From positions 1-64,000 of the forward strand of contig CALLVD010000024.1 of the NCBI GenBank assembly GCA_938010385.1: 64,000 nucleotides of DNA. The letters run 5' to 3'. Position 1 is the stretch's first letter. Each line of letters begins with the position of its first letter. A model generated the notes under the pieces. That model ran no database searches and was not told where the DNA came from. It worked only from the letters and a program-made list of their open reading frames with translations. This DNA is from an uncultured Robiginitomaculum sp. Its GTDB lineage: Bacteria; Pseudomonadota; Alphaproteobacteria; Caulobacterales; Maricaulaceae. Shown here piece after piece: positions 1 to 64,000 of the stretch. The position numbers and the translations under genes are program-made.

Positions 1-533
1 AGGCCGATTTGCGTTTTCACGGTTTCTATCAAGGCTTGCCGGTCGCCGTCATCAAGAGCCTCAAACCCCGGCGCAATGCCCGCTTCGACCGGGAAGCGGC
101 GCAGCAGGCGCTCGCAAAAAGCGTGAATGGTTTGCACCTTCAGCCCTTCCGGCGTTTCCAGCGCGCTTGCAAACAGACGCCGCGCTTTGGTCAGCCCGTC
201 TGCCGTGCGGGCGCGGCTGTCCCCGTCCAGCCCGGACAGCTCCGCTTGCAGCGTCTCGTCATCCATAATCGACCACGCGCCAAGGCGTTCAAACAGGCGC
301 GTCTGCATTTCGCCGGCCGCCGCCTTGGTATAGGTCAGGCAGAGAATTTTTGCCGGCGCGACCCCGCTCAGCAGCAAGCGCGACACCCGGCTGACCAAGA
401 CCCGCGTCTTGCCGGAGCCGGCATTGGCGGTGACAAAAATATTCTCGCCCGGCGCAGCGGCTTCGCGCTGTCGCTGCGTGGCCAAGGCGATGGCGGCTTT
501 ATTACTTGCGTCATTATTCGGAAGAAGCGTCAC
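1..533 (-). CDS. addA: Double-strand break repair helicase AddA (N-terminal part, truncated by window edge)
   Basis: Minus-strand frame not in the ORF track: GTG start at 533 reading VTLLPNNDASNKAAIALATQRQREAAAPGENIFVTANAGSGKTRVLVSRVSRLL...ILCLTYTKAAAGEMQTRLFERLG; UvrD-type Walker A; overlaps the addB stop. Confidence 0.9.
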   Translation of the reverse strand, partial: MTLLPNNDASNKAAIALATQRQREAAAPGENIFVTANAGSGKTRVLVSRVSRLLLSGVAPAKILCLTYTKAAAGEMQTRLFERLGAWSIMDDETLQAELSGLDGDSRARTADGLTKARRLFASALETPEGLKVQTIHAFCERLLRRFPVEAGIAPGFEALDDGDRQALIETVKTQIG

Positions 534-3500
534 TGTCGTCTCCCTTCGATGTCCATTCCGCGCGGCGGGCCAGATGATCAAAATCACCGTATTTATTTTG
601 ATTGACCGAGGCTGCGCGCGGCTGCGACGGATAGGGCGTGGCCGGATCGTCATAGGCTTTAATCAGGCGCAGCAGGCCTTCATAAGCCTCCGCGCTTAAA
701 GCTTGCGGGTCGCCGTCTTTCCCGCCGGCAAGGCTGTCTTCCTGATCGCGCTTTCCGCCGCTCGGGCGCAAATATAAAAGCTGCGCAATCTCGGCCGGCG
801 GCAAATCATCGCCGAACGCGCCGGCCTGCACCATGCCCGCTTCCAGCGCTAATTGAGAATTAAACCCGGCCTTAACCTGCGCCGCGCTTGGCGGCGCGCC
901 GGTTTTGTAATCAATAATGCTGTAGCCCTCCGGCCCCATATCAATGCGGTCCGCTTCGGCGCTAAGGTCAAAGCCCTCGCAGCCCTGCGGCGTCAGCGTC
1001 CAAACCCCTTTGCGCTCAAGGGCTAAGGTTTTATATCCGGCCGCGCGGCGCGCGCGTTCCCATTCAATAAAACGCTGCGCCATTAGGGCGGTGCGGCCGG
1101 CTTCTTTGGCCATATCGGAGTCCTGCCATCCCGCCAGGCGCAGCTGCTCGCGCAGCATTTGCGTCAGGATCTCACCGGCATTTTGAGTTAAAAAATCAGG
1201 ATAAGCTTTGATAAAAAGCTCAAAGGCTTTGTGAACGGCATTGCCATATTCGCGCGGACCGGGCTGCGCGCCGAGCGGGTCTAATTTTTCAAGGCCTAAA
1301 ACCTTTTTGGCAAATATAGCATAAGGGTCGCGGGTCCAGGTTTCGACTTGGGTGACGGAAATGCGCCGCCCGGCCGGCCAACGGCGCGCCGCCGGCGGGC
1401 GCGGCTCCGGGCGCTCGGCGGGCGTCACCTTATCGGCGGGCACACGGTCCAGAGCGCGGGCAAAGCTAAGATAATCAATTTCCGGCGTCAGCGCTTTTTC
1501 CGCCCCGCCTTTACCCAGCGCGCCGCTCAGCAAAGTTTTCAGCCGCCAAATCCAGCGCGAGGCGACAGCAGGCCCGTCATCACTGCGCGCCGCCCGGGTT
1601 AAGATTACGCGCGGCTGCGCCGCCAGCTGCGCAAAGTCGTGGGCGGCAAGGCCAAAACGCCGCTCGGGCGAGGACAGGGAAATCGCCTCGCGCATGCCGT
1701 AAGATAATATCGGGTCAACGGCGGGCGGGGCCGGCCAAACGCCTTCATTCAGACCGCCTAAAATCAGCGTATCAAAGCTGAGCATACGCGCTTCCAGCGG
1801 GCCTAAAATATGCAGGCGCGGCTCGGTCCCGGCCTTGGGGCGCACAACGCGGCCCCGCATGAGCCCGGCCAAAAGCCGGCTATAGGCCGGGCCGTCACAC
1901 GGGCCTAAAATATTGCCATGGGCCAGCAAATCACACATCAGCTTATGGGCGCTTTCCCCGTCCTCGCCCTGCCAAATGCGCTCGCTCCCGGACTGCTGCG
2001 GCGCGGCGGCAATGGCCTGCGCCACCTCGCAATGCACGCGGGCAAAGTCTGCCGGCAGGGCCCCGGCCCTTAAAAGCGCGGTGAGCGGGGCGAGGCTTTG
2101 TTGCATAGTTTCAATCAGCGCAAAGCCGTCTGAAAATTCGCCGCGCTTGACTGAATACCGCGATTTTAAGTCGTCAAAACCGGCGGGGCGCAGGCCGCGA
2201 AAGCCGGCGATTTCAATGTCGCGCCAAATCTTGGCGGCCGCGCCCGGCTTTTGCCCTAAAGCGGTGAGGCGGTGTTTTAAAACCGCCGCCAGCGCCACCG
2301 GGTCCCATGGGTCCGCCGCCAGGGTCAGCAGCCAAGCCAGCCACGCCCCGGCCGGCGTTTCTTCCAAAGGCTGCCCGGCGGAGACATCGACCGTGATATC
2401 CCAGCGCGTCAGCTTGGCAGCCACGCGGCGGCCAAGCTGCGGGTCCGGCGTAATCAGAGCGGCCGTCTTGCCGTCTTCTTCCAAGGCGCGGCGCATAATC
2501 AGCGCGATGGACGCGGCTTCTTCATCGCCGGTTTTAGCCTCAATCAAAGACAGGTTTTGCAGGCCGTTTGTAAACGGGTCGGTCTGCCCGCCTGCGCCTT
2601 GGCGAATGCGGGCAATGCGCGCGCGCCAGTCGGCGGTTTTATCAGCGGGGATCAGCGCCTCTGAAATAATGCGCCGCCGATTGGCTGCCGGCCGGTCCTC
2701 GGTAAAGCCCGGCATGGGGCGGACATCGGCGCGATTAACCCCGATTGTTTTTAACAGCGCTTTGAGCGAGCCCTGCGGATGCTCCGCTCCGATGCCGTCC
2801 CAGACGGCGTCATCATCAATGTGGCGGTCCAGACCGGGCAGGATAACGGCGCCGCGTTCCAAACGCGCCGTGACCGAAATCAAATCCGCCGTTGCCGCCA
2901 AGGTCCCGGTAGAGCCGGCGATAATCACCGGATGATCCGGCGCGCGCTCGCGCCATTGATCAGCCAAAGCGCGCAGCAAGGCGACGCGGCGCTGCATCGG
3001 GTCCATGACATTATTATCGCGCAGATATTCCGGCCAATATTGACGGATGATTTTGAAAAATATTGCCGCTTGTTCGTAATGCTGTGACGACAGGCCGGCC
3101 ATGTCATCCAGGCCCTCCATCTGCTTATCAGTCAGCTCTTCCATAAAACTGTCATCCAGCAGGCTGAGCAGCGGGTCGGTCAGGGCCAGCGCGCCGGCGG
3201 CATCAGGCGCAAGGCCGCGCAGCTTTTCCTCCTTGGCCAGCACCAGTTTTGACAGCTCAAACCGGCGGCTCACCGGGTCAATGGCCGGCGTGATGGTATG
3301 GGCCAGATCACCGGGCTCAAACGGCGGTTCTTCCGGGTCAACATCGGCCAGCGGGCGCATCATGGGCAGCAAGGCCGCCGCCCCGCCATGATCTGCGGCT
3401 TGCAGCACAAAGGCCTCACCCAAGGCCCGCACCGCGCGGCGCGTGGGCAGCAAAATCAGCGCGTCCGGTAGGCGCTCACCCAGACTGTCTATCAGGGTTT

Positions 3501-3585
3501 TTGCCAGCACGGTCAGAAACGGCGCGCCGGCCGGCATGGTCAGGACATTGGCCTCGCCCGCGCGTTGAAAAAGGCGATCAGACAT
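514..3585 (-). CDS. addB: Double-strand break repair protein AddB (PD-(D/E)XK nuclease C-terminus)
   Basis: Long ORF; C-terminal RecB-like nuclease motifs (GNAVHKAFELF, YSIIDYKTGAPPS); internal start MSDRLFQRAGEANVLT at 3585 preferred over ORF-track start 3858; adjacent to addA. Confidence 0.9.
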   Translation of the reverse strand: MSDRLFQRAGEANVLTMPAGAPFLTVLAKTLIDSLGERLPDALILLPTRRAVRALGEAFVLQAADHGGAAALLPMMRPLADVDPEEPPFEPGDLAHTITPAIDPVSRRFELSKLVLAKEEKLRGLAPDAAGALALTDPLLSLLDDSFMEELTDKQMEGLDDMAGLSSQHYEQAAIFFKIIRQYWPEYLRDNNVMDPMQRRVALLRALADQWRERAPDHPVIIAGSTGTLAATADLISVTARLERGAVILPGLDRHIDDDAVWDGIGAEHPQGSLKALLKTIGVNRADVRPMPGFTEDRPAANRRRIISEALIPADKTADWRARIARIRQGAGGQTDPFTNGLQNLSLIEAKTGDEEAASIALIMRRALEEDGKTAALITPDPQLGRRVAAKLTRWDITVDVSAGQPLEETPAGAWLAWLLTLAADPWDPVALAAVLKHRLTALGQKPGAAAKIWRDIEIAGFRGLRPAGFDDLKSRYSVKRGEFSDGFALIETMQQSLAPLTALLRAGALPADFARVHCEVAQAIAAAPQQSGSERIWQGEDGESAHKLMCDLLAHGNILGPCDGPAYSRLLAGLMRGRVVRPKAGTEPRLHILGPLEARMLSFDTLILGGLNEGVWPAPPAVDPILSYGMREAISLSSPERRFGLAAHDFAQLAAQPRVILTRAARSDDGPAVASRWIWRLKTLLSGALGKGGAEKALTPEIDYLSFARALDRVPADKVTPAERPEPRPPAARRWPAGRRISVTQVETWTRDPYAIFAKKVLGLEKLDPLGAQPGPREYGNAVHKAFELFIKAYPDFLTQNAGEILTQMLREQLRLAGWQDSDMAKEAGRTALMAQRFIEWERARRAAGYKTLALERKGVWTLTPQGCEGFDLSAEADRIDMGPEGYSIIDYKTGAPPSAAQVKAGFNSQLALEAGMVQAGAFGDDLPPAEIAQLLYLRPSGGKRDQEDSLAGGKDGDPQALSAEAYEGLLRLIKAYDDPATPYPSQPRAASVNQNKYGDFDHLARRAEWTSKGDDSDASSE

Positions 3586-4303
3586 GGGCGTCTTTATGGG
3601 CGCTGAGTATGGCTTGCGCGGCCTCGCGGGCCTGCGGGTCGCCGACATGCATCCAATATCCCGGCAGGGGGAGGCCATGCACCTTGCCCCGCGCCAAGGT
3701 TTTGTCCCAAATCCTATTGCGTGAGAACGGCTCAATCTTAAAGCCTTGCGCCAGTTGCGGCTTAAAGATTTGAACGCCGGCATAGATCCAATCGGCGGCG
3801 GCAGCGTTGCGGCGGCTGACCGTGCCGGCGGACACATCAAAATCCCCGGCGCCGGCATAGCCTAAACAATCGCGGCGCGGGGCGAGCAGGAACAGCTCGT
3901 CCATGACGCGCGGGTCCCAGCGCTTTATCAGTGCCGGCAAGACAGGTGCAAATTCCAGCCAAATCGCATCAATATTGCAAATCAAAATCGGCTCTTCACC
4001 CAGCAGCGGCAGAGCTTTGACCACGCCGCCTCCGGTTTCCAAAAGCGCGCTGCGCTCATCGGAGATTATAATTTGCGGCCCGGATGTGCGCGCTTTTAAA
4101 TGCGCTTCCAGCTTATCAGCAAAAGCATGAACATTGACGACGGCGCGCTCAATGCCGGCCTCGTGCAGCCTGTCCAGCATGTGATCAATCAAGGTTTTGC
4201 CGCCGACCTCAACCAAGGCTTTGCAGCGGTCATCGGTCAGGGGCCGCATGCGCGTGCCGAGGCCGGCAGCCATGACCATGGCGGTCTTAATGCGGCGGCT
4301 CAT
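3578..4303 (-). CDS. murU: Nucleotidyltransferase, N-acetylmuramate-1-phosphate uridylyltransferase-like
   Basis: MVMAAGLGTRMRPLTDDRCKALVEVGGKTLIDHMLDRL signature; adjacent to AmgK-like kinase. Confidence 0.85.
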   Translation of the reverse strand: MSRRIKTAMVMAAGLGTRMRPLTDDRCKALVEVGGKTLIDHMLDRLHEAGIERAVVNVHAFADKLEAHLKARTSGPQIIISDERSALLETGGGVVKALPLLGEEPILICNIDAIWLEFAPVLPALIKRWDPRVMDELFLLAPRRDCLGYAGAGDFDVSAGTVSRRNAAAADWIYAGVQIFKPQLAQGFKIEPFSRNRIWDKTLARGKVHGLPLPGYWMHVGDPQAREAAQAILSAHKDAHV

Positions 4304-5331
4304 GACAAATCTTTCAAAAAGGCGCGCAGCCCGGCCATGACCGGGTGCGCCAGATTGCGGGCAAAATGCGCTTCGACGCGGGGCAGCAGGTCCAGATAGG
4401 CCGGCTTGTTATCGCGCCGGGCCAGCCGGACAAAAATGCCCAAAATCTTCGCGTTTCGCTGCGCGCCAATTGCGGCATAGGCGGCGGCAAAGCTGTCATC
4501 ATTTTCGATTTTGGCCGCGGCGCAAAACCGCTCAATCAAGGGCGCGGCCAAATCCGAATCGACATCGCGCCGGGCGTCTTCGATTAACGACACAACATCA
4601 TAGGCAGGGTGGCCCAGCAGCGCGTCTTGAAAATCAATCAGGCCGATTGCGGATGTAGCTTCGCGCTCCGGCAGCCAAAATATATTCTCCGCATGAAAAT
4701 CGCGCAGCACAAGTCCCGGCGCATGCTTGTTAAGCGATTTAAAAATACCTTTCCAAATCTCCGCCCAGCCCGCTTTTTGATCCGGCGTCAGGACAATGTC
4801 TTTATAGGGCAAATACCACTGCGCCATTAAATCGACTTCGGCCTGCAGGGCCTCTGCGTCGTAATCGCGGATGTCCCAGACCTGCCCGAAGCTTGGCTGG
4901 GCGCGCGAAAAACTGCTGCGATAAATGGCCCCGAGCGTGTCCATAGCCGCCATGTAAATCTCGCGTTCAAGCGCAGGCTCGCTTTCCAAAACCCGGGCAA
5001 CAAGGGAGTCCCCTAAATCTTCTGACAGCAAAAGCCCGGCGTCCAAATCGGCGGCGATAATCTTAGGCGCCGAAAAGCCGCGCTGCGTCAGGGCTTGGCA
5101 AATGGACGTGAAAGCCACCATGCGCCCGTCGGCCAGTTTGGCAATATCGGCATAGCCGCCCGCGCTGCGTTCGGGCGCGGCGTCCATCAGCACGGCGCGA
5201 TTGCCGTCCAAGCTTAGCTTTTCATAGCGCCGGCTAGAGGCGTCTCCCGGCAGAGGTGAACGGTTTGCGTCTCCCCAACCGGCGGCGCGCAGAAAGTCTG
5301 CGATTAAGGCGTTGCGATCAGAGCTCATCAA
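4300..5331 (-). CDS. amgK: Aminoglycoside-phosphotransferase-fold sugar kinase (AmgK-like)
   Basis: APH motifs (LVLRDFHAENIFWL, IGLIDFQDALLGHPAYDVVSL); between murU and tsaE. Confidence 0.85.
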   Translation of the reverse strand: MMSSDRNALIADFLRAAGWGDANRSPLPGDASSRRYEKLSLDGNRAVLMDAAPERSAGGYADIAKLADGRMVAFTSICQALTQRGFSAPKIIAADLDAGLLLSEDLGDSLVARVLESEPALEREIYMAAMDTLGAIYRSSFSRAQPSFGQVWDIRDYDAEALQAEVDLMAQWYLPYKDIVLTPDQKAGWAEIWKGIFKSLNKHAPGLVLRDFHAENIFWLPEREATSAIGLIDFQDALLGHPAYDVVSLIEDARRDVDSDLAAPLIERFCAAAKIENDDSFAAAYAAIGAQRNAKILGIFVRLARRDNKPAYLDLLPRVEAHFARNLAHPVMAGLRAFLKDLS

Positions 5332-5788
5332 GGCGGGCCTTCCATGCCGGCGTCAGGGACAGGACGGCTTTGCGCCCGCTGCCGTCAAAGCGAATATCAA
5401 TATCCAGCGTGCCGTCCGGTTTTAAATCCCCCATCATGGACGGCCATTCAATCAGGGTCAGCCCGTCATAAATGGCATCTTCCATGCCCAGCTCCCAAAT
5501 CTCGGTCGGGGATTTGATGCGGTAGAGGTCAAAATGCCAGATTTCAAACTCCGGCGTTTCATAGGTTTGCAGCAAGGTATAGGTCGGGCTGGGCACTTCG
5601 GTATCATTGCCGCAAAGCGCCTGAATAAGCCCCCGTGAAAACGTGGTCTTGCCCGCGCCTAAATCGCCGGTCAGGCAGAGCGTATCGCCGGCCTTTAAAT
5701 ACCCGCTCAGCCGGGCGCCCAGCGCGCGGGTTTGCGCGTCATCAGCAAGATCAAATGTGCGGGCGGTCAGGCTCATAGGCACAGTCAT
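5318..5788 (-). CDS. tsaE: tRNA threonylcarbamoyladenosine biosynthesis ATPase TsaE
   Basis: LTGDLGAGKTTFSRGLIQALCG, SPTYTLLQTYE, IWHFDLYRI. Confidence 0.93.
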   Translation of the reverse strand: MTVPMSLTARTFDLADDAQTRALGARLSGYLKAGDTLCLTGDLGAGKTTFSRGLIQALCGNDTEVPSPTYTLLQTYETPEFEIWHFDLYRIKSPTEIWELGMEDAIYDGLTLIEWPSMMGDLKPDGTLDIDIRFDGSGRKAVLSLTPAWKARLDEL

Positions 5789-5890
5789 AAGGCTGCGCTA
5801 TAGCGTCTTGCAAGTCATTATGCCTTGCAAACGCGCGCCCGGCCCTTACATACGCTGTGACGGCCCGAAACTTGTCCGGGCTAAGACTTA

Positions 5891-6220
5891 ATGGAGGGCA
5901 TTTTGGCCAAAATTATCTTTATCGACTCAGCCGGCACATCACGCGAAGTCGAGGCCAAAAAAGGCCAAAGCGTCATGGAAGCGGCTGTGCAAAACCTCAT
6001 TCCCGGCATTGATGCCGATTGCGGCGGGGCCTGCGCCTGCGCGACCTGTCATGTTTACGTGGCGGATGAATGGGCGGCCAAGCTGAAAGACAAAGACGAT
6101 ATGGAATATTCCATGCTCGATTTTGCCGATGATGTTCAGGACAATTCGCGCCTGTCGTGCCAAATTTTGATGAGCGATGAGCTTGACGGCCTGACCGTGA
6201 CCACGCCTGAAGCGCAATAA
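5891..6220 (+). CDS. 2Fe-2S ferredoxin (adrenodoxin type)
   Basis: [14 protein letters not shown] cluster motif and [18 protein letters not shown]; start may be the TTG slightly downstream ([11 protein letters not shown]). Confidence 0.92.
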
Positions 6221-6291
6221 GGCCCGACGCGCCTGTCCGATGCGCCTGTCCGGCGCAATTCATATATACCGCCGGCGAAAACGGCGACATC

Positions 6292-6325
6292 AAGGCTGCT
6301 CTTTATCGGGGCGGCCTTTATTTTT
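6292..6325 (+). terminator. Probable Rho-independent terminator after ferredoxin gene
   Basis: AAGGCTGC-tctttatcggg-GCGGCCTT followed by TATTTTT; overlaps the end of the convergent acyl-CoA ligase gene. Confidence 0.6.
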
Positions 6326-8138
6326 CGCCGTAAATATCGCTGACTAAGTCTTGATGGGCGGTGATGACTTTGGCGCGCTTCACTTTCAGTGTCGGGGTCA
6401 AATATCCCGCCTCTATAGACAGGGGCGCCGGCAATATCCGAAACTCTCGGATTTGCGATGCCCGGGCATGGTTCTCATTGACCGCATCAATGGCGCTGCG
6501 AACAGCGTCGCGCACGGCCGCAGATTTTCGCAAGGCCTCATAATCACCATCAATACCCAGCCCTTTTTTACACGCATCAACATCCAAGGTGATAAGGGCG
6601 GACAGAAAGTTAAATCCGTCGCCGACCGCGACGGCGTGCTCAATAAACGGTACGCTCATCATTTCGCCTTCCAGATTGGAGGGCGTGATATTTTTACCGC
6701 CGGACGTGATGATTAAGTCTTTCTTGCGGCCGGTAATAAACAGATAGCCGTCATCATCCAAATAGCCTAAATCGCCGGTCTTAAACCAACCGTCCCCGGA
6801 GAGGGCTTCTGCGGTGGCTTGCGGGTTTTTGAGATATTCTGAAAACATTGAATTGCCTTTCAGCTCAATTTCGCCGTCTTGCGCAATGCGGACTTCAAAA
6901 TTATTTACGGGCTTGCCGACCGAACCCAAGCGCACGGGATTATGAGGCAGATCTGCCGTCGCGCCGCCGCCATTTTCTGACAAGCCGTAAGCATTGGAGA
7001 CTTGCAGGCCGATGCCGTTAAAAAACACCGGGGTTTCTTTGGCAATCGCTGCGGCTCCGCTAAAGCCGATACGCATCGCGTCCAGGCCGATAGCGGCGTG
7101 GACTTTGGAATAAAATACTTTTTGATAAAGTTTAAATTTTAAGCGCAGGGCAAGCGGTGCTTTTGTGCCCGCGCGCTCATGGGCAAACACGGCTTTGCCG
7201 GTTTCCATGGCGCCCTTGATGATTTTGGCTTTGCGCGCGTCCGCCTGCGCAAATTTTAAGGACAGGGCCGCCTGAATTTTTTCCCATACGCGCGGCACGC
7301 CAAAAAACACGGTCGGGCGCACGCTTACAATATCGTCCGTCAGCGTTTCCATAGACCGGGCAAAATAAACGGACTGTTCGCCGGACAGCGGGCCGTAAAT
7401 ACTCAGCGCTTTTTCGGCAATATGAGACAGGGGCAAATAAGAAATCAGCCGGTCGCCATCTTTAAATCCGAAATAGCCGGTGGAGTTATCACAAATGGAA
7501 AAAATTGCGTAATGGGACAGGGCGACAGCCTTTGGCTTGCCCGTCGTGCCGGAGGTATAGATCAGCCCGCCTAAATCCTCACCGGTCAGCCCCGCGACAA
7601 CAGCCTGCACAGCGGCCGCCGGCGTGTCTTGCGCTTTGGCTAAAAAGTCATGCCATGTCACCGCCAAAGCGTGATCGGCATCCGCGCCGTCCATCATAAT
7701 AATATGTTTCAGGGCCGGGCAGTCCGGGGCTATTTTGGCGATTTTTTCAAGATATTCAGCGCTTTCGCAAAGAATAAACGGCGCTTCGGAATGGGTGAGG
7801 ATATAGGCAATTTCTTCCGGTGAATTGGTTTGGTAAATGCCCGCGCTCATGCCGCCGGCCATCATGGCGGCCATATCCATCACGCACCATTCCGGCCGGT
7901 TAAAGCCAAGGACACCAACGGCGTCGCCGGTCTTCATGCCCAGCGTTATCAGCGCGCGGGCGGCCTGCTCAATTTGATCGGCATAGCTTTGCCAGCTTAT
8001 CGGCTCCCAACCGCTCTGCCCGCGCGTGAAATAGACAGGGCTGTCCGGGCGCGTATCGGTTTGGCGTTTCAAAAAGTCAAAAACAGTTGTGCCCGCAGAT
8101 CGGGGCAGCACGTCTCCGGCGGCATGGGTGATTGGCAT
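6318..8138 (-). CDS. Long-chain acyl-CoA synthetase / AMP-dependent ligase
   Basis: AMP-binding motif LGGLIYTSGTTGKPKAVALSH, GWFKTGDLGYLDDDGYLFITGRKKDLIITSGGKNITP; start MPITHAAGD at 8138 preferred. Confidence 0.9.
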   Translation of the reverse strand: MPITHAAGDVLPRSAGTTVFDFLKRQTDTRPDSPVYFTRGQSGWEPISWQSYADQIEQAARALITLGMKTGDAVGVLGFNRPEWCVMDMAAMMAGGMSAGIYQTNSPEEIAYILTHSEAPFILCESAEYLEKIAKIAPDCPALKHIIMMDGADADHALAVTWHDFLAKAQDTPAAAVQAVVAGLTGEDLGGLIYTSGTTGKPKAVALSHYAIFSICDNSTGYFGFKDGDRLISYLPLSHIAEKALSIYGPLSGEQSVYFARSMETLTDDIVSVRPTVFFGVPRVWEKIQAALSLKFAQADARKAKIIKGAMETGKAVFAHERAGTKAPLALRLKFKLYQKVFYSKVHAAIGLDAMRIGFSGAAAIAKETPVFFNGIGLQVSNAYGLSENGGGATADLPHNPVRLGSVGKPVNNFEVRIAQDGEIELKGNSMFSEYLKNPQATAEALSGDGWFKTGDLGYLDDDGYLFITGRKKDLIITSGGKNITPSNLEGEMMSVPFIEHAVAVGDGFNFLSALITLDVDACKKGLGIDGDYEALRKSAAVRDAVRSAIDAVNENHARASQIREFRILPAPLSIEAGYLTPTLKVKRAKVITAHQDLVSDIYGEK

Positions 8139-8199
8139 AGAATTTCCCGCTTTTATTATTCGGCCAGTAAAGTCCGGCCGGCGGGAATTTGCAAACGGT

Positions 8200-8706
8200 T
8201 TAGCCGGGCGCGCCGGTGATAATGGCTTTAATCTGCTCAACCTGCGCGCTGACGGGCAGGGCGATATCGAGATTATGGGCGCGCTTGGGCATTTCCAGCG
8301 CTTTAAACTGGCTTGCGAGCATGTCGGGCTTAAAGAAATGATCTTTGCGGGCGTCCAGCCGGCGTTTGAGGGTGATTAAATCGCCGTGCAAATGCAGATA
8401 GACGACATCGCCGCTGAACGCGGCCCGCAAGCGCTTGCGAAAATTCATCTCCAAAGCGGAGCAGGCCAGAAGAATATCGGCCTTGCCTGTTTCCGATTGC
8501 AGATCTTTCAGGTGATTGGCAATAGCGCGGCCCCACGGGCGGCGATCGCGCGATGACAGGGCGCGGCCTGCGCTCATTTTGGCTATGGCGCGCGCGCTGT
8601 GCAAATCATCGGCATCAACAAAGGGCAGGCCAAGAGCCTCAGATGCTGCGCGCCCGACTGTAGATTTTCCGCAGCCGGAAACGCCCATTAAAACATAGAT
8701 TGTCAT
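8200..8706 (-). CDS. gntK: Gluconokinase
   Basis: MGVSGCGKSTVGRAASEALGLPFVDADDLHS; ED-pathway neighbourhood. Confidence 0.88.
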   Translation of the reverse strand: MTIYVLMGVSGCGKSTVGRAASEALGLPFVDADDLHSARAIAKMSAGRALSSRDRRPWGRAIANHLKDLQSETGKADILLACSALEMNFRKRLRAAFSGDVVYLHLHGDLITLKRRLDARKDHFFKPDMLASQFKALEMPKRAHNLDIALPVSAQVEQIKAIITGAPG

Positions 8707-8775
8707 TTTTTATCCCGCGCCGAGCCCCGCCAAGGGCTTAACGCAGCCGGCTTAACAAACTGCTTATTGGCAGGC

Positions 8776-9780
8776 CTAAAACGATGCCATCACGCTCGCT
8801 GTGTCGAGCATGCGGTTAGAAAAGCCCCACTCATTGTCATAAAACGACATGATACGGACCAGATTGCCGTCTGTGACATAAGTTTGCTTTAACTGAACAG
8901 CGCTCGAATGCGGATCGTGATTAAAGTCAATAGAGACAAGATCAGTATCATCGGCGGACATAACGCCTTTAAGCGCGCCGGAGGCATATTTTTCAAAGGC
9001 GGCGTTGACCTGTTCCGGGGTCACATCTGTCTTGAGCGTGACAACCAAGTCGACGCATGACACGTTCGGGGTCGGGACGCGAATCGCAACGCCGTTAATT
9101 TTGCCCTCAAGGCTCGGCAGGACCAAAGACACGGCTTTGGCCGCGCCGGTCGTTGTCGGGATCATAGACAGAGCGGCTGCGCGGCCTCTGTACGGGTCTT
9201 TGTGCACCGCGTCCAAAGTCGGCTGGTCACCTGTATAGGCGTGAACCGTCGTCATAAAGCCGTTATCAATGCCAAACTCTTTTTCCAAAACCATAGCGGC
9301 CGGGGCCAGACAATTTGTTGTGCAGGACGCGTTGGACACGACGACATCATCGCCGGTCAATGTGTCGTGATTGACGCCATAAACGATCGTTTTCAAATCG
9401 CCCTTACCCGGCGCAGAAATCAGCACTTTCTTCGCGCCGGCTTCAATGTGCTTTTTGGCGTCCGTGTCTTTGGTAAAAAAGCCGGTGCATTCCAATACAA
9501 TATCAATGCCCATTTCGCCCCAAGGCAAATCGGCCGGATTGCGCTCGGCGGTGACTTTAATCGGGCCTTGGCCGATATCGATTGTGTTGTCCGTCGCCGT
9601 CACTTTACCCGGAAAACGGCCGTGGACACTGTCATATTGCAGCAAGTGGGCCAAAGACGGCGCGGGCGCCAGGTCATTAATCGCGACAATTTCCAAATCC
9701 GTGCGCGGGCTTTCATGAAGGGCGCGCAGTACATTGCGCCCGATACGTCCAAAACCGTTTATCGCGAGCCTAATTGTCAT
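8776..9780 (-). CDS. gap: Type I glyceraldehyde-3-phosphate dehydrogenase
   Basis: INGFGRIGRNVLRA, SNASCTTNCLAP, YDNEWGFSNRMLD. Confidence 0.97.
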   Translation of the reverse strand: MTIRLAINGFGRIGRNVLRALHESPRTDLEIVAINDLAPAPSLAHLLQYDSVHGRFPGKVTATDNTIDIGQGPIKVTAERNPADLPWGEMGIDIVLECTGFFTKDTDAKKHIEAGAKKVLISAPGKGDLKTIVYGVNHDTLTGDDVVVSNASCTTNCLAPAAMVLEKEFGIDNGFMTTVHAYTGDQPTLDAVHKDPYRGRAAALSMIPTTTGAAKAVSLVLPSLEGKINGVAIRVPTPNVSCVDLVVTLKTDVTPEQVNAAFEKYASGALKGVMSADDTDLVSIDFNHDPHSSAVQLKQTYVTDGNLVRIMSFYDNEWGFSNRMLDTASVMASF

Positions 9781-9853
9781 CAGAAATTCCTTTAATTTAT
9801 GAGATGCAGCCTGCAGATTGCGCGGCCAATTCGGCAGGATGTATAGGCGCGCG

Positions 9854-9867
9854 TGACAACGCTGTCA
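9854..9867. promoter_or_regulatory. Putative LacI-family operator upstream of gap
   Basis: TGACAACGCTGTCA, near-palindrome matching the perfect TGACAGCGCTGTCA at 10988-11001. Confidence 0.55.
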
Positions 9868-9943
9868 AATTCAAAGCCAAGCAGTCTTGCGCGTGATTTA
9901 CGCAGCGCTTATGACGGTCTTATCCGTGCGCAGGGAGTCATCG

Positions 9944-10969
9944 ATGAAATCCACAATTACCGATGTCGCGAGCCGCGCCGGGGTCTCTATTAAGACTGTA
10001 TCGCGCGTCTTGAATGACGAGCCTAATGTCACGGAAAAAACCCGCAAGAAAGTCCGCGACGCGGTCAAAGCGCTTAAATATCGCCCGAACTTTTCTGCCC
10101 GCTCTTTGGCCGGCAGCCGGTCTTATTTGCTGGCCATGGTTTATGATAACCCGTCCGTGGAATATATCACCCATATGCAAAAAGGCGCGACGGCGGCCTG
10201 CCGCGAACACGGCTATCACTTGGTTGTAGAGCCGGTCGATTGGGACACCGGGGATTTGACCGGCGATATTGAGATGCTGCTCGGCCGCTTGCCGGTAGAC
10301 GGCGTGATTTTAACGCCGCCGATTTGCGACAGTCGCCGCATTGTTTCCGCGCTGGAAAAGGCGCGCATTCCGATGGTCCGGATCTGTCCGCGCAACCCGC
10401 TCATGACGTCTGCGCCGTCCATCAACATGGATGATGCGGCGGCAGCCTATGACATGACCCGCTACCTGATAGACGCCGGCCATACGGATATCGGCTTTAT
10501 TCGCGGCGCCTCGTCCCATGAAAGTTCTCACTTGCGCGAGCAAGGCTTTCGCAAAGCGCTGAAAGATGCCGATTTAGAGCTTGATCCGGCGCGCATTGTC
10601 GACGGGGATTATACGTTTGAAGCCGGCCTCGCGGGGGCCGAGTTACTTCTGTCCGGCTATACCCGCCCCACAGCTATCTTTGCCGGCAATGATGATATGG
10701 CGGCGGGGGCCATATCGCGCGCCGGGGCGCTGGGGCTCAGCGTGCCGGAAGATTTGTCTGTCTGCGGCTTTGATAACACCGCGCTGGCCTCGATGATATT
10801 CCCGCCTTTAACAACCGTCAGCCAGCCCATTACTGACGCCGGCCGGCGCGCGGCGCACTTACTGATTGACCGCGCGTCAAAAAGCGGTACGGCTGAGCTG
10901 CCGCAAGATATTGCCGTTGAATATGAGATTGTTATCAGAGGCTCGACCGGTACCGTAAATCGCGGCTGA
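9944..10969 (+). CDS. LacI-family transcriptional regulator
   Basis: MKSTITDVASRAGVSIKTVSRVLNDEPNVTEKTR HTH plus periplasmic-binding-like domain; start at 9944 preferred over 9887. Confidence 0.92.
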   Translation: MKSTITDVASRAGVSIKTVSRVLNDEPNVTEKTRKKVRDAVKALKYRPNFSARSLAGSRSYLLAMVYDNPSVEYITHMQKGATAACREHGYHLVVEPVDWDTGDLTGDIEMLLGRLPVDGVILTPPICDSRRIVSALEKARIPMVRICPRNPLMTSAPSINMDDAAAAYDMTRYLIDAGHTDIGFIRGASSHESSHLREQGFRKALKDADLELDPARIVDGDYTFEAGLAGAELLLSGYTRPTAIFAGNDDMAAGAISRAGALGLSVPEDLSVCGFDNTALASMIFPPLTTVSQPITDAGRRAAHLLIDRASKSGTAELPQDIAVEYEIVIRGSTGTVNRG

Positions 10970-10987
10970 TGCCGCCGCCGAAAGCAT

Positions 10988-11001
10988 TGACAGCGCTGTC
11001 A
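10988..11001. promoter_or_regulatory. Putative LacI-family operator upstream of zwf
   Basis: Perfect 14-bp palindrome TGACAGCGCTGTCA about 80 bp upstream of zwf ATG (11079). Confidence 0.6.
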
Positions 11002-11078
11002 TTTTGCGCAAGTTTGCGGCCGAAATTCCACCCGGTGCGTCTTGCACCGTCATAATTCTAACAGATAAAAGAGAAATC

Positions 11079-12641
11079 ATGGCAGACGCTTTGAGGGACC
11101 CGAAATTAAAGGCTGCACAGGCCAAGGATAAGTCCGGTTTTGTCCCGGTTAACCCGTTTGAAATCGTCGTTTTCGGCGGCACCGGAGATTTGGCCCGCCG
11201 CAAATTAATCCCGTCACTGTATCACCGGTTTCTCGACGGGCAATTCGATGACAAAAGTAAAATTGTCGGGGTTTCGCGCAGCAAGCATTCGCGTGACGAT
11301 TATCTGAAATTAATCACCGCGGCGTATAAAGAGTTTTCCAATGACCCAAGCTTTGACGAAGGCGAATGGGAAGCGTTTTGTTGCATCGTCGATTATGTGC
11401 CTATTGATGTCTATGACGATAAGGCGGACTGGAAAGCGTTGGAAACCGCGATTACGGCAAATAATTGTAAGGGCGGCGGCGCGGATAATCGCGTGCGCAT
11501 TTTCTATCTCGCTATGCCGCCCGGCATGTATGCGGACACGTGTGACGGCTTGAAATCCGCCGGGCTGGCCACGCCGGAGTCCCGGGTTGTTTTGGAAAAG
11601 CCGATCGGAAAAGACTTTGAATCCGCGGCCGTGATTAATGACGGTGTCGGCAAGGTGTTTTCTGAAGACCGTATTTACCGCATTGATCATTATTTAGGCA
11701 AAGAGACAGTGCAAAACCTGCTCGTGCTGCGCTTTGCCAATATTTTGTTTGAGCCGATTTGGTCGCGCGAACATATTGACCATATTCAAATCACGGCGGC
11801 CGAATCTATCGGCGTGGCGGGACGCGAAGCTTATTATAATAAGTCCGGCGCGCTGCGTGATATGGTGCAAAATCACTTATTACAGCTGCTTTGCCTGACG
11901 TGCATGGAAGCGCCGGGAACGCTGGACGGTAACGATATTCGCCGCGAAAAAATCAAAGTGCTCCAAGCGCTGCACATGATTACGGATGAAACCGCTGCGA
12001 GTCACACTGTGCGCGGGCAATACACCACCGGCGTTGTCGGCGGTGACGCCGTGGCCGGCTATATGGACGAGCTGTCCGATAAGGCCGATATTTCGCAATC
12101 GGAAACGGAAACATTTGTCGCCCTGAAAACTCAAATTGATAATTGGCGCTGGGCCGGCGTGCCGATCTATCTGCGCACAGGCAAGCGTATGGCCGAGCGA
12201 TGGTCAGAAATTGTGGTGCAGTTCAAGCCTGTGCCTCATTCTGTGTTCGGCAAGGATGCAGCGCTCTCGCCCAACCGCTTGGTTATCCGATTGCAACCGG
12301 ATGAGTCTGTGAATTTGTGGGTTGAAATTAAAGAGCCCGGCGCGGGCGGGCTGCGCCTGAAAAGCTGGCCGTTGGATCTGACCTATGATGAAGCTTTCAC
12401 CACGCGCTATCCCGACGCTTATGAGCGCCTGCTTATGGATGTTGTGCGCGGACGGCTGGCCCTGTTTATGCGCCGCGACGAAGTTGAGGCGGCTTGGCGC
12501 TGGGTTGATTCTATTCATGAGGCGTGGAGCGCAACCAAACAGCCGGTTAAAGATTATCCGGCCGGCTCTTTAGGCCCGCTGGCCTCCGGTCTTTTGGTAG
12601 ACCGTGACGGCCGCGAATGGTGGGACGGAGCCGCGTCATGA
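11079..12641 (+). CDS. zwf: Glucose-6-phosphate 1-dehydrogenase
   Basis: VVFGGTGDLARRKLIPSLY, RIDHYLGKETVQNLLVLRFAN; start MADALRDPKLKAAQ at 11079 preferred. Confidence 0.95.
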   Translation: MADALRDPKLKAAQAKDKSGFVPVNPFEIVVFGGTGDLARRKLIPSLYHRFLDGQFDDKSKIVGVSRSKHSRDDYLKLITAAYKEFSNDPSFDEGEWEAFCCIVDYVPIDVYDDKADWKALETAITANNCKGGGADNRVRIFYLAMPPGMYADTCDGLKSAGLATPESRVVLEKPIGKDFESAAVINDGVGKVFSEDRIYRIDHYLGKETVQNLLVLRFANILFEPIWSREHIDHIQITAAESIGVAGREAYYNKSGALRDMVQNHLLQLLCLTCMEAPGTLDGNDIRREKIKVLQALHMITDETAASHTVRGQYTTGVVGGDAVAGYMDELSDKADISQSETETFVALKTQIDNWRWAGVPIYLRTGKRMAERWSEIVVQFKPVPHSVFGKDAALSPNRLVIRLQPDESVNLWVEIKEPGAGGLRLKSWPLDLTYDEAFTTRYPDAYERLLMDVVRGRLALFMRRDEVEAAWRWVDSIHEAWSATKQPVKDYPAGSLGPLASGLLVDRDGREWWDGAAS

Positions 12642-13378
12642 ACGGGGTAAAGATTGCCCGCGCGGACAGCAAGGAGCAGGCCGTCGAATTTGCAGTTGAC
12701 ATATTGCGCGCCGAACTGGAATTGACCCTGGAGAAACGCGGCACGGCACGGCTGATGCTGTCCGGCGGCGGCTCGCCAAAGCCTGTTTATGAAGCGCTCT
12801 CGAGCGCAGATTTAGATTGGGCGCAAGTCGTGTGCGGCCTGGTCGATGAACGCCGCGTTCCGGAAGGCCATGGCGCGTCCAATGCAAGTTTTATTCGCGC
12901 CGCGCTGTTGCAAAACAAAGCCGCGCTCAGCCCGCTGGTCCCGATGACCAATGACGACGTTAACTCCGATGACCCGCAGCGCGTCGCCCGGGGCGCGCAG
13001 GCGATCAGCGCGGACTATCTGTCCATGGGCGTGCCTTACGATATTTGCGTCATGGGCATGGGCAGTGACGGCCATACGGCGTCATGGTTTCCCGGCAGTC
13101 CCGATTTGGAAGACGCGCTGGACATGAATACGCAAAAGCTGTGTATGGAAATTGATGCGCGCGGCTGCGACGGCGCCGGCGAGATTAAAGAGCGCATTAC
13201 GCTGACGCGGCCGGCTATCCTGTCCGCTTCGACAATTATTTTGTTTATCCCGGGCGAGGCCAAGCGCGAGGTGTTTTACCGCGCCATGCAAAATTATGAG
13301 GCCGGCAATATGACTGACTTGCCTGTGGCCGCCCTATTTGACGCCGGCGAAAAGCTGACTGTTATTCTGACCGATTAG
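12638..13378 (+). CDS. pgl: 6-phosphogluconolactonase
   Basis: LMLSGGGSPKPVYEALS, GLVDERRVPEGHGASNASFI, MGMGSDGHTASWFPGS; between zwf and edd. Confidence 0.93.
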   Translation: MNGVKIARADSKEQAVEFAVDILRAELELTLEKRGTARLMLSGGGSPKPVYEALSSADLDWAQVVCGLVDERRVPEGHGASNASFIRAALLQNKAALSPLVPMTNDDVNSDDPQRVARGAQAISADYLSMGVPYDICVMGMGSDGHTASWFPGSPDLEDALDMNTQKLCMEIDARGCDGAGEIKERITLTRPAILSASTIILFIPGEAKREVFYRAMQNYEAGNMTDLPVAALFDAGEKLTVILTD

Positions 13379-13387
13379 AGATTTTAT

Positions 13388-15202
13388 ATGACCGTAACGC
13401 CTAAAATTGCCGCGATTACCGAGCGGATTAAAAAGCGCTCCAAGCCGACGCGCGACGCGTATATGGCGGCGGTGCGCGCGCAATATCGCGACGGCCCGCG
13501 CCGCGTTCGCTTGACTGAAGGTAATTTGGCCCACGCCACGGCGGCCTGCCCGGTTCATGATAAGCAAAACCTGTTTGGCAATACATGGCCTAATCTGGGG
13601 ATTGTCACCTCGTTTAATGATATGCTCTCGGCCCATCAGCCGTTTGAGACGTATCCTGACATTATCAAAGCTGCCGCCCGCAAAGCCGGCGCCACGGCGC
13701 AAGTGGCCGGCGGCACGCCCGCCATGTGCGACGGGGTCACTCAGGGCCAAGACGGGATGGAGCTGTCTCTGCTCTCGCGCGACGTCATTGCCATGAGCAC
13801 GGCCGTTGCTTTGTCCCATGACACGTTTGATGCGGCCATTCATTTGGGCGTTTGCGATAAGATTGTGCCCGGCCTGATTATGGGCGCACTGCGCTTTGGC
13901 TGGCTGCCGGCTATTTTCGCGCCGGCCGGACCGATGCCGTCGGGCCTGCCGAACAGTGAAAAAGCGCGCGTGCGTCAATTATTTGCCGAAGGCAAGGTTG
14001 GCCGCGACGAGCTTTTAAAAGCCGAGTCCGCCAGCTATCACAGCGCCGGCACCTGCACGTTTTACGGCACGGCCAATACCAATCAAATGCTGATGGAAAT
14101 TATGGGCCTGCAACTGCCGGGCAGCAGCTTCATCAATCCCGGCACGCCGCTGCGCAAAGCCATGACCGAATTAACGGCCCGGCGCGCCGCCAAGATTACG
14201 GCCATGGGCAATGAATTTACCCCGGCCGCCGAAGTGATTAATGAGCAAGCCGTGGTCAACGGCATTGCCGGATTGATGGCCACGGGCGGCTCGACAAATT
14301 TGGCTATCCACCTCATCGCCATGGCCCGCGCGGCCGGCATTATTATTAACTGGGATGATATGAGCGATATGTCTCATGCCGTGCCGCTGATTTCCAAAAT
14401 CTATCCGAACGGACTGGCGGATGTGAATCATTTCCACGCGGCGGGCGGTATGGGCTATTTGATTGCAGAGCTTTTATCTGAAAACCTGCTGCATAATGAT
14501 GTGACGACGGTCGCCGGCGGTAAGGGGCTTGAGCCCTACACCAAAGAGCCCAAGCTGGCCGGCGAGGGCGAGATTACGTATGACCAAGCGCCCGTCACCT
14601 CCGGTGATCCGGAAATTTTGGCGACGGTCAAAGCGCCGTTTCGCCCCGATGGCGGGTTGGCGCTCATGGCCGGCAATCTGGGACGCGGCGTGATGAAAAT
14701 CTCTGCCGTTAAGCGCGAGCACCATATCGTAGAAGCCCCCGCCCGCGTGTTTGACGATCAAAATGATTTAATGGCGGCGTTTCAGGCCGGCGCATGCGAG
14801 CAGGATATGATTGCTGTCATCCGCTTCCAAGGCCCGGCCGCTAACGGCATGCCCGAGCTGCATAAGTTGACGCCGGTTTTAGGCGTATTGCAGGACCGCG
14901 GCTTTAAAGTGGCCTTGGTGACTGACGGCCGTATGTCCGGCGCCTCCGGTAAAGTGCCGGCCGCTATTCACATGTGCCCCGAAGCGCTTAAAGGCGGTCC
15001 GCTGGCTTACGTGCGTGACGGCGATAAGATTAAGCTCGACGCCACAAAGGGCACGGTCGAGGTGATGGCCGATTTATCCGCGCGCAGTCCCGCGCCCGCG
15101 CCGGCGCGGGATAATGCGTCGCTGGGCATGAATATGTTTGCCAATCAGCGCGCCGTAATTTCCGAAGCCGAAGATGGCGCGAGCGTACTGGGCTGGATTT
15201 AG
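13388..15202 (+). CDS. edd: Phosphogluconate dehydratase
   Basis: Full-length ILVD/EDD protein ([39 protein letters not shown]). Confidence 0.95.
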
Positions 15203-15258
15203 GGCAAGCGCCTTCCGTTCTAATGCGTGTTTTTTTTGGGCAAAGCGGACATTAGGTC

Positions 15259-15288
15259 AGAGACTTAAAACGCCCAAAATAAGACACT
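15259..15288 (+). repeat. Left copy of imperfect ~30-bp direct repeat flanking the 15430-17577 gene
   Basis: AGAGACTTAAAACGCCCAAAATAAGACACT, compare 17693-17723. Confidence 0.55.
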
Positions 15289-15429
15289 CGCTGATTTCTG
15301 CTAATCCGAACAAGCGGGCATTTAAAAATCATCAGACAGCAACCGTCTTTGTCCGGGTTTACAAAATAAGGCACGCAGATACTTTGTCGATAGGATTTTA
15401 AATCTCAAGTCGATTTCGAGTGTTCTGAA

Positions 15430-17577
15430 TTATGGGAAGAACACAAATGGCTTGGGAGGTTGATATCCGCAGGTGCCGGTATTGCGGCGATAGCCTTCGA
15501 GAATAGCCGTGATGATAGCAATCTCTCTTTGGCGTTGCCCTCTCTTGGTCGCCAGTTCATTCATGTTCATTCCGTGAATAAAGGTCTTGTCGTAATAGCC
15601 TACATCAAATTTTATATCAACGTCGTCATTGAGCTTAACATCTTGCGACTTCAATTCTGCCAATCTATTTTCGAGATAGCTCGCTACCTCAATGCCATAC
15701 TCGGTTGTCAAGAGCGCTTTTGCATAATCATAATTTTGACGCCGGATAAATTGAATATTTTTCATCAGATTATTGGTCTTGAGAAAGGCCTGTATATCGC
15801 GGTGAATACCGTCATAAAAATAGACTTGCTGCCTATTGGTCGAATAACCAATATTATTTGTCATCGTAAAAGACTTACCTGATTTGGCTTCGGTTACATC
15901 GTCAAAGAACCGACCCGCCGTAAAATTCTCAGGTCTATTATTAGGCAGCATTATATCGTCCAAGGACATCACCCCAGCGCCAATCATAACCTCATCTTGA
16001 TATGTTTTATAATATTTAGCTTTCTTGCTTGAGGTTAGCCCGCCAATGCAATTTGCGATGGCCTTTGCGTTCTTGACACCCGCCTCTTCCATTCGTGTCA
16101 AAAGCGGAAAGGCGGAATGCCCCAGCCCGATGATGATGAAATTAAATTCGTTCAATCCGCCTTCAGCTTTTTTCGTATTAGGACAAACCCAGTCAACACA
16201 ATTGAGTTTTTTCAAGCGAGCGCCATACAAGGCCTCCACTTGCTCGGCATAATCAGACAGACTTCCAATTGGAGGTTTGGCTGCGAAAAAAAGCCTAACA
16301 AGGTCGTCCGCCTGACCCAGCCCCTCTGATGAAGTGTCAAATATGCGAGGTAGAATATGGGGAAATATCTCGTCATAATAATCCGGATGTTCAGAGGATA
16401 AGTAAATGAGCGTATCGATGTAATTTGTTCGCCTAAAATTGATTTGCGTTACATCTTCCTCACCCGACGCATCAAATTTGTAATTATTAAGCTTTTCGAC
16501 CAATCGCTCTGAACTCATGGCGCGGCGAAGATTCAGCGACATATTGAGGCCATTGACCTTCGGGAAAAAATTGGTCTCACTATCTTTACCAATCTCTGCG
16601 CCCCAGTCAGGATAATAACAAAAGCCGTCATCAGTGCCAGATATTGTATAACCTTTCCCCCAACGTTTGTTTTCATCCAGAATCGTATTTGTCGCATCTG
16701 CTAAGATATTTAGGGCGCTCTTCGGTAAAGCCGGCGAGACCACAAAACAGGCCCTTTCAAATATTAAAGCCATCTCTTGCGAATAGGGATGACGCCCCGA
16801 CCAATGATTGATTTTTGCTGCTCGAGCATTGATGTTCTTAAGGTCAGAAAACATGACTTGGCGATCACTGTGAGCCGCGGGCCATAGAGGTGAGGCCGGC
16901 CCAAAATAAAACCCTGTTTCAGGCATTTCGGCGGTCTCTTGGCCAATGCATAAGTCTAAAACAGGATTGACCTTCAATGGGTTGCTTCGGATGTGATCGT
17001 GTTTTCCCCACTGAAACTTTTGCGTATCATCGGGGGCACACTCCGATTTAAAAAACCGAATAGCGCTCCCTTGATTAGGTGCACCAATCGTGACGGAACT
17101 CACTCGGTTTTCAAAGAGCATTTTTCGGCACTCGAGCGTGCAATAGACGTTAGGGCGAAACATCGTGATATTGTCAGGAATTTTATGATAGTGCTCTTCG
17201 TAGGTTTCCAAGTTAATGAGGGTCACGGCTTCCCTCCCTTTCTGAAAAGAGGGTCGAGAAAAAGTACGCGGGCGCGTTCGCACATAGGCAATTAGCCGCG
17301 CATAATCAGAAACAACGTCGATATTTATGTCATCTTCGGTATTGGTGAGTACCTTTGATGTCTGAGGGGCGCTCGATTTGGAATGGGCATAAAGCTGCTG
17401 GATTAAAGGTAGAAGTTCCAAAATTTCAGGTTGCTCCGCCCACTCAATCGTATCTTTTTCATCAGCAAAGCTCGGCTGACTCCAGAGTAGTAAACCTATA
17501 AAAATCACAAATCGGCGAATGAACATGCGTAAACTTATGAAATCTAATTTAGATGAACAAGTTAGAATGTGAAACAC
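15430..17577 (-). CDS. Hypothetical secreted/periplasmic protein, no family recognised
   Basis: 715-aa ORF; signal-like MFIRRFVIFIGLLLWSQPSFA (internal start likely); visibly more AT-rich than neighbours. Confidence 0.75.
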   Translation of the reverse strand: MFHILTCSSKLDFISLRMFIRRFVIFIGLLLWSQPSFADEKDTIEWAEQPEILELLPLIQQLYAHSKSSAPQTSKVLTNTEDDINIDVVSDYARLIAYVRTRPRTFSRPSFQKGREAVTLINLETYEEHYHKIPDNITMFRPNVYCTLECRKMLFENRVSSVTIGAPNQGSAIRFFKSECAPDDTQKFQWGKHDHIRSNPLKVNPVLDLCIGQETAEMPETGFYFGPASPLWPAAHSDRQVMFSDLKNINARAAKINHWSGRHPYSQEMALIFERACFVVSPALPKSALNILADATNTILDENKRWGKGYTISGTDDGFCYYPDWGAEIGKDSETNFFPKVNGLNMSLNLRRAMSSERLVEKLNNYKFDASGEEDVTQINFRRTNYIDTLIYLSSEHPDYYDEIFPHILPRIFDTSSEGLGQADDLVRLFFAAKPPIGSLSDYAEQVEALYGARLKKLNCVDWVCPNTKKAEGGLNEFNFIIIGLGHSAFPLLTRMEEAGVKNAKAIANCIGGLTSSKKAKYYKTYQDEVMIGAGVMSLDDIMLPNNRPENFTAGRFFDDVTEAKSGKSFTMTNNIGYSTNRQQVYFYDGIHRDIQAFLKTNNLMKNIQFIRRQNYDYAKALLTTEYGIEVASYLENRLAELKSQDVKLNDDVDIKFDVGYYDKTFIHGMNMNELATKRGQRQREIAIITAILEGYRRNTGTCGYQPPKPFVFFP

Positions 17578-17692
17578 ATCCTTCGAGTAAAAACTCCGGC
17601 TTGAGAGCCTTCACCTCATCAAAAAATCCCTTTGCGTGAATGAAAACGGCAGAAGAAAAGTTTATCACATAGGGGGAGGGCAGGCATCCGCC

Positions 17693-17723
17693 AGTGTCTT
17701 AAAATCGCCCAACTAAGGACACT
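17693..17723 (+). repeat. Right copy of imperfect ~30-bp direct repeat
   Basis: AGTGTCTTAAAATCGCCCAACTAAGGACACT; ends AGTGTC/GACACT are inverted. Confidence 0.55.
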
Positions 17724-17818
17724 GAGCTAAGGTCCCCTTTGGGGATGATCCGCCCGTTTAGCGTCTGCGAATCTATAACCCTCTGGCATAAGCCCGCCCA
17801 CGCGCCTATATCCCCCTT

Positions 17819-18250
17819 ATGCTCGACGGCCTTTATAACACGGATATCCTAACCCTTGCGTCTGCGCTTCGTAATGAAGCGTTGGCTTATCCGTGCGGCA
17901 CGTCGCGTGTGGTGTCCAAGCTTTGCGGGTCTGACCTTGAAATTGATATCAACATGAAAGACGGCCTTGTCACCGATTGCGCCTTGCGGGTTCAGGCCTG
18001 CGCGCTGGGCCAGGCGAGCGCGGCGATTTTAAAGGCAGGCATTATCGGGGCGAGTATGGCCGAGGTCACGCACGCGCGCGATGCGCTGCGGGCTATGCTG
18101 AAATCCGGCGGAGAGGCGCCGGCGGGGCGGTTTTCAGATTTAACCCTTTTGGCCGGGGTTGCCGATTTCCCTGCGCGTCATCAAAGCACTATGCTGGCAT
18201 GGACCGGCGCGGCAGACGCTATGCGGGCGTGCGCGGAAAAATCTGACTGA
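17819..18250 (+). CDS. IscU/SufU-like iron-sulfur scaffold family protein
   Basis: YPCGTSRVVSKLCGSDLEIDINMKDGLVTDCALRVQACALGQASAAIL, DFPARHQSTMLAW. Confidence 0.8.
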   Translation: MLDGLYNTDILTLASALRNEALAYPCGTSRVVSKLCGSDLEIDINMKDGLVTDCALRVQACALGQASAAILKAGIIGASMAEVTHARDALRAMLKSGGEAPAGRFSDLTLLAGVADFPARHQSTMLAWTGAADAMRACAEKSD

Positions 18251-18393
18251 CAATCTGGCCGCATTTAAGTGAAACGTCATCTGCGATTTTGCTTTTTTAT
18301 TTTCCGCGCGGCGTGCTAACCGGTTATCCGTAATCATCAGTTTATCAAGCGTCTGAGACATGGCTCAGGCGCACATCTTCCGGGGGGACTATA

Positions 18394-19248
18394 ATGACTG
18401 ACACTGAAACACCAAAAGAGACCGGCGGCAAAGTTGACGTCACAAATGCGTGGCAAGCCAGCCAAGACCAGAAGTCGAAAGCGAAAAAGCTTCGCCTGTT
18501 TGCGGGCGTGTCATGGCTCGTCGCTATCGGCACGGAAATCGGCGCGATTGTATTGCTTCTTAAAGATAAATTTAATGACGGCAATCTGCCGCTGCTGATC
18601 GGCTTACTGGCTGTCATTGCCGTCTTCGCGATTGCCGGCAGCCTGCTGTGGAAAGGCGCCAATAAGCATGACCCGGCCAGCCGGTCAGAACCGGCTAAGT
18701 TCTTTATCCAAAATCAGCTCGGCGCGATTATCACGGTTATTGCGTTTCTGCCTTTGCTGGCCCTTATCTTTTTGGACAAAGATATGGACCCGAAGAACAA
18801 GAAAATCGCCGGCGCGGTCGGCGTCGGTCTGGCTATGCTGGCGACGGTTATCGGCGTCGATTTCAGCCCGCCGTCGACAGAGCAATATACCCAAGATATG
18901 AATGAATGCGCCGCGCAAATCAGAGCCAAGCAGCCGACCACGGCCTGTTCACCGGAAGTCGCCGCGCAGGCCCAAGACATTGCCGAGGACACCGAGGCGG
19001 TCGCCGAAGCCACGCGCAGCGAAGCCAATCCGGACGGTCTGGACCGTGTTTACTGGATTGCGCCTAAATCCGGCGAGACAAGATCTTCATCGCCGCTCGT
19101 TTTTCATCTGTGTGAAGGCGTCAGCACGCTGCGCAACAAAAATGTCAACAGCGGCACTGTGACCGAAGCTTACGCGCAAAATGCCGTTCGCCTGACCAAG
19201 CAGATTAAGATGGAACAAAGACAGTGCGGCTTTGCCGGCGCGCAGTAA
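18394..19248 (+). CDS. Hypothetical membrane protein
   Basis: 284-aa ORF with several hydrophobic segments followed by a hydrophilic C-terminal region with Cys. Confidence 0.7.
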   Translation: MTDTETPKETGGKVDVTNAWQASQDQKSKAKKLRLFAGVSWLVAIGTEIGAIVLLLKDKFNDGNLPLLIGLLAVIAVFAIAGSLLWKGANKHDPASRSEPAKFFIQNQLGAIITVIAFLPLLALIFLDKDMDPKNKKIAGAVGVGLAMLATVIGVDFSPPSTEQYTQDMNECAAQIRAKQPTTACSPEVAAQAQDIAEDTEAVAEATRSEANPDGLDRVYWIAPKSGETRSSSPLVFHLCEGVSTLRNKNVNSGTVTEAYAQNAVRLTKQIKMEQRQCGFAGAQ

Positions 19249-19286
19249 ACTTGCCCCATATTTTAAAGCCTAAAACAGCGGCGGGG

Positions 19287-19694
19287 TCACTCTTCCTCGC
19301 CGCTTTTTAAATCCCGCGCTACATCCGGCCGGGACAAAAGACTCGCCATATCAGAGGCCACGTCAAAGCTTTCATCGGCAACAAAATGCAGGCGCGGCGT
19401 AAACTTCATTTCCATTTCCCGGCCCAGCTTTCCGCGGATAAACGACGCGCTGCGTTTTAACGCCGTCACGGTGCGCGCGAGGCCGTCCGGGTCAGATCCG
19501 GTCGTAATCAGCGGCGCGCAGAACACGGTCGCGTGTTTCATATCCGGCGACGTGCGCACTTCGGTAATCGTCACGGAGACATCCTGCAAATCCGGATCAC
19601 GCAAACTGCTTTGCGCCAAAATATCCACCAGAGCGCGGCGCACCAGCTCGCCGGCGCGAAGCTGTCTTTGAGACGGGGCTTTATGTTTGGCCAT
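19287..19694 (-). CDS. rbfA: Ribosome-binding factor A
   Basis: MAKHKAPSQRQLRAGELVRRALVDILAQ...DPDLQDVSVTITEVRTSPDMKHATVF; start at 19694. Confidence 0.93.
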   Translation of the reverse strand: MAKHKAPSQRQLRAGELVRRALVDILAQSSLRDPDLQDVSVTITEVRTSPDMKHATVFCAPLITTGSDPDGLARTVTALKRSASFIRGKLGREMEMKFTPRLHFVADESFDVASDMASLLSRPDVARDLKSGEEE

Positions 19695-19716
19695 GATAAG
19701 GCTCCTGCTTCGGTTC

Positions 19717-20001
19717 TTAGAATTGACCCGGCGGGTTTTGCCGGCCGAGTATTCGGACAATTTCTATATGATCTGAATTGATGCGGTAATAAATCGTGTG
19801 GCTTTTGACCGGGATTTTCCTGAGGGTTGACGTGTTCACTCTGACTTCTCTGAACATTTTCGGATAGTCTGCAGCCCGGTTGATTTCCTTATAAATCAGA
19901 GCGAGAAAAAGTCGTGTCTGCGGCGCGCCGTACTCTGACATCCCGCGATTATAGATTGATTTTAGATCGGCCTTAGCACCGGCTGAGTATTCAACGTGCA
20001 T
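19717..20001 (-). CDS. parE: ParE/RelE-superfamily toxin
   Basis: MHVEYSAGAKADLKSIYNRGMSEYG...YPKMFREVRVNTSTLRKIPVKSHTIYYRINSDHIEIVRILGRQNP; start overlaps the antitoxin stop. Confidence 0.88.
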   Translation of the reverse strand: MHVEYSAGAKADLKSIYNRGMSEYGAPQTRLFLALIYKEINRAADYPKMFREVRVNTSTLRKIPVKSHTIYYRINSDHIEIVRILGRQNPPGQF

Positions 20002-20284
20002 TTTTCGCTGAATATTCGGCCGCGGCTTCGGCGATAATTTCGTCAAATGTCATATGGCTCGGCCCGCTGTCGAGCCCCTTTTGTATTTCGGCAGCCAACC
20101 AAGGATCTTCAACAATTTCCACGGGCTCCGTATTTATCGTGCTGCGAAGCGCAGGTGCTTGCGCTTTGCGGACGGCGTCACGGATGACTTCGCTGTCATT
20201 CGTGAATCGCCCCGCCGCAATTTCTGCTTTAATCCAAGCGTCCTGTTGCTCCGTGAGTGTAATGGTTTTGCGCACCGTTCCCAT
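19991..20284 (-). CDS. parD: ParD-type (CopG/RHH) antitoxin
   Basis: MGTVRKTITLTEQQDAWIKAEIAAGRFTNDSEVIRDAVRKAQ ribbon-helix-helix; translationally overlapped with parE. Confidence 0.88.
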   Translation of the reverse strand: MGTVRKTITLTEQQDAWIKAEIAAGRFTNDSEVIRDAVRKAQAPALRSTINTEPVEIVEDPWLAAEIQKGLDSGPSHMTFDEIIAEAAAEYSAKNAR

Positions 20285-20339
20285 ATTCAGCTCCAATTTT
20301 CATACTATCGGTGCAGCCTAGCACACCTTTGCCAAATAA

Positions 20340-20367
20340 CAAAGCCGCCCCGGCAGGAACGGCTTTG
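20340..20367 (-). terminator. Hairpin between infB and parD, possible weak terminator
   Basis: Minus strand CAAAGCCG-ttcctgccgggg-CGGCTTTG followed by TTATTT; poor U tract. Confidence 0.35.
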
Positions 20368-20393
20368 GAGATTTTGACTGATAAGCCTTGGCC

Positions 20394-22979
20394 CTAATCC
20401 AGCGTGCGGTCTTTATAGGCGACGCTGAAGCATTCGATTTGGTCGCCCTTGCGAATGTCGTGATAGCCTTTAAAGCCCATGCCGCATTCCGTGCCGGAGA
20501 CGACGGTGCTCACCTCGTCTTTAAAGCGCTTGAGCGTGGACAGCTCGCCTTCGTGGATCACCACGTCATCACGCAGCAAGCGCACGCCGGAGCCGCGCTC
20601 GACCTTGCCTTCGGTTACGATACAGCCGGCAATATTGCCCAGCTTGGAAATATCAAAGACTTCCAAAACTTTGGCATAACCGAGGAAGGTTTCAACTTTC
20701 TCCGGTGACAACATGCCTTCCAGAACGCCTTTCACATCATCAATTAAATCATAGATGATGGAGTAATAGCGAATTTCTACGCCTTCACGCTCGGCCAAAT
20801 CTTTGGCTTGGCGATTGGCGCGCACATTAAACGCAATGACCGGGGCCTGCGAGGCTTTGGCCAGCATAATGTCGCTCTCGGAAATGCCGCCGGCCGCAGA
20901 GTGAATGACGCGGGCTGCGACTTCGTCATTGCCGAGGCCCTCTACGGACGACTTAATCGCTTCGACAGAGCCCTGAACGTCGCCCTTAACCAGCATCGGA
21001 AATTCTGATGTCGACTTGTCTTGCAAGCGCGCCATGAGGGTTTCCATAGAGGCAGAGGCGTTGGGCGTGGTCGCCGATTGGCGGCGTTTACGTTGGCGAT
21101 ATTCCGTAATCTCGCGCGCCTTGCCTTCGCTTTCAACAACCGCGAAAGGCTCGCCCGGCGCCGGCGCGCCGTCCAGACCCATAACTTCGACCGGCTGTGA
21201 CGGGCTTGCCGTTTTCAGCTGCGCATTGCGCTCATCAAGCAAAGCCTTGGCCTTGCCCCAATAATCGCCGGCAACAACAATGTCGCCGCGTTTCAGCGTG
21301 CCGCGTTTCACCAGCAGGGTCGACACAGGGCCGCGGCCCTTTTCGATCTTAGATTCAATCACAAGTCCGTCGGCGTCGCGCTTTTCATTGGCTTTTAAAT
21401 CCAAAAGCTCAGCCTGGAGCATAATGGCGTCCGTCAAATCCGTCAGACCCTTTTTGGTCTTGGCGGAGACTTCAACGGTTTGCACATCACCGGACATAGA
21501 CTCGACCACAACATCATGTTGCAGCAGGTCCATTTCGACCTTTTTCGGGTCCGCGCCCTGAACGTCCATTTTGTTAATGGCAACGATCATCGGCGTTTCG
21601 GCCGCGCGGGCATGCTTTATGGACTCGATGGTTTGCGGCATGATGCCGTCATCGGCGGCAACCACCAAGATAACAATATCAACGGCCGCGGCGCCGCGTG
21701 TGCGCATTTCGGAAAAGGCCGCATGGCCCGGCGTATCGAGCACAGTCAGTTTTTGTCCTGATTTCAGTTGAAGCTGATAAGCGCCGATATGCTGGGTAAT
21801 CCCGCCGGCTTCACCGGAGGCGACATCCGTTGTGCGCAAAGCGTCGAGCAGGGATGTTTTACCGTGATCAACATGGCCCATAATCGCGATGACAGGCGCG
21901 CGGGGCGTCATGTCTTTCGGATCATCTTCATCATCAAGGATAAAGCTTTCTTCGACATCGCTCTCGGCGACGCGCTTAACCGTATGGCCGAAATCTTCCA
22001 CGATCAACTGAGCCGTATCCGGGTCCAGCACATCGTTCATTTTCGCCATAGTGCCTTGCTTCATCAGATATTTGACAACATCTGCGGCGCGTTCGGTCAT
22101 GCGGTTAGCCAAGTCGGCGACCGTAATCGCTTCCGGGATAACCACTTCGCGCATGACTTTTTCTTTGGCCGAGCTGCCGCCGGTGCGGCGCTCTTTTTCC
22201 CGCTGGCGGGCGCGCTTAACGGACGCCAAAGAGCGCTGGCGATCTTCATTGCCGGCCAGAGCGGAAACAATGGTCAGCTTACCGCGGCGGCGCTTTGGCT
22301 CCCCGCGAGACGAGCTGCGGGATTTATTATTGCTGCTACCCTCATCACGGGCGCGTTTCACGCGGCCGCCCATATCGGAGATGCTGCGCGCCGGGCTTTC
22401 AGCTTTTTTCTTCGCCACCAGTTCAGGGGTCGGCTCGCTGCGCCCGGTCAGAGCGGACGTGCCGCGCGCAGAGACTTTCTTGCCGGCCGGCGGAGCAACC
22501 GCATCAGACTTGGCTTTGTTCTCAGCGGCGCGCGCTTCAGCCTCTTTGATAGCGGCGGCGGATTCTTCATCCTGCTGCTGCTTACGCTCAAGGGCGACCT
22601 GTTCTTGCTTGGCGCGCTGTTGGCGCTCAGCTTCGGCGGCCTCTTTTTCCGCCTCGCGCTTACCGGCGGCGGCCTGCGCGGCCTCGACGGCTTCTTTGCG
22701 CTTAATATACTCAGACTTGGACAGGCCAAGCTTGCGGGCATTAATCGCGTCAACGTCCACCGCTTTCGCGGCCGGCTTTGCGCCGGCCTTGCTGTCAGGC
22801 TTTGCGACAGGGGTCACGCCCGGCCCGCCGATGATACGGCGTTTTTTCTTTTCAACCACAACGGCTTTGCTTCTCCCGCCGGAGAAGTTCTGGCGCACAG
22901 TGCCGCCGCCCGGTTTCAGGCTCAGGGGACGGCGTCCGCCTGCAGTGCTTTTGCCGTCTTTATCGTTCGTATCGCTCAT
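20394..22979 (-). CDS. infB: Translation initiation factor IF-2
   Basis: [33 protein letters not shown] GTPase motifs; start [10 protein letters not shown] (22979) or MKEI (22991). Confidence 0.97.
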
Positions 22980-23068
22980 AATCTCTTTCATCCGGCTTTC
23001 ATCTCACCGGTCCCTAACGGGATTTTGAATAATCGGCGTAACCTAACGCCGGTTTCTTAAATATCAAC

Positions 23069-23803
23069 TCAATTACGCGCCAAGGTCATAAGGCTCTTTG
23101 CGTCTTCAAGCTCGGTCTCCCAATCGTCCGGGATAAGGGGGCGAAACCCGCCAAGGCGGCGAGCCTCTGTTGTAAACTTTTTGGCCAGACGGCCGGGCTT
23201 TAAAACCGCGTGTGTCACGGCTTCGCGGCCCAAAGCTTTGCCCAGGCTCTCAGGCCCGAAACAGGCCAGAAGCGGGCTCACTTCCCACGCTGCCTTGGAG
23301 GCAACCCGGATTTTGTTGCGCCCGTCGCGCGCGGCGGTGTTGGCGCAAATCCGCCATGCCGGCGGATCGACCTGAATATATGCGCGGACTTTATCAAATC
23401 CGCTCTCAATCTGTCCGGCCCGGTTGGCCATGCCCAAAAGCCCGAGCACAGACCGCGCCAAGAGCGCGTCGCATTGATCGGCCAAATCTGCCGGCGCAAT
23501 CGCGCCTGTTTTGGCAGAGCGTGAAAACGCGCCCTTCTTGGCCGCCGTCTCGACGCTGACCCGGTCTGCTGCGACCCAAATGCCGCGGCCGGGCAATTTG
23601 GCCGCGATATCCGGCACTACAATATTGCCGGGACCGATGACAAAGCGAATAAGCCCGGCTTCATCCATGACCTTGCCTGTGACGGCGTCGCGCCGCTGTC
23701 GAAACTTCGCGCCCTTGCTGCCGTCTTCAAGGCTGCCGTCTTCAAGCGTTTCAGCTTGGCCGGCACTGCCGTCATCAGATAAGGGCAAATCAGTCATTAT
23801 CAA
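23069..23803 (-). CDS. YlxR (DUF448)-L7Ae-like RNA-binding protein
   Basis: RFVIGPGNIVVPDIAAKLPGRGIWVAADRVSVETA (YlxR) followed by LLGMANRAGQIESGFDKV (L7Ae-like); between nusA and infB. Confidence 0.88.
   Translation of the reverse strand: MIMTDLPLSDDGSAGQAETLEDGSLEDGSKGAKFRQRRDAVTGKVMDEAGLIRFVIGPGNIVVPDIAAKLPGRGIWVAADRVSVETAAKKGAFSRSAKTGAIAPADLADQCDALLARSVLGLLGMANRAGQIESGFDKVRAYIQVDPPAWRICANTAARDGRNKIRVASKAAWEVSPLLACFGPESLGKALGREAVTHAVLKPGRLAKKFTTEARRLGGFRPLIPDDWETELEDAKSLMTLARN
23717..23746. repeat. Perfect 15-bp tandem repeat x2 inside the ylxR-like gene
   Basis: GCTGCCGTCTTCAAG twice; encodes LEDGS-LEDGS. Confidence 0.9.
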
Positions 23804-25446
23804 GCTTGGAACACCTCATCAGCCAGCGCCGCGCCGGACGTTTCTTCTTCGCCCTCTTCAAGCGCTTCTTCTTCGGGCTCCTCCAAGGCAGAGGCATCAA
23901 TCCAGCCGGCTTTAACGCGGGCTTGCATGATGAGCATTTGCGCATCTTCCGGCGCCATACCCATATGCTCAATCATGCCTTGCTCATGCACGGTTTCGCC
24001 GTCTTTGGTTTCGTCCCAGCCCAAAAGATCATCCGGGACAAGGCCGGCGACATCTTCGACAGTCTTAATGTCGTTTTCACCGAAGATAACGGCCATAGCC
24101 AAAGTGACGCCTTCAATCTCAAGAACGCCGTCTTCAACGCCGGCTTTCTTACGGGCCGCGTCTTGCTCTTTGGCTTGCTTTTCAAGAAATTCGCGGGCGC
24201 GGGCTTGCAGCTCTTCGGCGGTTTCATCATCGAAACCTTCAATAGAGGCCAGCTCGTCTTGGGCCACATAGCCGACTTCTGTCAGGGTCTCAAACCCTTC
24301 GGAGACCAGAAGTTGGGCAATCATTTCATCAACGTCCAGCGCTTCCATGAACAGCTCTGACTTGACGCGGAATTCGGCCTGACGGCGCTCTGATTCCTGC
24401 TCTTCGGTCATAATGTCGATGGCCCATCCGGACAGCTGTGACGCCAAGCGGACATTTTGGCCGCGGCGACCGATCGCCAGAGACAGTTGATCATCCGGCA
24501 CAACCACTTCGATACGGGCATTTTGCTCGTCCATAACAACCTTGGCGACTTCGGCCGGCTGCAAGGCGTTGACGATAAAGGTCGCGGCGTCGTCGTTATA
24601 AGGAATAATGTCGATGCGCTCGCCCTGAAGCTCGTTAACAACGGCCTGAACGCGGCTGCCGCGCATACCGACACAGGCGCCGACCGGATCAATAGAGCCG
24701 TCATTGGAGCGCACGCCGATTTTCGCGCGAGAGCCCGGATCACGGGCAACGGCGACAATTTCAATAATCCCGTCGTAGACTTCCGGCACTTCTTGGGCAA
24801 AGAGCTGCGCCATGAACTGCGGATGGGCGCGCGACAGGAAGATTTGGCTGCCGCGAATTTCCTGGCGCACGTCATAAATATAGGCGCGGATGCGGTCGCC
24901 GTTTTTCACATTTTCGCGCGGCAAAGCCTGCTCGCGGCGAATAACGCCTTCGGCGCGGCCCAAATCAACAATGATATGGCCGTATTCAACGCGCTTGACT
25001 ATGCCGTTAATGATCTCGCCGACGCGGTCCTTATATTCCAGATATTGACGCTCGCGCTCCGCGTCGCGGACTTTTTGCATGATAACTTGCTTGGCGGTCT
25101 GAGAGGCCACGCGCCCGAACTCAATCGGCGGCAGCGGCTCTTCGATTGTATCGCCGATTTGTGCGTCCGGATTATCCAGTTGCGCGGTCATCAGGCCGAT
25201 TTCAGTCACATCGTTTTCAACGTCGGCAACGACGGTGATGACTTTCTTAAGGTCCATCTCGCCGGTGACGGGGTCGAGAGTCGCGCGAATATCGTGCTCC
25301 GAGCCATAGCGGGACTTGGCCGCTTTTTGAATCGCTTCTTCAATCGCTTCCAAAACGATTGTCTTATCGATAGATTTTTCCTGCGCGACGGCGTTTGCGA
25401 TTTGCAAAAGCTCCAGCCGGTTTGCACTGATACCTGTTGCTGCCAT
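23800..25446 (-). CDS. nusA: Transcription termination/antitermination factor NusA
   Basis: LELLQIANAVAQEKSIDKTIVLEAIEEAIQKAAKSRYG; S1/KH regions (ACVGMRGSRVQAVVNEL, GRRGQNVRLASQL); acidic C-terminus. Confidence 0.97.
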   Translation of the reverse strand: MAATGISANRLELLQIANAVAQEKSIDKTIVLEAIEEAIQKAAKSRYGSEHDIRATLDPVTGEMDLKKVITVVADVENDVTEIGLMTAQLDNPDAQIGDTIEEPLPPIEFGRVASQTAKQVIMQKVRDAERERQYLEYKDRVGEIINGIVKRVEYGHIIVDLGRAEGVIRREQALPRENVKNGDRIRAYIYDVRQEIRGSQIFLSRAHPQFMAQLFAQEVPEVYDGIIEIVAVARDPGSRAKIGVRSNDGSIDPVGACVGMRGSRVQAVVNELQGERIDIIPYNDDAATFIVNALQPAEVAKVVMDEQNARIEVVVPDDQLSLAIGRRGQNVRLASQLSGWAIDIMTEEQESERRQAEFRVKSELFMEALDVDEMIAQLLVSEGFETLTEVGYVAQDELASIEGFDDETAEELQARAREFLEKQAKEQDAARKKAGVEDGVLEIEGVTLAMAVIFGENDIKTVEDVAGLVPDDLLGWDETKDGETVHEQGMIEHMGMAPEDAQMLIMQARVKAGWIDASALEEPEEEALEEGEEETSGAALADEVFQA

Positions 25447-25465
25447 GAGGGTCTCCTAAAGGCTC

Positions 25466-26023
25466 TTAAACTTCAAAGTTTTGTTGGTTTAAATTTTGCG
25501 GGTCTTCGGATTTTTCCAAAGCGCGTTGTTTTTGCACCGCGTCAATCATTTCATCGGTGATGACCAGCTTGGCTTCGGCCATCCAGTCAAACGGGATAAA
25601 GGCGGTTTCATCCTCGCCGTCCAAATCAATCCCGACCATCTCGCCGTCATTGCCGGCCAGCGTGCCGCGAAAGCGTTTGCGCCCTTCGACCAGGCGGTCC
25701 AGCTCCAGCTTGACCAAATAGCCTTCATGGCGGGCAAATTGGGACAAAGTGGTCAGCGGTCGGTCAATCCCGGGTGATGAGACTTCCAGCGCGTACGGAT
25801 CGCGCAGCGGGTCTTCGACTTCTAAAACGGATGACAGCTCGCGCGAGAGCTTGGCGCAATCCTCAACCTTCATTGTGCCGTCTGATTTACGCTCAGCCAT
25901 AATCTGCACGGTTGTGCGCTTATTGGCCATGACGCGCACGCGCACAATGTCATAGCCCATGTCGTCAGCGACCGGCTCTGCAATGGCGAGGATGCGGGCA
26001 TCCATGTCAGTTTTTGTTTTCAA
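25466..26023 (-). CDS. rimP: Ribosome maturation factor RimP
   Basis: LEVSSPGIDRPLTTLSQFARHEGYLVKLEL; upstream of nusA. Confidence 0.93.
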   Translation of the reverse strand: MKTKTDMDARILAIAEPVADDMGYDIVRVRVMANKRTTVQIMAERKSDGTMKVEDCAKLSRELSSVLEVEDPLRDPYALEVSSPGIDRPLTTLSQFARHEGYLVKLELDRLVEGRKRFRGTLAGNDGEMVGIDLDGEDETAFIPFDWMAEAKLVITDEMIDAVQKQRALEKSEDPQNLNQQNFEV

Positions 26024-26071
26024 CGCAGCACTCTTAAGGTTCGTCTTTGTTTTAAGCCTGAAAAAAGCGAC

Positions 26072-26103
26072 TAAAAAAACGGCCCCTTGTGTAAGGAGCC
26101 GCC
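26072..26103 (-). promoter_or_regulatory. Terminator-like hairpin in the rimP-nusA-infB leader (candidate attenuator)
   Basis: Minus strand CGGCTCCTT-ACAC-AAGGGGCCG-TTTTTTT, about 50 nt before rimP start; no upstream minus-strand gene before divergent hrcA. Confidence 0.6.
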
Positions 26104-26206
26104 GTCAGCACTTTGCTTCGGACTTCGTATTGGCCTGCCTTATAAGCCCGCGCGCGGCGCGGCGCAAGGCTTTTAATCACGGCCTCCCCGCCCTATATAA
26201 AGAGCT

Positions 26207-27289
26207 ATGGCGCTGCTACCGATTACATCCTCATTGCCCCTGACCGAGCTGGACGCCCGCGCGCGCACGGTTTTTCGCGGCATTGTGGAATCCTATCTGG
26301 ACACCGGCGACCCGGTCGGCTCGCGCACCTTATCTAAGGCGGGCGGGCTGAACCTGTCGCCGGCCTCTATTCGCAACACGATGGCGGACCTTGCAGCCAT
26401 GGGCTTGCTGGACAGTGATCATATCAGCGCGGGCCGAAAACCAACTCATATGGGTCTGCGCCTGTTTGTCGACGGACTTTTGGAAATCGGCGATTTGTCT
26501 AAGGCTGAGCGCAAACGTATTGAAGCGCAGATTGCCGCCGATGAAGGCGATCCGGAAACAGTGTTGAATCTGGCCTCTGACGCTCTGTCCGGTCTGGCCG
26601 GCGGGGCGGGTTTGGTGCTGGCGCCCGGCTATCAAAGCGCCCTGCGGCATGTGGAGTTTATCAGTCTTGATGCCGGTCAGGCCTTGGCAGTGATTGTATT
26701 TGAGGACGGTCATGTGGAAAACCGCCTCATGCCCCTGCCGGCCGGAACCTTGCCGAGCAGCCTTGAGCGCGCCGGCAATTATTTGTCCGCGCGCCTGAAA
26801 GGCCGAACGCTGGATGATGCCCGCGCGGAGATTTTGGCCGAGATAAAAGCCGGCAAGGCGGCCTTGGATAAGGCGGCGCAATCGCTGATTTCCTCGGGCA
26901 TGGCCGATTGGTCGGGCCGCCCGGGGCAAAAACGCAGTTTAATTGTGCGCGGACGCTCAAGGCTCCTTGACAATCTGACGGCGCAAACCGATTTAGAGCG
27001 CGTTCAAAGCCTGTTTGAAGATTTAGAGCGCAAGGAAGAAATGATTGCCTTGCTTGACCGCGCGGAAACCGCTGACGGCGTCAAAATCTTTATCGGCGCA
27101 GAAAACCCGCTGTTCAGCCTGTCCGGCAGCAGCGTGGTCGTCGCGCCTTACAGGGACGGACAACAAAATATTATCGGAGCGGTCGGGGTGATCGGTCCGA
27201 CGCGATTAAATTATGCGCGGGTCATACCGATGGTGGATTACACCGCGCAATTAGTGGGACGGCTTTTGGGCCGCCCTTCGGACTTTTAA
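26207..27289 (+). CDS. hrcA: Heat-inducible transcription repressor HrcA
   Basis: GDPVGSRTLSKAGGLNLSPASIRNTMADLAAMGLL; IIGAVGVIGPTRLNYARVIPMVDYTAQLV; next to grpE. Confidence 0.96.
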   Translation: MALLPITSSLPLTELDARARTVFRGIVESYLDTGDPVGSRTLSKAGGLNLSPASIRNTMADLAAMGLLDSDHISAGRKPTHMGLRLFVDGLLEIGDLSKAERKRIEAQIAADEGDPETVLNLASDALSGLAGGAGLVLAPGYQSALRHVEFISLDAGQALAVIVFEDGHVENRLMPLPAGTLPSSLERAGNYLSARLKGRTLDDARAEILAEIKAGKAALDKAAQSLISSGMADWSGRPGQKRSLIVRGRSRLLDNLTAQTDLERVQSLFEDLERKEEMIALLDRAETADGVKIFIGAENPLFSLSGSSVVVAPYRDGQQNIIGAVGVIGPTRLNYARVIPMVDYTAQLVGRLLGRPSDF

Positions 27290-27311
27290 TGCCGGCCTTC
27301 GGACTTTTAAT
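27270..27311. repeat. 21-bp tandem duplication across the hrcA stop codon
   Basis: GCCGCCCTTCGGACTTTTAAT / GCCGGCCTTCGGACTTTTAAT, 20/21 identical. Confidence 0.9.
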
Positions 27312-27325
27312 AAAGAGAAAAATTT

Positions 27326-27979
27326 ATGAGCAGTGATCCAAAGAATTCAAAACCCTTCGACGGCGAAGACGATTGGGATGCCGTGCAGGCCCAAATTGAT
27401 GATGTGCTGAAAGGCAAGAGCAGCGACGCCGATGACGAGGCGCAGGCGCAAGACGCGCCTGAAGAAGAGGCGGCTGAGCCTGACGCCGGGCCGGCGCTGA
27501 TTGCCCGCATTGCCGAGCTGGAAGCTGAAATGGCGACAATGAAAGATCAGGCTTTGCGCGCTATGGCGGACGCTGAAAATGTCAAAAAACGCGCCGAGCG
27601 CGAAATGGCCGCCGCCCGCGCTTATGCCGTGGAGCGCTTTGCCGTGGATATGCTGTCTGTGTCCGATAATCTGGGCCGCGCTCTGCTCGGTCTGGATGAC
27701 AAGGCCCGCGAAGATATGGGCGACAATGCCAAAAGCTTGCTCGAAGGGATTGAGCTGACGGAAAAAGAGCTGATGGCTGTCTTTGCCCGTCACGGCATTA
27801 AGGCCGTTCCGGGGGCCGGCTCAAAATTTGATCCCAAGCTGCATCAGGCCGTGGCGCAAATCCCGTCAGACGAGGCCAAGGGCGATGTGGCCACCGTTAT
27901 GCAGACCGGCTTTACGCTGGGCGACCGCACGCTGCGCGCGGCCATGGTGGCCGTATCAACGGGGCCGGCCAAAAGCTGA
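27326..27979 (+). CDS. grpE: Co-chaperone GrpE
   Basis: ADAENVKKRAEREMAAARAYAVERFAVDMLSVSDNLGRAL; FDPKLHQAV; after hrcA. Confidence 0.95.
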   Translation: MSSDPKNSKPFDGEDDWDAVQAQIDDVLKGKSSDADDEAQAQDAPEEEAAEPDAGPALIARIAELEAEMATMKDQALRAMADAENVKKRAEREMAAARAYAVERFAVDMLSVSDNLGRALLGLDDKAREDMGDNAKSLLEGIELTEKELMAVFARHGIKAVPGAGSKFDPKLHQAVAQIPSDEAKGDVATVMQTGFTLGDRTLRAAMVAVSTGPAKS

Positions 27980-27990
27980 CAAAAGAGCCC

Positions 27991-28785
27991 CTAGCAGTCG
28001 CAAAACTCTTCAAGCAAATATGTACGGGTTTTCGGCAGGGCGGCTTTTGAAAACATATGATCGCGCGGGCCTTGCTCGATAACTTCGCCGTCGCATAAAA
28101 ATATCGCCCGGTCGGCCACGCGCCCGGCTTGGCGCACGTCATGGGTGACCATGATGATAGTGTAGTCTTTGCTCAGCGTTTTTATCAGCGTTTCAATCTC
28201 GCGCGCGGATACCGGGTCCACAGAAGCGGTCGGCTCATCTAAAAGCAATATGTCCGGCGTGACCGCCAGCGCCCGCGCAATGCACAGCCTTTGCTGCTGC
28301 CCGACAGACAGCGTGCTTGCCGGCGCAGAAAGCCGGTGGGACACATCTTTCCACAATGCCGCCGCGCGCAGGCTTTGCTCGGTAATTTGCGCTTTTTCAA
28401 TCTTAGACAGCTTGCGGCCTTTCAGGCCGAACAGCACATTGGCCGCGATAGAGCCCGGGAAAACGCACGGGGTTTGAAACACCATGCCGGCCTTGGCGCG
28501 CAGGCGGGTGACATCGGTAAAGCCTTTATGCACGCAGGACTCGCCGATATGAATATCGCCTTTTGTGGTAAAGCCGGCCACATCATCATTAATGCGGTTA
28601 AGGCTGCGCAGCAGGGTGGACTTCCCGCTTCCGGACGGGCCGAGCAGGCAGGTCACGCTTTTCTCAGGCACGCTTAAAGAGATGTTTTTAATCACATTGA
28701 CATCGCCGTAAGCGGCGGAAAAATCTGTCACTGTAATCGCGGCCGGCGGGGTTTGCGCGCTGACAAGTTTAAGCTCAGGTTTCAT
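27991..28785 (-). CDS. pstB: Phosphate ABC transporter ATP-binding protein
   Basis: LLGPSGSGKSTLLRSLNRINDD, LSVGQQQRLCIARALA, ILLLDEPTASVDP; after pstA. Confidence 0.92.
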   Translation of the reverse strand: MKPELKLVSAQTPPAAITVTDFSAAYGDVNVIKNISLSVPEKSVTCLLGPSGSGKSTLLRSLNRINDDVAGFTTKGDIHIGESCVHKGFTDVTRLRAKAGMVFQTPCVFPGSIAANVLFGLKGRKLSKIEKAQITEQSLRAAALWKDVSHRLSAPASTLSVGQQQRLCIARALAVTPDILLLDEPTASVDPVSAREIETLIKTLSKDYTIIMVTHDVRQAGRVADRAIFLCDGEVIEQGPRDHMFSKAALPKTRTYLLEEFCDC

Positions 28786-29639
28786 TACAATCGCTCGCTG
28801 TAAGGGTTAAGGCGCGTTCTTGCGATAAACGCCGCTGTGGAAAAAAGAAAGACAAGGCCAATCAGCACAAAGCTCGCGCCCCAGGCATTGCGCAGCGCGT
28901 CCGGATTGGTGGCTTGCTGCGCCAGCGCTAAAATATGCGTCGGCAGGGTGGACACCGGGCCTTGCAGGCCGGACGGCAGGCTGACCCCGGAAAAAGCGGT
29001 GGCGATAAACATAATCGGCGCGGTTTCGCCAATGGCGCGGGCCAAACCGATCATCAGGCCGGTGACAATGCCGTGCAGGCTTTGGGGCAGGGTGATGCGG
29101 GTTATGACGGCGCGCCGCGTCAGGCCCAGCGCATAGCCGTTCTCGCGCACGCCGGACGGCAGGCTTTGCATGGCCGACAGGGCGCAATGGGTCACCGTCG
29201 GCATCATCATCATCGCTAAAATTATCGAGCCGACAAACCAAGACAGGCCGGTGCCGAGAATATTGACAAACACAATCAGCCCGAACAGGCCGTAAGCGAT
29301 GGACGGAATACCGTTCAGGCTGAACACGGATAAATCAATGAAGCGCTTAACCCGCGCGCTGCGGGCCATATCGGCGCGGTAAACGGCCAAAGCGGTCGCA
29401 AAGGGCAGGACCAGCGCGCTTGCCGTGACGGCCATGAGCAGCGAGCCGATAATCTGCCAGCGAATGCCGCCGGCCGCGCCGAAATCTTTCGACGGCATGA
29501 CCAAGAAATCAAAACTCACGGCTTTAAGGCCCGCATAAGCAATCGCAAACAGCAGCGCGCCGAGCACGCACAGGCACAGGCCCAGCGCGATATAGCCGGC
29601 CAGTCTGAACGCCCTATCGGATAGAGCGCGCCTAGACAT
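28785..29639 (-). CDS. pstA: Phosphate ABC transporter permease PstA
   Basis: Hydrophobic permease with GIPSIAYGLFGL and ALGLTRRAVITRITLPQSLHGIVTGLMIGLARAIGETAPIMF; start at 29639. Confidence 0.92.
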   Translation of the reverse strand: MSRRALSDRAFRLAGYIALGLCLCVLGALLFAIAYAGLKAVSFDFLVMPSKDFGAAGGIRWQIIGSLLMAVTASALVLPFATALAVYRADMARSARVKRFIDLSVFSLNGIPSIAYGLFGLIVFVNILGTGLSWFVGSIILAMMMMPTVTHCALSAMQSLPSGVRENGYALGLTRRAVITRITLPQSLHGIVTGLMIGLARAIGETAPIMFIATAFSGVSLPSGLQGPVSTLPTHILALAQQATNPDALRNAWGASFVLIGLVFLFSTAAFIARTRLNPYSERL

Positions 29640-30552
29640 GGAGCAGCCCGATGGTTTTGGCGCGGCGGGCAAACAGGATTTGCGCGGCAATTGTCAGTGA
29701 CAGGGTAATGATTACGAGAATCAGCGCAGAGAAAATCAGCGCGCTGAAATGCACAGAGCCAAAGGCGCTCTCTCCGACTTCGCGGCCCAGCTTTGACGTA
29801 ATGGTCTGGCCGGAGGACAGCACATTCCAGAGCGGGCTTGGCAGGCGGTCCAGCGAGCCGATAATCAGCATAACGGCCATGGTCTCGCCCAGCGCCCGGC
29901 CCAGCGCGAGCAGGCCTGCGCCTAAAATATGCGGCGCGGCAGAGGGCAGCACGGCAGAGCGGAATATCTCAAATCGGTAAAGTCCCAGCGCGGCGGCATT
30001 TTGCGTCAGGGCGTTTGGCACGGCCGATATGGCGTCCTCCGACAAGGTCAAAATGGTCGGCAAAATCATGACCGACAATAAAAGCCCGGCCGTAAAAATC
30101 ACCCGGCCGGTTTGCAGGTCAAAAATATCAGCGACAAAGACAGACAGAAAGCTGACGCCGATGAGGCCGTAAACAATAGACGGAATCCCGGCCAACCCTT
30201 CCAGCAAAGCTTTGACAAAGCGCCGGGTTTTCAGGGACTTAATTTGAGACAGCTGCACCGCCGCCATAACGCCGACCGGCAAGGCAATCGTCATGGCGAT
30301 GGCCATAACGACAAGCGAGCCGAACACCATCGGGATAATGCCATATTGTCCGGCTGACGGCAGCCATTGCACCGAAAGCATAGTGCCGCCGGCCTGTCTT
30401 ATGGCCGGCGCGCTTTGCACGGCCAAGGTCAGCAGGATAAGCCCGGCCAAGCTCGCGGACAGCCAAGCGCTGCCGGTTATCCAGAGGGTAAAGCTGTCGC
30501 GGCGCGCGCGCGGGCGCGGCGGCATCACAGCGGCCGCGTCTGCAAAGCTCAC
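29632..30552 (-). CDS. pstC: Phosphate ABC transporter permease PstC
   Basis: LEGLAGIPSIVYGLIGVSFL, LGAGLLALGRALGETMAVMLIIGS. Confidence 0.92.
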   Translation of the reverse strand: MSFADAAAVMPPRPRARRDSFTLWITGSAWLSASLAGLILLTLAVQSAPAIRQAGGTMLSVQWLPSAGQYGIIPMVFGSLVVMAIAMTIALPVGVMAAVQLSQIKSLKTRRFVKALLEGLAGIPSIVYGLIGVSFLSVFVADIFDLQTGRVIFTAGLLLSVMILPTILTLSEDAISAVPNALTQNAAALGLYRFEIFRSAVLPSAAPHILGAGLLALGRALGETMAVMLIIGSLDRLPSPLWNVLSSGQTITSKLGREVGESAFGSVHFSALIFSALILVIITLSLTIAAQILFARRAKTIGLLHV

Positions 30553-31373
30553 GGAGCAATCCTGATATAGCCGGCGTCTTGCGCAAAGGCTTGTCCGTCA
30601 GGGGAGCGCAGGAAATCAACAAAGCTTTGCGCGGCCGGCGAAATGTCATCGCGCACGACGATGTTTAAGTTTCGCGAAATCGGATATTGACCCGCGCGCA
30701 CAACGTCTAAATCGGGCTTAATTTTTGCTGTGCCCATATCCAGCGTCAGCCCTTTAATATCATCATTCAGCCAGGCCACGGACAGCATGCCGATGGCGCT
30801 GTCACTTTGAACCAGCGCCGTTTGCTCTTCATTATTGGAGCCGAGCACCAAATCTGCGCCGCCGGCTTTCGGTTCTTTTTCGCCCATAATGACTTGCATA
30901 AAGACATGGCGCGTGCCGCGCGAGGCTTCTTTATCAATAACAAGGATATCGCGGTCCGGTCCGCCCAGCGCGCTCCAGTTTTGAATTGTGCCGCGATAAA
31001 TATCAGCAATTTGCGCCGGCGATAACGTCGTCACGCCCGCGTCGTAAATCTCGCTGCTGACCACCGGCACAACAGCGTCGCGGCCGATTGCGATGGCGGT
31101 GATGTTGACATCCGGATATTGCGCCCGCTCTGACGCGGTCATATCGCGCGACATCATGCCGATATCGGTCAGCCCTTGGGCCAGTTGCGAAAAGCCTGCG
31201 CCCGAGCCGCCGGCATTAACGATAACCGTTTGCCCGGATGCGGCGCTGTAGCTGTCTGCCGCTTTGGACACGACCGGCAAGACAGTCGAAGAGCCGGAGA
31301 CGCGCACGCCTTCCGGCGGGCTGCAAGCGGTGAGCGTCAACGCGGCGGCGATAAAGACGGTAATTTTTTTCAT
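30549..31373 (-). CDS. pstS: Phosphate ABC transporter substrate-binding protein (lipoprotein)
   Basis: MKKITVFIAAALTLTACSPPEGVRVSGSSTVLPV; VNAGGSGAGFSQLAQG; start at 31373. Confidence 0.92.
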   Translation of the reverse strand: MKKITVFIAAALTLTACSPPEGVRVSGSSTVLPVVSKAADSYSAASGQTVIVNAGGSGAGFSQLAQGLTDIGMMSRDMTASERAQYPDVNITAIAIGRDAVVPVVSSEIYDAGVTTLSPAQIADIYRGTIQNWSALGGPDRDILVIDKEASRGTRHVFMQVIMGEKEPKAGGADLVLGSNNEEQTALVQSDSAIGMLSVAWLNDDIKGLTLDMGTAKIKPDLDVVRAGQYPISRNLNIVVRDDISPAAQSFVDFLRSPDGQAFAQDAGYIRIAP

Positions 31374-31475
31374 GAAAAGCCCTGTGAGTATCTGCAAGGT
31401 TGATAAAGGGAAAATTTGCGCTTTGTCAGCACACAATAATGTGAAGCGAAAGCCGGCCCGCCCCGAAGCCCCCGG

Positions 31476-31832
31476 TTAACGCCAGGCATCTTTAATGATG
31501 TGGGGCAGACGCGACGCGCCGGTAATGACAATGTCATTGCGCCGCTCGCAATGATCGTTGCCGCGATATTTGGCCATAAACAAATTGGCTGCGCCGTCTA
31601 TGCGCCGGCTTTGGGCGGGCGTTACGCTGTAAACCCCGGCGTCAATACTCGCGCGGTGCTTAACCTCAATAAAGACAATGACGTCTTTTCTGCGGGCAAT
31701 CAGGTCAATCTCGCCGATTTTGGTCTTAAAGCGCTTTTCTAAAATGCGGTAGCCGCGCAGGCGGTAAGCCAGCGCCGCCCAACCTTCACCGCGCCGTCCG
31801 GCGGCTTCGGCTTTGCGGCGTTTCTCGCTCAC
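31476..31832 (-). CDS. YraN family protein (UPF0102, endonuclease-like fold)
   Basis: ILEKRFKTKIGEIDLIARRKDVIVFIEVKHR. Confidence 0.9.
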   Translation of the reverse strand: MSEKRRKAEAAGRRGEGWAALAYRLRGYRILEKRFKTKIGEIDLIARRKDVIVFIEVKHRASIDAGVYSVTPAQSRRIDGAANLFMAKYRGNDHCERRNDIVITGASRLPHIIKDAWR

Positions 31833-32743
31833 GGGCGCCGGCCGTCTTTCAAGGCCTGCGCGCGGGCATAAACGTCCCGCTTGGGCCGGCCGGATAATGT
31901 GGCAATTTCGGCGGCGGCGCGCTTTACGCCGTCGCCCAGCCGCTCGCGCAGCGCGGCGTCAATGCGCGCGTCATCCCAGACTTGCGCCTGCGCGCCGCCG
32001 ATAATGAGCACAATTTCGCCGCGCGGCGGATCATCTGCGACGCCTGTCAAAAGCTCCGACAGCGTGCCGCGCCGCGTTTCTTCAAACGTCTTCGTCAGCT
32101 CCCGCGCCAAAGCCGCCGGCCGGTCACCCAGCACATCACGCATATCTGCGAGCGTTTTATCAATGCGCGTGCCGGCTTCAAAAAAGATCAGGGTGGCCGG
32201 GATATCGGACAGCTGCGTCAGCGCCGTTTTACGCGCCGCCGATTTCGCCGGCAGGAAACCTGCAAACATAAACCGATCGGACGGAAGCGCGGAGGTCAAA
32301 AGCCCGGCCAGCGCCGCGCTCGCCCCCGGCACCGGAATTATATCAAGGCCGGCGTCAGCGGCCGCCCGCGCCAGCTTAAACCCCGGATCAGAGACCAGCG
32401 GCGTGCCGGCGTCACTGACCAAAGCAATGGCCTCACCGCTTTCAATCTGCTCTAAAATTTGCGGAATGCGCCCTGCCACATTGTGGTCATGATAAGCGGT
32501 CATGGAGGCTTTGATATCATAAGCGGCGAGCAGCTTGCCGGTTTGGCGCGTGTCTTCGGCATAAACCCGATCCGCGCCGGCCAGAACATCCAGCGCCCGC
32601 AAAGTGATATCACGCAGATTGCCGATAGGCGTTGCGACGAGATAAAGGCCGGCCGCTAATTTTTCCCTCTGTGCGGGAAAAGATTGCGCATCTTCGCGCG
32701 CGCGATTACGGTCTGCATGATTTGATTTGAGGTCAGAAGGCAT
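31829..32743 (-). CDS. rsmI: 16S rRNA (cytidine(1402)-2'-O)-methyltransferase
   Basis: GLYLVATPIGNLRDITLRALDVLAGADRVYAEDTRQTGKLL; DAGTPLVSDPGFKL. Confidence 0.95.
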   Translation of the reverse strand: MPSDLKSNHADRNRAREDAQSFPAQREKLAAGLYLVATPIGNLRDITLRALDVLAGADRVYAEDTRQTGKLLAAYDIKASMTAYHDHNVAGRIPQILEQIESGEAIALVSDAGTPLVSDPGFKLARAAADAGLDIIPVPGASAALAGLLTSALPSDRFMFAGFLPAKSAARKTALTQLSDIPATLIFFEAGTRIDKTLADMRDVLGDRPAALARELTKTFEETRRGTLSELLTGVADDPPRGEIVLIIGGAQAQVWDDARIDAALRERLGDGVKRAAAEIATLSGRPKRDVYARAQALKDGRRP

Positions 32744-32776
32744 AGGTCTTCATAACGACCGGAAACATTTGAGGCT

Positions 32777-34135
32777 ATGATGAAATTTGATTGGGCAAAA
32801 AGTAAGCGCGGCGCAGCGATCGGCCTGACAGCAGCCCTTTTGCTGGGCGCTTGCGCAACAACAGAGCAGCCGGGCGCCCCTATTCGCCGCGGCCCGGTCG
32901 TGCCCGCGCCCGCGCCTCAAGCGCCGGCCCCTGTTAAGGACACAAAAGCCGAGCCTAAAGAGGATCCGAAAGTCGCAGAGGCAAAGGATAAAGACGAAAA
33001 AGAGCCCAAAACCGATGAGATTAAAACTTTCGCCGCGCGCGACGGGCTGACCCCGCCCCATATGGCCGGCCGCGATATTCAGCGTTTGGCTTTGCTCTTG
33101 CCGTTTTCCTCGCCAAATCCGGTTTTGCGCGAAGAGGCGGCCTCTATGCTGAAGGCGGCAGAAATGGCTGTCTTTGACCGCGACGAAGCGGATGTCCTGC
33201 TGATTGCGATGGATACGGGCGGCAATTCAAGCGGGGCTAAATCCGCCACCCAAGCGGCGATTAAAAACGGCGCAGATGTTATTCTCGGCCCGCTGCTTGG
33301 CGGGAATGTTAAAGCGTCCGGCAGCGCGGCGCGGCGCTCGCGCACGCCGGTCATCGGCTTTTCAACGGATCAAAGCGTGGCCGGAAACGGCGTCTATCTG
33401 CTCAGCTTCCCCCCGGAAGCCGAAGTCGAGCGCATTGTCCAATATGCGGCCGATCAGGGCCTGCAAAATTTTGCTTATTTCGGCCCCAAAAGCGGCTATG
33501 GCCGCGTGGTTGAAAGCGCCTATGGCCGCGCCGTTCGCAGTGTTGGCGGCGATGTCAGGGCGCAGGAAACTTACTCCGGTTCAGATATTACGGCGATGCA
33601 GGGTCCGGCCCAAAAATTGGCGACAGACTTTAATGCCAAATTTGAACAGGACGGCAACCGGCCTTTTGACGCGATTATTCTGCCGGAAGGCGGCACGGCG
33701 CTGCGCTCTGTGGCTCCGCTTCTGACCTATTATTCCAGCGAAATGTCGCTGGTACAAAAGCTCGGCACCGGGCGCTGGAACGATCCGGAAGCGGCATTGG
33801 AGCCGGCCCTGCGCGGCGGGATATTTGCCGGTCCGGCCCAAGACGGGCGCAATGTTTTTAACACGGATTATAATCTGACCTATAATGCGCAGCCGTCCCG
33901 TCTGGCCTCTTTGGCGTATGACGCGGTGAATATCGGCGCGCTGGTGTCCGACGGGGATCCGCGGCTTCGCGGCACGCGCCTGATTGATCCGGAAGGCTTT
34001 TACGGCGTTGACGGGTTTGTGCGCTTTCGTCCGGACGGCACGCCGCAGCGCGGATTGGCTGTTTATGAGGTGAAAGCCGGCCGGTTTGACGTTATCGACC
34101 CTGCGCCCAAATCGGCGCAAGATCCGGGCCTGTAA
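32777..34135 (+). CDS. LppC-type penicillin-binding protein activator lipoprotein
   Basis: Lipobox LLLGACATTEQ; PBP1-like ABC substrate-binding fold (RLALLLPFSSPNPVLREEAASMLKAAEMAVFD, VILGPLLGGNVKA). Confidence 0.82.
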   Translation: MMKFDWAKSKRGAAIGLTAALLLGACATTEQPGAPIRRGPVVPAPAPQAPAPVKDTKAEPKEDPKVAEAKDKDEKEPKTDEIKTFAARDGLTPPHMAGRDIQRLALLLPFSSPNPVLREEAASMLKAAEMAVFDRDEADVLLIAMDTGGNSSGAKSATQAAIKNGADVILGPLLGGNVKASGSAARRSRTPVIGFSTDQSVAGNGVYLLSFPPEAEVERIVQYAADQGLQNFAYFGPKSGYGRVVESAYGRAVRSVGGDVRAQETYSGSDITAMQGPAQKLATDFNAKFEQDGNRPFDAIILPEGGTALRSVAPLLTYYSSEMSLVQKLGTGRWNDPEAALEPALRGGIFAGPAQDGRNVFNTDYNLTYNAQPSRLASLAYDAVNIGALVSDGDPRLRGTRLIDPEGFYGVDGFVRFRPDGTPQRGLAVYEVKAGRFDVIDPAPKSAQDPGL

Positions 34136-34136
34136 A

Positions 34137-35273
34137 TCAGCTGAGGAGCTCGCGCGTTATTGTATCCAGCAGCATTCGCCCCAACTCTGTCGCCGCGATG
34201 CGGCTGCCCTTGCGTGCTAACAGCCCCATGGCGCACAGATCTGCGGCGGCGCGGGCATTTAAGGCTTGCCCGCTGATTTGCCGGTAGGCCGCTTCATCAA
34301 AGCCGCCGGTCAGCCGCAATCCCATCATCACAAATTCATTGCCGTGATCAGCCGGGCTGAGCACGTCGCGCTCTTGCAGGCTCGGCCCGTCCTGCGCGCC
34401 TTTGATATAAGCGGCCGGCGTCATATGAGCGACGGTGGCTATGCGACCGTTTGGTGTTGTCAGCCGCCCGTGCGCGCCGGGGCCGACGCCGGCATAATCC
34501 CCGCCCAGCCAGTAAATCTTATTATGCCGGCTTTCCTGTCCGGGCCTTGCGTAATTTGACACTTCGTAATGCTCAAAGCCGGCGTCCGTCAGCCGCGTTT
34601 GGGACCGCTCATAAAGCGCGGCGCTGTCATCTCCGTCCACGGCTTTGACGTCGCCCCGCTGCGCGGCTTTGCCAAAGGCGGTCTGTGCTTCGATGGTCAG
34701 TTGATAGGCGGAGATATGCCCCGCGCCGCTCGCCAAGGCTTTATCCAAATCCGCGTCCCAATCGGCAAGGGTCTGCCCCCGGTGCCCGAAGATAAGGTCT
34801 GCCGAGACGCGGGGGAAATTCCGGGCGGCTAAGTCCAAGGCGCGCCGGGCCTGATCGGCGTCATGATCGCGGCCCAGAAATGCCAGCACCTGATTATCAA
34901 AGCTCTGCACGCCCACGGACAGGCGGTTTATGCCCGCCCCGCCATAGAGCGCCCATTTTGCAGCATCGGCATCGGCCGGATTGGCTTCCAGCCCGATTTC
35001 GATATCGCCGGCAAAGCTCCAAAGTGCCGACGCCGCGTCAATGATTTGCTCAATATGATCAGCGCGCATCAGGCTCGGCGTGCCGCCGCCAAAATGGATG
35101 GAGCTGACTGTGCGCGGCCCGGTCATATCGCGCCAATGCTGCAAATCTTGGATAATGGCCGCCGTCAAATCGTCGCCCGGCTGGCCTTTGTGTTTATAAA
35201 TATTGAAATCGCAATAAGGGCAAATGCGGGCGCAATAGGGCCAATGCACATAAATCCCGAAGGGCGCGCCCAT
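34137..35273 (-). CDS. hemW: Radical SAM heme chaperone HemW
   Basis: GIYVHWPYCARICPYCDFN; SIHFGGGTPSLM; RLSVGVQSFD. Confidence 0.93.
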   Translation of the reverse strand: MGAPFGIYVHWPYCARICPYCDFNIYKHKGQPGDDLTAAIIQDLQHWRDMTGPRTVSSIHFGGGTPSLMRADHIEQIIDAASALWSFAGDIEIGLEANPADADAAKWALYGGAGINRLSVGVQSFDNQVLAFLGRDHDADQARRALDLAARNFPRVSADLIFGHRGQTLADWDADLDKALASGAGHISAYQLTIEAQTAFGKAAQRGDVKAVDGDDSAALYERSQTRLTDAGFEHYEVSNYARPGQESRHNKIYWLGGDYAGVGPGAHGRLTTPNGRIATVAHMTPAAYIKGAQDGPSLQERDVLSPADHGNEFVMMGLRLTGGFDEAAYRQISGQALNARAAADLCAMGLLARKGSRIAATELGRMLLDTITRELLS

Positions 35274-35275
35274 AC

Positions 35276-35878
35276 CTATTTAAACTGCGCCGCGATTAAT
35301 TGCGCAAACGCATCGGCGCGGTGGCTCATAGCGTGCTTGGCGTCCGGCTCCATTTCGCCGAATGTGATGTCATGCCCGGTCGGCTGAAATATCGGATCAT
35401 AGCCGAAGCCTTTATCCCCGCGCGGCGGCCAGACAATCTTGCCCTCAACCTTGCCCAAATAGGTGTGCGCCGGCCCGTCCGGCAGGGCGAGCGTCAGCGC
35501 GCAGATAAACCGCGCCGTCTTCACCCCGTCTGCATCCTCATTCATCGCCTCGTGAACCCGCGTCATGCCGCGAAGCCAGTCGCGCTTGCCGGTCTCGTCC
35601 TCGCTCCAGCGGGCCGAATAAATGCCGGGCGCGCCGTCCAGGCTGTCAACCGCCAAGCCGCTGTCATCGGATAAGGCGGGAAGTCCGGACGCTGCGCAGG
35701 CCGCGCGGGCTTTCAGCTCCGCATTGCCTTCAAACGTCGTCTCTGTTTCCTCAACATCCGGCAAGCCCAGCTCCGCCGCGCTGACGGTTTCTATCCCGAA
35801 CGGGCGCAGCAGGTCGCGGATTTCGCGCACCTTGCCTTCATTATGAGAGGCGACAATGATTTTAGAAACGTCAGGCAT
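35276..35878 (-). CDS. rdgB: RdgB/HAM1 family non-canonical purine NTP pyrophosphatase
   Basis: IIVASHNEGKVREIRDLL; LSDDSGLAVDSLDGAPGIYSARW; GYDPIFQP. Confidence 0.95.
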   Translation of the reverse strand: MPDVSKIIVASHNEGKVREIRDLLRPFGIETVSAAELGLPDVEETETTFEGNAELKARAACAASGLPALSDDSGLAVDSLDGAPGIYSARWSEDETGKRDWLRGMTRVHEAMNEDADGVKTARFICALTLALPDGPAHTYLGKVEGKIVWPPRGDKGFGYDPIFQPTGHDITFGEMEPDAKHAMSHRADAFAQLIAAQFK

Positions 35879-35978
35879 AGCATATCTTTACGCAGTGAAT
35901 TGACCCTTCCTTTAGCGTCCGCCGACGCAGACGTAAACAGGGCTTGCGAAGTGAATAATTATTGTTTATCGATAAGAA

Positions 35979-36515
35979 ATGAGTGAAGCCGCCAATGATA
36001 TTTTTCCGGACACGCCGCCGTCTGCACCGATTGGCGGACCGGCGCGGGTTTTGGACGTGCTTTTATTGATTGTGCAAACTGTTCTGATGGCCTCTTTTCC
36101 GGTGCTTATCGGTATCATTATATCGCTGACGATTTTTCCGGCCGATAATGCCGCGCTTGAGGCAGAGTTTGTTACGCCGGGCGGGCATATGGCGATTATC
36201 TTTTACGCGCTGGGCAGTCTGGCTGTGATGATTGCGATTGTCTGGCACTTGCGCAAACTTGTGAAAACCCTGCGCGCCGGAGATCCCTTCCTGCCGGAAA
36301 ATGCCGTTCGGCTTCGCTATATTTGGATTATTCTGGCGATAGGCGAGGCGGCGCGGACCGCCTTGCAGCCGTTTTTGGCGCATGTGAACCCGGCCGTCGA
36401 TGTCACCTACGACATTCGCCCGCATGTTTGGTTTTTTATTCTGATTTTACTGGTACTGGCGCAGGTCTTTAAAGAAGGAGCCCGGCTGCGCGCCGAGGCG
36501 AAGCTGACGGTCTGA
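35979..36515 (+). CDS. DUF2975-like membrane protein
   Basis: Four hydrophobic segments; gene pair with downstream XRE regulator. Confidence 0.7.
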   Translation: MSEAANDIFPDTPPSAPIGGPARVLDVLLLIVQTVLMASFPVLIGIIISLTIFPADNAALEAEFVTPGGHMAIIFYALGSLAVMIAIVWHLRKLVKTLRAGDPFLPENAVRLRYIWIILAIGEAARTALQPFLAHVNPAVDVTYDIRPHVWFFILILLVLAQVFKEGARLRAEAKLTV

Positions 36516-36763
36516 TGGCGATTAAAGTTAATCTTGATCGGGTGCTGCTCGAACGCCGCATGTCTTTGACGCAGCTGGCCGAGCGCGTGGGCATTACAAT
36601 GGCCAATCTGTCGATTTTAAAAACCGGCAAGGCGAAAGCCGTGCGGTTTTCGACCTTGGAGGCTTTATGCCGGGAGCTGAATTGCCAGCCGTCGGACTTG
36701 CTCGAATATGAGCCGGACGCGCCGGACAATTTTGACGCCGGCGTCCGGGACGCCGCGGAATAG
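36515..36763 (+). CDS. XRE/YozG-type HTH regulator
   Basis: MAIKVNLDRVLLERRMSLTQLAERVGITMANLSILKTGKAKAVRFSTLEALCRELNCQPSDLLEY. Confidence 0.93.
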   Translation: MAIKVNLDRVLLERRMSLTQLAERVGITMANLSILKTGKAKAVRFSTLEALCRELNCQPSDLLEYEPDAPDNFDAGVRDAAE

Positions 36764-36764
36764 G

Positions 36765-37334
36765 CTATGTTTTGCTGTCCAGCGCCTCAATCACCGTATT
36801 TCCATTGGTAAAGACGCAAATTTTATCGGCAATCGCCATCGCTTTTCGGGCCAAAGTTTCCGCGTCTTTTTCATACTCTGTCATGGCCAAAGCCGCTGAA
36901 TAAGCGAAGTTTCCGCCGGAGCCGATGGCGATTATGCCGTCTTGCGGCTCCACGACGTCCCCGTTTCCCGTCAGGACATACGTCTCGGATTTATCCGCGA
37001 CAATTAACATGGCTTGAAGTTGGCGCAGATATTTATCCGTGCGCCAGTCTTTGGCAAGCTCGACGCAGGCGCGGGCGAGCTGTCCGGGAAATTGCTCCAG
37101 CTTGGCTTCAAGCCGTTCCAGCAACGCAAAAGCATCTGCCGTAGCGCCGGCAAATCCGGTAATGACCTCGCCGCCCGCTATGCGGCGCACTTTCCGGGCA
37201 TTGCCTTTCATGACGGTATTGCCGGCGCTGACTTGGCCGTCACCGATAATGATGACCTTGCCGTTTTTGCGCACAGACAAAATGGTCGTGCCGCGCCACT
37301 GACTTGCGTCGGCATAATCATAAGGTGAGGTCAT
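36765..37334 (-). CDS. hslV: ATP-dependent protease subunit HslV
   Basis: [38 protein letters not shown]; catalytic Thr after a short propeptide. Confidence 0.95.
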
Positions 37335-37647
37335 TTTTTTCGCTCCGCTGCTTCAGAGCTTTTAAAATGGGAGCGAAAGCGCACGCTTTCAAGAGGGGTC
37401 AAAAGAGCCGCGTCGCGTTCGGCCGAGACCGGCGCAATGCGGCTCTTCCGAACATGCGGCCTGCATGGGCAAGCGTGTGCATGTTTGGGTCGTTACCACA
37501 ATAAACCCGGGTGCAGTTTAACATTTTGCAAGCGTATGTCTATGCCGCTTTAGAGGCGCCTTCCAAAATCACATATTGGATGCAGCGGTTTTGACCTTGC
37601 CGGCAATTTCACCGGCGGGCTAAGAGGGGCTGAAAAGAAAGGGCGTT

Positions 37648-38559
37648 ATGCTGAAAATCGCAATTTTAGTCTCGGCCGACATGCTGCCGGGCGGGCCCGG
37701 TCTGCGCTCTGATTTTTTCGAGCTGGAAGAACAGATGGGAAAGCTGACCCCGGCCTTTGCGGCGCTCGGCTTGCAGACTGAACTTGTTCTTTGGAACGCA
37801 GCCGCCGCTCGCGCCGGCGAGTTTGCCGCCATGCTGCCATTGATTGTTTGGGACTATTTTGAGGGCGACAACCCGCAGGAGTTTGCCGGGCAAATCCGGC
37901 AGGCCGCGCAAAAAACGCGCATATTTAATCCGCCGGAAATCCTGCGCTATAACAGCGATAAATCTTACCTGGATGATTTGGCGGCGCGCGGCGCGACGGT
38001 GATAAATGCCCGCAGTGTTGATAAGGTCACTCGCGACAGTGTTAACGCGGCTTACGCGCAGTTTGATTGCGAAAAAATTGTCGCCAAACCGCAAATCGGC
38101 GCCGGCGCGTGGCGTCAGGCTTTGCTGAGCAAAGGCGCGCCGCTTCCGCCCGGTGATGACCTGCCGCCGGGCCGCGCCATTTTGCAGCCTTTCCTGCCGT
38201 CAGTTCTCACAGAAGGTGAGTATTCATTTTTATATTTTGACGGGCAATTCTCTCATGCGGTCAATAAACGGCCGAAAGACGGCGATTACCGCATTCAGTC
38301 CATGTATGGCGGGCGCGAGCACCCCTATGATCCTAAGCCGGAAGAGCTGGCCGTTGCAAAAGCTGTGCTGTCTTATCTGCCGCAAGTTCCGCTCTATGCG
38401 CGGGTTGATTTGCTGCGCGGTCTTGACGGGCAGTTAAAGCTGATTGAGCTGGAAATGATAGAGCCGTATTTATATCTGCCGTTTGCAAAAGGTGAGGGCG
38501 GGGATAATGCCGGCGCGAAAAAACTGGCCGCAGGCGTTTTACGCCGGCTTTCGCTTTGA
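37648..38559 (+). CDS. ATP-grasp protein (glutathione synthetase-like fold)
   Basis: IVAKPQIGAGAWRQAL, RAILQPFLPSVLTEGEYSFLYFDGQFSHAVNKRP, YARVDLLRGLDGQLKLIELEMIEPYLYL. Confidence 0.82.
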   Translation: MLKIAILVSADMLPGGPGLRSDFFELEEQMGKLTPAFAALGLQTELVLWNAAAARAGEFAAMLPLIVWDYFEGDNPQEFAGQIRQAAQKTRIFNPPEILRYNSDKSYLDDLAARGATVINARSVDKVTRDSVNAAYAQFDCEKIVAKPQIGAGAWRQALLSKGAPLPPGDDLPPGRAILQPFLPSVLTEGEYSFLYFDGQFSHAVNKRPKDGDYRIQSMYGGREHPYDPKPEELAVAKAVLSYLPQVPLYARVDLLRGLDGQLKLIELEMIEPYLYLPFAKGEGGDNAGAKKLAAGVLRRLSL

Positions 38560-38590
38560 CCCGGGGCCGGCATCGGCGTAAACAGCGCTT

Positions 38591-39406
38591 ATGACAGACC
38601 CGATACGCATAGCCCTTTTGGGCGCAGACGGCCGCATGGGCATAGAGCTCGTGCGCCAAGTGCTTGAGCATCCCGAAACGCAATTAGTGGCGGGCGTGAC
38701 CGCGCCTAAATCCGAAAATATCGGGCGTGATCTTGGCGAGCTGGCCGGCTTGAATGATTTCGGTGTTCAGGTGTCAACGGATTTGCGCGGCGCTTTAGAA
38801 CGCTGTGATGTCCTGATTGATTTTTCCTCGCCCAAGGCCGCCATAGACGCGGCCCTGATGATGCACAGCGTGCGTTGCAGGGCTATGGTGTCCGGCACGA
38901 CCGGATTTTCGCAAAGCGAGGACCGCGCGCTGGATGTAGCGGCTGAGTCTGTCTGCCTTGTGCAATCGTGGAATTTTTCGCCCGGCGTCAATGTGCTGAC
39001 GGCCTTGGTAGAGAGAGCGTCCAAAGTGCTGCCCGAATGGGACGCAGAGATTTTGGAAATGCATCACAACCAAAAAGCCGACGCCCCGTCCGGCACGGCG
39101 CTGATGCTCGGTAAATCCGTTGCCGCCGGCCGCGATATTGATTTTTATGAAAACGCTGTGCTTGCCCGCAAAGGCATGACCGGCGCCCGTCAGCCCGGCG
39201 AGATTGGCTTTGCGGCCCTTCGCGGGGGCGGGGTCATCGGCGATCACGAAGTGCGCTTGGCTGCGGGCCGCGAAATGATTACGCTGTCGCACATGGCTTT
39301 TGACCGCAGCGTTTTTGCCGCCGGCGCGCTCGACGCCGCCATCTGGGCCAGCCGCCAAGACAAAGGCATTTACGACATGCACGACGTTCTGGGCCTAAAG
39401 TTTTAA
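38591..39406 (+). CDS. dapB: 4-hydroxy-tetrahydrodipicolinate reductase
   Basis: IALLGADGRMGIELVRQV; LEMHHNQKADAPSGTALMLG; EIGFAALRGGGVIGDHEV. Confidence 0.95.
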   Translation: MTDPIRIALLGADGRMGIELVRQVLEHPETQLVAGVTAPKSENIGRDLGELAGLNDFGVQVSTDLRGALERCDVLIDFSSPKAAIDAALMMHSVRCRAMVSGTTGFSQSEDRALDVAAESVCLVQSWNFSPGVNVLTALVERASKVLPEWDAEILEMHHNQKADAPSGTALMLGKSVAAGRDIDFYENAVLARKGMTGARQPGEIGFAALRGGGVIGDHEVRLAAGREMITLSHMAFDRSVFAAGALDAAIWASRQDKGIYDMHDVLGLKF

Positions 39407-39539
39407 GTCTCTGCCGTCTTTTCAAAAGAATAAAACAAGAACGAAATAAGGCAGGATTTGTCTTGCCTCGGTCTTAGTGCTGCCTAAACTGCGTTTCATA
39501 TATTACCCTCGGTTAAATAACGGGTTGGGAGCTCAGAAA

Positions 39540-40247
39540 ATGGCAACATCTATTGCACTGGTTGATGACGACGAAAACATACTGACATCGGTATCTATGT
39601 TTTTGGAAGGTGAGGGCTATGAGGTTCGCACCTATCATGAGGGCGTCAGCGCGCTGAAGGCCCTGACAAAGAACCCGCCGGATATTGCCGTGTTTGATGT
39701 TAAGATGCCGCAAATGGACGGGCTGGAGCTTTTGCGCCGTCTGCGCCAATCGAGCAATTTGCCGGTGATCTTCCTGACGTCTAAGGACGATGAATTTGAC
39801 GAAGCAATCGGCCTGAATATGGGCGCAGATGATTACATCACAAAACCGTTTTCCCAGCGTCTTTTGGGTGAGCGGATTAAAGCGGTCTTGCGCCGCGCGC
39901 GCCTGACCAATGTCGAAATGCCCACTCCGCAAGAAGGGGATGACAAAGTTATTCGCCGGTCCAAGCTTGTGCTCGACGCCAACCGTCATGCCTGCTCTTG
40001 GGACGGCAATCCTGTGCGCCTTACGGTAACAGAGTTTTTAATTTTGCAGGCTTTGGCCTTGCGTCCCGGCTATGTGAAATCGCGCGATCAGCTGATGGAC
40101 GCCGCCTATGATGATCAGGTTTATGTCGATGATCGCACAATCGACTCGCACATAAAACGCCTGCGTAAAAAGTTCCGCAAGACGGATAAGACGTTTGATG
40201 GTATCGAAACCCTCTATGGCGTCGGATACAAATATAAAGAAGCCTAA
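39540..40247 (+). CDS. chvI: OmpR-family response regulator, ChvI type
   Basis: [35 protein letters not shown]; receiver plus winged helix; followed by ChvG-like kinase; start at 39540. Confidence 0.9.
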
Positions 40248-42009
40248 GGCCGTGAAAGCCGCTAAGCCTGCGCGCAGCTCGCGCGTGCGCTCCATTGCGT
40301 TTTCATCACTGGCGCGGGCGATCTTTATTTCCAATATGGTCGGCCTGTTAATTCTGGTCGTCGGCGCGTTAACGCTCAATGAGGTGCGCCGCGGCCTGAT
40401 TGATGCCAAGCTGCAAAATCTTTACTCCCAAGCCGAACTGATTACCAATATTCTGGCCAGTGACGCGACCGGCGACGGCGTTATTCCGACTTTGGATGTT
40501 CAGGCCGCGCGCGCCACTATGCGCCGTGTGGCTCTGCCGGACGGAACGCGCGTGCGCCTGTTCGGGCCTGATGCAAGCCTGATTGCCGACAGCGCCATGG
40601 CCGATACGGTGATCGATGTAGAGCCTTTAGATCCGCCGGCCGCGCCGGAAGAGGCCGGCCCTTATGAGGCGACGCCCCAAGGCGCGCCGGTCGTTGAACC
40701 GCAGCCAGCCCCGCGCTACCGCCCGCCGCCGGAAAGCGGTTACCCCGCCCCGCCAGCGCCGAAAAAAGCTGAGAGCCGGGCGGCCCTGTCTGTGAGTGAG
40801 CGCGTTGAAGGCGCCATTGCCCGCGCGGTGCGCGCCATACCGAGTTTTAAAAAACGCCGTGACCGGCTGCGCCGCAATTTAGACCGCGATATTCGCCGCG
40901 CCCTGCTCGGGGATCCGGTGGTCGGCGAGCAGTATAATGATGACGAATCGCTTATCGTTTCCGTCAGCCTGCCGGTGCAGCGCGTACAGGCCGTGCTCGG
41001 CGTTGTCACGATGGAAAGCAGTGATGTTGAGCGGATTTTGGCCGGCGAACGGCGCGCGCTCGGCCCAATTGCCTTGCTGGCGTTTTTTATGACGCTGCTG
41101 ACCTCGCTGGCCCTGACTTTGTTTATCGCATTGCCGATCCGGCGTCTCGCCAAGGCGGCAGAGATTGTGCAGCGCAGTTCTGAAAATCGCGACGCTATTC
41201 CGGATTTATCCGGCCGGCGCGATGAGATCGGCGATTTGTCTGTGGTGCTGCGCTCGATGACCGCCGGGCTTTATGACCGTATTGATGACATTGCCAATTT
41301 CGCGGCCGATGTCGCCCATGAGATTAAAAACCCGCTGACCTCCCTGCGCAGCGCGACCGAGACTTTTCAGCATGCCAAGACCGAAGAGCAGCGCGAAAAA
41401 CTTCTGGGCATTATTCAAAATGATGTCGGGCGCATGGACCGGCTGATTACTGATATTTCCCGCGCCTCGCGTATGGACGCCGAATTGGCGCGGGCCGAAG
41501 GCGAACCGATTGAGCTTGAAAAACTGCTGACGGATATGGCTGATTTTTATTCTCAAACCCGCAGTCCGGGGTCGCCGGCCGTTCGCTATGTTGCCTCTGA
41601 TGAACCGTCGGGAACGGCGCTGATTGTGCGCGGCTCCGGCGAAAAATTGGGACAGGTCGTGCGTAATCTGATTGACAATGCCCTGACCTTTTCGCCTGAG
41701 GGCGGCGAGGTTCGCCTGCGCGTGCGCCAAGGGCACGGCGATAATGCGCATTTAGCGGTCCTGACCGTGGATGATGACGGCAAAGGCATTCCGCCGGCCA
41801 ATCTGGAATCCATCTTTGACCGGTTTTATACAGAGCGCCCGAAAGGCACAGCGTTCGGTTCGCATTCCGGCCTCGGCTTGGCGATTTGCCGGCAAATCAT
41901 TCGCGCGCATAAAGGCAGCATACGCGCCGAAAACCGCAAGGCGGCCGGCAGCGACACGGTGACAGGCGCGAAATTTACCGTTGAAATTCCGCTTTGGGAC
42001 CAAGATTAA
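40195..42009 (+). CDS. chvG: Sensor histidine kinase, ChvG type
   Basis: HAMP, H-box [22 protein letters not shown]-box [27 protein letters not shown]. Confidence 0.9.
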
Positions 42010-42082
42010 AATAATCCGCGCAGGTGCATTTTCACGGTTCACAAAGCCGTAAAATCCGGTTTAATCGCCCCTCTAATTCAGA

Positions 42083-42496
42083 ATGAGGCGTACCCCTTTG
42101 ATCGGACTTGTCATCGTAACCCATGGTCAACTGGCCACAGAGCTTAAGCGCGCGGCAGAGCATGTTGTCGGCACGCAATCGCAACTGGAAACGGTCTGTA
42201 TCGGCCCGGATGACGATATGGAGCGTCGCCGTGATGAAATTCGCGCCGGGGTAAAATCCGTCGACAGCGGCAGCGGCGTTATCCTTTTAACCGACATGTT
42301 TGGCGGCACGCCCTCCAATCTGGCCATATCCATGCTTAAAGACGGCGCAGTCGAAGTCATTGCCGGCGTGAACCTGCCTATGCTGATTAAACTGTCAGAA
42401 GCGCGCCAAGTGTCTGACTTAAAAGATGCGGCTCTAAAGGCCAAAGATGCCGGGCAGCGTTACATTGCAATCGCCTCTGAAATTCTGGCGGGATAG
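42083..42496 (+). CDS. PTS system mannose-family IIA component
   Basis: IGLVIVTHGQLATELKRAAEHVVG; LLTDMFGGTPSNLAISML. Confidence 0.92.
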   Translation: MRRTPLIGLVIVTHGQLATELKRAAEHVVGTQSQLETVCIGPDDDMERRRDEIRAGVKSVDSGSGVILLTDMFGGTPSNLAISMLKDGAVEVIAGVNLPMLIKLSEARQVSDLKDAALKAKDAGQRYIAIASEILAG

Positions 42497-42498
42497 TC

Positions 42499-42798
42499 AT
42501 GAGCGCAAGCGTCAATGATGCCGTCATTGCGCGGGTAAAGCTGATTAATAAGCGCGGCCTGCATGCCCGCGCGTCGAACAAATTTGTTAAAATCGTCACC
42601 GCCTATGACGCCCACATAACCGTAACCTCGCACAGCGATCACGCCGAAACGGTCGTCGCGGATTCCATCATGGAACTGCTTATGCTCGGCAGTGCCTGCG
42701 GCGAAGATATCACGATTTGCGCCACCGGCGTTGAGGCGCAGCCCGCCGTTGATGCTTTGGTGGCTTTGGTGGAAAGCCGGTTTGGGGAAGAGGATTGA
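42499..42798 (+). CDS. HPr family phosphocarrier protein
   Basis: KLINKRGLHARASNKFVKIV (active-site His) and ADSIMELLMLGS (Ser46 region). Confidence 0.93.
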   Translation: MSASVNDAVIARVKLINKRGLHARASNKFVKIVTAYDAHITVTSHSDHAETVVADSIMELLMLGSACGEDITICATGVEAQPAVDALVALVESRFGEED

Positions 42799-43241
42799 GC
42801 GCTCGCCCCGCAATCGCCCTTTGCGGCTTTGTTATCGCCGCCATGACGGTTTCGGGCTGCGTAAGCGCAGGCGAGCCCGCGCCGTTTATGCCGCGGTCTG
42901 ACTATCCGGTTGACCCGTGGGTGAAAAGCTACGCGCAGGAGCATGACTGCCTTGGCGGGGAAAAACTGGCCGCGCTGCAATTTGACCTGCCGGATTATCC
43001 GCGCCGCGCTTATACCGGCGGGCGGCAAGGCTGGACGATTGTGCAGCTTGACGTGGACGCCGCCGGGCAAACGCAAAATGTAAAAATTCAGCGCGCCGTG
43101 CCCTATGGCGGTCTGTTTGAAACGCCGTCGCGCAAAGCTGTTGAAAATTGGGTGTTTCGCCCGCCGGCCGGCGGGCCGCTGCAAAACTGCCGGGTGCTCA
43201 TCAGCTACCGCATGGGGAAAGTTTACCTTGGCCGGCAATAG
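42795..43241 (+). CDS. TonB C-terminal-domain lipoprotein
   Basis: TTG start; lipobox TVSGCVSA; PDYPRRAYTGGRQGWTIVQLDVDAAGQTQNVKIQRAVPYGGLFETPSRKAVENWVFRPP. Confidence 0.8.
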   Translation: MSARPAIALCGFVIAAMTVSGCVSAGEPAPFMPRSDYPVDPWVKSYAQEHDCLGGEKLAALQFDLPDYPRRAYTGGRQGWTIVQLDVDAAGQTQNVKIQRAVPYGGLFETPSRKAVENWVFRPPAGGPLQNCRVLISYRMGKVYLGRQ

Positions 43242-43830
43242 TGAAAAGCCGCTTCAAAGTATTTTGGAAAAAGTCGATGACGCCGTTGAAGACGGCGAGA
43301 CGGATTTGAAATCACTGATTGAAAGTTTCGGCAATCGCGCATTTGGGCCGATTTTGACCTTGGTCGGCCTGTTCATGATGACGCCGCTCGGCGCGATTCC
43401 GGGCGTGCCGATTGCGTTTGCTGTGATTGTTATCACATTTGCCGGGCAGCTTTTGCTGGCCCGCAAAACGCCGTGGATGCCGGAAGTTTTGCGCAAGGTA
43501 AAAATTCAAAAATCCAAAGTAGATAAGGCGCGCCGATTTGTGCGGCCTGTATTGACGGCCGTCGACGGCATATTGCGTCCCCGCTTTCAGGTTTTGGCGA
43601 CGGGGCCGGCCACAGTCGTCGCCGCGTTGATTGCGATTGTTTTAGCGCTGACCATGTTTCCGCTTGGCGCGGTGCCGTTCGGCGTGGTCATACCCGGATT
43701 TTTAATCGGGCTGTTTGGCTTGGGAATTATGGCGCGGGACGGCTTTATCATGGCGCTGGCGTTCATTCTGTCCGGCGGGGCGGCGTTTTTAATTGTGCGC
43801 TTGGTCGGCGCAATCAGCCTGCCGTTTTAA
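43228..43830 (+). CDS. ExoD-family membrane protein
   Basis: LIESFGNRAFGPILTLVGLFMMTPLGAIPGVP repeat architecture; likely TTG start at 43228 rather than 43105. Confidence 0.82.
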   Translation: MAGNSEKPLQSILEKVDDAVEDGETDLKSLIESFGNRAFGPILTLVGLFMMTPLGAIPGVPIAFAVIVITFAGQLLLARKTPWMPEVLRKVKIQKSKVDKARRFVRPVLTAVDGILRPRFQVLATGPATVVAALIAIVLALTMFPLGAVPFGVVIPGFLIGLFGLGIMARDGFIMALAFILSGGAAFLIVRLVGAISLPF

Positions 43831-44665
43831 GCGCGTCCAGATTAGCCTTCGCCGGAGGAAAGTAAACGGGACTGATTTGCAGGGCTTGCCGGTAAAGGAT
43901 TTTTGCAATTTGCGGCTTGCCGGTCTTGGCCGCGATAAAGCCGGCATCATTATAAATATGCGCCGCGCGGGATTCGGTCACGCCGCTGATGGCCCCGTCG
44001 AAGTCGCCTTGCAGCGCTAAAGCCAGCCGGCGGTTATTATCAAAAACCTCCACATCAGGCGCGATTGCATTGGCCTGCTGAAATTTCTCCAAGGCCTGCG
44101 CCTGACGGCCGGCGCGCAGCAGCGACATGCCCAGGCTGTTGACAATAACGGCGTGATCCGCGCCGAATTTTAACGCCTGCACATAGGTTGATTGGGCCTC
44201 AAGGCTGCGGTCTTCACTGTCGTAAAACCGGCCCAAGGCCAGCCAAAGCCGCGTGTCGGACAAATTAATTTCCAAGGCAGCGTTCAGATCGACTTCAACG
44301 TCCTCTGATGCGCCCAGCGCAGCCTTGCTCAACACAATGCCGGCGAAGCTTTGCGCGCTTGCCGGCGCTGCGCGATAGTGCTTCAGCGCGCCCGCAAATT
44401 GTGACAGGCCGAGCAGGGCATCACCCATTGATAACTGAATGTCGCCGTCCTCGGGGCGTTCAATTAACGCGCGGGTCAGGGCGTCATAGGCGGCCTCGAA
44501 GTCTTTTCTGTACAGCGCATCGCGGCCGGCTTTCACCCATTCATCCACCTGCGCCGCGTCCGCGCCCCGGGTTATAACGGGGCGGATATCAAGCGTATTG
44601 GCCCCCGCGCTTAAAGGCGTAAGCAGAGCCGCCGCAAGGGCAAGATAAGGGGGCGCGCGCCGCAT
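43814..44665 (-). CDS. tadD: TPR protein, TadD type
   Basis: Signal peptide plus TPRs; end of Tad cluster. Confidence 0.82.
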   Translation of the reverse strand: MRRAPPYLALAAALLTPLSAGANTLDIRPVITRGADAAQVDEWVKAGRDALYRKDFEAAYDALTRALIERPEDGDIQLSMGDALLGLSQFAGALKHYRAAPASAQSFAGIVLSKAALGASEDVEVDLNAALEINLSDTRLWLALGRFYDSEDRSLEAQSTYVQALKFGADHAVIVNSLGMSLLRAGRQAQALEKFQQANAIAPDVEVFDNNRRLALALQGDFDGAISGVTESRAAHIYNDAGFIAAKTGKPQIAKILYRQALQISPVYFPPAKANLDALKTAG

Positions 44666-45585
44666 TACAGGCCTTGCGCCAAACGAATGCCGGCCGGCAG
44701 CAGCAACATGACCATTATGGTCGGAAAGATGAAAACAATCAGCGGCACAGTCAGTTTGGCCGACAGGGCGAGCGCTTTTTCTTCTGCTGTCAGCATGCGC
44801 TTGCTGCGCATTTCATCGGAAAATGTACGCAAAGCTTCGCCGAGCGAGCTGCCCATTTCTTCGGATTGCTTGAGCATGATAGCGAGCGCTTTGGCCTCTT
44901 CCAGATCCAAACGCTCGGCAAAGTTTTTCAGGGCTTCATGACGCTCCCGGCCCGCGCGCAATTCCAAATTCATCAAATCAAGTCCGGTTTTCAGCGGCGG
45001 ATAGCGGCGCTCTAATTCGCCGGCAACCCGGGCCAAGGCGGCGTCCAGTCCTAAGCCGGCTTCGATACAGGCGACCAATAAGTCCATCATATCCGGAAAG
45101 CCGTCCTTGCAAATTTGCGTGCGGCGCTTTTTCAAATGCTTGATGACCATTTGCGGCCCGAACACACCGGCCGCGCCGAGAAGGACCGAGGCCAGCAAAA
45201 GCGTCTTAGGCTCTGAATTGTGCGCGATCATACCCCATGCGGCGACCAGGATAAGCTGCGGCACGATGATGACCAATACGCGCACGGCGTAAAAAACGCG
45301 CACAGCGCTCGGGGAGAAAAATCCCGCTTGCGAGAGCAGGTAGCGCAGGCGCGAGATTTCTTTGTCATCAGGCAGGGTAATCTGCCCGGCGAATTTTGAA
45401 AATATACCGGCGGCGCTTGGCCCGTCTGCGGCCTTCGGCTGTCCGGCGGTGGTAAGCCGCCGTTTGGTCTGTTTAGCCTCGGCCAGAGCCGTCTTCACGG
45501 CGATAAAAACCAAGGCGCAAGACATGGCGAAAAAGGCAATAGCGATGGCGATTTGCAAATCAGGCATCAAAACATTTCCAAACAT
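44665..45585 (-). CDS. tadC: Tad secretion inner-membrane protein TadC (T2SF)
   Basis: FPDMMDLLVACIEAGLGLDAALARVAGEL...ALAIMLKQSEEMGSSLGEALRTFSDEMR. Confidence 0.9.
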   Translation of the reverse strand: MFGNVLMPDLQIAIAIAFFAMSCALVFIAVKTALAEAKQTKRRLTTAGQPKAADGPSAAGIFSKFAGQITLPDDKEISRLRYLLSQAGFFSPSAVRVFYAVRVLVIIVPQLILVAAWGMIAHNSEPKTLLLASVLLGAAGVFGPQMVIKHLKKRRTQICKDGFPDMMDLLVACIEAGLGLDAALARVAGELERRYPPLKTGLDLMNLELRAGRERHEALKNFAERLDLEEAKALAIMLKQSEEMGSSLGEALRTFSDEMRSKRMLTAEEKALALSAKLTVPLIVFIFPTIMVMLLLPAGIRLAQGL

Positions 45586-45594
45586 AACCGGCCC

Positions 45595-46554
45595 CTAAAT
45601 CCTGAAATTAATCATTTTGCGCATGACCAAATTACCGATGATCATCCAGATGCCGGCAAACCAAAATCCGTAAGTCAGGGCTTTGTGACCCTTCACTTCG
45701 CCGTAGAAATCCGGCGCCGTCACTTGCACGGCGATATAAAGCAGGACCGGCGCGACGTTCAAAATCAGCGCGGACATACGGCCTTCTGATGAGGCCGCTT
45801 GTATCTTCATGCGCATGCGCTGACGGTCACGAATCGTGTGGGCATTACTGCGCAGCAGTTCGGCCAGATTGCCGCCGGTACGTTCTTGCAGGCGCACTGT
45901 GGCGGCGAACAGGTCAAAATCAACTTGGCCGATACGGTCGGCCATGCGCTGCACGCCCTCTCCGAGCCCGGAGCCAAAGGCAATCTCATCGCTCGCCATG
46001 CCAAACTCTGATCCGATCGGATCCGGCATTTCGCGCGCCACCATATTCATGGCGACCGGCACCGGATGCCCCGCCGACAGCGAGCGCACGATAACATCCA
46101 GCGCTTCCGGTAATTGCTCCCCGATTTTATTGCGGCGACGCTTGACCAGTTTTTTCAAAACCAAAAGCGGCAGGAAAACTCCGGCGACAAAGCCCGCGGC
46201 GGAAAATACCGGCGAGCCTTTAATCAGGTAAAGCCCGCCCGCCAGAACAAATGGCAAAACGCCCATGGCGATATAAATGCCGTAGCGGCCCAGCGGCGCG
46301 CCGGACTGCAAAACCAGCTTATTAATGCGCTCAATCACGACGGACAGCTCACCGTCGGCGTTCAGGCTGCGGCTTTTACGCATTTTGGCAATCACGTCGA
46401 TATCGTTCTCTTTGCCCGAAAGTTTACGCAGGCGCGCATTAGCCAGGCGCACGCGCACGGCCGTCTGCCGGCCCGCGCCGATAATCGCTTGCCCGGCCAA
46501 AAACGCGCAGGCGAAAACGGTCACATAGAAAACGATGACGGGAAACTCTGCCAC
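45595..46554 (-). CDS. tadB: Tad secretion inner-membrane protein TadB (T2SF)
   Basis: LPEALDVIVRSLSAGHPVPVAMNMVAREMPDPIGSEF. Confidence 0.9.
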   Translation of the reverse strand: MAEFPVIVFYVTVFACAFLAGQAIIGAGRQTAVRVRLANARLRKLSGKENDIDVIAKMRKSRSLNADGELSVVIERINKLVLQSGAPLGRYGIYIAMGVLPFVLAGGLYLIKGSPVFSAAGFVAGVFLPLLVLKKLVKRRRNKIGEQLPEALDVIVRSLSAGHPVPVAMNMVAREMPDPIGSEFGMASDEIAFGSGLGEGVQRMADRIGQVDFDLFAATVRLQERTGGNLAELLRSNAHTIRDRQRMRMKIQAASSEGRMSALILNVAPVLLYIAVQVTAPDFYGEVKGHKALTYGFWFAGIWMIIGNLVMRKMINFRI

Positions 46555-48017
46555 TACGCGCCGTCCTCCGCCAGATCGCTTTCAGGCAGAACGGCTTTGG
46601 GGCCGAGCGTGCGCGGCTGAAATAAATCGGCCGGCACTTTAATGCCGCGCGTCAGGATGTGATCGAGGCATTTAGGGCGAATGCCGGTCGCGCGGTGCTC
46701 GCCGATGACCTTGCCGTCGCTGTCGGTCGCCAGCTTGGTGTAATTAAAGATTTCCTGCATTTGGATAATCGCGCCTTCCATGCCGGTAATTTCTGCGACG
46801 GAGATAATTTTGCGCTGACCGTCTGACATGCGGGTGGCTTGAACGATGAGGCCAATGGCGGACGCAATCTGCCCGGCCACGGCTTCCGGCGTGATTTTCA
46901 TATCGCCCATGGCCACCATTTGCTCCAATCGGGTAATGGCGTCGCGGGGCGTATTGGCATGAAGCGTGGCCATAGAGCCTTCATGGCCGGTGTTCATCGC
47001 TTGCAGCATATCAAACGCTTCTTCGCCGCGAACCTCCCCAAGAATGACCCGGTCCGGGCGCATTCTCAGCGCGTTTTTGACCAGTTCGCGCTGGCGGATT
47101 TCGCCCTTGCCTTCGACATTGGGCGGGCGGGTTTCCATGCGCGCCACATGAGGCTGTTGCAATTGAAGCTCGGCGGCGTCTTCAATGGTAATCAGGCGTT
47201 CCTTGTGGCTGATGGATTGTGACAGGGCGTTGAGCAAAGTCGTCTTACCCGAGCCTGTACCGCCGGAAATTAATATCGTCACGCGGGATTTACAAGCGGC
47301 ATAAAGAAAGTCGGCGACCTCTTTGGGCATGGCGCCGAACTCTACCAATTTGTCAAAGGTGAACGGCTTTTTGGAAAATTTGCGAATAGAAACCAGCGGC
47401 CCGTCTACGGCAATCGGCGCAATGGCGACATTGACCCGCGAGCCGTCCAAAAGCCGCGCATCACAAAGCGGCATGCTCTCATCAACCCGGCGGCCGACCT
47501 GCGAAACAATGCGGTTAATAATGCGCAGCAAGTGCGGCTCGTCACGAAATTTGACCGGCGTGATTTCAAGCTCGCCGCCGCGCTCCACATAAACCTGCTC
47601 GTGGCCGTTAATCAAAATATCGGCAATCGCGTCATCTTTCAGCAGCGGCTCCAGCGGGCCCAAACCGGTCATTTCATCAAATACCTCGGCCGCAAATTGG
47701 CGAATTTCACCGGCGTTCATCAGCAAGCGTTCCTCAGTCGCCAGCGCGGCCACCACATCGTGAACCCGCTCGCGCAATTCCGGCTCGCTCAGCGTGTCCA
47801 GAGAAGACAGATCAATTTCGTCAATCAACCGGCTGTGAATTTTCATCTTCGCGTCCATGCGCGCATCATTCGGGCGAGGGGCCGGCTTGGGTGCGGCCTC
47901 CTGTTTAGGCGTAACAAGTTGCGGCGCAATAAGCGGCGCGTCCGCGTCCGCGCGCGCGGCGGCCGCCGTAACAGCCGGCGTTTGCCTGCCTTTGATGACA
48001 TCTGAAAACCGTCCCAT
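46554..48017 (-). CDS. cpaF: Tad/Cpa secretion ATPase TadA/CpaF
   Basis: [57 protein letters not shown]; start at 48017. Confidence 0.95.
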
Positions 48018-48027
48018 ATCCGTCTCC

Positions 48028-48831
48028 CTATCCGGCCGCTTTGCGCGCCGCATTATCGGCGGGGCTCATCAGCACTTTCATTAAAGCGGCCATGTCTTTG
48101 GCATAGCGGCTGTCGGCTTGCAGGCTGCCGGCCGGCTGTCCGCAATTCATGGCATTACGCGGCGTGGCCGGATCAACAGCGACAAAGGCGGTAACCGGGC
48201 GGCCCAAAGCCTGCTGCGCATCAGTGGCGGTAACGGTCGCGCGAAAACTGCGGCGTTCATGTTTGTTGATGACAATGTCCATCGGCCGGCCGGGCTGAGT
48301 AATGGCTTCGATCTGCGCCATGCGCTCCCGGGCGCTGTGCAGGGCGGGGATGCTCATATCTGTCATCATAACGGCGCGGTCGCTCGCCATCAAAGCCGCT
48401 TGGGTCCAAGGCTGCCAGAGACGCGGCACGTCTAAAACCAACACATCATAAAGCGTGGCGGCGGCGTCCATCAGGGCGAGCACGCAATTCGGATTTACCC
48501 CGTCATTACCGCCAAGCCGCCCCGGCGCAGCGAGCAGGCGAAGGCCGCTGTCATGCTTGGTGACAAAGGCCGATGTCAGCGCGCCGTCAATGCGCGCGGG
48601 GTCGCCGGCCATAACGCCGGTATCAATGCCGGCAGCTATATCCAAATAAGAGGCCAGCGCGCCATTCTCAAAATCTAAATCCATCAGGCAGACGCGCGGC
48701 GCAGCATTGCCTGCGGCCGGTTTGACTTTCATGGCGGCATAGCCGGTCTCAATGACGGCGCCGGTCACGCCGGCGCCGCCGGCCGCGCCCATCAGAGCGA
48801 TACAGGTTTTCCGGGTCGGGTTACGGCTCAT
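48028..48831 (-). CDS. CpaE/TadZ-like ParA-family ATPase (short)
   Basis: CIALMGAAGGAGVTGAVIETGYA; VCLMDLDFENGALASYLDI; position between cpaF and tadE. Confidence 0.82.
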   Translation of the reverse strand: MSRNPTRKTCIALMGAAGGAGVTGAVIETGYAAMKVKPAAGNAAPRVCLMDLDFENGALASYLDIAAGIDTGVMAGDPARIDGALTSAFVTKHDSGLRLLAAPGRLGGNDGVNPNCVLALMDAAATLYDVLVLDVPRLWQPWTQAALMASDRAVMMTDMSIPALHSARERMAQIEAITQPGRPMDIVINKHERRSFRATVTATDAQQALGRPVTAFVAVDPATPRNAMNCGQPAGSLQADSRYAKDMAALMKVLMSPADNAARKAAG

Positions 48832-49436
48832 GATCGGGTCCTTAAATCTTCCGCCATAACGGAGACTTCAATGTCGGGAATTTTGGTAAAGCTTTTGGGT
48901 AAAAATGCATCGACCACCATAAAGTCGAAATTTAAATCGCTGACTTTTACAGTTATCAGCGGGGTCAGCTTGGCGGGATTGCCGGCAATGCCCAGGCCCG
49001 ATCCCTCATAAGTGACCGTGACGTGCTTGCGCTCAATATCGGCATTAACATCACAAAGCCCGCGCCGCGCTTTGGCTGTTGCTGCGCATGTGCCATCATT
49101 GTCCGGGCCGAAGATCAGCGCGTTCATCGCGTTGCCGTCATAGCTGCCGCCGCTGCAGGTCTGCGCTGCTCCGCTGCATATGCGCGTATAGGCGGGCATG
49201 GGGTCGCCGGCGGACGCGCTGCCCAGACCGGTCATATTGTGCATATCGCTCGCGACCGGGTCGGACACAGCCGCCAGCCGCGCGCCGGTTCTCGCGGCCT
49301 GCTGCACCTGATTATACTGCATATAGCCATAGCCGAGCTCGAGCGCGGCCAAGGTCACTGCAATCAAAAAGCCGGACAAAAGCGCAAACTCAACCGACGC
49401 AATGCCGGCGGTATTTTTTAAAAGCGCGCGCAGCAT
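48828..49436 (-). CDS. TadE/TadF-like pseudopilin
   Basis: LKNTAGIASVEFALLSGFLIAVTLAALELGYGYMQYNQVQQAARTGAR. Confidence 0.87.
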   Translation of the reverse strand: MLRALLKNTAGIASVEFALLSGFLIAVTLAALELGYGYMQYNQVQQAARTGARLAAVSDPVASDMHNMTGLGSASAGDPMPAYTRICSGAAQTCSGGSYDGNAMNALIFGPDNDGTCAATAKARRGLCDVNADIERKHVTVTYEGSGLGIAGNPAKLTPLITVKVSDLNFDFMVVDAFLPKSFTKIPDIEVSVMAEDLRTRS

Positions 49437-49888
49437 TATGTGGAGCCTTCTATGCGGGCTTCGAAAGAATCGCGCAGGGTGACGCGGCCGGGTACAATGG
49501 CGTTCACAAACCCAAACCCCCGATATTCGAGGGCGGACGACACTTTGACAACGCGGATATTATTGCCGCGATAATTGCCGCCGCTATTTACCACAGTTTT
49601 GTAGGCGATGGTAATATCGCTCGTCGTCCAGTTCGGAAGCTTGGCTGTGCCTCCGGACATTTCCCCGGTCACGGCGAGGTTTTTGGCGCGGCTCTCAAGC
49701 GCGCTCGGCGCGCCGGCGCGGGCCAGATAGGTGCCGGCATTGGTCAGGCTTGATTGCATTTTGTGATGAGAAATCAGCAGGTTTGAATAATCCGCTGCGC
49801 CCATGCCCAAAAGGATCAGGAAAGGCAGGGCGAGCCCGGCCTCTACGCTGATGCTTGCGCGCGTGTCCTGTCGTAATCGGCGCAGCAT
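49436..49888 (-). CDS. TadE-like pseudopilin
   Basis: DTRASISVEAGLALPFLILLGMGAADYSNLLISHHKMQSSLTNAGTYLAR. Confidence 0.85.
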   Translation of the reverse strand: MLRRLRQDTRASISVEAGLALPFLILLGMGAADYSNLLISHHKMQSSLTNAGTYLARAGAPSALESRAKNLAVTGEMSGGTAKLPNWTTSDITIAYKTVVNSGGNYRGNNIRVVKVSSALEYRGFGFVNAIVPGRVTLRDSFEARIEGST

Positions 49889-51429
49889 TACCGCGCCATC
49901 GCGACGGTATCGCGTGCCAGCGTGCTGTCGCCTTTAACCGTGCCGATCATTTCGCCGTAAAATCCGCCGCTGTCCTGTCCGTTGCCGCGCGTCATCGGCT
50001 CGGTGATAAAGACGTCAATAAAGGCTTCGGCCGGAACGCGCTCGCGCGAATTACCGCTGATGTCATAATTGGCGGCCAGTTCGCCGCAGTTTAAAACGGC
50101 GACGGAAATGACCCGCCTGTCCACATCCCCGGTGTAAGCGCCCAGCGTGTGACAGGTCGGCAGGCCTTCTTCCGGCGTATGCGAATTATTGCCGTAAGTC
50201 AGCGCGCCCGGAACGTAATTATTATCAATTTCCCAGCGATATAAATCATAGCGCGAGGGCGGGGTTGACGGCGTGACTGTGCGCGAGGCGTAATTAAGGT
50301 GATAGGTCGTGCCGGCAATGCGGATGGCGCGCATGCGGTTATGATTGATCTCCATATAGGTCAGGAAATCCCAATTGCCGCCGCCCATATTGCCGGCAAG
50401 ACTTGTGCAGGTTCCGTTTTCAAAACAGTTATCGCGCGGCATGGCAAATGCGTCGCTGTTTGGCTCCATATCGCAGGCGGCTGTTGTGCTGCTGCGCTTT
50501 TTATTGCGGCGTCCGGTCTGCTTCGGGCCGTATCCTTTGACCACATTGGCGGCGGGCGCATAGTCGGGATTTGAAGAATATTCAGCCTTCTTGTAGCGGC
50601 CCTGATAAATATCAAAACGCACATTCACGGCATCGGCCACAGAGCTGATACGGCCGGGCCGCAGCTTAACACCGTCGCTTTGAAAGCAGCTGTCGGTTTT
50701 GGCAATGGCAATTTGGTCGCGGATGATGTTCGCGCCGCTGACGCCTTTATCAGAATACGGATCTAAAAATCCGAACGCGCCGGGAGCGAAGTTGTCATTG
50801 CCCCCGCCCGGGGTCAAAAACCGGATTTGGCGGCGGCGTTCGGCCGGCGTTTCCAAGGCCTGATACAGACTCAGGCCTGTGCCTTCATAGGGGTTACAAA
50901 CGAACACCGGCGCCGCGCCGCACACGCCGAAACTGAAACCGGCCACGGCTTTGGCGTTCAGCGTGACAGAGGCAATGCCGCGCGACAGGTTTGGCGGAAA
51001 GATTGTGTCAATTTTTGTCGGGTTGACGGACACTTCAACATATTTGGCTTGGCGTGGATCCGTTGTGACAAGGTTTTGCCCGGCGTCTTCATACCCGTTC
51101 GCGGGCAGGTCTGTCAGAAAGCGCCGCGTGCCGATGGCCACTTGCTGCCGCGTGCCGGCATAGGATTGCTCATTACTGATCAACGAATCAATGGCCCGAT
51201 TGGCGCGGGTAATGGAATCGCTGCGCCCGTCCAGCTCCGCCGCGCCCGCGCGGGCATAGGCGTCAGAGGCGCGCTGTAATTGCTGGTCCAGATTTTGAAC
51301 CCGGGCCACATCCACGGACAGGGCTGCCCCGCCCACCATGACCGGCGCGGTGACCGCTGCATAAATGGCGACGCCGCCAAAGCTGTCTCGCGAAAATCTT
51401 TTTAAAAGTCTCTCTATTGTCTTTTTCAT
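49888..51429 (-). CDS. TadG-like Flp pilus assembly protein
   Basis: FSRDSFGGVAIYAAVTAPVMVGGAALSVDVARVQNLDQQLQRASDAYARAGAAEL. Confidence 0.82.
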   Translation of the reverse strand: MKKTIERLLKRFSRDSFGGVAIYAAVTAPVMVGGAALSVDVARVQNLDQQLQRASDAYARAGAAELDGRSDSITRANRAIDSLISNEQSYAGTRQQVAIGTRRFLTDLPANGYEDAGQNLVTTDPRQAKYVEVSVNPTKIDTIFPPNLSRGIASVTLNAKAVAGFSFGVCGAAPVFVCNPYEGTGLSLYQALETPAERRRQIRFLTPGGGNDNFAPGAFGFLDPYSDKGVSGANIIRDQIAIAKTDSCFQSDGVKLRPGRISSVADAVNVRFDIYQGRYKKAEYSSNPDYAPAANVVKGYGPKQTGRRNKKRSSTTAACDMEPNSDAFAMPRDNCFENGTCTSLAGNMGGGNWDFLTYMEINHNRMRAIRIAGTTYHLNYASRTVTPSTPPSRYDLYRWEIDNNYVPGALTYGNNSHTPEEGLPTCHTLGAYTGDVDRRVISVAVLNCGELAANYDISGNSRERVPAEAFIDVFITEPMTRGNGQDSGGFYGEMIGTVKGDSTLARDTVAMAR

Positions 51430-51461
51430 TTTATCCCGTTTCGGCCCCCGCCAAATTTGCC

Positions 51462-51710
51462 CTATTGCGTTCCCGTTTTTTTAGGCGGCTTAATTGTATC
51501 CGTTCGGTATCGCTTTCGCGCCGCATCGCGCAGGGCGCGGTCTTGCGGAATATTGCGGTCGGCTTTCTGCGCCTGCGGCGGCGTAATGGCTTGCGCCGCG
51601 ATATTGGTTTTGACCGCCGTATGAGCGGCGCTCGGCATGGCCGCTTGCGCGCTTACGCATCCGGTGAGTGTCAGGGCCGCTGCGGCGACAGATAGGTGTA
51701 AAAATCTCAT
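51462..51710 (-). CDS. Small lipoprotein in Tad cluster
   Basis: 82 aa, lipobox LTLTGCVSA; between cpaC and tadG. Confidence 0.65.
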   Translation of the reverse strand: MRFLHLSVAAAALTLTGCVSAQAAMPSAAHTAVKTNIAAQAITPPQAQKADRNIPQDRALRDAARKRYRTDTIKPPKKTGTQ

Positions 51711-51719
51711 GACGCGCTC

Positions 51720-53069
51720 CTATTGAAAAACATGGCCGTAGCTGCCGGTCAGCCCGCCGCCGGCCGGCGCGCCTTCCAGCGCTCCCAGTAAAAACTTAGA
51801 CCCTTCCGACGGAAGTGTGACGCCGTCCAGCGGCGTGGCCAGATCGGATATATCCGAGGCCGGCGCGACCAGGCGCGGCGTGATTAAAATCACCAGCTCT
51901 GTTTCATTTTTCGTATAGCGCGTGGATCGAAACAGGCTGCCGAGAATTGGCACATCACCCAGCCACGGCACTTGCGCGGTAGAATCTGAGCTTGTGTTTT
52001 GCAGCAGTCCGGCAATAGCAAAGCTTTGATCATTGCGCAGCTCGACCGTTGTATCGGCGCGGCGCACGGTCAGGGCCGGCACTTCTATGCCGCCAATCCG
52101 CACGCTGCGCGCCGGGTCTAACTGACTGACTTCCGGGCTGACTTTTAAATTAATGACGCCCTCATCCAGCACGGTCGGCGTAAAGGCGAGGCCGACGCCG
52201 AATTGGCGAAACTGAATGCCGATTTGGCCGTCATCGCCGGGCACCGGGACCGGAAATTCGCCGCCCGCCAGAAAGCTGGCCGTCTCACCGGACATAGCGA
52301 CAAGGTTGGGCTCGGCCAGCGTGCGGACCACACCTTTTTGCTCCAGCGCGTCAATGGCGACGTCGATGTTATAAAGACCGGAGGCAGCATTGACCAAGGC
52401 CTGACCGAAACCGCCGCCCGCATTGGTTAAGCCGCCGCCCGCCTGAAAACTGCCTGTGCCGGACAGGGTTCCGTCAGGGCTGTTGACCAGCAGGCCGATG
52501 CCCAGACCTTTAACCGCGTCGCGGGAGGCTTCGACAAAGCGCACTTCTAAAAGAACCTGATGGCTGTCTTTGATGATCAGGCCATTGGTGACGTCATTGG
52601 GGGCGTAACGCTGCGCGATTTTCACCGCGCGCTCGGCGACCGGAGCGCCTGACACTTTGCCGGACAGATAAATCCCGCCGGCCATGGGACGCACTTCGAT
52701 GCGCTCGCCGGGGAAGGTCTCAAATAAAGATTTCTTCAGCGCGGCCACGTCATAGCCGACACTGACATCGACAATATCAATCAGGCGCTTTTGATTATCA
52801 TAGAGCATGATATTGGTTTTGCCGCTTGTCTTGCCCATCAGGTGAAAAGACCGGTCGGTCAGCACGACCACATCCGCCACGCCGGCGTCAGCAACCATAA
52901 TGTCGGAAAAGGATTTATCCGTGCGCATGACGACCGGCGCGCCGGTGGTGATGTCGGCTTGTGTGCGCGCGCCGCTTGGCGCGGTTTCAATCCACGACTT
53001 TGCCATAGCGGGAGCCGCCGTCAGGCAGGCGGCTGTCAAAAGCAGGGCGGGTAAGAATTTGCGGGTCAT
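51720..53069 (-). CDS. cpaC: Flp pilus secretin CpaC/RcpA
   Basis: BON-like region plus secretin domain (VPWLGDVPILGSLFRSTRYTKNETELVILITPRLV). Confidence 0.94.
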   Translation of the reverse strand: MTRKFLPALLLTAACLTAAPAMAKSWIETAPSGARTQADITTGAPVVMRTDKSFSDIMVADAGVADVVVLTDRSFHLMGKTSGKTNIMLYDNQKRLIDIVDVSVGYDVAALKKSLFETFPGERIEVRPMAGGIYLSGKVSGAPVAERAVKIAQRYAPNDVTNGLIIKDSHQVLLEVRFVEASRDAVKGLGIGLLVNSPDGTLSGTGSFQAGGGLTNAGGGFGQALVNAASGLYNIDVAIDALEQKGVVRTLAEPNLVAMSGETASFLAGGEFPVPVPGDDGQIGIQFRQFGVGLAFTPTVLDEGVINLKVSPEVSQLDPARSVRIGGIEVPALTVRRADTTVELRNDQSFAIAGLLQNTSSDSTAQVPWLGDVPILGSLFRSTRYTKNETELVILITPRLVAPASDISDLATPLDGVTLPSEGSKFLLGALEGAPAGGGLTGSYGHVFQ

Positions 53070-53072
53070 GAT

Positions 53073-54038
53073 TTATCCTTTCGCGCCGCCGGCCATTTGG
53101 GGCGCGGCCGATTGACGTCCGATGACTTCTTTGCGAACGCTGACGCTCTCGCGCTCGCCGCTGCGGATGATATTGACTTTGGCGGTTGGCACGCCGGCGG
53201 CCGGCGCGGGCAGGGCATCGGCCTTTTTAACCGCCGGCCGTTTGTAATAATTGCGCGTGGGCGCATGGGCCGTTTGCGCGCGCATCAGGCTTTTCTCCGT
53301 CAGGCTTGCCACCGGCGTAATGACCGTCTCGCCGCTCTGGCGCAGGGTCAAAGACAGGGAGCCGATATCCATAGCCAGCACTAATTTTTGCGCGTCAGCC
53401 GGAATCACTTCCAGCGTTACCGTGCCGACGACCTGAACATCAGCAGCGGTTTGGTCGGCGTTTTGGTCCGCGCCCAGCACTTTGATGTTTTGCAAAATAA
53501 TATCTGACGTCAGCTTGCGGGCCTGATCTCCGGTCGCTGTATCGCGGGTCAGGATGACGTCCACATGATCGCCCGGCAGGACAAATCCGGCCACGCCGGC
53601 CACGGCATTGACGCGAATAGAGGCCGCGCGGTAGCCCTCTTTAATCATGGCAGACAAAGATCCGCGTCCGCCCGGCCCGCTGATTTTATTATCCAGCACC
53701 GGCTCATTGGCGCGCACAGCGGTCAGGACAACGGCCGGCGCTTGCGCATCGCCGAGCATAAATGAAAAGCTTGAAAAGCTTCCGGCCGGCACGGCATCTA
53801 CGGGCATATCGACAATGCGCAAATTTTGCGGATCCAGCCGGTCGCCGAAATTAAGATCAATATCGGCGACAACCACAGGCACTGTGTTTACGCTCGCCGG
53901 CGCCGTCAAAGCCGGTCCGGACGGCGCGCCGGCATAGCGGGCCGAGACAGCATCGTTAATCCATCCGCGCGCCAAAATAATTGACATAACGCCGAAGGCG
54001 GCAGACGCCCCTAAAGTGACTAATGTATTGATTCGCAT
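53073..54038 (-). CDS. cpaB: Flp pilus assembly protein CpaB/RcpC
   Basis: SAF domain; VNAVAGVAGFVLPGDHVDVILTRD; start of Tad cluster. Confidence 0.92.
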   Translation of the reverse strand: MRINTLVTLGASAAFGVMSIILARGWINDAVSARYAGAPSGPALTAPASVNTVPVVVADIDLNFGDRLDPQNLRIVDMPVDAVPAGSFSSFSFMLGDAQAPAVVLTAVRANEPVLDNKISGPGGRGSLSAMIKEGYRAASIRVNAVAGVAGFVLPGDHVDVILTRDTATGDQARKLTSDIILQNIKVLGADQNADQTAADVQVVGTVTLEVIPADAQKLVLAMDIGSLSLTLRQSGETVITPVASLTEKSLMRAQTAHAPTRNYYKRPAVKKADALPAPAAGVPTAKVNIIRSGERESVSVRKEVIGRQSAAPQMAGGAKG

Positions 54039-54184
54039 GACACCCCTATCTCATTTCAGGCAACCCTGACATGGAAGGATTAAAGGCGGCGTTTAGGAAT
54101 TGTCTTAACAGAAAGTAAATTTTGCAGCCGCTTGGCTTGGCCTGTTTTTAAAATTTTAAAGATTTCAGCGTATGGCTTTCGCGT

Positions 54185-54820
54185 ATGATGACGCGATTTA
54201 TTTTTGGCCCGATTGCCGGCGGCCTTCTGCTCTTTGGCGCGGCGGGGCCGCAGGCTTATGCCTCACAAGATGACGGGCCGCTGCGCGTCTTCGGCCTGTC
54301 TGTCGGACAAAGCGCGGCTGATATCGCGCCGGCCCTGTCCGAAACGCCGTTTAAGCCGGCCGAGCGCGAAGCGCGAAAAGAAAAGACGCGCAGCGCTTCG
54401 CTGAAACAATCACGGTTTGTCACCGACGCCGGCGACGCTCTGGTTTTTGATATTGCCGCGCGAAACGGCGGCTTTACCCAGGGCCGCATTATCGGACTGA
54501 ATTACGCCCCGGTGCGCGCCGATGACGGCATAGCGCTGGAGAAAAAGCTGCGCGCGAAATTCGGAAAACCGCTCGTCGGTCACGATTTGGGTAATGACAG
54601 CCATCTTTATGTGTGGGAGCAGCCCGCACCCGAACAAAGCCGCGATTTCGGCGCGCTTTTGACTGTCAGTCTTGAGACCGGAGAGACGTCTGTTCTTAAG
54701 ATCAGCCAATTCAGCCGTCCGGCCGCCTTGTCCGGGACAGTCGCTGCGCCGGTTCGCCGGGCCGCAGGACGCAAGCAGGCCGGAGCCGCAAAAGGGGGTT
54801 TTGCGGGCCCTGTTGACTGA
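54185..54820 (+). CDS. Hypothetical secreted protein
   Basis: Signal peptide GPIAGGLLLFGAAGPQAYASQ; divergent from cpaB. Confidence 0.7.
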   Translation: MMTRFIFGPIAGGLLLFGAAGPQAYASQDDGPLRVFGLSVGQSAADIAPALSETPFKPAEREARKEKTRSASLKQSRFVTDAGDALVFDIAARNGGFTQGRIIGLNYAPVRADDGIALEKKLRAKFGKPLVGHDLGNDSHLYVWEQPAPEQSRDFGALLTVSLETGETSVLKISQFSRPAALSGTVAAPVRRAAGRKQAGAAKGGFAGPVD

Positions 54821-54892
54821 CTCATTCGCAGCTCCGGTCATACAAAATTAAGACTGCTCTTTTAGCCTGACGGCATCTTAAAGGAGCCTATT

Positions 54893-55369
54893 ATGTTTCG
54901 ATCACTGACATTGACGGCGGCGATTGCCGCGATGAGCTTTGGCGCAGCTGCCTCAGCGCTGACCGCCGAGCAAAAAGTTTATAAAGAGGTCCGCACGCAG
55001 ACGCCGACCGGAGAGGTTAAGCTGACGCGCGAGGCGGCCAAATTGGTCACGCCGGGCGAAAATGTTATCTACGCCTTGGAGTTTAAAAACGATAAGGCCG
55101 AGCCGGCAGGTGACATTGTCCTGACCATGCCGATTCCGAAAGATGTAGCTTATATTGAGGGCTCTGCTGAGACGCAGCTGGCCTCTCTGACCTATTCTGC
55201 TGACAATGGCGACAGTTTTTCATCACGGGAGTCTGTCATGACAATCGATAATGACGGGAGCTTGCGCCCGGCCAAGCCTGAAGAGCTGACCCATATTCGC
55301 TGGAGCGTATCCGAAGAGATCGCGCCGAATGCCGGCGGCGAGCTGTCGTTTAAGGGCCGCCTTAAATAA
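54893..55369 (+). CDS. Secreted DUF11-like single-domain protein
   Basis: Signal peptide; AKLVTPGENVIYALEFKNDKAEPAGDIVLTMPIPKDVAYIEGSAE; RBS and terminator present. Confidence 0.75.
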   Translation: MFRSLTLTAAIAAMSFGAAASALTAEQKVYKEVRTQTPTGEVKLTREAAKLVTPGENVIYALEFKNDKAEPAGDIVLTMPIPKDVAYIEGSAETQLASLTYSADNGDSFSSRESVMTIDNDGSLRPAKPEELTHIRWSVSEEIAPNAGGELSFKGRLK

Positions 55370-55393
55370 GGTCCTTTAAAGTTTAAAATATTC

Positions 55394-55429
55394 AGCCCGG
55401 CGCCGGTTTTCCCGCGCCGGGCTTTTTTG
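55394..55429 (+). terminator. Rho-independent terminator
   Basis: AGCCCGGCGC-cggttttccc-GCGCCGGGCT followed by TTTTTG. Confidence 0.85.
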
Positions 55430-55792
55430 TGCCCGGCCCTTGGCGCGCAGAAAGAAAGCGTGTTGAGCCGGCTAAGGCCGCAGCTTAAAACCCCGCCCTT
55501 TTATTCACGGCTGATATGCGCGATCACAGAAGCGTCGGCGCCGGCCGTTTGGAGGCCGATTAAAGGCGGAAGCTTTTCGCTGCGCCGACTTAATTGTTTT
55601 AAAACTTTGACCGATCTGAATTTCAAAGCTTGCCTGCATTCAGCGTTTTTGCGGACCTGCGCCCTTTCATTGCGCAAGCGGAGATCCGGCGGGCAAAAAG
55701 AATTTTGCGCCCTGAGAATCGCTCGGCGTAAACAGTCTCCTTTTGGCACAGAATTGTTTATGGTAAATTGCGTCTTGCAAAGACTTAAAGGC

Positions 55793-55807
55793 TTAAGGCA
55801 GGGTTAA
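55793..55807. promoter_or_regulatory. CtrA-like box
   Basis: TTAA-GGCAGGG-TTAA (TTAA-N7-TTAA). Confidence 0.4.
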
Positions 55808-55916
55808 GGGTGCTGAAGATTGCGTTAACAGCCTATGCCCGCGTTAAGATTGCGGTCTTTATTAATTAAGATTTTCCGATTGAAAATCTGTAAAAAAGTG
55901 CGTCCCTGCGCGGTCT

Positions 55917-55931
55917 TTAACCGGTTTTTAA
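55917..55931. promoter_or_regulatory. CtrA-like box
   Basis: TTAA-CCGGTTT-TTAA (TTAA-N7-TTAA). Confidence 0.45.
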
Positions 55932-55994
55932 TTAACCTTATCAAATCTTAACGCACTTATTTTTGCTATAAGTTTATTAACCGTAAAATTTGAC

Positions 55995-56022
55995 GCGCAG
56001 CGGTAAAGGCTGCGCATTTTTT
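55995..56022 (+). terminator. Terminator-like hairpin inside intergenic region
   Basis: GCGCAGC-ggtaaag-GCTGCGC-ATTTTTT, no upstream ORF after the 55394 terminator. Confidence 0.55.
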
Positions 56023-56453
56023 AAATTTGCGCGCTCTCACAAAGATTTTAAACGGCCGCAAATTGCAGGCTTTATTGCCACGCAAAGAGGACGCGGCGGC
56101 CTAAGCGTTTAAACGCAAAAGAGTTTTTACAAACGGCGCGCGCGGACGGCGAGTTTCAGTATGGCGCAGTTTACGTCTTGTTAGGTAATATTTAAAACGG
56201 CTTGCTAACCGCAAGTCAGAGTTTTGCGTGACAGCGCTTTTTTTAGTCGCTAGCAAACTGCGAGAGAGACGGATCCCCCCATCCTGATACAGTCTTGTGA
56301 ATTCGGCCGGTTTTAACGGGCGGTTTACATGTTTATTTTCAAACCGCCTGTTTTGCAGGGGGTTTAAACCCTCTGTTTACCACGCTTGTTTGAGCTTGCT
56401 TAAACCCTTTTTGCTACATTTTTCCTCATCACTAATGAAGGAAAGTAAGTGTA

Positions 56454-57641
56454 ATGGGAAATTTATCTAAACTCACGAAAGTACTGCTGGGCGCGTCTGC
56501 CTTGGCCGTATTTTCTGCAGGCACGGCTCACGCCGAAGGCACTGCAGCGGGAACAAATGTGCAAAACACATTTACCCTGGAATACACCGTCGGCACAACG
56601 CCGCAGCCGGTCATTAATACGGACCCGGCCTGTGTGGCATCAGCGACAACGAACTGTACGAACTCACCGACAAACTTTACGGTTGACCGTTTGATCGATT
56701 TGACGGTTGTCAGCAATGGCGACACGACAGTTGTTCCGGGCGCGCAAGACCAAGAGCTTGTGTTTGCTTTGACAAACGAAGGTAACGATGTTCAGGACTA
56801 CACACTTGACCTGGTTAACGAAGCCGGCGATGACTTTGATACAACAGGCCTGACAATCACATATTACTTTGATGATGGCGTTGCAGGTTTCGGCCCGGGC
56901 GATATCGCAGGCACAGCCTATACCTATACACCGGGCTCCGGCGTTAACACGGAAACAATCTCTCCGACCGGAAGTATTGATCCTGCGGCGACGTCACCGA
57001 TTGTTTGGGTTGTTGTAAGCTCTGACGTCCCGACAACAGCGGCTGATCCTGCTGTTATCGATTTGGCTGAAGCTGACATCACATTGATCGCTGATACGGC
57101 CAATGACGGCACAACAGGCGCGACGGCTGTATTGGCTGTTGCGGATACAGGCGGTAACACGCTGACAGGCGCGGCTGAAAACGTCCTTGCCGATATCGAC
57201 TCCGACGGTGCAGGCACAAATGACGGTGCAAATGACGGTAGCTTCGCAGCCACCGGTACTTATATCGTTGCTGACCCTGATCTTGACGCTGTTAAGACAG
57301 TTTCTGTCTTTGCACAGGATGACACAAATTGCGGAACTATTCCGGGCACACCTGTTGCAGGCGCTCTGGCTATTCCGGGTGCATGTGTTGAGTATGTGAT
57401 TACGGTCACAAACAACGGTTCAAATGCCGGTTCTAACGTCACTGATATCGACTTTGCCGATATCCTGCCAAGCGATCTGGAATTCGTCGCGGCTGACGTT
57501 ACAACGTTTGACGCTGCTGATTTAACAGCCCCTGCGGCCAACACAGATTGTGATGCCGGCGCGTGTACAGTTGCTCTGACAGACGCTTCCCTTGACTTCG
57601 GTCAGGTCGGCACAGTCATCATCCGTGCTTTGGTGAAGTAA
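56454..57641 (+). CDS. Secreted acidic DUF11-type surface protein
   Basis: Signal peptide (VLLGASALAVFSAGTAHAEG); DRLIDLTVVSNGDTTVVPGAQDQELVFALTNEGNDVQDYTLDLVNEAGDDFD and C-terminal DUF11-like ACVEYVITVTNNGSNAGSNVTDIDFADILPSDLEFV. Confidence 0.82.
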   Translation: MGNLSKLTKVLLGASALAVFSAGTAHAEGTAAGTNVQNTFTLEYTVGTTPQPVINTDPACVASATTNCTNSPTNFTVDRLIDLTVVSNGDTTVVPGAQDQELVFALTNEGNDVQDYTLDLVNEAGDDFDTTGLTITYYFDDGVAGFGPGDIAGTAYTYTPGSGVNTETISPTGSIDPAATSPIVWVVVSSDVPTTAADPAVIDLAEADITLIADTANDGTTGATAVLAVADTGGNTLTGAAENVLADIDSDGAGTNDGANDGSFAATGTYIVADPDLDAVKTVSVFAQDDTNCGTIPGTPVAGALAIPGACVEYVITVTNNGSNAGSNVTDIDFADILPSDLEFVAADVTTFDAADLTAPAANTDCDAGACTVALTDASLDFGQVGTVIIRALVK

Positions 57642-57768
57642 GCTTTACCTGAAAATATCTATCTGCGGCGGAGATGAATGCCGCCGCAGATACGCTCTCT
57701 CTTTTAAATTTTTTGGAAAGCCGATTCTACAAATTTCGACAGCCGGGCGCGTTGATACGAAATGAGGA

Positions 57769-60700
57769 TTGGTGGGGTTTGACGTGAATACAATTATCCA
57801 ATTTTGGGTAAAGTGCTTCGCTGTGACTGTTTTGATGTTGGCGTCCCTCTCAGGAGCAGAGGCGCAAAACGCCTCAAGTCTCGGACGCACGGTTACCAAT
57901 GTCGCGACAGTAAGCTATGAGACCGAGTTCGGCTCTCTGACCCTGCAAACCAATCCGGCAGTGTTTACAGTTGAGGCGCGCAGAACAGACTCGACGATTG
58001 AGTTCTTTCGTTTTGCCCCGTCCTCCGACAGTGCCGATTTGATCAAAGTTAACGGCTCTGATTACGCGCCAAGCGGAAATCTCTCCGGACCGTTCACGCA
58101 AACCGGCGCGCCTGTCACAGGCATCGGAAACCTGATTGATTTGTCAAATGCTGTCCCGTTAACCCCGGCAGAGCTTTATGCCACCGGCGAGCTGATGTTT
58201 GTTCGGGTGATTGACCCCGGCCAGAACGGCAATGACAATATTATAGAGACCGTGACAATTACGATTGCCACATCAGGCGCGGATGAAATCGTCCTGCGCC
58301 TTTATGAAAGCGGTCCGGCGACCGGCGAATTTTGGGCTTACGTCCCGACAAGCCGCGATCCGAGCCCGCAACATGATAACCGCCTGACAACCGAGTCAGA
58401 AACGCGCCTGACGGCAACCTATATCGATGCGTTTGACGCCACAGAAGTGTCCGTTGATACCGCCTTGGTTGATCCGTACTGCCGCGTGTTTAACGCGCTG
58501 ACCGGTGATTTGGTCGACGGCGCTGTTGTAACGCTTATGGACCGCGCCACCGGCTTGCCCGCAACTGTGCTGGGCGTTGACGGCGAGTCGATATATCCGT
58601 CCACGGTCACGACCGGCGAAAACACTGAAGATTCCGGCGGCTATGTTTATGAAGTCCGCCAAGGGGAGTTTAAATTCCCGATTTTAATGCCGGGCGATTA
58701 CTATCTCGACGTTGAAACCCCTGAAGGTTTCACGTTCAGTTCCGTCTATCAGCCTGCGCAATTTGCCGGCATTGATAACGGCCCTTACTTAATTGAAGAT
58801 CAGGGCTCTTACGGCGAGACATTTGCGCAGGCTGCATTAGGCCCGCTGCATTTTGATGTGCCGATTGATCCCAAGACTGACATTGTGCTGACCAAAACGG
58901 CGTCCCCGACAATCGCTGATGTCGGTGACTTTATTCGCTATAGTGTGAATATCCAAAACGCCGGTAATGTCGCCTCCACAATGCGCGTTCATGATATGGC
59001 GCCGCGCGGCTTTCGTTTCATCAGCGGCTCATCGCGCGTCAACGCCTTAAAAGTCGCTGACCCTGTGGTCTCCGATAACGGCCAAGAGCTGACCTATACC
59101 CTGCCTGTTTTACAGCCGGGCGAGAGCTATCAACTGCACTACATCATGCAGGTCGGCGCGAACCTGTCCGAAGGTGAGTATGTCAACTCCGCTATGGTTA
59201 TTGATAATGACGGCGTTCAAAGCTCGAATATAGCCCGCGCGGAAGTGACCGTTCGCGAAGAGCTGCTGCGCTCAACCAATACAATTATCGGCCGCGTGGC
59301 AGAATATGCCTGTGACGCCGATGAAGACTGGGCCAAGGAAATCCTGGACGGCACCGGCGTGTCCGGCGTGCGGCTTTATATGGAAACCGGCGAGTACACC
59401 GTCACCGATGAAGACGGCCTGTATCACTTTGAAGGCGTTTCGCCCGGCACTCATGTTGTCCAGGTCGATGAAGAAACTCTGCCGCAAGGCTACGCCGCCA
59501 TGATGTGCGAAGATAACAGCCAATATGCCCGCTTGAAGACGTCGAAATTTATCGACAATAAAGGCGGCGGCATCTGGCGCGCAAACTTCTATCTGGCCCG
59601 AACCGGCGAGATTGATGACAGTATCGGACCAAAGCAGTTTAACGATACAACCGAATATTTGGACTTCGGCTCTGAATGGCTTGAAACCCAAACAGACGCG
59701 ATTGAATGGGTCTATCCGCAAGCGGGTAAAACCCCGTCTGCGCCGTCCGTCAATATCGGTATTAAGCACGCCAAAGGCCAAACGGTCAGCCTGACTTTAA
59801 ATGACAGCCCTGTACCGCTTTTGAACTTTCAGGCGCGCGACAGCAATAAAACCCGTTCGGTTTTAATCAGCCGCTGGCGCAGTGTTGACGTGCTCGACGG
59901 GCAAAATGTCTTTGTGGCGACGGTCAAAAACGCTGACGGCAGTATTGCTGAAACTATCCGCCGCGAGATCTATTTCATCAAAGATATTGCGCGCGCTATT
60001 GCGGCCCCGGATCAGTCCGTGCTGGTCGCTGACGGGCGTACCCATCCGGTGATTGCAGTGCGTATTGAAGACAATGCGGGCCGCCCGGTGCATTCCGGCC
60101 GCAAGCTGAAGGTCGATGTTCAGGAGCCTTATCGTCTTGAGACCTCTGATCGCCTTGAGAGCGTTAATGAGCTGGTCGCGCCCAACGCCTCGCGCGCCGA
60201 TGCCTCTGTGGGCGCAAACGGTATCGCCTTGATCCGCTTGCAGCCGACGCTGCAAACCGGCCGCGCAACCGTTACAGTCACGCTGGATGACGGCCGCACG
60301 GTTGACGTCACGATGTACCTGAAACCTGAAAAACGCGACTGGATTATCATCGGTCTGGCCGAAGGCTCTGCCGGTATGGAGCAGCTTGAAGGCAATAAAA
60401 TTGATCTGTCGGAAAACGGCACTGACATTATTGACGGACGCCTGGCTTTCTTTGCCAAAGGCTTGGTCAAGGGTGACTGGCTGATGACACTGGCGGTGGA
60501 TACCGCTAAGCGCCGCGGCAAGCGGGACGGCGATCTGTTTGAAGAGATTGATCCGAACGCCTATTACACGCTTTACGGTGACCGGTCTTATCAGGAGCAT
60601 GAAGCGCGCTCACGCTATCCCGTTTATCTGAAACTGGAAAAGAACACGTTCTATGCCATGTTCGGCGATTACGACACCAATATGATCGACAGCGAGTTGA

Positions 60701-62817
60701 CGCGCTATTCCCGTCGTCTGTCCGGCTTTAAGACGGAATATGCCGGCGAGCGTTTTGATCTGATTGCCTTTGCGGCCGAGACCAACCAAGGCTTTGCCAA
60801 AGACGAAATTCCGGCGGACGGGACAAGCGGCGTTTATCGCACAAGCTTCTCCCCCGTGCTCGGCGGAACAGAAACCATCACGATTGAAACCCGTGACCGC
60901 TTCAGAAGCGACGTTATTCTCGACAGCCGAATTATGCGCCGTCATTTGGACTATACGATCGACTATCTGACAGGCGATATTATTTTCCGCTTGCCGGTCG
61001 ACGGTACGGACGCGCAATTTAATCCGAACGTCATCGTTGTTGATTATGAAACGTCCGAGGATTCGGAGCGCAATCTGACCTATGGCGCCCGTGCGGCGGT
61101 CAAGTCTGCGGGCGGGAAACTGCGCGCCGGTGTGAACTATATCCACGAAGAAGGCCGCGCTGATCGCCCCGGCGGCGAGCAGGATGTGCTGGGCGTTGAT
61201 ATTGTTGCGCGCTTGTCGGAATCTACCGAAGTGCGGGCCGAATATGCCCTGTCAAAAGACAAGCAAGACAGCGGCGAGACCATCGACGCTGCGGCTTATC
61301 TGGCCGAGATTGTGCACACGTCTGATGATTTCTCTGCCCAAGCCTATATTCGCGAAGAAGAAGCCGGCTACGGCGTGGGTCAACAGGGCAGTAACACAAA
61401 CGGCATTCGCCGCTACGGCGTTGACGCGAGCTACGTTATTTCTGAAAATATTCAGGAAGACACCGGCCGCCGCCTTCTGCGCAATGTTGAGGGTCAGTCC
61501 TATGTTGAGCAAAGCCTGGCAACAGGCGCTAAGCGCACGCTGACAGAAATCAGCGTCACCCAAGACAGCGATGCCTTCGGCGGCGCGCTGGGCCTGCGTC
61601 ATGTCAAAGAAGACCTTACCGCCGGCGAGCAGCGCGAAAGCCTGCTGGCTATCGGCTCGGCCCGGTTCTCATCGCCTAAGCATGGCTTTACAGCCTCCGT
61701 CGCCCATGAGCAGCCTTTGGGCGGCGAGGATGAGTCAACTCTCTTCCCGCAGCGCACCACGCTGGGACTGGATAAGACCATCACAAGCAAAGCGGCTGTC
61801 AGCCTGCGCCATGAAGTTCTCGAAGGCCAAAATGCGGCCGGCGAAAACACAACGCTCGGCGTAACCTACAGCCCATGGATCGGTACGGACGTCTCTGCAC
61901 AGACTGACATGCTGACAGGGGATTCCGCCCGCCGCCTCGGCGCGACTGTCGGCGTTGACCAACAGTTTAAGCTAAGCGAAAAATGGAGCGCGTCTGCGGG
62001 CCTTGCTCAGCGTAAGATTTTAGACAATGTCGGCACAGCGATTGACGTTGTCCCCGATGACGCGATTGCGCCGATTGATATCAGCGAAGATTATATTACC
62101 GGCTATATGGGCGTCGGTTACCGCACGGCTGTCACCTCGGCATCTGCCCGTCTTGAGGCCCGCGATTCTCAAAGTTCTGAGACCTATATCGCAACGGCCG
62201 GCGTAGCGCGCGAGCTGTCAGAAGAGCTCTCCATTGCCGGCGCGGCGCGCAGCCAAGCGGTCAATTATAAGACGGACGGCACGGACGAGGCGCGCACGGA
62301 TATTCGCATCGGGACCGCTTGGCGTCCGCGCGGTGAAGGCATCGTTGTCTTTGACCGGTTTGATTTTAAACATGACCGCACGGCAGATAATGTCAGCACA
62401 ACAAAGCTGATCAATAATCTGACCGCAAATGTCATGGTCAATGATCGCACGCAAGTGACCGGCTATTGGGGAATCAAGCATGTTGAAACTGACATTGCCG
62501 ATGACCGCTACAGTAATTGGACCAATCTTCTGGGCGGTGAGCTGCGCTATGATGTAACCCCGCGCATTGATGTGGGTGTGCACGGCCAAATGATCAGCAC
62601 GGGCGAAACAACCTCTTATGCTTATGGCCCGTCAATCGGCGTGTCCCCGGCAGAGAATATGTGGATCAGCGTCGGTTATAATGTCGAAGGCTATAATGAT
62701 GATGATTTTGAAGCTGCCGAATACAGCCGCGACGGCCTTTATATCAAGCTGCGCCTGAAATTTGACCAAGAGAGTGCGGGTAAGCTCTTAAGAAAGATTT
62801 CACCGACCGGGCGTTAA
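57769..62817 (+). CDS. Giant secreted protein: DUF11 plus SdrD_B/carboxypeptidase-like domains and C-terminal outer-membrane beta-barrel-like region
   Basis: Signal peptide; DIVLTKTASPTIADVGDFIRYSVNIQNAGNVAST (DUF11); SGVRLYMETGEYTVTDEDGLYHFEGVSPGTHVVQVD (Sdr/CarboxypepD-like); long alternating aromatic/polar strands to the C-terminus. Confidence 0.8.
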   Translation: MVGFDVNTIIQFWVKCFAVTVLMLASLSGAEAQNASSLGRTVTNVATVSYETEFGSLTLQTNPAVFTVEARRTDSTIEFFRFAPSSDSADLIKVNGSDYAPSGNLSGPFTQTGAPVTGIGNLIDLSNAVPLTPAELYATGELMFVRVIDPGQNGNDNIIETVTITIATSGADEIVLRLYESGPATGEFWAYVPTSRDPSPQHDNRLTTESETRLTATYIDAFDATEVSVDTALVDPYCRVFNALTGDLVDGAVVTLMDRATGLPATVLGVDGESIYPSTVTTGENTEDSGGYVYEVRQGEFKFPILMPGDYYLDVETPEGFTFSSVYQPAQFAGIDNGPYLIEDQGSYGETFAQAALGPLHFDVPIDPKTDIVLTKTASPTIADVGDFIRYSVNIQNAGNVASTMRVHDMAPRGFRFISGSSRVNALKVADPVVSDNGQELTYTLPVLQPGESYQLHYIMQVGANLSEGEYVNSAMVIDNDGVQSSNIARAEVTVREELLRSTNTIIGRVAEYACDADEDWAKEILDGTGVSGVRLYMETGEYTVTDEDGLYHFEGVSPGTHVVQVDEETLPQGYAAMMCEDNSQYARLKTSKFIDNKGGGIWRANFYLARTGEIDDSIGPKQFNDTTEYLDFGSEWLETQTDAIEWVYPQAGKTPSAPSVNIGIKHAKGQTVSLTLNDSPVPLLNFQARDSNKTRSVLISRWRSVDVLDGQNVFVATVKNADGSIAETIRREIYFIKDIARAIAAPDQSVLVADGRTHPVIAVRIEDNAGRPVHSGRKLKVDVQEPYRLETSDRLESVNELVAPNASRADASVGANGIALIRLQPTLQTGRATVTVTLDDGRTVDVTMYLKPEKRDWIIIGLAEGSAGMEQLEGNKIDLSENGTDIIDGRLAFFAKGLVKGDWLMTLAVDTAKRRGKRDGDLFEEIDPNAYYTLYGDRSYQEHEARSRYPVYLKLEKNTFYAMFGDYDTNMIDSELTRYSRRLSGFKTEYAGERFDLIAFAAETNQGFAKDEIPADGTSGVYRTSFSPVLGGTETITIETRDRFRSDVILDSRIMRRHLDYTIDYLTGDIIFRLPVDGTDAQFNPNVIVVDYETSEDSERNLTYGARAAVKSAGGKLRAGVNYIHEEGRADRPGGEQDVLGVDIVARLSESTEVRAEYALSKDKQDSGETIDAAAYLAEIVHTSDDFSAQAYIREEEAGYGVGQQGSNTNGIRRYGVDASYVISENIQEDTGRRLLRNVEGQSYVEQSLATGAKRTLTEISVTQDSDAFGGALGLRHVKEDLTAGEQRESLLAIGSARFSSPKHGFTASVAHEQPLGGEDESTLFPQRTTLGLDKTITSKAAVSLRHEVLEGQNAAGENTTLGVTYSPWIGTDVSAQTDMLTGDSARRLGATVGVDQQFKLSEKWSASAGLAQRKILDNVGTAIDVVPDDAIAPIDISEDYITGYMGVGYRTAVTSASARLEARDSQSSETYIATAGVARELSEELSIAGAARSQAVNYKTDGTDEARTDIRIGTAWRPRGEGIVVFDRFDFKHDRTADNVSTTKLINNLTANVMVNDRTQVTGYWGIKHVETDIADDRYSNWTNLLGGELRYDVTPRIDVGVHGQMISTGETTSYAYGPSIGVSPAENMWISVGYNVEGYNDDDFEAAEYSRDGLYIKLRLKFDQESAGKLLRKISPTGR

Positions 62818-62846
62818 TCTCGGATATAACAGACAAGGTAGGGATA

Positions 62847-64000
62847 ATGCCTTTGGGATTGAAAACATTCAGATGCGCTGCGGCGATGGGAGTCGCTGCG
62901 GCCGCTGCCATACTTGCCCCTGCCGTGTCCGCGCAAACCGGCACGTATACGACAACGACCGGCGGCGCCATCGGCGACGCGGTGACGTGCGGAGTCGCAA
63001 ATTTGACCCGCACGATTAATGTCCCGGACAGTTTTATTGTGCAAGATTTGGACTTCGGCTTTCTGGCAGAACATGAATATCGCGGCGATATCCGCGTCGA
63101 GCTTTCTCATGGGGGCATCACCCGCCGCATTATCGAATCGGACTTTAACGGCCCCGGATCTTTGACGAATTATAATGTTCGCTTAAACGACGGCGCCGCC
63201 GATTTTATTTTAGGCTCAACCCATACAACGGGGGACGGCTTGGTCGCGCCGCCTTATGAAAATGATGTCAGGCCTGATGCAAGCCTGAACGCTTTTGCCG
63301 GACAAAACGCCGCCGGCCTTTGGACCTTTACAATTTGCGATAATTATAACGGTCTGGATTTCGGTAACTTTTTGCGCGCCGATCTGATTTTTACAGGCTC
63401 TACGGAAGCGGATTTGTCTCTGGATTTAACCCACACACCGGCAAGCCCGTCGCAAGGCACGAATGTGACCTTTACCGCGCAAATCACAAATAGCGGGCCG
63501 CTGGCCTCAACCGGCCGCAGCGCGCAGATTAACCTGCCGAGCGGATTTACATTTGTCTCTGCGACCGGCGGCGCAACCCATAGCGGCGGGGTCGTTACTT
63601 GGACGCCGGGAACAAGCTTGGCATCAGGCAGTTCCGAGAGCATTGCAATTACGGCGACAATGAACTTTACGGGCGACTATACTGCAACGGCGCAGATTAC
63701 AGCCCAAGATCAGGACGATCCCGACAGTACGCCGGCAAACGGTATTAACGGCGAAGATGATGACGCGACGCGCCCGGTGACGCCGGCCGTGACGCCGCCT
63801 CCCGCGCTCAGCTGCGGCGCCGCCGCAACCGTGCATGATTGGGACGTGAATGCATGGGCGGCCGGAGATTTAAGCAATTCTTACACAACGGACGGGGAAA
63901 CGATAAGCTGGGCTCTGACCGGGGCTACCGCGTCGCTTCAGCCTAATCCGGACGGCTCCGGAACGGCTTTGCCGGCGTTGTCGGATTATGACAGCGGCGG
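62847..64000 (+). CDS. Secreted P-domain (proprotein convertase-like) plus DUF11 protein, truncated by window edge
   Basis: Not in ORF track (no stop in window). MPLGLKTFRCAAAMGVAAAAAILAPAVSAQTGTY; VQDLDFGFLAEHEYRGDIRVELSHGG...FAGQNAAGLWTFTICDNYNGLDFGNF; LSLDLTHTPASPSQGTNVTFTAQITNSGPLAS. Confidence 0.82.
   Translation, partial: MPLGLKTFRCAAAMGVAAAAAILAPAVSAQTGTYTTTTGGAIGDAVTCGVANLTRTINVPDSFIVQDLDFGFLAEHEYRGDIRVELSHGGITRRIIESDFNGPGSLTNYNVRLNDGAADFILGSTHTTGDGLVAPPYENDVRPDASLNAFAGQNAAGLWTFTICDNYNGLDFGNFLRADLIFTGSTEADLSLDLTHTPASPSQGTNVTFTAQITNSGPLASTGRSAQINLPSGFTFVSATGGATHSGGVVTWTPGTSLASGSSESIAITATMNFTGDYTATAQITAQDQDDPDSTPANGINGEDDDATRPVTPAVTPPPALSCGAAATVHDWDVNAWAAGDLSNSYTTDGETISWALTGATASLQPNPDGSGTALPALSDYDSG

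Follow-up and report, generated by a model that had tools for sequence, protein, structure and literature searches.

DUF11 is an isopeptide-bond domain, termed CLIPPER, which requires a Lys, an Asp and an Asn residue (PMC12617251). In the structure 9IFR, from a fibrillar adhesin of Acinetobacter silvestris, the bond is made through Lys715, Asp748 and Asn806 (PMC12617251). Head-to-tail assembly is known from the archaeal thread protein Saci_0406, which forms a filament by donor-strand complementation with a proposed intermolecular isopeptide bond (PMC9715654); this bond runs from the N-terminal amine of Asp24 to Asn57, between subunits two apart (PMC9715654). A search of the open-access literature, which left out subscription papers and preprints, found no account of the system described below, nor of a Gram-negative or CLIPPER-based equivalent.

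Our analysis suggests that a cluster of four genes, D-A-B-C, encodes a thin fibre on the cell surface in which donor strands complement DUF11/CLIPPER domains, a reading that we hold with slightly better than even confidence and in which the docking, the filament and the bond are all inferred. What makes the system interesting is a split isopeptide domain, which the original prediction for this DNA had not seen.

Gene cluster and distribution

The window, by which we mean the whole stretch of 64,000 nucleotides analysed, comprises the initial 64 kb of a contig 87 kb long. It contains four secreted open reading frames on the plus strand, where all features of the module given below also lie: D (54893..55369, 158 aa), A (56454..57641, 395 aa), B (57769..62817, 1682 aa, TTG start) and C (62847..64000 and on to contig position 64871, 674 aa). 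Four secreted DUF11-type proteins, the last running out of the window, had been predicted, and these are present: A, B and C exceed the cut-off of Pfam DUF11 (PF01345), whereas D falls below it (13.5 bits against 24.6) and is above that of the NCBIfam DUF11-repeat model TIGR01451 (29.7 against 24). A had been called small; at its length it is not very small. The gap between D and A (55370-56453) is about 1.1 kb long and holds terminator-like stem-loops at 55403-55420 and 55995-56015. A Tad locus occupies the opposite strand at about 43.8-54.0 kb.

Among 61 genomes from the organism itself, its family and its order, A and B occur together in 17, and full-length B is absent from all the others of this set; outside the 17 there is a weak match to A in one genome (G044) and only partial B-like matches in another (G013). 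From a collection of named organisms, 80 loci with relatives of B were fetched, 68 of which show B's own start. A lies directly upstream of B on the same strand in 63 of these 68 loci with a complete B 5' end, at a median distance of 107 bp in the named-collection loci. D is present in 44 of the 68; it is missing from several loci, and C is missing from most flanks. In a sample of 289 genomes from the class, three have full-length B and the same three have A, while one further genome encodes the N-terminal part of A and B as a single protein. A lack of conserved co-occurrence would have refuted the original prediction, which the survey instead supports.

The closest named relatives of B are from Robiginitomaculum, Hellea, Algimonas, Litorimonas and Henriciella, and the operon is also found in Nitrospirae, Desulfuromonadales and gamma-proteobacteria. 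The order A-D-A-B occurs in bins named Nitrospirae, Thiotrichaceae, Helicobacteraceae and Rhodospirillales, and D-A-B in a Desulfuromonadales bin; in these bins C is sometimes present and the genes sometimes overlap. Novosphingobium sp. THN1 has the whole module as A-D-A-B-C, in line with the remark in the original prediction that such proteins are common in sphingomonad-like genomes. The cultured type strain Hellea balneolensis DSM 19091 has D-A-B (locus L075). Plasmid p4 of Acinetobacter haemolyticus carries D, a fragmented A, B, OmpA and a C-like gene. Judged by gene order, D-A-B-C is a real, conserved operon.

Several further observations were made at these and neighbouring loci. A secreted plus-strand open reading frame of 211 aa begins at 54185, upstream of the cluster; among the 80 loci, it was detected only in that from the closest relative. 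Downstream of C, on the opposite strand at contig 65698-71044 (L049), are sensor-kinase-like and C39-peptidase ABC-transporter-like genes, named by eye from the sequence; relatives of the former were found close to the module in 16 of the 80 loci and relatives of the latter in 6. In L068 and L069, frameshifts break one A and B in Novosphingobium THN1, and A is in pieces in A. haemolyticus p4; decay, sequencing error and phase variation are all possible, and none is favoured. Extra A-like genes were found at G017:C4:219059-220108 and in L066 (G002:C252), the latter with no adjoining B within the 9 kb read. Residues about 840-1165 of B recur in very long open frames (about 1,200-6,800 aa) of the same genomes, at G017:C4 about 97.5-100.5 kb, G010:C2 about 432-435 kb, G023:C86 and L023-L032, which we label a putative second family of large surface proteins. 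Two-gene versions, with a giant DUF11 or SdrD_B protein beside a B-barrel-like protein annotated as a TonB-dependent receptor or OmpA family member, are present in Nitratireductor (L072) and Eleftheria (L071).

Domain organization of the four proteins

Protein A consists of a signal peptide, N-terminal strands, a middle beta-sandwich and a C-terminal, incomplete DUF11/CLIPPER domain (residues 274-395, 57273..57638). This C-terminal copy has Lys281 (57294-57296) and Asp336 (57459-57461), and its last predicted strand is the end of the protein, '..VIIRALVK', where a complete domain would continue to the Asn-bearing strands. No LPXTG or hydrophobic sorting tail is present in A. The mature N-terminus carries the motif 'GTxVxNTFTLxYxV..FTVDR', which contains Asn38 (codon 56565-56567) and falls within the proposed donor strands (residues 28-79, 56535..56690). 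Lys281 and Asp336 are each found in all 69 homologues, which span several phyla, and Asn38 in 67, two homologues being without the donor Asn; the three residues rank 5th, 6th and 13th in conservation among 338 columns. The mature N-terminus of A looks like the strands missing from its C-terminal domain. AlphaFold models mature A with high confidence (pLDDT 90.7), the N-terminal region included, and with a C-terminus that ends in a strand. The best Foldseek matches of this model are integrin Ig tandems, with donor-strand fused CfaE/CfaB pilins lower down, all at low TM-scores.

The donor-strand reading was tested with profiles and gave mixed results. A profile of the A acceptor followed by the donor matches the CnaA-type isopeptide domains 3KPT, 3RKP and 2OKM, from pilins and collagen adhesins, at modest E-values (0.026-0.13) across the join, and in 3KPT and 3RKP it aligns the donor Asn to the Asn of 'ILNTAKIHF'; neither the acceptor alone nor the acceptor with a reversed donor found any of the three. 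A short-hairpin HMM from the internal domain of B gave no gain over shuffled sequence, and hhalign of the donors against that domain returned only a 12-column match, on the strand following the expected one. A search for the Asn context of 9IFR by way of an Acinetobacter protein gave no match. In Pfam scoring of joined constructs, the score of the A acceptor was 28.8 without a donor, against 28.1 with its own donor, 31.7 when joined to the B donor and 23.6 when joined to a shuffled one; D rose from 13.7 alone to 18.1 with the B donor; and the A protein of locus L144 scored 25.5 alone, 28.6 with its donor and 25.3 with a shuffled one, while for L148 the donor gave no gain. Taken from sequence profiles alone, the donor strand is weakly supported.

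Protein B begins with an N-terminal strand motif like that of A (proposed donor strands at residues 38-70, 57880..57978), with Asn44 (codon 57898-57900) in 65 of 67 homologues and no donor Asn in the other two. Ig-like, CLIPPER, SdrD_B-like and Big-like domains follow. One of these is a complete CLIPPER domain (residues 371-495, 58879..59253), which covers positions 1-113 of the 114 of the Pfam DUF11 profile, matches 9IFR and has the triad Lys376, Asp409 and Asn473, kept in 64, 65 and 64 of the 67 homologues, respectively. B hence has a complete CLIPPER of its own and a supernumerary donor, and it has no C-terminal acceptor.

The C-terminal region of B had been described as barrel-like, and the models bear this out as far as prediction goes. 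AlphaFold gives residues 738-1682 more than 30 long strands (pLDDT 78, pTM 0.72), and Foldseek matches of the model are mostly outer-membrane barrels, including SprA, FimD and LptD, with low TM-scores and no close solved relative. We predict with moderate confidence, from models only, that the C-terminus (about residues 890-1682, 60436..62814) is an outer-membrane beta-barrel. The original prediction also escapes the other finding that would have counted against it, predicted structures with neither a C-terminal barrel nor Ig-like folds. A 2205-aa homologue (L153:2952-9569) has the N-terminal part of A fused to B. In this protein an acceptor-type strand, 'LGMSFGVRVD', runs directly into donor-type strands in cis, and the A profile aligns well only across A's first 209 positions; the completed joint may be present within this single chain, in the internal domains.

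Protein C has P-domain-like and DUF11 domains and a C-terminal acceptor, in which the Lys and the Asp are both present in seven of seven homologues; no donor motif was found. The modules that precede the acceptor vary among the homologues (CshA_NR2, GEVED, F5/8C, LamG and P-domain), and such variable binding modules are expected if C is a tip adhesin. Protein D is a single acceptor-type DUF11 domain, without a donor strand, that ends in 'LSFKGRLK' and in which the catalytic Asp is replaced: none of 45 homologues has it (Met in 34, Asn in 7). As the domains of A and C are cut before the Asn strand, any bond would have to link one protein to another. With donors in A and B, only a spare donor in B and only acceptors in C and D, pairing between proteins rather than within them would be the simplest account.

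Stem-loop between A and B

Behind A, at 57660..57692, the A-B gap contains a stem-loop with a 12-bp stem, TATCTGCGGCGGAGATGAATGCCGCCGCAGATA. A strong stem-loop (z below -2 against mononucleotide shuffles) is present in all 45 A-B gaps tested, compared with 20% of other co-directional gaps, 17% of convergent gaps and 59% of D-A gaps. Perfect stems of at least 8 bp occur in 41 of 49 A-B gaps, mostly about 20-28 nt past the A stop in the cases listed. In most loci from L073 to L144 the stem-loops have no evident sequence conservation. A terminator scan of the window's A-B gap found none, and transcription termination was rejected as a general role because a T run follows only 8 of the 41 perfect stem-loops. 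It is possible that the stem-loop is an mRNA-protecting element in its own right. Stem-loops of this kind often give unequal expression within operons. We propose that it protects the A mRNA such that A exceeds B; its position after A fits an excess of A over B.

Discussion

The linkage of the genes, the termini of their products, the conserved triad and the stem-loop are observed features, to which modelling adds a predicted barrel; the fibre that we propose is inferred from them, in the absence of experimental data. In our model, the C-terminal domain of the first A would take up the N-terminal strands of B, that of the second A those of the first, and so on outwards, until C, the putative adhesin, closes the distal end. 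The assignment of B as base, A as shaft and C as tip, and with it the polarity of the fibre, is thus inferred. Wherever A joins B, another A or C, the Lys and Asp of one partner would face the Asn of the other, and a Lys-Asn bond formed spontaneously could then make the fibre covalent with no need for a sortase, although this bond too is an inference. D, lacking the catalytic Asp, would bind donor strands reversibly, and its presumed role is that of a non-covalent periplasmic cap or chaperone, or of a terminator. The barrel of B may be the outer-membrane anchor of the fibre and also its exit pore, an inferred export path, while the stem-loop behind A would keep A above B. The arrangement put forward in the original prediction, an abundant surface protein with an outer-membrane anchor or exporter and an accessory adhesin, fits the co-occurrence of the genes, the predicted barrel, the modules of C and the stem-loop after A.

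It is possible that A is circularly permuted and self-sufficient, its own N-terminal strands completing its own CLIPPER domain, and that it is displayed through B as an abundant monomer. Packing in cis would predict the confident AlphaFold model of the A monomer, N-terminal region included (pLDDT 90.7), and an intramolecular triad in A would resemble known CLIPPER domains. We consider this unlikely, although not negligible, as it leaves unexplained a protein B with a donor only and proteins C and D with an acceptor only. Alternatively, strand exchange may link only B, A and C, which would then form a fixed, short complex or a coat resembling an S-layer in place of a long fibre. The donor-acceptor logic permits one copy of each protein, and the two A genes that flank D in some genomes could represent fixed positions; however, A has both a donor and an acceptor, so its sequence sets no bar to repetition, and the stem-loop after A suggests more A than B. 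A fixed complex hence seems improbable to us.

Strand exchange may also be absent altogether, with B secreting A and C, as an exporter or in an autotransporter-like way, and the shared domains being no more than repeats of a common adhesin module. DUF11 is frequent in adhesins, and B has a large predicted barrel with Foldseek matches to SprA, FimD and LptD, but the invariant Lys and Asp in domains without the Asn strand, and the lost Asp of D, would then be unexplained, and we give this reading little credence. A specific link to the Tad pilus, beside whose locus the original prediction had noted the cluster, is not supported. The Tad genes adjoin the cluster in the window, but cpaB/cpaC accompany the module in no more than 14-15 of the 80 loci, some of which are short contigs; in most loci the module is flanked by other genes, for example the nusA-infB region (assigned by eye on its sequence), a sensor kinase or genes for an ABC transporter. 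A role for the module as a Tad accessory was rejected on these gene neighbourhoods and is barely conceivable; the Tad adjacency is incidental.

A broader claim, on which we are more tentative and rather inclined to doubt than to belief, is that these genes represent a new class of Gram-negative fibre, present in several phyla, with subunits whose ends are out of phase with their domains, donor strands, spontaneous Lys-Asn bonds between subunits (a natural counterpart of split tag/catcher chemistry), a barrel with over 30 strands and a catalytically dead D protein as cap or chaperone. If our reading is right, a widespread and unnamed type of fibre would be added to the Gram-negative surface, isopeptide domains would be able to form pili without sortases, and proteins annotated only as "DUF11 domain protein" would gain a testable role. 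The subunits would also offer a naturally occurring pair that polymerises covalently, which could be put to practical use.

Comparison with known systems

The CLIPPER domain of 9IFR (PMC12617251) belongs to the same domain family as those of the module, and in the internal copy of B the Lys-Asp-Asn triad is likewise complete and intramolecular. However, that paper covers intramolecular bonds, whereas the domains of A and C are cut before the Asn strand; a search of its text for 'split' and 'donor strand' found neither. Chaperone-usher pili (Fim, Pap) resemble the proposed fibre in their logic of an N-terminal donor, Ig-like subunits, a two-domain tip adhesin without a donor and an outer-membrane barrel, but the barrel predicted here is larger and the module has an isopeptide triad. 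There was no significant Pfam or NCBIfam match to an usher or PapD-like chaperone in the 54185 product, D, A, B or the part of C within the window; C has a chance-level NCBIfam usher match (E 0.079). Sortase pili (BcpA-type 3KPT, RrgB) have CnaA-type isopeptide domains, and the acceptor-donor profile of the module aligns to 3KPT; A, in contrast, has neither LPXTG nor a sorting tail, the host is Gram-negative and no sortase is needed in our model.

TasA and TapA of Bacillus are, to our knowledge, from a different protein family and have no barrel. They resemble the proposed fibre in strand complementation and in a partner that serves as a chaperone (PMC10151520), as we propose for D. The archaeal threads (PMC9715654) differ in being archaeal, in having no outer membrane or barrel and in a bond that is not Lys-Asn. 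Nevertheless, when architecture alone is compared, the archaeal thread is the closest precedent for the proposed fibre, with another bond chemistry.
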